Virus record (IMG/VR): IMGVR_UViG_3300021197_001324
Location: 1-26,987 of that record
Reading direction: 5' to 3' (one strand)
From: a virus
Length of the DNA stretch: 26,987 nucleotides
Shown here piece after piece: positions 1 to 26,987 of the stretch. The notes beneath the pieces are model-generated. The model was given only the letters and a program-made list of their open reading frames with translations. It made no database searches and had not been told where the DNA came from. Position numbers and translations under genes: made by a program. Each line of letters opens with the position of its first letter. Position 1 is the stretch's first letter.

Positions 1-66
1 AAACATGTGGACAAAACCATACAAGATCAACAGATTATTAAACGATATTGTAAAGGATTAAAATGA
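1..66 (+). CDS. 3' end of an unidentified upstream gene (partial)
   Basis: Frame 1 is open from the window edge to a TGA at 64-66 and encodes about 21 residues ending in KRYCKGLK. Too little is present to assign a family. Its stop overlaps the ATG of the next gene (ATGA at 63-66), the usual arrangement for translationally coupled phage genes, which supports this being a real C-terminus. The upstream gene could be a head gene, but that is only inferred from context. Confidence 0.5.
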   Translation, partial: KHVDKTIQDQQIIKRYCKGLK

Positions 67-476
67 AGAAGAGCGAGTTTAAACAAATGATTAAGGAAAG
101 CGTCAAGGAGGTTCTCGTAGAAGAGGGCGTCCTCAAAAGCGTTATTTCCGAAGTCGTAAAAGCAGTCAGCACAATCCAGACGGAACAACCACCAGCTACA
201 ACTCAACAATCATTTAGCCAAGAAGCCAGCAAAGAGGCATCAGAAAAGCAACGCCAAAAATTAGCAGAATCAAAACAAAAGATGCTTGATGCTATTGGTA
301 AGTCTTCTTTTGGTGGTGTGGATATCTTCGAGGGTACCACACCGATGAAAAAGGGTGGAAGCCCTCAAGGATCTGCTACGCCTGCTTCGGCACTTGAGGG
401 AGTAGATCCAAGCGATTCTGGAGTAGATATATCTTCCTTTATGGGCGCAGCAGCGTCTTGGAAGCAACTAATATAA
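63..476 (+). CDS. Small hypothetical phage protein, helical N-terminus
   Basis: This gene encodes 137 aa with no function I recognise. The first 35 or so residues are a charged amphipathic helix (begins MKKSEFKQMIKESVKEVL). A Gln/Ser/Lys-rich, probably disordered stretch follows (about 38-75), and then a Gly/Ser-rich tail ending in SWKQLI. There is no signal peptide or membrane segment. The ATG overlaps the preceding stop by 4 nt and has AAAGGA at 51-56, so the start is well supported. It stands ahead of bS21 and a virion-like gene on the same strand. A small core or assembly protein is possible, but nothing in the sequence proves it. Confidence 0.7.
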   Translation: MKKSEFKQMIKESVKEVLVEEGVLKSVISEVVKAVSTIQTEQPPATTQQSFSQEASKEASEKQRQKLAESKQKMLDAIGKSSFGGVDIFEGTTPMKKGGSPQGSATPASALEGVDPSDSGVDISSFMGAAASWKQLI

Positions 477-486
477 CGAGAAAAAA

Positions 487-723
487 ATGAGTAAGAAAGC
501 CAAACCAGTTCATGTAGAAGTTACACCAAGAAAGAATGAATCTCCTGAGAGAATGATCAAGAGATTCACGAAAAAGGTTAAAAAAGAAGGCATTCAAGAT
601 GAATGGCGAGAAAAATACATGTACTTCGAAAAGCCAACAGACAAGCGTCGGCGCAAAAGAAAAGAGCGCAACAGAGTAATAAAAAGGCTTCAAAGAGAAT
701 ACGATGCTAAATATAAAGACTAG
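487..723 (+). CDS. rpsU: Phage-encoded ribosomal protein bS21 homologue
   Basis: The 78-residue product matches bS21 in length, charge and order of motifs. After a short N-terminal strand (VHVEV) comes NESPERMIKRFTKKVKKEG, equivalent to the bacterial NEPFDVALRRFKRSCEKAG. A helix ending FEKPTDKRRRKRKERNR then matches FYEKPTTERKRAK. The C-terminus is Lys/Arg-rich, as in the family. bS21 sits on the 30S platform near the anti-SD end of 16S rRNA and takes part in initiation. Homologues encoded by phages, including large aquatic ones, are known and are thought to join host ribosomes. The gene is 10 nt after the previous one and 11 nt before a virion-like gene, so it is probably co-transcribed with them. 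Only an A-rich leader precedes the ATG, with no clear SD. Confidence 0.9.
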   Translation: MSKKAKPVHVEVTPRKNESPERMIKRFTKKVKKEGIQDEWREKYMYFEKPTDKRRRKRKERNRVIKRLQREYDAKYKD

Positions 724-734
724 GAGAAAATAAA

Positions 735-1169
735 ATGGCAACATATTATCCAAAACACAGCGGAATAGGAAGCACGGGAGCATATCAAGTGAGCGGGGTT
801 CCGTATGCCACTGCATCTATTGAAGTGCCAGAACTATCTAACGCTCCATTTCCGGTCGAGTTTCAGACTGTAACAAAGTTTGTGACCATAGTCAATACGA
901 AGACGGGAACGAACGTTCCTCTTAGATTTGGATTCAGTTCTCTTGGTGTTACTGGATCTGCCACTGGAGCCCCAGCGGGAGGGAGCGACCATTATTTTGT
1001 ATTAGATAACGGCGAATCTTACACGGGCGAGTGGAGAGTATCGAAAGTGTTTCTACTCGGAGATGAAAAGTCTGGTACTGCTGCACAAGCATCCATCGTC
1101 GCTGGTTTGACAACCATTCCTGCTTCCGATTTGTCAAACAATTGGTCTGGCTCGGCTGGGGTGGGCTAG
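735..1169 (+). CDS. Probable small virion structural protein
   Basis: This gene encodes 144 aa rich in Ser, Thr, Gly, Val and Phe with alternating hydrophobic residues, as in an all-beta protein. It has no signal peptide, membrane segment or coiled coil. The layout is a Gly/Ser-rich N-terminus, a central beta region (about 35-110, including KFVTIVNTKTGTNVPLRFGF and a VLDNGESYTGEW segment), and a Ser/Gly-rich tail ending SGSAGVG. That resembles small beta-sandwich decoration or fibre-base proteins of marine phages. This is inference from composition and position, because I do not recognise a named family. The start is supported by AGGAG at 723-727. The next gene begins 3 nt after its stop. Confidence 0.6.
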   Translation: MATYYPKHSGIGSTGAYQVSGVPYATASIEVPELSNAPFPVEFQTVTKFVTIVNTKTGTNVPLRFGFSSLGVTGSATGAPAGGSDHYFVLDNGESYTGEWRVSKVFLLGDEKSGTAAQASIVAGLTTIPASDLSNNWSGSAGVG

Positions 1170-1172
1170 TGT

Positions 1173-2135
1173 ATGAACAGGAGTGGACTAGGAGCCAAGG
1201 GAGCTAAATCTATATCCTCAACTCAGGCTGGCAGAAGCCGCACTGGGGATGCTGGCGGTGGTCCAGACAAGGTTATTAGATCTCTCGGCGGATCGGACAT
1301 TAAGGGCTGGTATGATGCCACCAATGTTCTTCTTGCTGGTACAGCCAACAACGCAGATCTAACTTTCTGGTATGACAAAGGACCAGATCAAACCCATCTA
1401 CACCAAGGTACCGCAGCCAACAAGCCCCATTACATTCACGATGGACTAAACGGTCGCCCTGTTGTTAGGGGAGACGGATCTGATGATGTATACTTAACCG
1501 CCGACGCCGAGGCGACTGCAAAGAATATTGATTGGGGAGCATCCTGTAGTGTCTTTGTTCTAGTGAAGACCGCCAATGATGATAACAATCATGGCATATT
1601 CGGTGGCGATTCCGGAGGATCCGTACCCAAATCAAGATTTGGATTTGGTTCAAAACAAGACACAACACCAGATAGCCTTAGAACAGAAGTCTTTGGGAGA
1701 GTTGATGACGGCGGAAGCGAAACTAATTTTCAAGTAGATAACTTCTATGATATGACCGGAAGCTCAGGTATGACAACATGTAGAAATCAATTCGCGTTGT
1801 ATTACTTAGAATACAAAATTAATGCAGGTCAAACTGGTGCTTCTGCTGCTTTTACTAGAAATGGCTACACAAAAGAAGCAGTATCTGCTATACCATTAAC
1901 TACTGAGGGCACTTTTGCCCCCGCAGCAGTTGATTCATCCGAGGCGACTACCATGGCTAGCAAAGGTTTTGACACTGACCAAATGCAGGTTTTTCGGAAT
2001 ATTCATGGAAGTATGGGTTTTCTTGACGGCGATCTGGCATTTCTATTGTTTTCAAACAGGCATTATTCCCTGAAAGAGCGACAAAAGATTTCCAAAGCCA
2101 TTCAGCAGATCTATGGTTATTCTGACATAAATTAA
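1173..2135 (+). CDS. LamG/concanavalin A-like lectin-fold virion protein, probable adhesin
   Basis: The 320-aa protein has a Gly/Ser-rich N-terminus (about 1-40) followed by a LamG-like jelly roll. The signature begins with GWYDATN near residue 45 and continues with FWYDKGPDQTHLHQ, then NGRPVVRGDGSDDVYL. Beta strands follow, and the end is a typical GDLAFLLFSNRHYSLKERQK segment leading to IQQIYGY. These are the usual landmarks of phage and bacterial LamG domains, which commonly bind glycans or other surface molecules. No enzymatic residues are evident. The gene begins 3 nt after the preceding stop with only a weak GGTGGG-type SD, which suggests coupling. A terminator follows it. It is probably a fibre or decoration protein that contacts the host, but its place in the virion is unknown. 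Confidence 0.7.
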   Translation: MNRSGLGAKGAKSISSTQAGRSRTGDAGGGPDKVIRSLGGSDIKGWYDATNVLLAGTANNADLTFWYDKGPDQTHLHQGTAANKPHYIHDGLNGRPVVRGDGSDDVYLTADAEATAKNIDWGASCSVFVLVKTANDDNNHGIFGGDSGGSVPKSRFGFGSKQDTTPDSLRTEVFGRVDDGGSETNFQVDNFYDMTGSSGMTTCRNQFALYYLEYKINAGQTGASAAFTRNGYTKEAVSAIPLTTEGTFAPAAVDSSEATTMASKGFDTDQMQVFRNIHGSMGFLDGDLAFLLFSNRHYSLKERQKISKAIQQIYGYSDIN

Positions 2136-2217
2136 CTTTTTCCTCTTTGCTTTTGGGCAATTAGGGCAAAATCAAAGAAAAATTCACACCTACACCATCT
2201 AAATCTAATCCCCTAAA

Positions 2218-2225
2218 CTATTTAT
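2218..2225 (+). promoter_or_regulatory. ACTATTTA box (candidate phage promoter element)
   Basis: One of four exact ACTATTTA copies that I found, all in gaps between + strand genes. It begins 104 nt before the fibre ATG, and a hairpin starts 5 nt after it. A terminator at 2251-2270 lies between this box and the gene, so a transcript starting here would have to read through or would be very short. That weakens the promoter reading at this copy. Confidence 0.3.
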
Positions 2226-2230
2226 ATATG

Positions 2231-2247
2231 AGCACGAAGTTTGTGCT
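2231..2247 (+). other. Short RNA hairpin after the box, 7-nt loop
   Basis: AGCAC (2231-2235) pairs with GTGCT (2243-2247) around the loop GAAGTTT. It would lie at the 5' end of a transcript started from the box at 2218, and it directly precedes the terminator hairpin. It may protect an RNA 5' end, or it may simply be the first half of a tandem terminator. Confidence 0.45.
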
Positions 2248-2250
2248 TAT

Positions 2251-2270
2251 AGCGCCTTCTGGCGCTTTTT
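2251..2270 (+). terminator. Rho-independent terminator after the LamG gene
   Basis: A perfect 6-bp GC-rich stem, AGCGCC (2251-2256) with GGCGCT (2261-2266), encloses a TTCT tetraloop and runs into five T's (2266-2270). It ends the transcript of the bS21 to LamG group and separates it from the fibre gene. Confidence 0.85.
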
Positions 2271-2321
2271 CTTTAACTTTAATATAAAATTTAATAATAA
2301 ATCTATGGGAGGATTTAAATT

Positions 2322-5039
2322 ATGGCTGTATCTTCATACGGTGCCTCGGTTGTACTTCAGAATAATTCTGGGTCTGCTGCGGCTTCTGCTGCCCCTACTG
2401 GAAGTGTTTTCTTGTTCGCTTCTGGTGCTGTTGGTAGCGCAAAACTTTACATGAACAAGGAAGGGTCTAAAGACGTTTTTGAAGTCGGTGGCGACCTTAA
2501 AATTGCTGGTGACAGTGGAACAGGAACTGTTTCTCTTGGGTCCGGACAAACTTTAACAATTGCTGGTGGTACTGGTCTTGACACCACCGCTGCTAACCAA
2601 ACACTTACTTTCTCAATGGACCTCAACGAGCTTTCTGCTGCTGCTGTTGCCGTTGGCGCTGATAGCATTGCTATCATCGATGCTGACGATAATGGATCTA
2701 AGAAAGAGAGCATCGCTGACCTTGCAACTGCAATGGCTGGTGACGGTCTTGTTGCTTCTTCTGGTGTCTTCGCAGTTAACGTTGCTGACATGGGAACTTC
2801 TATGACTGGCGACCTTGCTGACGACGACGAGTTCGCTATTAGTGATGGTGGAACAATGAAGAAAGTTGATTTCAGTGTCGTTCGTGACGCTGTTTTCGCT
2901 GACGTTTCCGGTGACGCTGCTGTTGCCGCTGGTGGTGCTTTAACAATCGCTGCTGATGCTGTTGAAGGCTCAATGCTTAACGATAATGTCATTTCTGGTC
3001 AGACTGAGTTGGCTCACGCTGATATTGCTGATGCTGACGAGTTGATGATTTCCGATGGTGGAACTCTTAAGAAAGTTGGTCTCGACAGTCTTCAAAACCA
3101 CTACTTCGCTGCTGTTTCCGGTGATGCTACTATCGCTGACGGCGGTGCTTTAACTATTGGTGCCAACGCAGTTCAAACCGGAATGGTTCACGACGATGTT
3201 GCTACTGAACTTGCTGGAGACGGACTTTCTGCTTCTGGTGGTGTAATGGCTCTTGACCTTAACGAGTTGACTGCTGCTGCTGTAGCGGTTGGTGCTGATA
3301 GCATTGCAATCATTGATGCCGACGATAACACCTCAAAGAAAGAAGCAATTGCTGACCTTGCAACTGCAATGGCTGGTGACGGACTTGCTGCTTCTTCTGG
3401 TGTTTTCGCTGTTGGAGTCGACGATAGCTCAATCGAAACCAACTCTGACGCTCTCCGTGTAAAAGCATTAGGTATCACCAATGCTATGCTTGCTGCTGAT
3501 GCAGTCGATGGTGCTAAACTTGCTGATGATGCAGTTAATTCTGAGCACATCGCTCTCGGCGCTCTCGATTCAGAGCACTATGCATCTGGGTCTATCCAAA
3601 CTGGACACGTTGCTGATAATCAAGTTACTTTGGCTAAGATGGCTGGATTGGCTTCTGCTAAGTTTATTCTTGGTAATAGCGATGGCGACCCTGCTGCTGT
3701 AACTATGAGCGGTGACGCAACTTTGTCTAATACTGGTGCTTTGACTATTGCTGCTGCTGCTGTTGAGCATGGTATGCTTGCTGAAGACATCATCTCTGGG
3801 CAAGCTGCTCTTGGCGGTGCCTCCGTTGCTCAAGCTGACTTGTTGATGCTTGATGATGGACCGGGCGCTGTTAAGAAAGTTACATTCTCAAACTTTGAGG
3901 ATTCAATCTTCGGAAATGTTTCCGGTGACGCTACTGTAGCTGCTGGTGGTGCTTTAACAATCGCTGCTGACGCTGTTGAAGGTTCAATGCTTAACGACAA
4001 TGTTATTTCTGGTCAAACTGAATTGGCTCACGCAGACATCGCTTCTGCTGACGAGTTGATGATCTCTGACGGTGGAACATTGAAGAAAGTTGGACTTGAT
4101 AGCCTTCGTGATCACTACTATGGACAAGTTTCCGGTGACGCTACTATCGCTGACGGTGGTGCTCTTACAATCGGTGCTCAAGCAGTTGAAAACAGCATGC
4201 TTGCTGATGACGCTGTTGGTGCTGACGAGTTGGCTGCTGACGCTGTTGTCAACGCTTCTGTTGCTTCTAACGCTGCAATCGTGGCTACTAAGTTGAACTT
4301 CAATGTTGACTTTGGTGGAAACGTTCAGTTTGGTACCCAAACAGACGACGCAGTTGTCTTTGGTGGTACAATCGCACTTGGCGGAAACGTAATTGCTAAC
4401 GCTCAGGGTGAAGCTACCATTAGTTTGGACAATGATCAGAATGTTGCACTCGCTGCTGCTGCTACCGTTGGTGGTGGGTATGGCTCATCAGGAGTCACTA
4501 TCTCTTCTGCTGGTGCAATCAGCGCAGACGGAGCACTTACTGTTGGTGCTGACGGCGCTGGTGTAAACTTCGCAGTATACGGCGCTTCAGCGAATGAGAG
4601 AATGTTGTACGATGCTGGAAACCACGTTCTGCAATTCCGCAATAGCTCTGGTGCAACAATGTTGAACCTTGGCGGTGATGCTACTTCTGAGTACGCTTTG
4701 GATATTGCTAACGGATCTGATAACATTAACAAAGTTCGTGCTGCTGCATTCGTTACTTACTCGGACGAAAGCCTCAAGAGTGACGTTGCTTCTATGAGCA
4801 ATACTGCCCTTGATACTGTTATGTCCCTTGAAGGTGTTGAGTTCACTTGGAAAGATTCCGGTGAAAGAGACTTCGGTTTTATCGCTCAAGACGTTCAATC
4901 TGTTCTTCCAAAGGCTGTTCACGTAGCAGAAGATGGAGTACAGGGAGTTGACTACTCAAGACTTACTTCCGTTCTCGTTGAGGCTGTAAAGGCTCAACAA
5001 GTTCAGATCAATGACTTGAAAAAAGCTCTCAAGAAGTAA
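2322..5039 (+). CDS. Fibre protein with C-terminal S74 self-cleaving chaperone domain
   Basis: This 905-aa protein is built mostly of Ala/Gly/Asp-rich repeats (about 60-640), as expected of a trimeric beta-structured fibre. A Gly-rich region follows (about 640-800). The C-terminus is an intramolecular chaperone of the peptidase S74 type: YSDESLKSDV carries the Ser814/Lys819 pair spaced as in the Ser-x4-Lys dyad of endosialidase chaperones, then come FGFIAQDVQSVLP, VDYSRLTSVLVEAVK and a terminal coiled-coil helix. Such domains trimerise the fibre and are then released by cleavage just before the Ser, here leaving about 813 residues. Two duplicated segments lie inside the shaft. The start has GGGAGG nine bases upstream. 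A terminator follows. Ala is written mostly GCT, as in the capsid gene, which suggests high expression. It is probably host-binding; whether it belongs to the tail or the head is not shown. Confidence 0.9.
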   Translation: MAVSSYGASVVLQNNSGSAAASAAPTGSVFLFASGAVGSAKLYMNKEGSKDVFEVGGDLKIAGDSGTGTVSLGSGQTLTIAGGTGLDTTAANQTLTFSMDLNELSAAAVAVGADSIAIIDADDNGSKKESIADLATAMAGDGLVASSGVFAVNVADMGTSMTGDLADDDEFAISDGGTMKKVDFSVVRDAVFADVSGDAAVAAGGALTIAADAVEGSMLNDNVISGQTELAHADIADADELMISDGGTLKKVGLDSLQNHYFAAVSGDATIADGGALTIGANAVQTGMVHDDVATELAGDGLSASGGVMALDLNELTAAAVAVGADSIAIIDADDNTSKKEAIADLATAMAGDGLAASSGVFAVGVDDSSIETNSDALRVKALGITNAMLAADAVDGAKLADDAVNSEHIALGALDSEHYASGSIQTGHVADNQVTLAKMAGLASAKFILGNSDGDPAAVTMSGDATLSNTGALTIAAAAVEHGMLAEDIISGQAALGGASVAQADLLMLDDGPGAVKKVTFSNFEDSIFGNVSGDATVAAGGALTIAADAVEGSMLNDNVISGQTELAHADIASADELMISDGGTLKKVGLDSLRDHYYGQVSGDATIADGGALTIGAQAVENSMLADDAVGADELAADAVVNASVASNAAIVATKLNFNVDFGGNVQFGTQTDDAVVFGGTIALGGNVIANAQGEATISLDNDQNVALAAAATVGGGYGSSGVTISSAGAISADGALTVGADGAGVNFAVYGASANERMLYDAGNHVLQFRNSSGATMLNLGGDATSEYALDIANGSDNINKVRAAAFVTYSDESLKSDVASMSNTALDTVMSLEGVEFTWKDSGERDFGFIAQDVQSVLPKAVHVAEDGVQGVDYSRLTSVLVEAVKAQQVQINDLKKALKK
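2622..2777 (+). repeat. Fibre repeat R1, copy 1
   Basis: This encodes residues 101-152 of the fibre, from LNEL to VFAV. It matches copy 2 (3258-3413) at about 48 of 52 residues by eye, in the same reading frame, which indicates an internal duplication of a shaft module. Confidence 0.85.
2904..3173 (+). repeat. Fibre repeat R2, copy 1
   Basis: This encodes residues 195-284. It begins and ends with a VSGDA-x(n)-GALTI sub-unit and holds the segment GSMLNDNVISGQTELAHADI. It matches copy 2 (3918-4187) at about 82 of 90 residues by eye. Confidence 0.85.
3258..3413 (+). repeat. Fibre repeat R1, copy 2
   Basis: This encodes residues 313-364 of the fibre, the second copy of the module at 2622-2777 and 212 codons downstream of it. 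The four protein differences seen are S/T, G/T, S/A and V/A. Confidence 0.85.
3918..4187 (+). repeat. Fibre repeat R2, copy 2
   Basis: This encodes residues 533-622, 338 codons after copy 1. Most differences cluster at residues 64-70 of the unit (QNHYFAA versus RDHYYGQ). Synonymous changes are scattered throughout, so the duplication is not recent. Confidence 0.85.
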
Positions 5040-5054
5040 ACCTTTTTGAAAACC

Positions 5055-5093
5055 GAGGGCAGGGATCTACGGGTCTCTGCCCTCACCTTTTTT
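5055..5093 (+). terminator. Rho-independent terminator after the fibre gene
   Basis: An 11-bp stem with one G-U pair is formed by GAGGGCAGGGA (5055-5065) and TCTCTGCCCTC (5074-5084), with an 8-nt loop. Six T's follow at 5088-5093. It lies 15 nt after the fibre stop. The T-tract ends three bases before the next gene's likely ATG at 5097. Confidence 0.9.
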
Positions 5094-5096
5094 ATT

Positions 5097-5351
5097 ATGA
5101 AAATCAAAAGCAGGGCAGACATCATTCGATACTTAGAAGAGAACGATCCTAGTTATCGTATCGAAGGTAATGTAGTGTTCGCCCCAAAAGCCTTTATCAT
5201 TAACACCGTTATCCAATGGTGTTACAATCAATTGAAAATAAAGAAGATACAACCCAATGAGATGGACTTTTATCTAATGTCTATAGAGAGTTTCTTGCAA
5301 GGCAAATCTAATCTTTCTTGGGATCCTGATGGTAACTTGGTGATTTCATGA
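5097..5351 (+). CDS. Small hypothetical protein downstream of the terminator
   Basis: This gene encodes 84 aa from the ATG at 5097, with no family I recognise. The sequence looks like a small folded protein: a helix (IKSRADIIRYLEENDPSY), a strand (IEGNVVFAP), another helix (FIINTVIQWCYNQLKI), and a final helix and strand ending GNLVIS. The frame is open back to a TTG at 5046, but that start would translate through the terminator hairpin, so 5097 is preferred. No free SD is visible, because the purines upstream lie in the terminator stem. Expression may depend on read-through. It lies between the fibre and the scaffold, and a late-gene accessory role is only a guess. Confidence 0.6.
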   Translation: MKIKSRADIIRYLEENDPSYRIEGNVVFAPKAFIINTVIQWCYNQLKIKKIQPNEMDFYLMSIESFLQGKSNLSWDPDGNLVIS

Positions 5352-5390
5352 ACTAAGTTGTTGTTTTTTTGTATTTTTGCTTTTTTTACA

Positions 5391-5398
5391 ACTATTTA
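5391..5398 (+). promoter_or_regulatory. ACTATTTA box upstream of the scaffold/capsid genes
   Basis: An exact copy of the recurrent box, 56 nt before the scaffold ATG and after a T-rich stretch. A 6-bp hairpin with a 7-nt loop begins 6 nt downstream, about where a transcript would start if the box acts as a -10 element. It is a candidate late promoter for scaffold and capsid. Confidence 0.4.
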
Positions 5399-5404
5399 CT
5401 ACGA

Positions 5405-5423
5405 CGCAAAACGTCTATTTGCG
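5405..5423 (+). other. Leader hairpin upstream of the scaffold gene, 7-nt loop
   Basis: CGCAAA (5405-5410) pairs with TTTGCG (5418-5423) around ACGTCTA. An alternative hairpin, GACG (5403-5406) with CGTC (5412-5415), overlaps it and excludes it. The SD of the scaffold (AGGAG at 5434-5438) stays outside both. Confidence 0.45.
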
Positions 5424-5446
5424 ACCAAATATTAGGAGATTATACA

Positions 5447-6472
5447 ATGTCATCAATGTTAGAGCAAGCGATTGTCGATGCTAAGGCACTCAAAGAAGCA
5501 GCAATTAAGAGTGCAGAGTCCTCTATTGTAGAGAAATACTCACAAGAAATTAGAGAAGCAGTTGATACTATGCTTAATCAGGGAGAAGTTATTTCCGAGG
5601 AAGAAGGCATGGTAGCAAGTATGCCAATGGCTGCCTCCGACGTATCCAGTGCGCCAACAACTGGTGGTGAAGAAGTTATTGAGCTTGATTTTCAAGAGCT
5701 TGAGCAAATGATCGATCAAGAATTAAACGGAGAAGATCAGCCAGAAGAAATGGTTGATCGTCATGAATTTGCCGAAGAAGAACTTGAAGGCGAAGAAAAA
5801 GAAGATCTCCAAGAAAATGATGAAATCGATTTGACTAACTTATTTGAAGACGAAGAAATTAATTTAGATGAAGAACAAGTTGAAGAGCTTGCCGAAAAGC
5901 TCACGCTTGATTTCCACCCAGTAAAGTCTGGAAACCTTGGAATGCCTGATTCCCAGAAGCAAGAGGCTTATGAAGAAGCAAAGGCTCTTGATGCCCACAT
6001 CGACGAAGAGGCAAAGGGGGAAGACGTAATCCCTGCTGAAATCGGAAAACTTAGAGAATCTGTCGAGACCCTTGAAGCAGAAAAGAAAAACCTTCAAGAG
6101 AAACTCCAGACACTACAGTCTAACACCAAACACATTGAGGGCGTTGCTCTCAAGTTAAAAGACGCTTTGAACAAAACCTCTGTTCAAAACGCAAAGCTAC
6201 TTTACACTAATGAGGCATTGTCTAGCGACTCGTTGAATGGGCGACAAAAATCAAAACTTGTCGAAGCTATTTCAAATGCTAAGTCTGTAGAAGAAGCTAG
6301 GGTAATCTTTGAAACCCTTCAAAGCACGGTGAGCGGAACCAAGAAAGAGTCCCCAAAAACACTAAGCGAGGCGGTTAGTAGGAAATCTACTTTGTTACCA
6401 CAAACTAAAGAGGCTAAACAACCAACTGATCCTCGCATCAATAGAATGCAAAGATTAGCTGGATTAAACTAA
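5447..6472 (+). CDS. gp22: Prohead core scaffolding protein (gp22-like)
   Basis: This gene encodes 341 aa from the ATG at 5447, which has AGGAG nine bases upstream. The frame stays open back to 5369, but the added residues are hydrophobic and lack an SD. The protein is very acidic in its middle (about 50-150, runs of Glu/Asp) and has a long heptad-like coiled coil (about 200-250). Near residues 265-300 it has GRQKSKLVEAISNAKSVEEA, which resembles the C-terminal segment of T4 gp22 (SQKEKVSALVEG). The tail ends INRMQRLAGLN. gp22 proteins form the core around which gp23 assembles and are then degraded by the prohead protease. The capsid gene follows 22 nt downstream, as in T4 (22-23). It is longer than T4 gp22 (about 270 aa). 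Confidence 0.85.
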   Translation: MSSMLEQAIVDAKALKEAAIKSAESSIVEKYSQEIREAVDTMLNQGEVISEEEGMVASMPMAASDVSSAPTTGGEEVIELDFQELEQMIDQELNGEDQPEEMVDRHEFAEEELEGEEKEDLQENDEIDLTNLFEDEEINLDEEQVEELAEKLTLDFHPVKSGNLGMPDSQKQEAYEEAKALDAHIDEEAKGEDVIPAEIGKLRESVETLEAEKKNLQEKLQTLQSNTKHIEGVALKLKDALNKTSVQNAKLLYTNEALSSDSLNGRQKSKLVEAISNAKSVEEARVIFETLQSTVSGTKKESPKTLSEAVSRKSTLLPQTKEAKQPTDPRINRMQRLAGLN

Positions 6473-6494
6473 CTTTTAAAGGAGAAATAAAACT

Positions 6495-8354
6495 ATGTCA
6501 GTTTTAGATAAATTAACAGAAGGTATTGTTAATCGTAACCTCCAGAAAGAAGGTGCAGCCCTACTTACCAAGTGGGAGAACACCGGACTTCTTGAGGGAC
6601 TTAGCAATGACCAAACAAAGGACGCCATGGCTCGTTTGCTTGAAAACCAAGCTAGAGAGTTGTTGCGTGAGGCATCCAGCATGGCCGCTGGTCAGGATGT
6701 CGAAGGTTTTGCATCCGTTGCATTTCCAATCGTTCGCCGTGTATTCGGAAACTTGATCGCCAACGACCTCGTAAGCGTTCAGCCAATGAGCCTCCCATCG
6801 GGACTCATCTTCTTCCTTGACTTCACAACTTCTACAGATGGTCCGGGTCTTCCGCACCTCGGCTATGGAGCCACAGAAGAATCACTTTACGGTGGTGGTG
6901 TTGTTGCTCAACAGTTGACAGGAGGTATTAACCTTACTCAAGACGGAGCCCCTGAACAAGGTGCTTATGCTTTGAACAATGGTTATGCTAGCCCAACTGG
7001 ATCTTATCTACTTGCCCCACCTAATGGCACAAGTAACGTTCAATTGGTTCTTGTTGCTTCTGGTACTGTTGGTGTTGCAGGTGGAGAAGGTACTCATCCT
7101 CTCAGTGATGCTGCTCAAGAAACATTGGATAAGCTTTGCAACTATGACCCAGATCTTAAAGATAGAGTTGTTGTTGTTATTGAAGCAACTGGTTCTGCCG
7201 GTGCTGCTCTTGCCAACAATGACTTCCAGCAGTTCGATGTAAGAAACTTCGTTGCTCTTGAGGGTTCTAGTAACAAGGGTCTTGGTGAACTGGTTAGACG
7301 TTGCACAAAGATCTCCTCTGGTAGTTATGCTGGAAATGATCCGGGCAATACTGCATTTAAGTATACCATGGTATTCGCATCTACTGCATCTGCCGGTGCT
7401 GCTGTGACTCTTGGTAGAGTTGCTTCTGGTGTTGACACGTCGGGTAATACAGCAAACCTTGTTAACATCACTGGTTCGACCTTGACCTTGAACTTCCCAC
7501 TCATTGACAACTTTACTGCTGGAGACTCAATTGGGTCTGTTCTTGGAGCAAATTTGTGGAACTTCGAAAATGAGCAAAACATCCCAGAAATCGACATCAA
7601 AGTTGATTCCATCGCTGTTACTGCTCAGACAAAGAAGCTCAAAGCTAAGTGGACTCCAGAATTGGGTCAAGACCTTAGTGCTTATCACAACCTTGACGCA
7701 GAGGTTGAGCTTACAAGCATTCTCTCTGAGCAAATTGCTCTTGAGATTGACCGTGAGATCCTTGAGGACCTTATCAAAGGTGCTACTGCTGGAACTCAAT
7801 ACTGGTCTCGCCGTGTAGGTAGATTCCTTGATAGACAAACTGGAACCCAAATTGGTACCGCTACAAACAACGAGTCCTTGTTTGGCGCTGACTTCACTGG
7901 TAATGTTTCTGAGTGGTATGAAACCCTCGCAGAAACTATCAATGATGTTTCGGCTCAAATCCACAGAAAGACACTCCGTGGTGGCGCAAACTACATTGTT
8001 TGTTCACCAGAGGTTGCTAACATTCTTGAATTCACTGCTGGCTTCCGCGCAAGCATTGGAAACGATTATGGTAACGGTTCTATTGGAGCAGTTAATGTTG
8101 GATCTTTGAGTAAGAAGTTTGACGTATATGTGGATCCTTACTTCCCACGTAATGTTGTACTTGTTGGACGTAAAGGTGGATCATTCCTCGAAAGTGGATA
8201 TGTATATGCACCATATGTCCCACTCCAAGTAACTCCAACCATCTTTGGTGTAGAGGACTTCGTACCTCGTAAGGGTGTCATGACCCGTTATGCCAAGCAG
8301 ATGGTTAGACCAGATATGTATGGTCTTGTTATCTGTCGCGACCTTCTTGGGTAA
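6495..8354 (+). CDS. gp23: Major capsid protein (gp23-like)
   Basis: This 619-aa protein forms the hexamers of the head. Alignment with T4 gp23 is clear in four places. LLTKWENTGLLEG and ARLLENQARELL lie near the N-terminus. VRRVFGNLIANDLVSVQPM is followed by PSGLIFFL. KLKAKWTPELGQDL then LDAEVELTSIL lies near residue 380. The C-terminal part has FDVYVDPYFP, VGRKGG and YVYAPYVPLQ. An L-x-E site, LLRE(59)/ASSM, sits where T4 gp23 is cut by the prohead protease (LTE65/A), so residues 1-59 may be removed on maturation. It is about 100 aa longer than T4 gp23, mainly in an insertion around 150-350. AGGAG precedes the ATG. It shares a transcript with the scaffold gene and ends at a strong terminator. 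Confidence 0.97.
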   Translation: MSVLDKLTEGIVNRNLQKEGAALLTKWENTGLLEGLSNDQTKDAMARLLENQARELLREASSMAAGQDVEGFASVAFPIVRRVFGNLIANDLVSVQPMSLPSGLIFFLDFTTSTDGPGLPHLGYGATEESLYGGGVVAQQLTGGINLTQDGAPEQGAYALNNGYASPTGSYLLAPPNGTSNVQLVLVASGTVGVAGGEGTHPLSDAAQETLDKLCNYDPDLKDRVVVVIEATGSAGAALANNDFQQFDVRNFVALEGSSNKGLGELVRRCTKISSGSYAGNDPGNTAFKYTMVFASTASAGAAVTLGRVASGVDTSGNTANLVNITGSTLTLNFPLIDNFTAGDSIGSVLGANLWNFENEQNIPEIDIKVDSIAVTAQTKKLKAKWTPELGQDLSAYHNLDAEVELTSILSEQIALEIDREILEDLIKGATAGTQYWSRRVGRFLDRQTGTQIGTATNNESLFGADFTGNVSEWYETLAETINDVSAQIHRKTLRGGANYIVCSPEVANILEFTAGFRASIGNDYGNGSIGAVNVGSLSKKFDVYVDPYFPRNVVLVGRKGGSFLESGYVYAPYVPLQVTPTIFGVEDFVPRKGVMTRYAKQMVRPDMYGLVICRDLLG

Positions 8355-8376
8355 TTCCAATAAGTTCTAGACAAAC

Positions 8377-8411
8377 AAAAAGCCTCGTCATTAATTTGGC
8401 GGGGCTTTTTT
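8377..8411 (+). terminator. Strong terminator after the capsid gene, possibly bidirectional
   Basis: A 13-bp stem with two G-U pairs joins 8377-8389 (AAAAAGCCTCGTC) to 8398-8410, with an 8-nt loop and a T-tract at 8406-8411. The matching A-tract on the 5' side would also serve transcription from the other strand. It isolates the capsid operon from the neck genes. Confidence 0.9.
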
Positions 8412-8482
8412 ATTTCTATACTGCTTTAACCTTGCCCAATAACTAATTACTATGATACACTTGTGTCTAGGAGATTTAATGA

Positions 8483-9775
8483 ATGGCTTACCCAACTTTA
8501 ACACCATCAAGCACAACTAGCGTTTCTAGGTTGCCTGTAACGGGAAATGTAGACAATGTTAATGCCGCAGACAATCCGCTTCCTTACGGGGTTTATGTTG
8601 ATCACGCATCCTCTCATCATGCAATTGCAGGTTTTTTAACTGGCGCTGTAGATCAAGTAGCTTATGCATACCGAAAGCTGGGTGGCGATGTTTTAGACAT
8701 TGAGATTACGGAGCATCAAGTTTATGCAGCCTATGAAGAGGCTTGTCTAGAATATTCCTATCTTGTTAATGTACACCAAGCCAAGAATGTGCTTGGGAGT
8801 GTATTGGGATCATCCACAGGATCTTTTGATAGTGATGGACAAATGTCCGGGTCTCACTCGCTGAGTGGCTCCAATGTCGCCCTAAAATATCCAAAATATG
8901 ACTTTCAATATGCTCAACGTGTTGGAGATGCAGTTTCTACGCAAATCGGAATCGGAGGCGCAACACCAATATATTCTGCCTCGTTTGATGCAGTAGTAGA
9001 CCAGCAGGACTATGATTTGCAAAATCTCATATCTAGTTCAGCAGCCGACAACTCCGCAGTGCCCTATTTTGAAAAAGTAGGAGATAAGCGAGTCACAATT
9101 AGGAAAGTGTTTTATAAAACCCCCAATGCGATGTGGAGGTTCTATGGATACTATGGGGGCTTAAATACAGTCGGAAATCTTTCCTACTATGGACAATATT
9201 CAGATGACTCTACATTTGAACTGATTCCAACTTGGCAAAACAAATCTCAAGCCATGGCTTTCGAAGACGCAATCTACACAAGAGCATCCCACTTTTCATA
9301 TGAAATAAAGGATAATAATCTAAGAATTTTCCCCAAGCCATTCACAGGAGGACCAACAAAGTATTGGGTAGAATTTACTGTGGAAACTGACCCTTGGTCG
9401 GAGGAGGCAAAAAAAGAAGACGGAGCGACAGGCATTAACAATATGAATACGCTGCCATTTGAAAATATTCCATATGATAATATAAATTCAATAGGTAAGC
9501 AGTGGATTAGAAGATTTGCCTTGGCGTTGTCTAAAGAAATGCTTGGGCTGGTAAGAAGCAAATTTGCAACAATTCCGATACCAAATGAGAGCGTCACCTT
9601 GAACGGTCCAGCGCTTGTAACAGAAGCTAAGGCGGAACAACTAGCACTTAGGGACGAATTAAAAACAGTCCTTGACGAGCTTACATACGAAAAGCTTGCT
9701 GAAAAAGACAGCAACATTGCAGATTCATCGCAAAATGTATTAAAAAATGTTCCACCCTCACTATTTGTAGGATAA
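8483..9775 (+). CDS. gp13: Neck protein (gp13-like)
   Basis: The 430-aa protein likely belongs to the head-closure ring under the portal. The C-terminal third carries the family landmarks: WIRRFALALSKEMLGLVRSK, IPIPNESVTLNGPALVTEAK and a helix of the EQLALRDELKTVLDEL type, as in gp13 homologues of T4-like marine phages. The middle part (about 150-320) is aromatic and beta-rich, with VVDQQDYDLQNLI. A Gly/Ser-rich linker lies near 105-130. It is longer than T4 gp13 (309 aa). AGGAG is at 8469-8473. It follows the capsid terminator and is followed within 4 nt by the gp14-like gene, so head and neck genes stay in assembly order. Confidence 0.7.
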   Translation: MAYPTLTPSSTTSVSRLPVTGNVDNVNAADNPLPYGVYVDHASSHHAIAGFLTGAVDQVAYAYRKLGGDVLDIEITEHQVYAAYEEACLEYSYLVNVHQAKNVLGSVLGSSTGSFDSDGQMSGSHSLSGSNVALKYPKYDFQYAQRVGDAVSTQIGIGGATPIYSASFDAVVDQQDYDLQNLISSSAADNSAVPYFEKVGDKRVTIRKVFYKTPNAMWRFYGYYGGLNTVGNLSYYGQYSDDSTFELIPTWQNKSQAMAFEDAIYTRASHFSYEIKDNNLRIFPKPFTGGPTKYWVEFTVETDPWSEEAKKEDGATGINNMNTLPFENIPYDNINSIGKQWIRRFALALSKEMLGLVRSKFATIPIPNESVTLNGPALVTEAKAEQLALRDELKTVLDELTYEKLAEKDSNIADSSQNVLKNVPPSLFVG

Positions 9776-9779
9776 GTAA

Positions 9780-10268
9780 ATGGCAGACAATAAATGGACA
9801 CAACCCACTAATCCTCCTGCTCCCTTATTTACTGGGGAGAAAGAGCGCAATTTAGTCAAGCAGATCAATGATGAGGTCATAGAACGGGTCATAGGTCAAA
9901 CAGTCCTTTATTATCCTATAAGTCAAGATAAAACAAACTTTCACCCTCTCTATGGAGAGGCAATAGACAAAACATTCCTTCCTCCGATTAGAGTGTACGC
10001 ATTAATTGGCTGGGAAGGGCAAGATACAACAAACACTTCGCTAGGTGTCGACAAAAGGTCGTCAATCAATATATACTTCCACAAGAGAAGATTAACAGAG
10101 GACCAAGACTTGTTTGTCAGAGAAGGGGATTTCATTTTATATGGGAAACTACATTATGAAATTGTCACCCTCAATGAGCCAAAAGAATTGTTTGGTCAAG
10201 TAGATTATAAATATGAAATTTTTGCTACCTGTAAGAGGGCGAGAAAGGGAACTTTCAACGCTCTGTAG
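9780..10268 (+). CDS. gp14: Neck protein (gp14-like)
   Basis: This gene encodes 162 aa with features common to neck or head-tail joining proteins next to gp13. They include PLFTGEKERNLVKQINDEV near residue 15, then YYPISQDKTNFHPLYGEAI, a charged beta hairpin region (SSINIYFHKRRL), and a C-terminal beta segment with GDFILYGKLHYEIVTLNEP. There is no signal peptide or membrane segment. It is shorter than T4 gp14 (256 aa). The ATG is 4 nt after the preceding stop and its SD (AGGAT) lies in the previous gene's end, which suggests coupling. The order gp13-gp14-gp15 matches T4. A generic head-tail connector is the main alternative name. Confidence 0.65.
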   Translation: MADNKWTQPTNPPAPLFTGEKERNLVKQINDEVIERVIGQTVLYYPISQDKTNFHPLYGEAIDKTFLPPIRVYALIGWEGQDTTNTSLGVDKRSSINIYFHKRRLTEDQDLFVREGDFILYGKLHYEIVTLNEPKELFGQVDYKYEIFATCKRARKGTFNAL

Positions 10269-10279
10269 GAGGATAAGAT

Positions 10280-11218
10280 ATGTCTGCTTATAGAGGCGGC
10301 AATGGAAATAATAATTATACAGGCATCCCAGAAGAAAAGAAGGAGGAAGCAATTGATCTTAGCTTTTCTCCCTCAACTCTGGAAACCGTCGACTATGCAA
10401 TATACGACTACCTTAATGACAGCCTATCATTAAAGACTGTAGCCAATGATGGAACTAAAAAAGTTCCCATTATATGGGCTTCTTCTGAAAGGGCATTCCA
10501 AATAAAAAATAATAAAGAATATAGAGATAGCGAAGGTACAATCATACTACCAGCGATAACAATAGAAAGGACTTCTGTAGTGAAAAATTTAGACACTAGA
10601 GGGGCTTACTATGGAGACATGTTTCCATTTCAGAGCCAGCCAGAAAAGGGAGGCTCCCTTGTTATTGCTAGAAGAATAAAGCAAGACAAAACTTCTAACT
10701 TTGCCAATGCTGACGCAAATAGAAGATACAACAATAGAGTAGCACCAAAGTTTGTTAGAAAGTCGACAGATAAGGTTGTGTACGAAACTGTATCAATCCC
10801 ACCAGTTGTATACGCAGACATTGCATATAGCATAATGTTGAGAACAGAATACCAGCAGCAAATGAATGACTTATTGCAGCCATTCATTACAAAGCCCGGA
10901 ACAATAAACAGCTTTTTAATTAACAGGGACGGGCATAGATATGAGGCTTTTATTCAAGGAGATTATACACTCACTAACAATATTTCTAGCATGGAAAACG
11001 AAGAGAGGAGGTTCCAGACTGAGATAACAATAAAGGTTATGGGCTATTTGGTTGGCGAGGGGATAAATCAAGCCACTCCTAAGTTCTCTGTTAGGGAAAA
11101 CGCAGTGGAAGTTAAGATACCTAGAGAGCGTGTTATATGGGATGATCCACTTCTTGTAGACGGACCCGGCAAAGATAGCAAGCAAAATGTTGGAGTCGAC
11201 GGCAAGTATAGAGAATAA
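10280..11218 (+). CDS. gp15: Tail completion / sheath terminator protein (gp15-like)
   Basis: The 312-aa protein aligns by eye along T4 gp15 (272 aa). KVPIIWASSERAFQIKNN matches T4 VPITYASKEHFMMKLN, ILPAITIERT matches ILPRINLHLV, and YADIAYSIMLRTEYQQQMND with LLQPFIT matches YELSIFTRYEDDMFQIVEQILPYF. EERRFQTEITIKVMGYLVGE matches RRRIEWSLTFEVNGWMYPP. gp15 forms the ring that caps tail tube and sheath and joins them to the neck. A strong AGGAGG (10267-10272) precedes the ATG, and the gene begins 12 nt after the gp14-like stop. It ends the neck group. The sheath gene follows after an 84-nt leader. Confidence 0.85.
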   Translation: MSAYRGGNGNNNYTGIPEEKKEEAIDLSFSPSTLETVDYAIYDYLNDSLSLKTVANDGTKKVPIIWASSERAFQIKNNKEYRDSEGTIILPAITIERTSVVKNLDTRGAYYGDMFPFQSQPEKGGSLVIARRIKQDKTSNFANADANRRYNNRVAPKFVRKSTDKVVYETVSIPPVVYADIAYSIMLRTEYQQQMNDLLQPFITKPGTINSFLINRDGHRYEAFIQGDYTLTNNISSMENEERRFQTEITIKVMGYLVGEGINQATPKFSVRENAVEVKIPRERVIWDDPLLVDGPGKDSKQNVGVDGKYRE

Positions 11219-11242
11219 TTTTGGACTTTCTAAAAATGAAAC

Positions 11243-11250
11243 ACTATTTA
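11243..11250 (+). promoter_or_regulatory. ACTATTTA box upstream of the sheath gene
   Basis: An exact copy of the recurrent box, 60 nt before the sheath ATG. A hairpin with a 7-nt loop lies 15 nt downstream, and the AAGGAG SD follows the hairpin. It is a candidate late promoter for sheath and tube. Confidence 0.4.
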
Positions 11251-11265
11251 CTAAAGAAATAATAT

Positions 11266-11282
11266 CGTCTTAAAAATAGACG
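11266..11282 (+). other. Leader hairpin upstream of the sheath gene, 7-nt loop
   Basis: CGTCT (11266-11270) pairs with AGACG (11278-11282) around TAAAAAT, and a flanking T-G pair can extend it. There is no T-tract, so it is not a terminator. It leaves the SD at 11288-11293 free. Confidence 0.45.
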
Positions 11283-11302
11283 GCTAAAAGGAGATAGCAA
11301 TA

Positions 11303-14300
11303 ATGTCGGCAAAAGATTTCAAATTTGTTTCCCCCGGAGTGTTCATTGAAGAGATTGACAACTCCCAAATACCAAAATCCCCAGTAGCGATTGGACCATT
11401 GGTAATCGGTCGTTCAAGAAAAGGTCCAGCATATCAGCCAGTCAGAGTTGATTCTTTTTCGGAATTTGTCAGCATCTTCGGCTCCCCAGTTGGAGGCGAA
11501 GAATCAAGCGATGTCTGGAGAGGCGGAATCCCCACTGCTCCCACTTTTGCTGCATATGCCGCCCAAGCATGGCTAAGAAACTCATCTCCAATCACCTTTA
11601 TTAGACTTCTTGGTAGCCAATCCCCAGACGCAGACACTTCCTCAGATACTGCTCTTGCAGGCTGGGCAACAAAAAGAGCCACCCAAAGTGGTCAGGCAGA
11701 CAGAGCCGGTGCTTACGGGCTATTCCTTTTTAACTCTTCGTCATCATCTCCAGAGGCTGTCGATGGAACTTTGGCGGCAATCATTTACAATACAACAGGC
11801 GCTGTAACACTCAGCGGTAGTTTGAGAGGTGTTGAGTCTGGAACCACGGCTCATCCAAACCTTACATCAACAACTGGTAGTTGTGCGATGGTACTCTCTA
11901 CAGATAAGAGTTTTACTCTCCAAGTTTACAATTCAAGCGAGGCATTGCAAGAGGAAACACTTATTAGCCTTGACAGAAATAATGCTAACTACATTAGAAA
12001 AGTATTAAACACAAATCCAACTTTAACAAATAGTAATTTGGTAGACTCTTCAGCGGATACCGCTAGAAATCACTTCCTTGGACAAACTTTTGAAAGAGAA
12101 GTGAAAGATAAAATTACTTCAAGTTCAGCCTATGGAATGATCTTAAGGCTTGGTAGAGACTCTGCCGACGTAACTGATGCAGCGAATTACAAGTTTGCAA
12201 CCCAAGGCGGAAAATCTGGTTGGTTCTTCTCGCAAGACCTTAGAAATACAAGCGCTAACGTAGCAGATCCTTCTGCAAACGTTCCGTTGCCAATGTACGA
12301 TCCTGCATCTTTGAGCGGTATTACTAGACTATTCCGTGTTTGTAGCTTATCTGCTGGAGAGGAGTTGCAAAGAAACTATAAGATTTCTATTGAAGACCTT
12401 CAGTATTCTACAAATGACAACAGCCCATACGGGACATTCACTCTTGCCATAAGAGATATTAGGGATTCTGATAATTCCAGAAAGTACGTCGAAAGATACA
12501 CGGGCTTAAGTTTGGATCCAAATTCACCAAACTACATTGCAAAGCAGATAGGTGATATCTACTATGAGTGGAATGATGACAACAGAAGACTCATCGAGTA
12601 CGGCTCTTATCCCAATGTTTCAAGCATCGTTAGAGTTGAAGTTGCTTCTTCTGTTGACAAAGGTCAAGCAGACCCAGAACTTCTCCCATTCGGTGTTGAA
12701 GGACCAATTAAGTTTGGCGACTTCGTTGTGACCAGTGACGACTCAAGCGGAACACAGGCAGCAACAGCAACTGTTAAACTTGATGACTTTACTAAGATTC
12801 AAACAGGTGTAGGTGCAACTCTCTCAAACGGAGCCGACACTAGTGGAGGCGGTGTTTTCATTCAGGAAACAACTTTGGGAAATCTAGCCGACAACACAAT
12901 AACAATTGAGTTTACAGACGTAGGGCTCGATGACACACAAGGTGTTGCTCTTACGAACAACCACAAAATCATACTTAAGAACACCAATGACGTTACATCG
13001 ATTACAGCCCCAAATGCATATGAATGTTTCGTCAGTATTACAGATGGTGAGGGCAGCACAGTTAGTTCTGCGGCCGTAATCGCTAATCGTATTATTCAGG
13101 CTCTTAAAAGAGACTCTGCCTACGTAGACGGTGACAGAACAGGAAACACCGCTCTGACAACAATGTTTAAATATCATGCCTCCAGATGGAGATTAACTGG
13201 AGTCAGCACAATTGACGCAGGAACAACCGACGCCAGCCCCGCATCTTGGACTTCTGGTGGTGACGCAGACAGTGTTTTAGAGGCATCTATTAATGCCGTA
13301 AATGGTGTAAAAATCCAAGCCAGAGGTTACAATGGCGGAACACACGCATGGGGTAATGATGGACGCTACGGTGGAACTGTAGTGGCCAGCAATACCGATT
13401 GGAAATTAAATGTTAACGCTGCTAGTTCAGCCGGAGGAGCCAGCGCCGCAGACGGAACCGTTACTACTGGTACTGTGGTAGGTGCGACAGAGATCGTAAC
13501 AAACTGTGGTGGAGGCACTCAATCAGTTAAAGCCAACGAGGATGGTGGAACTGCCTTCATCGTAGGACACAACTCAGCCACGACTTTAACTAGTTTAATC
13601 GCAGCACTTAACGCAGAGTCTAATCAATCAGCCGCATCTTCTGTAGCCGATACATTGATTATAACAAACACTGGCGATGCTGGACTGGCTGGTAATGCCA
13701 GAACTGTTGAATTGGATGATTCTACAGCGGGAGCATTTACTGTTCAGGGTGTAGCCAATGACGGAACTCGAAACTTCAATGGCGGTAGTGACGACGGTGA
13801 CTTTAGCAATGGTAAAGTTGTTAAGAGTGCCACAGACTTCGCCGCCCCAGATTCTCCTGTTACAGCAGGTTCTGGTAGTGCTGGTGTCTTCATGGCTGCT
13901 TCTGCATCAACTGCCGACGCGGGAACAGGGCAGGACATCCTGCTCCAGTATTCTGGTAGAGCAGTTAATGTTCCCTTCACAGGGTCTGTCAAGTTCCCAA
14001 GTGTGCCTTTGAGATTGAGCGCATCAGATGGGGACCTTAACGATCCAACCGAAGCATACTTCGGCGCACAATATGCTAGAGATGCTAGTTCGATAGTGTT
14101 TGAAGAGAGCAGCCTTGACTTAGCCTACCCAGTTGCGAAAGCATCAGCTTTTGCCCCTAGCTCAACAACAGCAGGCGGCTTGGTAACCTCTTGGTACTTC
14201 TCCTTGGATGACCTAGTAGCAAAATACAAAACTGCCGCAGGCAATAAAGATATATTGTTCTATCAGTCAGGATCTAGAGCGGATGGATACTCAGTAACGG

Positions 14301-15400
14301 CTATTAGTGGATCTTACAAAAAGATCCTTGATATGGGATATGACAGATTCACAAGTGTCTTCTACGGGGGATTTAATGGATTTGACATTACTGAGCAAGA
14401 ACCATTCAATCAGACAAGGGCGTTTTTGGATGGATCAAACACCAGCGAGATTAACTCCTCCATGTTTTACTCCGCCAAAAAGGCAGTCGATATGTTTGCA
14501 GATCCTGAATTTATAGAAGCAAACATATTGAGCGCTCCGGGGATTAGACATAATGGGCTTACGACGCACATGATTAGTACATGTGAGTCTAGAGGGGATG
14601 CATTAGCATTAATTGATCCGCTCGGAGGATACAAGCCATCATCAGAAAACTCTTTAGTAGAAAAAGACAGAATTACATCTGGTCTTGGGCGAGGTGGAGT
14701 ATCGCAGCACGTTATTGACGTTGGTAACAGCGTTTCAACACGCAACTTAAATTCAAGTTACGGCGCAGTGTATTATCCTTGGGTTAGAATTACAGATACA
14801 ATTAGTGGTAAAAACCTCTGGGCACCACCATCTGTTGCTGCACTTGGGGCGATGTCGTACTCCGAAAATAACTCAGCGCTCTGGTTCGCACCAGCAGGGT
14901 TTAACAGGGGTGGCTTAACCGAGGGTGCAGCAGGCATCCCAGTTACAAACGTCAGAAGCCGTCTAACTTCAGCAGAAAGAGATTTCTTGTATGAGAGAAA
15001 TGTTAACCCAATTGCTTCTTTCCCGAATGAGGGCATCGTGATCTTTGGTCAAAAGACACTTCAAGTAACACCTTCTGCGTTGGACAGAATTAATGTTAGA
15101 AGATTGATGATCTTCGTAAAGAAAGAAATTTCTAGAATCGCTTCTAGATTGCTCTTCGATCAGAATGTTGAGCAAACTTGGTCTAGATTTACAGGTCAGG
15201 TTAATCCATTCTTGACAAATATCAAAAATAACTTCGGTCTAGACTCCTTCAAGGTTATTCTAGATGAATCTACAACTACACCAGACCTCATTGACAGAAA
15301 TACAATCTATGCAAAGATTTTCTTAAAGCCAACCAAGGCTGTAGAGTTCTTCGCAATTGATTTTGTAATTACAAACTCTGGTGCAGGTTTTGAAGATTAA
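11303..15400 (+). CDS. gp18: Tail sheath protein (gp18-like), greatly enlarged
   Basis: The 1365-aa protein is the contractile sheath subunit. Its N-terminus (VSPGVFIEEIDNS, then GPLVIGRSRKGPAY) and C-terminus match gp18. T4 RDRLYQEAINPV, PFDRINVRRLF and PSVIDRNEFVATFYIQPA correspond to RDFLYERNVNPI, ALDRINVRRLM and PDLIDRNTIYAKIFLKPT. WFAPAGFNRGG matches WMSPAGYNRGQ. T4 gp18 has 659 residues, so about 700 are extra. They lie mainly between roughly 130 and 950, are rich in Thr/Ser/Gly/Asp, and hold at least two related beta domains (about 500-600 and 720-830) of the type IT.. ALN.E.. LIITN. Such insertions usually face outward in sheaths. The start has AAGGAG. It is expressed with the tube gene 42 nt downstream. 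Confidence 0.95.
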   Translation: MSAKDFKFVSPGVFIEEIDNSQIPKSPVAIGPLVIGRSRKGPAYQPVRVDSFSEFVSIFGSPVGGEESSDVWRGGIPTAPTFAAYAAQAWLRNSSPITFIRLLGSQSPDADTSSDTALAGWATKRATQSGQADRAGAYGLFLFNSSSSSPEAVDGTLAAIIYNTTGAVTLSGSLRGVESGTTAHPNLTSTTGSCAMVLSTDKSFTLQVYNSSEALQEETLISLDRNNANYIRKVLNTNPTLTNSNLVDSSADTARNHFLGQTFEREVKDKITSSSAYGMILRLGRDSADVTDAANYKFATQGGKSGWFFSQDLRNTSANVADPSANVPLPMYDPASLSGITRLFRVCSLSAGEELQRNYKISIEDLQYSTNDNSPYGTFTLAIRDIRDSDNSRKYVERYTGLSLDPNSPNYIAKQIGDIYYEWNDDNRRLIEYGSYPNVSSIVRVEVASSVDKGQADPELLPFGVEGPIKFGDFVVTSDDSSGTQAATATVKLDDFTKIQTGVGATLSNGADTSGGGVFIQETTLGNLADNTITIEFTDVGLDDTQGVALTNNHKIILKNTNDVTSITAPNAYECFVSITDGEGSTVSSAAVIANRIIQALKRDSAYVDGDRTGNTALTTMFKYHASRWRLTGVSTIDAGTTDASPASWTSGGDADSVLEASINAVNGVKIQARGYNGGTHAWGNDGRYGGTVVASNTDWKLNVNAASSAGGASAADGTVTTGTVVGATEIVTNCGGGTQSVKANEDGGTAFIVGHNSATTLTSLIAALNAESNQSAASSVADTLIITNTGDAGLAGNARTVELDDSTAGAFTVQGVANDGTRNFNGGSDDGDFSNGKVVKSATDFAAPDSPVTAGSGSAGVFMAASASTADAGTGQDILLQYSGRAVNVPFTGSVKFPSVPLRLSASDGDLNDPTEAYFGAQYARDASSIVFEESSLDLAYPVAKASAFAPSSTTAGGLVTSWYFSLDDLVAKYKTAAGNKDILFYQSGSRADGYSVTAISGSYKKILDMGYDRFTSVFYGGFNGFDITEQEPFNQTRAFLDGSNTSEINSSMFYSAKKAVDMFADPEFIEANILSAPGIRHNGLTTHMISTCESRGDALALIDPLGGYKPSSENSLVEKDRITSGLGRGGVSQHVIDVGNSVSTRNLNSSYGAVYYPWVRITDTISGKNLWAPPSVAALGAMSYSENNSALWFAPAGFNRGGLTEGAAGIPVTNVRSRLTSAERDFLYERNVNPIASFPNEGIVIFGQKTLQVTPSALDRINVRRLMIFVKKEISRIASRLLFDQNVEQTWSRFTGQVNPFLTNIKNNFGLDSFKVILDESTTTPDLIDRNTIYAKIFLKPTKAVEFFAIDFVITNSGAGFED

Positions 15401-15402
15401 AA

Positions 15403-15410
15403 AATAAATA
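15403..15410 (+). promoter_or_regulatory. T4-late-like AATAAATA box before the tail tube gene
   Basis: AATAAATA differs from the T4 late consensus TATAAATA at one position. It lies 32 nt before the tube ATG, with the AAAAGGA SD in between. The region is simply AT-rich, so it could be chance. Extra transcription here would suit the abundant tube protein. Confidence 0.25.
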
Positions 15411-15442
15411 AATAACTACTTATTTAAAAGGAAACCTAAACA

Positions 15443-16057
15443 ATGGCAGACAACTTCGGATCTAAATTTTGGGCAAACATCTCCAGCGAACCAAAAAGAA
15501 AATATAGATTTATTCTTGAATTAGCTGGAATCGATTCTTGGGTCATCACTAAAGTTGATAGACCAAGTTTCAATATTTCTGAAACAGAGCATACATTCTA
15601 CAATCACAAGTTTTACTATCCCGGTAAAGTAGAGTGGCAAACAGTTAATTTCTCCTTGGTGGATCCGATCAGCCCAGACGCCACCTCCTATATTATGGGT
15701 ATTTTGGGAGCCTGTGGCTACCAAGTGCCAAGCCCATTCCAGTATTCCTCTATTTCTAAAGAGGCAGCCGTTAATGTTTTGGGAGAAGTGAAAATCAAGG
15801 CGAAAGATGCGGAGGGATCAAATGTTGAAATTTGGACTCTTAAAAATGCATGGGTTAAAAATGTCAATATGGCAGACTTCGACTACACTTCAGACGACAT
15901 GCTCACTATGGATATCGAGCTTCGCTATGATTATGCATTGTTTAATCAAGCAGGAAAAGCTAAATTGCCAATTCAAGCAACCGGCGTTAAATCTAAAGGT
16001 GGTTCTGGTGTCAGTATTGCAGACGGCTATAACTCTCTTAAGAATGATGCGGTATAA
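15443..16057 (+). CDS. gp19: Tail tube protein (gp19-like)
   Basis: This gene encodes 204 aa. The N-terminal part, RKYRFILELAGIDSWVITKV followed by DRPSFNISETEHTFYNHKFY and YPGKVEWQTVNFSLVDPISP, is the classic tube pattern of T4-type and other contractile tails. It continues with a long strand-rich half ending in LTMDIELRYDYALFN. The protein stacks as hexameric rings to form the DNA channel. It is about 40 residues longer than T4 gp19 (163 aa), mostly in a Lys/Gly/Ser-rich C-terminal tail after residue 165. The ATG is preceded by AAAAGGA. It directly follows the sheath gene, as 18-19 in T4. Confidence 0.93.
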   Translation: MADNFGSKFWANISSEPKRKYRFILELAGIDSWVITKVDRPSFNISETEHTFYNHKFYYPGKVEWQTVNFSLVDPISPDATSYIMGILGACGYQVPSPFQYSSISKEAAVNVLGEVKIKAKDAEGSNVEIWTLKNAWVKNVNMADFDYTSDDMLTMDIELRYDYALFNQAGKAKLPIQATGVKSKGGSGVSIADGYNSLKNDAV

Positions 16058-16063
16058 AAATAC

Positions 16064-16092
16064 TTAACAGGCATATATATATAGTGTATAGT
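16064..16092 (+). promoter_or_regulatory. Sigma70-like promoter before the gp26-like gene
   Basis: TTAACA (16064-16069) and TATAGT (16087-16092) are separated by exactly 17 nt, and each matches the bacterial -35/-10 consensus at five of six positions. It lies 7 nt after the tube stop and 27 nt before the gp26-like ATG. The TA-rich spacer makes chance matches easier. Confidence 0.45.
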
Positions 16093-16118
16093 ATTAATAC
16101 AAATTCAATGAGGTTATA

Positions 16119-16976
16119 ATGTCTATTAGAAACAATGAGAGCCGCACAACCGCTGCTCAAGAAGATGCTCCCGCCCCTCAAATGGCAGCATCCCATCCCC
16201 AGCCCACTCATATGGGATTTACCGTTCCAACTCAAATTGTGCAATTGCCCTCTGGCGGCAAATATTATGAAGAGGGACATCCGCTTCATGGAAAAGACAC
16301 AGTTGAAATAAGATACATGACTGCAAGGGACGAGGATGTATTAACAAACAAATCTTTCCTTAAAAACGGAGTTGTGATTGATAAGTTGATAGAGAATATC
16401 TTGGTCGACCAGTCAATCCCAGTATCGAGTTTGCTGGTGGGAGACAAGTCCGCCTTGATTGTGGCTGCTAGAATAACTGGCTATGGATCAGAATATTCCA
16501 CAAAAGTTGTGTGCCCTTCGTGCTCGAATGTATCAAGCTTCTCCTTTGACTTGGAATCCGCCGTTAGTAATACTGACGCCAGCCAGTCAGGAGTAGAATA
16601 TGAAGAGACAAATTCTGGAACATTTGTTATTACTGTTCCCAAGTCTCAGGCAACTATAGAAATGAGACTCTTGACCGGAGAGGATGAGAGGCACATTACC
16701 AGCACAAACAAGATGAGGCAGAAAAATGGTCTGGGAGAATTAACCTTGACCGACCAAATGAAGCAATATATTGTCTCAATAAATGGAAATTCTGATCGCT
16801 CTTTTGTTAATTCGACTGTTGAGTTGTTGCCTGCTTTAGATGCGCGTTTTATTAGATTAAACTATGCAAAACTTATCCCAAATGTTGATTTGACACAGCA
16901 CTATGAATGCCAATCTTGCGGCTTTGAGCAAGATATGGAGGTACCGTTTACCTCTGACTTTTTTTGGCCTGAGTGA
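16119..16976 (+). CDS. gp26: Baseplate hub assembly protein (gp26-like, T4_baseplate family) with zinc-ribbon cysteines
   Basis: The 285-aa protein begins with a disordered Ala/Pro/Gln-rich stretch (1-32). The family core follows: IVQLPSGGKYYEEGHPL, VEIRYMTARDEDVLT, LLVGDKSALIVAARITGYG and, later, ELLPALDARFIRLNYAKLIP. This is the pattern of the gp26-type family (Pfam T4_baseplate). Two pairs of cysteines, C132-x2-C135 and C264-x2-C267, look like a metal-binding ribbon. T4 gp26 (208 aa) helps assemble the hub. It ends in FFWPE over a T7 run, where the next reading frame begins to look conserved (see the frameshift feature). The SD GAGG is at 16110-16113. As in T4, it is followed by gp51. Confidence 0.8.
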   Translation: MSIRNNESRTTAAQEDAPAPQMAASHPQPTHMGFTVPTQIVQLPSGGKYYEEGHPLHGKDTVEIRYMTARDEDVLTNKSFLKNGVVIDKLIENILVDQSIPVSSLLVGDKSALIVAARITGYGSEYSTKVVCPSCSNVSSFSFDLESAVSNTDASQSGVEYEETNSGTFVITVPKSQATIEMRLLTGEDERHITSTNKMRQKNGLGELTLTDQMKQYIVSINGNSDRSFVNSTVELLPALDARFIRLNYAKLIPNVDLTQHYECQSCGFEQDMEVPFTSDFFWPE

Positions 16977-17133
16977 TGAATATATTGAGTCGGTATATGA
17001 GGAAATGTTTAATCTAAAATATCATCTTGGAATAAGCATATTTGAATCATATAATCTACCTATACAAATTAGAAGATGGTTTTTAAGACGAATTCAAAAG
17101 CAATATGATGATGAAGGCAAGAATAAAAACTAA
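16903..17133 (+). CDS. gp51-like hub assembly / tail chaperone-like frame, overlaps the gp26-like gene
   Basis: A 76-codon frame overlaps the gp26-like gene by 74 nt. Residues from FGLSDEYIESVYEEMFNLKY to LPIQIRRWFLRRIQKQYD look like real protein, namely two helices with the P-x3-R-x-W pattern common in small proteins placed before the tape measure. The first 19 residues are probably only a shadow of gp26. The ATG at 16903 has no SD. An internal ATG at 17005 has GAGGAA directly against it, too close to use well. The conserved part begins exactly at the T7 run in the +1 frame of gp26, so it may be made as a gp26 extension. T4 gp51 is much longer (249 aa), so the name rests on position. A terminator follows. 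Confidence 0.6.
   Translation: MNANLAALSKIWRYRLPLTFFGLSDEYIESVYEEMFNLKYHLGISIFESYNLPIQIRRWFLRRIQKQYDDEGKNKN
16959..16965 (+). other. Candidate programmed frameshift site (T7) joining the gp26 and gp51 frames
   Basis: Seven T's are read GAC-TTT-TTT-TGG in the gp26 frame, whose TGA is at 16974-16976. A +1 or -2 slip of tRNA-Phe on TTT leads into GGC-CTG-AGT-GAT, the conserved part of the downstream frame. The result is a fusion of about 337-338 aa. Tail-assembly chaperones of many phages are made by frameshifting, with -2 known in Mu. I see no obvious pseudoknot but cannot fold the RNA. Confidence 0.4.
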
Positions 17134-17145
17134 CTTTATTTACTT

Positions 17146-17183
17146 AAGGGCTAATGGCTTGAGCTATTAGCCCTTATTTTTTT
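17146..17183 (+). terminator. Strong terminator after the gp51-like gene
   Basis: A 13-bp stem (one G-U) joins 17146-17158 (AAGGGCTAATGGC) to 17163-17175, closed by a TTGA tetraloop. Seven T's follow at 17177-17183. It separates gp26/gp51 from the tape-measure group. Confidence 0.93.
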
Positions 17184-17193
17184 ATTAAATAAT

Positions 17194-17201
17194 ACTATTT
17201 A
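17194..17201 (+). promoter_or_regulatory. ACTATTTA box before the 109-aa gene
   Basis: An exact box copy directly after the terminator. The SD (GGAGG, 17206-17210) begins only 5 nt later, so a transcript initiated 6-8 nt after the box would start in or at the SD and lack a normal leader. On the other strand the same bases read TATAAATA, the T4 late consensus, but no minus-strand gene lies that way. Confidence 0.3.
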
Positions 17202-17218
17202 TACTGGAGGATTAAGAT

Positions 17219-17548
17219 ATGTCCGTTTTAAAAGAGGAAAAATTAGCCCCAATAGAGATATGCCTGAACCCTGACTCAATTGATGAGGCATACTTAAGGC
17301 AACTCGGGGCACAGATAGAGTTTCTTGTTAAAGGTTTGTTTGGAGGGACTTTTGTCCCTGCAAGACTCAGAGGCACACAGACTCAGTTGAAATCTTTTGC
17401 TCGCGCTCTTGGTAACGAAACAAGATACCTAAGAAGCTTTGAAAGGCATGGATTATCAGACCCTAGAACTCTAAACAGCAGACATAGGCTTGAGGGCGCT
17501 ATAGCTGGCTTTGAAAAAGAAACTGGCATTAAGTGGCCTTTTAAATAA
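17219..17548 (+). CDS. Conserved small phage protein of unknown function
   Basis: This gene encodes 109 aa. The second half is basic and helical and ends in a distinctive block: LRGTQTQLKSFARALGNETR, YLRSFERHGLSDPRTLNSR and a final GIKWPFK. I have seen this C-terminal style in marine phage proteins of unknown role, but I cannot name a family with certainty. There is no signal peptide or membrane segment. The start is supported by GGAGG eight bases before the ATG. The gene stands alone after a terminator and box and ends 8 nt before the tape-measure ATG, which suggests a role in tail assembly, perhaps as a tape-measure partner (inference). Confidence 0.7.
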   Translation: MSVLKEEKLAPIEICLNPDSIDEAYLRQLGAQIEFLVKGLFGGTFVPARLRGTQTQLKSFARALGNETRYLRSFERHGLSDPRTLNSRHRLEGAIAGFEKETGIKWPFK

Positions 17549-17556
17549 TATAAATT

Positions 17557-20022
17557 ATGGCAGACCAAAAAGACATAGGCATTCTGGAAAGAATCAATAC
17601 TGAGTTATCAAAGCAGGTTGAGTTTGAAGCCAAGATCGCACGAATACGCGGCGAAGAGGTAACAAATCTTGATAAGCAACTTGATAGGCTTGTGAAACAA
17701 AAAGAAGTTCAAGCTAATATTGAGGAAATATTAACAGAAACGAATAGAGATGTTCGAATGGCTGCTATTGATTTAATGGAACAAGAGGCAAAACTCCTCA
17801 ACCAAAAGAATAAAATAACATCCACTGCTTATAAAAACCAACTGGATCTCGCCAAGGAACTCAGAAAGGTCACTAATGACTCATCCGATGAAGCCTTTAA
17901 AGCGCTACAAAAGAGACTGAAAGAACAAGAGAAGCTTACCAAGGTTACTGAAAAGCACACCAAAGCTATGATCGCCGGAACAAAGGCTGGCGCAGGAATG
18001 GCTTCCGGGATGGCAAAGTTTATCGGAATTGCTGGCGAGGCTGATACAGTCGTAGGTCAGCTTGTTGGATCAATAAATGTTTTTGACAAGGGAATGCGAG
18101 GTGCTTTCAAGGGCTTGGGAGGCGTAGCCTCTGGGTTTGCAAAGGATTTTAAAAAGAACTTTAATTTCACGAATACATTTGCATTTTTGATAAACAATCA
18201 GATAGAGGTAGGTCTTGCATTTCACCAGATGAGAACCGAATTGTCAAAGGCAACTGGTGCAGGATTTGAATACTCGCATTCCATCGAGGATGCTCAAAAA
18301 AGATCTGCCAAATTAGGCATTACCTTGGCCACCGCAACGCAAAGCACAGCGGCACTATATGACGAATTTGAAAGGTTCACAACTTATTCTAGAGACACGA
18401 GAACAGATGTAGTTGATCTTACCAGTAAATTGCAAGAAGTTGGCATTTCTGCATCCACTTCAGCCAGAGCGCTAAATTTCATGGTTACAGAATTAAATCA
18501 ATCTTTACCAGAAGCTATGGATCAAATGAGAGAGTTTGCGGAGGTCGGACAGCAAATGGGCATTCCCCCCCGAGAATTGGCTGATACATATGTTCAATTA
18601 ATGCCGCAACTTTCTATCTTTGGTCAGAGATCAAAACAAGTTTTTAATGACGCCGCGATATTTTCAAAGAAGTTGGGACTGAGCGTCGGAGAGACCGCAG
18701 GTGACATCATTGGACTATCAGATCGTCTAGGTACTTTTGAAGGTGCTGCCAAGGGCGTTGCAGCAATTAATATTGCCATGGGCGGTTCGTTCATTAACGC
18801 CTTTGATTTAGCAATGAAAAAATCCGAAGGACCAGTTCAGCAGCTTTATTATCTCAGAGATGCTATTCAAGCCTCTGGAAAATCTTTAGATGACTTAGGA
18901 GTCTTTGCAAAAGAATACCTAGAAGATGAATTGGGCACTCGTTTTGGTAAGTTACAGGCACTTCTTCAAGGAGAAGAGATAGATGAAGCAACAATTAAAA
19001 CAGAGGCTCTTACATTAGAAGAGCAAGTTGCAATCAACACCACTGCAATGCAAAAACTGCAATCAGCAACAGAGGCAGATACCACAGCCCTCGCTGCGAC
19101 GGAAAAAGCATTCTCGGAGGGCACCACAAAAATGTCGGGTCTCATCGATGCAATCGGGGGATTAAAAACAGTGTTGATTGCTTCCTCTGTTATTTCAGGG
19201 TTGGGCAGTGCGATTAGTGGGCTCAGGGCTTTGCAGTCCGGGGGTGGACTTAGGGGCTTCTTGGACGGCGCGATACAGAGACAAAGCGCCACAGGCAGAG
19301 ATGCATTAGCCAGAGTTAACTTATTTCCCGCCAACAAGGGGGTTGTTCCGGGCAAAGGACCCATACCCGGAGGCGGCTCAGGCATGGGCGCACCAGCAGC
19401 AAAGGCAACAGTTGCAGCCCTTGGAGCAGGAGCATCAAAAGAGGTTATAGAAGCAGCAGCAGAAGAGGTAGTAGAAGAGACGTTAGAGAAGGCAGGACAA
19501 AATGTTGCAAAGAAGGCAGCACAGGAAGGTGCCGAGATGGCTGGAAAATCATTGCTTAAAAAAATACCACTTATCGGCGCAGGAATGGGGCTGTTTTTCG
19601 GAGCCCAAAGAGCACTAATGGGAGACTACGTAGGCGCAGCAATGGAGGTTGCTTCTGGCGCAGCATCAACTATTCCGGGTATTGGGACTGCTGCGTCTCT
19701 CGGTATAGACTCAGCGCTGATAGCAAAAGATCTGGGTGTATTTGGCAGCGCCACACCAGTAAAGTCAAAATCTCCAAAGGCAGCACCGAGAATAAGCACC
19801 GCTCAAATTAGCACTAAGTCTGCAACGGAAAACGCAATGCTTAGGCAAGAATTATCTATGCTAAGAAGATCTTTGGACAACAACGTGCAAGCATCCAGCA
19901 AGCAGCCGCTAAAAGTGGAATTACATTTGGACAGGAGCGGAACCAAAAAGATCGCAGAGGCTTCTCTAAATGTGTTGGACGGCAAGTATCTTTCAAGGGG
20001 GAAAGTCTCTAATAATGGATAA
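17557..20022 (+). CDS. Tape measure protein
   Basis: The 821-aa protein has the layout of a tail tape measure. A charged coiled coil (about 1-135) comes first, then a Gly-rich stretch (about 140-200). A long helical middle contains TELNQSLPEAMDQMREFAEV and a DIIGLSDRLGTFEGAAKGVA segment. Hydrophobic glycine-rich segments lie near 535-560 (LKTVLIASSVISGLGSAISG) and 665-725 (IPLIGAGMGLFFGA and following). A final coiled coil and strand complete it. Such proteins fill the tube, fix its length and may enter the host membrane. At about 1.5 angstrom per residue it would suit a tail near 120 nm (inference). The ATG is 8 nt after the previous stop and no SD is visible, so coupled translation is likely. 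It takes the position of T4 gp29. Confidence 0.85.
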   Translation: MADQKDIGILERINTELSKQVEFEAKIARIRGEEVTNLDKQLDRLVKQKEVQANIEEILTETNRDVRMAAIDLMEQEAKLLNQKNKITSTAYKNQLDLAKELRKVTNDSSDEAFKALQKRLKEQEKLTKVTEKHTKAMIAGTKAGAGMASGMAKFIGIAGEADTVVGQLVGSINVFDKGMRGAFKGLGGVASGFAKDFKKNFNFTNTFAFLINNQIEVGLAFHQMRTELSKATGAGFEYSHSIEDAQKRSAKLGITLATATQSTAALYDEFERFTTYSRDTRTDVVDLTSKLQEVGISASTSARALNFMVTELNQSLPEAMDQMREFAEVGQQMGIPPRELADTYVQLMPQLSIFGQRSKQVFNDAAIFSKKLGLSVGETAGDIIGLSDRLGTFEGAAKGVAAINIAMGGSFINAFDLAMKKSEGPVQQLYYLRDAIQASGKSLDDLGVFAKEYLEDELGTRFGKLQALLQGEEIDEATIKTEALTLEEQVAINTTAMQKLQSATEADTTALAATEKAFSEGTTKMSGLIDAIGGLKTVLIASSVISGLGSAISGLRALQSGGGLRGFLDGAIQRQSATGRDALARVNLFPANKGVVPGKGPIPGGGSGMGAPAAKATVAALGAGASKEVIEAAAEEVVEETLEKAGQNVAKKAAQEGAEMAGKSLLKKIPLIGAGMGLFFGAQRALMGDYVGAAMEVASGAASTIPGIGTAASLGIDSALIAKDLGVFGSATPVKSKSPKAAPRISTAQISTKSATENAMLRQELSMLRRSLDNNVQASSKQPLKVELHLDRSGTKKIAEASLNVLDGKYLSRGKVSNNG

Positions 20023-20042
20023 ATATATAAAGGGGTGTAACA

Positions 20043-21068
20043 ATGCTCAGTAAATATACACAAAATACCAAAGTTAAAGCGGCGTATGGAGCCATAGCCG
20101 CTAATACTAAAAAAATGCTTAATTCTGTTATATCGTCCAATGTCGACGGCGTTGCGGCATATGCAAACAAGGGGTTTACCGTTGATATAATGAGAATCGG
20201 AAACGACGCACGGGGCAATCCATTTGGAGTTAGGCTATACGCTGCCGTTGAAAGTTTTTCTGATAGTTATTCTTGCAACTTTAATCAAGAGACTGTGTTT
20301 GGCAGGACTGACCCAATGCCGTCATACCAAAATACAACCAGATCAATAAGTATGCAACTGGTTCTAGTGGCAGACAACTTGGGCATGGGAGTTAAGAATC
20401 TAGCAGATGCCAAAGCCATAGCATTTATGCTCTATCCAGACTATACCAAGCATGGAAGTCAAAATGTTTTCTCAAAAGCCCCTATTGTGCAAATGCGGTG
20501 GCTTAATATGATAACAGATGGCAAAGCCTTAGATAGAGAAGCCATGCTAGCAGGCACCATAGGGAACTACAACTTCACCCCCGACCCTGAAGCTGGATAC
20601 TTTGAGTATGGTCCAAATGCGGATGCTTCTGTTCCAGACAGTTTAAAGCAGCCATATGATTATGACTTGCGGGGAGAGAAAATCGGCTTAGTGCCAAAAA
20701 TAATAAGATTAAGTATAGACTTTGCCCCGCTTCACCAAGAAACCATTGGCACGGGCAAGGGATCACAACTTTTAGGAACTAAATTCCCCTATGACCAGCC
20801 TGATCTTGGCATTGGCGTTGTACCCTTTAGCAGACCCGGCTGGGAAGTCGGCGCTGGCGAACAAAATGCTTTTATAGCTTCGCTGACAACAGAAAGCTTT
20901 AGGGGCGTAGATTTTGACAACTTAAGCGCAGAGGACCAATATCAGAAATTGGCTGATCTAGGCGATAATGCATACGCTGAAGAAATTAAAGCAAGAAATA
21001 GCGATATACTAAAGCAATCAAATGAAACAACCAATCCGTGGACTAAATTAGCAAATAAATTTAAGTGA
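20043..21068 (+). CDS. Baseplate tube-like protein (gp48/gp54-type candidate)
   Basis: This gene encodes 341 aa. A conserved-looking block near residues 60-140 (VRLYAAVESFSDSYSCNF, then ETVFGRTDPMPSYQNTTRSI, and AKAIAFMLYPDYT) resembles a family in marine T4-like phages with a tail-tube fold, placed between tape measure and gp53. The rest has a middle domain with MRWLNMITDGKALD and a long C-terminal region that looks disordered after about 285. AAGGGG at 20029-20034 precedes the ATG, 20 nt after the tape-measure stop. By position it would cap the hub and start the tube, as gp48/gp54 do in T4. I see no convincing direct match to those two, so a hub-adaptor role remains possible. Confidence 0.5.
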   Translation: MLSKYTQNTKVKAAYGAIAANTKKMLNSVISSNVDGVAAYANKGFTVDIMRIGNDARGNPFGVRLYAAVESFSDSYSCNFNQETVFGRTDPMPSYQNTTRSISMQLVLVADNLGMGVKNLADAKAIAFMLYPDYTKHGSQNVFSKAPIVQMRWLNMITDGKALDREAMLAGTIGNYNFTPDPEAGYFEYGPNADASVPDSLKQPYDYDLRGEKIGLVPKIIRLSIDFAPLHQETIGTGKGSQLLGTKFPYDQPDLGIGVVPFSRPGWEVGAGEQNAFIASLTTESFRGVDFDNLSAEDQYQKLADLGDNAYAEEIKARNSDILKQSNETTNPWTKLANKFK

Positions 21069-21092
21069 TTGACAGTAAGGAGCAGATTATAA

Positions 21093-21431
21093 ATGGCATC
21101 TAGATACGAAGGCAGACCCATCTTAACAAATGACTTTGACATGTATAAATCTTTCTTTAAAAAAAGAGGAGTCAAACAAATAGTTCATTATATCAATGAA
21201 TTCTCAAAGGCAATAACGACGGAACAGCGAGAAGAGCTAGAGGTTGTTGATCACATTTGGAGAAGGGGCGATCATTTCTATAAATTAGCTTATTTGTATT
21301 ATGGCGACCCCACATACTGGTGGGTCATAGCCTCTTACAACAAAAAGCCTACAGAAGCTGGACTTCAGTTTGGAAGCTTGATATTCGTCCCCACTCCTCT
21401 AGAGGCTGTGCTGTCTATTTATGGAGTTTAA
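21093..21431 (+). CDS. gp53: Baseplate wedge protein (gp53-like, LysM-type domain)
   Basis: The 112-aa protein has an N-terminal strand and helix (about 1-48) followed by a LysM-like unit: VVDHIWRRGDHFYKLAYLYY, GDPTYWWVIASYN, then FGSLIFVPTPLEAVLS. The order beta-alpha-alpha-beta and the GD..Y.LA..YYGD..YWW pattern are typical of gp53-type and other short baseplate proteins that link wedge and tube. T4 gp53 (196 aa) is longer. An AAGGAG SD lies at 21078-21083. The next gene starts 3 nt after the stop, so they are probably co-translated. I am confident of the domain and less so of the exact T4 counterpart. Confidence 0.75.
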   Translation: MASRYEGRPILTNDFDMYKSFFKKRGVKQIVHYINEFSKAITTEQREELEVVDHIWRRGDHFYKLAYLYYGDPTYWWVIASYNKKPTEAGLQFGSLIFVPTPLEAVLSIYGV

Positions 21432-21434
21432 AAA

Positions 21435-24221
21435 ATGCCAACCGCTCAAGAAAATTTTGATATACTTGTAAGCAGCCTTTTTTCAGATAATGCAATCTCT
21501 TCTATCTTAAGGTCTTCTGAAAATTGCCTAATTAAACAATACCTAGGAGATTTTGCATATGCATCTAGAAACTCTCATAATGAGAAAGGGTGGAATAGCT
21601 TCATATGCTTGCACGATAGGGAGCCCGAAACACTGACCTCCAAAATTGTAACTGGGGGTTATTCCTATAATAATCTAAGAAGAATAAAAACTTTGGAAAA
21701 AGCGAACTTGGTTCCAAAGATTAGATTTTATAAAGTTATAGTAGATGCCAACACAAGAAAGCCAACCTCAGAGATAAAAATACAATTTCCAGACAGTAAC
21801 AAGGAAAATTTGACCTCTCTTATGAGTAATAGAGATGAAAGAGGCGATGACATTGGCATTAAGTCTTTTACATTTGATATAAAAAATCAAAATCCATTTG
21901 CCGCCTCTAGAATAGTTGAGAGCACCCTCGTGCTGACCATGGTCTCTGGTGAATCGCTAACGAAGAGAAGACCGCAAGGGTTTAAGTTTGCAGATTTAAT
22001 AATCAGAAATAATAGGGTGGATCCTGACTCGTTTGACTCTGACTATTATCAAATCAAGGCGGTTGTGGGATATGAAATACCCCCCGGCGACTCGATTGAT
22101 GCTGGGCTGAAAAGAGATCTAAGGCAAAACCAACTATCAATGATTATGACATTGATTGATTACGATATAAATTTTGAACAGAATGGTTTCCTAACTCTGA
22201 CCTTGAATTACGTTTCTAGGATTGAACAACAATTCCAAAGCGTAAATAAATATAATGTTTTTGAAGATAAAGAGTTCGAAAGGGGCTCTGCCGCAGACCG
22301 CAAAGCAAAAAGAAAAGACATAAGGGCGCAAAAAACAAAAAGAGCAAAAGCCAGCAAAGATGAGGTAAAGGCTATAGCCTTAGCTGAAGCGCGACATACA
22401 AAAGATATCAACAGCATACCCAATATTGGAGAGACATATACTCTTAAGGGGGTGGGAGGATATGTCAAAGTAGGTGCCGACCTTAACGAAGAGTTAGAGA
22501 TGTCCGAAGAAGATTATTACTTTAAAGTCAGATTAGCCAACGAAAAAAGGGATGCCGCTATAGAGGCAGCCCGACAGAAAACTCTCAATGTAATTTCAGA
22601 TTCGGATTTAGAAATTTCTAAAAAAGAAGCAGAACTCGTATACGCGCAAAATCAAAACAGAGTTGAAAAGTATAGTCAAATATTAGACAATCTTTTCTCT
22701 TTTGGCAAAATTAGAAAAATCGTAATACCCAAAGAAGCAATGGTAATATATGGGCAAGCATTTGAAGATGAGCTTTCGGCTTATACAGAAGAAATGTTTG
22801 CTTCAGCCCTCACCACGGGTACTTCCGGGTTGCCATCTATCCAAGCCCTCCTTTTGCTTGTTGAGCAACGCAGGGCAGATATATATGCCAGCATCCAAGA
22901 TCAGATAATCACTTCAGCACCAGTTACAAGCACAGCGATGGTGCCTCTTCAGGCAGCCTTGGATGATTTAGCAAAACAAATTGCCGCTGCCGCTGGCAGG
23001 TCTGCACCCGTAGTTCAGGACATATTGGAAGCCAGCAGGAGATTTGATCCAACAGAATTTGCGAGAACATATACAAGTACAGGTACTGCATACGAGTACC
23101 CAACAGCGGATTCTGTGGGCGACGACAGGACCGACAAACATATATATTACTTTTATCTTGGTGACCTAATTGAACAAGCAATGTCTTTAAATTTGACTGA
23201 TCAAAAATTATTTGATGACAAACTAGCTTTGTGTCTCGGCAACTTCTCCTTCACAGAAACAGTTCCGCTGATCAGTTCTGCTCCGGGAGGCGTAACAACC
23301 AGTGGAACAACTAGCACCGAAAAAGTTATGAATTTAGCTGATTATCCAATTACTTTAGAAATGTTTTTAAAATTTTTTAAAGCAAACATCGTTGATAAGT
23401 CACTGGACGTATACCCTCTAGCAGATTTTGTGAGAGACACTACCCAAAGATTGGTGATGCCATCTTTAAATTCTGAGTGTTTTGGTAATGGTGTTGCAGA
23501 GGGCAAAACAATAAAGACAGTTTCTTTTGAGCTTCCCGAGATGACCCCCGGCGCTGCTGGGGGAGATTCAAGAGAGCCAATAACAAACGGACGCTATGGA
23601 GACTCAAGCGTTACTTCCTTGGCAGATTATTACAAGAGGGCTTTTCAAGGTGCAGAGTATAATATGAGATTTGATGTTGAACCTCTTATGATCAAATCTG
23701 GTGGCTTAGGAAAGAATCTTTTTGGCAACAATGATCTTCTAAGCAGAAAAAAGGCTACCGATAGATACGGGTATTTCTTAACTTATGCGACAACTAGGTC
23801 CGCTGAACTATCGTTCATGGGCAATGAGAAGTTGGACATTAATAGGGGTATATACCATTTCTATTTAGGTTCAGACAGGGGTCTTGTAAAAAATATAGAT
23901 TTTGTAAAACAATCAGATTCTCAAATAGCTTTGATTATGGCGGAGAGGGCTATGACTAAGGGAGACGAGAAAATAGAATTGTGGAGAAACTTTTCTGCAA
24001 ATCTAAGCCTAGTTGGCAATACGTTGCTGCGACCCGGTTGTTTTATATATATCAACCCAACTATATCTGGCTTGGGAGATCCATCAAAAAAAGGCTCCTT
24101 GGGTAGAGCTATGGGTCTTGGCGGTTATTATATGGTCTTGCGTGTATCAAACACAATTGATGAGTCTGGATGGACAACCTCGGCAGAAGCTGTCTGGCAA
24201 TCTGTACCCCCCGGTACCTGA
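21435..24221 (+). CDS. Large baseplate hub protein (gp27/gpD-type C-terminal domain)
   Basis: This gene encodes 928 aa. The N-terminal part (about 1-280) is mixed alpha/beta, with SFTFDIKNQNPFAASRIVES and VLTMVSG near residues 155-175. A strongly charged coiled-coil region follows (about 285-420, many Lys/Glu/Ala), then an Ala/Thr-rich middle. The C-terminal 170 residues carry GIYHFYLGSDRGLVKNIDF, LVGNTLLRPGCFIYINPT and LGGYYMVLRVSNTIDESGW. This resembles hub proteins that bind the tail spike (gp27/gpD/VgrG-type). No lysozyme or peptidase motif is visible. GGAG at 21422-21425 precedes the ATG. It sits between the LysM-like wedge protein and the HxH protein. The hub call rests mainly on the C-terminal part and on position. 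Confidence 0.6.
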   Translation: MPTAQENFDILVSSLFSDNAISSILRSSENCLIKQYLGDFAYASRNSHNEKGWNSFICLHDREPETLTSKIVTGGYSYNNLRRIKTLEKANLVPKIRFYKVIVDANTRKPTSEIKIQFPDSNKENLTSLMSNRDERGDDIGIKSFTFDIKNQNPFAASRIVESTLVLTMVSGESLTKRRPQGFKFADLIIRNNRVDPDSFDSDYYQIKAVVGYEIPPGDSIDAGLKRDLRQNQLSMIMTLIDYDINFEQNGFLTLTLNYVSRIEQQFQSVNKYNVFEDKEFERGSAADRKAKRKDIRAQKTKRAKASKDEVKAIALAEARHTKDINSIPNIGETYTLKGVGGYVKVGADLNEELEMSEEDYYFKVRLANEKRDAAIEAARQKTLNVISDSDLEISKKEAELVYAQNQNRVEKYSQILDNLFSFGKIRKIVIPKEAMVIYGQAFEDELSAYTEEMFASALTTGTSGLPSIQALLLLVEQRRADIYASIQDQIITSAPVTSTAMVPLQAALDDLAKQIAAAAGRSAPVVQDILEASRRFDPTEFARTYTSTGTAYEYPTADSVGDDRTDKHIYYFYLGDLIEQAMSLNLTDQKLFDDKLALCLGNFSFTETVPLISSAPGGVTTSGTTSTEKVMNLADYPITLEMFLKFFKANIVDKSLDVYPLADFVRDTTQRLVMPSLNSECFGNGVAEGKTIKTVSFELPEMTPGAAGGDSREPITNGRYGDSSVTSLADYYKRAFQGAEYNMRFDVEPLMIKSGGLGKNLFGNNDLLSRKKATDRYGYFLTYATTRSAELSFMGNEKLDINRGIYHFYLGSDRGLVKNIDFVKQSDSQIALIMAERAMTKGDEKIELWRNFSANLSLVGNTLLRPGCFIYINPTISGLGDPSKKGSLGRAMGLGGYYMVLRVSNTIDESGWTTSAEAVWQSVPPGT

Positions 24222-24250
24222 GTCTAACAATAGCAGCGTAGGAAATTAAG

Positions 24251-25870
24251 ATGAATTATAAAAAAATTGAAACACACTTTGACTTCTTGAGATACGACAA
24301 GGGTTCTGTTAGAAATGTGAACGAATATGTTTATGGAAGCAATTCATTAAACTCTAGAGAAATATTTGCACAAAGAAAAAAGTACCAATTAATCCACCCC
24401 GATGCTTCCATGGAGGACTTAGAGGGTAAAAAGTTGGATGAGTTTTTCACTTATCTTGGTTCCGAAGTCGCTGTAGGCAGAGCGATGCCGATAAGCTTTT
24501 GGGCGACCGGACAGGCTGCGTATGGGAGAATTGATTCTAACAAGAATTATATTTATCCAAAAGAGTTTTATTATAAGCAAGTTAACAATACGAACAATTC
24601 AGGAGAATCGGTTTTTGTATTAAATTTTGTTGCAGACGCTTTTGAAGACTTGATGAAATATATAAAGATTGAAAAGAAAAAATTCTTAGCAGAGGATGAC
24701 TTTTTATCAAATGACATACAGCCTGTTCGTGGTTTGCAACTGTTGGCTCCACTGCACACCAATATAATGAATGCTCACTACGAGGCATTTAAAACTATGT
24801 TAATTGAAAATTCAAAATTAAATTCGGGCGTAATTGATTTTGAATCCTTTTTGGATCATTTTTTAAACACCTATGGTTCCTTGGCTTTAAAAGAATACCC
24901 CCTAAGCAGAACTGGGCTGTTGCAATCAAATAAAATAAGCCCTAATGCTAGTGGATTGTGCTTGGAAATATCAAAAGAAGACCACGACAAGGATCAGCCA
25001 AAAAAAGAAAAATACTTGAATAGCCCAAATTATCATTTTTATACCGCAGCAGCAGCGCAGTTTGGATTCATGGTAGACAAAAATGCCCCATGGCGTTTGG
25101 TGGCTAATATTTATTCTCCAAAGATGAGACCCTACATCCAAAAATACTTTCAAAATTATAGTAATGAAGGGTGGACAACCCCAAATTTAGATCACTCCCA
25201 CTACTATATGGGATACACGAATAGCTTGATAGAGGGCGCAGAAAACCCGAAACAGTCAATCCAAACGAAAGAAATCAAAAACTTTGCAGATGATATACCA
25301 GTGGCGCAGCATAGCCACATAATAACAAAAGATGGCGAAGTGTCCATCGAAATAGCTCCTGCGGGAGGAGTGGCATCTGACGGCAAGCTCATAGGAAAGG
25401 GCGTTGCTGACCATACTCATGGAATAGATGCTTCGGAGCCAATAAAAGATTGGAGCCCATTAGATTTTTACGAGAAGTTTTATGTAAAAACAAGCATAAC
25501 AGATGTTCAGGACGTAAAAGAAACAATAATAAATATGTATCAAAAGTTGATTAGTGACTTGCCCATGGTTAATGTCCTTCAGACTTGTTTTGACGCAAAA
25601 GATTCAATTGATGGATACTTTGTTGATGGCGCTAATGTTAAAACGAAATTTAAAAAAATCCCTAGAAAGCCCTATGAAGCAGAAAAATACGGAGATTTAT
25701 TCTGGATTAAGACTTATGTTATTATGAGAATGTCTGAAATGGGCAAGGATAGCTTGATTGATCACGATAATTTAAATAAAGTGATGAGCGATGTGAATCA
25801 ACTTTATTATTTTGTTGACAAATCCGCAGCACTAATATATATTAATAATCATCTAAAACAATATTACTAG
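24251..25870 (+). CDS. Baseplate-associated protein with three HxH motifs, possible spike
   Basis: The 539-aa protein is AT-rich in coding and has no named family that I can assign. The N-terminal 300 residues are mixed alpha/beta (RDSNKNY-like turns, long helices near 130-215). Residues 310-395 are unusual: HSH at 315-317, HSH at 354-356 and HTH at 388-390, set in a Gly/Asp/Ile-rich beta stretch (TKDGEVSIEIAPAGGVASDG). HxH pairs bind iron in trimeric phage spikes and fibre tips (P2 gpV, T4 gp37), so an inserted metal-binding beta structure is plausible. The C-terminal 140 residues are helical with LINMYQ-like and DLFWIKTYVIMRM segments. The SD AGGAA is at 24240-24244. It ends the baseplate group. 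Confidence 0.6.
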   Translation: MNYKKIETHFDFLRYDKGSVRNVNEYVYGSNSLNSREIFAQRKKYQLIHPDASMEDLEGKKLDEFFTYLGSEVAVGRAMPISFWATGQAAYGRIDSNKNYIYPKEFYYKQVNNTNNSGESVFVLNFVADAFEDLMKYIKIEKKKFLAEDDFLSNDIQPVRGLQLLAPLHTNIMNAHYEAFKTMLIENSKLNSGVIDFESFLDHFLNTYGSLALKEYPLSRTGLLQSNKISPNASGLCLEISKEDHDKDQPKKEKYLNSPNYHFYTAAAAQFGFMVDKNAPWRLVANIYSPKMRPYIQKYFQNYSNEGWTTPNLDHSHYYMGYTNSLIEGAENPKQSIQTKEIKNFADDIPVAQHSHIITKDGEVSIEIAPAGGVASDGKLIGKGVADHTHGIDASEPIKDWSPLDFYEKFYVKTSITDVQDVKETIINMYQKLISDLPMVNVLQTCFDAKDSIDGYFVDGANVKTKFKKIPRKPYEAEKYGDLFWIKTYVIMRMSEMGKDSLIDHDNLNKVMSDVNQLYYFVDKSAALIYINNHLKQYY

Positions 25871-25880
25871 AAGGTCAGCA

Positions 25881-26987
25881 TTGTTATTCCAAGCGTTAGA
25901 TGAAAAAGAAAAGTGTGTCGGCATCTATTCAGAGGGAGAAATCTATAATGACCTCCCAGACGAAGGCAACGAAACTTGGAAGTATGCTTCGTTCCTAAAA
26001 GACCTGCCGATTGAATACGCGAACATCTACTGCGAAGGCAAAGACCTAGGAGAAGTCTGCCCGCCAGAACTCAAAGAAGACTACGACCGTATCTGGTCAA
26101 AACTCAAAGCATTCTACAAATCATTTGCAATCGCTAAGGTTTCTCTACAAGACCATTGCTTCTTTGATCTTGTGCCCGAGGGCTTCCTGAAAGAGTTCTG
26201 TCTAATGAAAGACAAGATCACCAGACACGTTCTAGACACTTACCCTCGACCAGAGAACTACCAAAACATGGTCGATATCACAAAGCTAACCACAGAAATA
26301 AAGTATCAGAAACTAAACATTGATTTGTCTGTTCTCAACAATGAACTGGCAGACCCTAGAACAAAAGACTTTTACAGGAAGATACACAGAACAGAACCCT
26401 ACATCAAATACAATCCCTTCGGCACAAAGACAGGCAGACTAACCACCCAGAAGCATTCCTTTCCCATTTTAACTATGGATAAGAAGTTCAGAAAGATTAT
26501 TAAGCCAACCAACGACTGGCTTGTTGAGTTAGACTACAACGCAGCCGAAGTTCGCGTTATGCTAGGTCTCCTCGGAAAAGAGCAGCCTTACATAGATTTG
26601 CACGATTACAACGCCTATGAGTTGTTCGGTGGGCAAGTAACACGAGATGAAGCAAAAAAGAAACTTTTTTCGTGGCTTTACAACCCAAATGCTGAAGATG
26701 AGGTCCTATCTAAACTCTATGATAGGGCAGCAGTCAAAGAGATGTTTTGGGACGGCAACATGGTAAAAACTATGTTCCACCGTGAGATCCCCTCCGACGA
26801 GTATCACGCCCTAAACTACATCATCCAAAGCACTTGTAGCGACTTGATTATGGATAGGGCAATCTCAATCAACGAAATACTCGAAGGAAAGAAAACCAAG
26901 ATAGCATTTATCATCCACGACAGCATTGTGTTAGACTATGCCGACGAGGATGGCGACTTTATCAACATGGTATACTGGGAGTTTATG
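25881..26987 (+). CDS. Family A DNA polymerase, polymerase domain only (partial, cut by window edge)
   Basis: An open frame of 369 codons runs to the window end, so the C-terminus is missing. It carries the family A set: YNPFGTKTGRLTT (GRLTT at 185-189), motif A DYNAAEVRVM with Asp218, an O-helix R255-x3-K259-x3-F263-x3-Y267 followed by Asn instead of the usual Gly, and motif C IHDSIVLD with His346-Asp347. Only about 180 residues precede GRLTT, and I see no DEDD exonuclease motifs, so the 3'-5' exonuclease is absent or encoded elsewhere. The start is TTG at 25881 with AAGGT upstream, because an in-frame stop at 25854 leaves no ATG. It begins 10 nt after the baseplate gene. Its codons favour C-ending forms, unlike the AT-rich gene before it. 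Confidence 0.88.
   Translation, partial: MLFQALDEKEKCVGIYSEGEIYNDLPDEGNETWKYASFLKDLPIEYANIYCEGKDLGEVCPPELKEDYDRIWSKLKAFYKSFAIAKVSLQDHCFFDLVPEGFLKEFCLMKDKITRHVLDTYPRPENYQNMVDITKLTTEIKYQKLNIDLSVLNNELADPRTKDFYRKIHRTEPYIKYNPFGTKTGRLTTQKHSFPILTMDKKFRKIIKPTNDWLVELDYNAAEVRVMLGLLGKEQPYIDLHDYNAYELFGGQVTRDEAKKKLFSWLYNPNAEDEVLSKLYDRAAVKEMFWDGNMVKTMFHREIPSDEYHALNYIIQSTCSDLIMDRAISINEILEGKKTKIAFIIHDSIVLDYADEDGDFINMVYWEFM

Follow-up and report, generated by a model that had tools for sequence, protein, structure and literature searches.

Reading frames at the locus

The window analysed here, a stretch of 26,987 nucleotides of viral DNA from an IMG/VR record, contains a gp26-like reading frame whose 3' end reads GAC TTT TTT TGG CCT GAG TGA and includes a run of seven T at 16959-16965. 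A second frame, in the +1 phase relative to the first, is open at 16894-17130 and is then closed by TAA at 17131-17133. This arrangement raises the question of whether the downstream frame encodes a protein of its own or the end of a longer protein, reached by ribosomes that change frame at the T run. A preliminary description of this DNA had suggested the latter, with a gp26-like and a gp51-like part fused by frameshifting; the codons, coordinates and T run given there were confirmed on the sequence.

The gp26-like product matches the Pfam family T4_baseplate (PF12322, 2.3e-13) and PHROG 150, 'baseplate hub' (1.1e-14). The locus lies between the tail tube gene and the probable tape measure gene, with one small ORF before the latter, and relatives are arranged alike. 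We consider it very likely that this is a tail assembly chaperone gene producing two forms via programmed +1 ribosomal frameshifting on YUU_U. Most ribosomes would read 16119-16976 to the TGA and release the short form. In a fraction of them, tRNA-Phe would sit on UUU (16962-16964) in the P site as UGG enters the A site and would slip one base forward onto UUU (16963-16965), so that reading goes on at GGC (16966). The slipped ribosomes would append a conserved C-terminal domain of three helices, and the resulting long form of 337 aa would be the equivalent of T4 gp51. If lambda G/GT is taken as a guide, the short form may coat the tape measure protein, while the long form may also recruit the tail tube subunit. 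That the shift takes place in cells, and its rate, are inferences; the chaperone role is deduced from homology and position. The features are collected in Table 1.

Table 1. Features of the predicted chaperone locus, its neighbours and the homologous site in jumbo-phage relatives
Feature	Position	Strand	Basis or remark
gp19-like tail tube	15443..16057	+	PF06841 2.2e-7, PHROG 4542 6e-22
Short form (TAC-N, gp26-like), 285 aa, two CxxC pairs	16119..16976	+	stop TGA 16974-16976
Long form (TAC-NC), 337 aa, via predicted +1 frameshift	16119..17133	+	translation, AF2 model, gp51 profile match
ATG heading the downstream ORF, probably no start	16903..16905	+	without SD, not conserved
Possible hairpin TGGAGGTACCGTTTACCTCTG, candidate stimulator	16936..16956	+	just 5' of T run; suggestive
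GGAGGT, SD-like, upstream of slip codon	16937..16942	+	enriched in relatives
Predicted slip site TTT TTT TGG	16959..16967	+	slip codon TTT 16962-16964, then T 16965
C-terminal three-helix domain in +1, 55 aa and TAA	16966..17133	+	frame kept in relatives; model
Probable tape measure protein, 821 aa	17557..20022	+	place, composition, synteny
-1 heptamer T TTT TTC at homologous Phe-Phe, downstream domain in -1 frame	L021-L023, L124-L133		jumbo-phage relatives

Conservation of the frame relation

The preliminary description had proposed comparing the junction among relatives, and such a comparison reveals a conserved frame relation. The same junction is present in 12 of 12 IMG/VR relatives at 41-50% identity. 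A profile search yielded at least 592 relatives, of which the best 80 were scored; this first survey also took in 11 loci from prokaryote assemblies, plus phage records. With the N and C parts scored by separate profiles, the C part lies in the +1 frame in 107 of the 109 loci that have both parts, the two exceptions being weak-scoring jumbo-phage relatives, where it is at -1. A second survey, covering another subgroup and seeded with a Flavobacterium-phage branch, played no part in forming the slip rule described below, and here all 79 of 79 loci display the +1 relation. The consistency of both surveys indicates that the downstream frame is not there by chance. Isolates Mel-JY01, immuto, SP-15 and LIS04 have the +1 relation as well.

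Column entropy offers a finer view of the junction. Upstream, variation is freest at third positions of 0-frame codons (1.54 bits), and downstream at third positions of +1-frame codons (1.53 bits), with a nearly invariant block, TTT YTT TGG N CT, sitting between the two regimes. After the slip, C, T or A can open the next 0-frame codon, while the Gly-Leu of the +1 frame is fixed. Together, the entropy switch and the variable 0-frame base beside the fixed Gly-Leu localise the join to the slip codon. As judged from these alignments, both halves are constrained at the protein level, each in its own frame.

The predicted slip site

In the first set, with its 98 distinct loci, TTT serves as slip codon in 91, CTT in seven and TTC in none, against a TTC share of Phe codons elsewhere in these genes of 24% (N part) and 36% (C part). 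All 98 continue with TGG in the 0 frame. In the second set, where the site was located as an NTT codon that follows a Phe codon and was present in every locus, the next codon can also be TAC or TTC, with YTT followed by T retained. Tabulated jointly, YTT then T is found in 178 of 178 loci, which represent 160 clusters at 90% identity and 56 at 60%. Two remote loci fall outside the first count: L112 has TTT TTT TTC and obeys the same rule, and L014 has TTT CTA, which would be a UUU_C site.

The variants TTT CTT TGG, TTC TTT TGG and TTT CTT TAC all fit a +1 slip on YUU_U, and the operation common to them is most likely re-pairing of the P-site tRNA from YUU one base forward. The direction of the shift can also be assigned. 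The preliminary description had left the phase as +1 or -2; the frame itself was right, and the direction is narrowed to +1 at YUU_U, since relatives with TTC TTT TGG or TTT CTT TGG are devoid of the T run needed for -2. For work on +1 slippage, the clade offers a sizeable natural collection of simple sites in which YUU_U precedes a sense codon.

Alternative explanations

The two frames could instead encode independent proteins, with the downstream ORF translated from its own start at ATG 16903 or by reinitiation after the gp26 stop. The window does offer this in-frame ATG, some relatives have an upstream start codon in the +1 frame that is preceded by an SD in a few of them, and jumbo relatives such as Kaldavass have TAATG. 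However, no SD-like sequence precedes ATG 16903, as had already been remarked in the preliminary description, and in 71 of the 98 distinct relatives the +1 frame lacks any ATG ahead of the slip. ATG, GTG and TTG alike are absent from the +1 frame before the domain in 30 of the 98 first-set loci and in 18 second-set loci (48 in total), and in L003, L005 and L012 the frame opens only a few codons 5' of the run; independent initiation therefore cannot be general. The ATG that overlaps the gp26-like stop of the window (16976-16978) belongs to the third frame, which speaks against reinitiation. Moreover, separate genes need not hold one frame relation across nearly 190 loci, and T4 gp51 carries both parts in one chain. 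We regard independent translation as very unlikely. Less likely again is transcriptional slippage at the T run, in which an mRNA one U shorter would yield the fusion by normal translation. Seven T make a plausible site in AT-rich contexts and the loss of one U leads to the same frame, but about 25 loci (TTT CTT TGG, TTT CTT TAC, TTC TTT TGG) keep the +1 relation with a longest run of three or four T, and these short runs render slippage by the polymerase implausible.

A -2 ribosomal shift, as in the chaperone of phage Mu, ends in the identical frame and could operate on the seven T of the window, giving DFFFGL in place of DFFGL. The slip sequences of the relatives do not allow it: TTC TTT TGG, TTT CTT TGG and TTT CTA lack a clean two-base backward re-pairing, while every variant fits +1, and we rate this option lower still. 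Least probable of all, and scarcely credible, is a fault of sequencing or assembly, or a gene in decay. The metagenomic origin of the window, itself a fragment, and the homopolymer at the site would suit such an artefact, yet the same arrangement occurs in cultured isolates and in loci free of a homopolymer, and the constraint on each half in its own frame argues against decay. The comparative data thus support the frameshift and the 337-aa fusion of gp26-like and gp51-like parts that the preliminary description had put forward.

The predicted fusion product

Structure prediction allows for a closer look at the product of the putative +1 shift. The AF2 model of the 337-aa fusion reaches a pLDDT of 86.8 from residue 33 on and a pTM of 0.84, and places the helices of the C domain at model residues 254-271, 275-279 and 283-304. 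Its input combined the fusion of the window with unfused pieces of relatives (38 rows of relatives), and the window row was repeated to hold the rows together. As modelled, the fusion adopts one confident fold; folding from the single sequence was uninformative. A Foldseek search of predicted viral structures returned a 'baseplate hub subunit' of SP-15 (TM 0.84, normalised by target length) as well as several entries called 'baseplate hub assembly protein, bacteriophage T4-like', and a fold search of the PDB gave nothing convincing. In a PHROG scan of the window fusion, the match ends just past the join. The predicted fusion would also correct the annotation of isolates Mel-JY01, immuto and SP-15, in which the second half is labelled as a separate or truncated 'hypothetical protein'.

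Relation to T4 gp26 and gp51

PF12322 matches T4 gp26 at 8.8e-64 and T4 gp51 at 3.9e-52, and on this sequence evidence the two T4 genes are paralogues of the window gene. T4 gp51 consists of a gp26-like part and a C-terminal extension in one chain, resembling the frameshift product predicted here. In a one-pair comparison, the alignment of the fusion profile with the gp51 profile runs across the junction and on to the end (E=2.8e-4); for the C domain by itself, the match to the gp51 C-terminus is weak (E=0.03) and is equalled by 1 of 60 shuffles. The downstream piece, initially described as gp51-like, would correspond to the C-terminal domain of T4 gp51 and not to the whole protein, which includes a gp26-like part.

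With a high degree of confidence, we propose that the +1 shift generates the equivalent of T4 gp51. The N parts belong to one family and both phages have a T4-type virion module, whereas the genetic solutions differ: T4 employs two paralogous genes on opposite strands, and here there is one gene with a predicted +1 frameshift. A single PF12322-like gene is found within the window, itself a fragment of 27 kb; the stretches of P-SSM2 examined contain no annotated gp26 or gp51. Vladimirov, Gautam and Davidson reportedly identified the T4-like tail assembly chaperone genes in 2022, under a title that argues against frameshifting. According to PMC10885494 and PMC12846349, the separate-gene arrangement of T4 is already published (Vladimirov et al. 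2022); PMC10885494 sums up the T4-like chaperone pair as a short gene plus a longer, fused one. The earlier suggestion that gp26 and gp51 form a frameshifted chaperone pair in this phage is supported, whereas T4 itself has separate paralogous short and long genes. In this large clade of mostly uncultured T4-type phages, one gene thus appears to do the job of two T4 genes, as a frameshift version of a pair for which the literature proposes a non-frameshift mechanism. This arrangement points to a possible route from one frameshift gene to two separate genes.

SP-15-like and jumbo phages

More distant members of the family display the same domain behind differing junctions. In SP-15, LIS04 and Streptococcus phage GXN1, the C domain follows TTT in the +1 frame, and the SP-15-like C domain profile matches that of the window clade at E=8e-7 (equalled by none of 60 shuffles). 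At the same Phe-Phe, an in-frame T TTT TTC is carried by jumbo relatives (Kaldavass, CBB, Atu_ph07, a Vibrio phage and others). Their -1 frame conserves FFR-x-[RK]-L-[LF] and, in nearly all of them, opens merely 1-3 codons 5' of the heptamer. Their domain matches that of the window clade at E=2e-5, again with none of 60 shuffles as good. Several jumbo relatives have a start codon soon after the heptamer (e.g. TAATG), so that a -1 shift there is likely but less firm. Taken together, these matches make it probable that a homologous domain is entered at the same Phe-Phe by +1 in the window clade and SP-15-like phages, by -1 in jumbo phages, and in T4 through gene duplication and an in-frame fusion. 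In that case, a single gene family would have exchanged the direction of its frameshift and even the use of frameshifting.

Comparison with other frameshift systems

Xu et al. reportedly described, in 2004, a general frameshift in tail chaperones, with lambda G/GT as the example. The present locus shares with lambda G/GT a short ORF, a slip near its 3' end, a longer fusion and a place just upstream of the tape measure gene. The lambda site slips by -1 and the window clade by a predicted +1 on YUU_U, and no sequence similarity between the two has been shown.

A closer mechanistic parallel is offered by prfB (RF2), where a +1 frameshift occurs at CUU_UGA with a stop codon in the A site and an SD 3 nt upstream. 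Both sites have a P-site YUU followed by U with one-base forward re-pairing, and CUU_U itself occurs in relatives of the window. In contrast to prfB, the A-site codon here is a sense codon (UGG, UAC or UUC), an SD 3 nt upstream is absent, and the site is not an autoregulatory switch.

The chaperones of Pakpunavirus and Vandenendeviridae frameshift by -1 at GTTTTT (PMC12846349), and that of the haloarchaeal myovirus HSTV-2 very likely by +1 (PMC5009743). The former resemble the present case in a T-rich slip at the end of a short chaperone gene, conserved over the family, and differ in direction and in belonging to other phage families; the latter shares the +1 shift in the tail chaperone of a contractile-tail virus and differs in its archaeal host. 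The open-access literature searched holds no report of the present +1 site. Frameshifted tail chaperones are already known, and the +1 version in the T4 gp26/gp51 family would be new.

Possible stimulators

GGAGG occurs about 21-25 nt 5' of the slip codon in 58 of the 98 first-set loci, versus 0.4% per sequence window elsewhere. At its position Glu is encoded by GAG 66 times and by GAA twice, compared with 724 GAG and 1169 GAA elsewhere. Despite this enrichment, we did not adopt GGAGG as an internal SD driving the shift, since its last G lies 21 nt before the slip codon and the motif is neither invariant nor general in the second-set junctions seen. In the window, GAGGTA and TACCTC could pair as a hairpin 5' of the T run. 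The segment from -24 to -3 is more stable than codon-shuffled controls (z -3.8 in each subgroup; the controls average -0.9 and -1.2), but individual control windows went as low as -5.1 and -3.2, which leaves the upstream hairpin as a lead only. Both elements are suggestive as leads, not conclusions. Downstream, no consensus pairs for a pseudoknot or stem-loop emerged among the relatives, and the window itself has a z of 0.26.

Neighbouring genes

The surroundings form a T4-type virion module, in which a gp23-like capsid protein (PF07068, 1.1e-73), a tail sheath and the gp19-like tube precede the chaperone locus. A nucleotide search of phage records with the window gave no matches. Directly past the C domain, at 17145-17184, lies a strong intrinsic-terminator-like hairpin of 14 pairs followed by seven T, which separates the locus from a 109-aa ORF (17219-17548) that precedes the probable tape measure gene. 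In many relatives this place is likewise taken by an ORF of about 110 aa; that of the window has no family match in Pfam or PHROG.

The product of ORF 17557-20022 does not match named tape measure families. It is probably the tape measure protein, given its place, its composition and the tape measure annotation of syntenic genes in relatives. Its residues ~593-731 match PHROGs named endolysin or peptidase at about 1e-20; by eye, this stretch seems hydrophobic and not enzyme-like. The tail sheath ORF (11303-15400) is unusually long at 1365 aa, with sheath family matches covering only the last ~380 residues and none assigned to the remainder. Similarly, the first 330 residues of the 619-aa gp23-like capsid protein (6495-8354) lie mostly beyond the Pfam Gp23 match.
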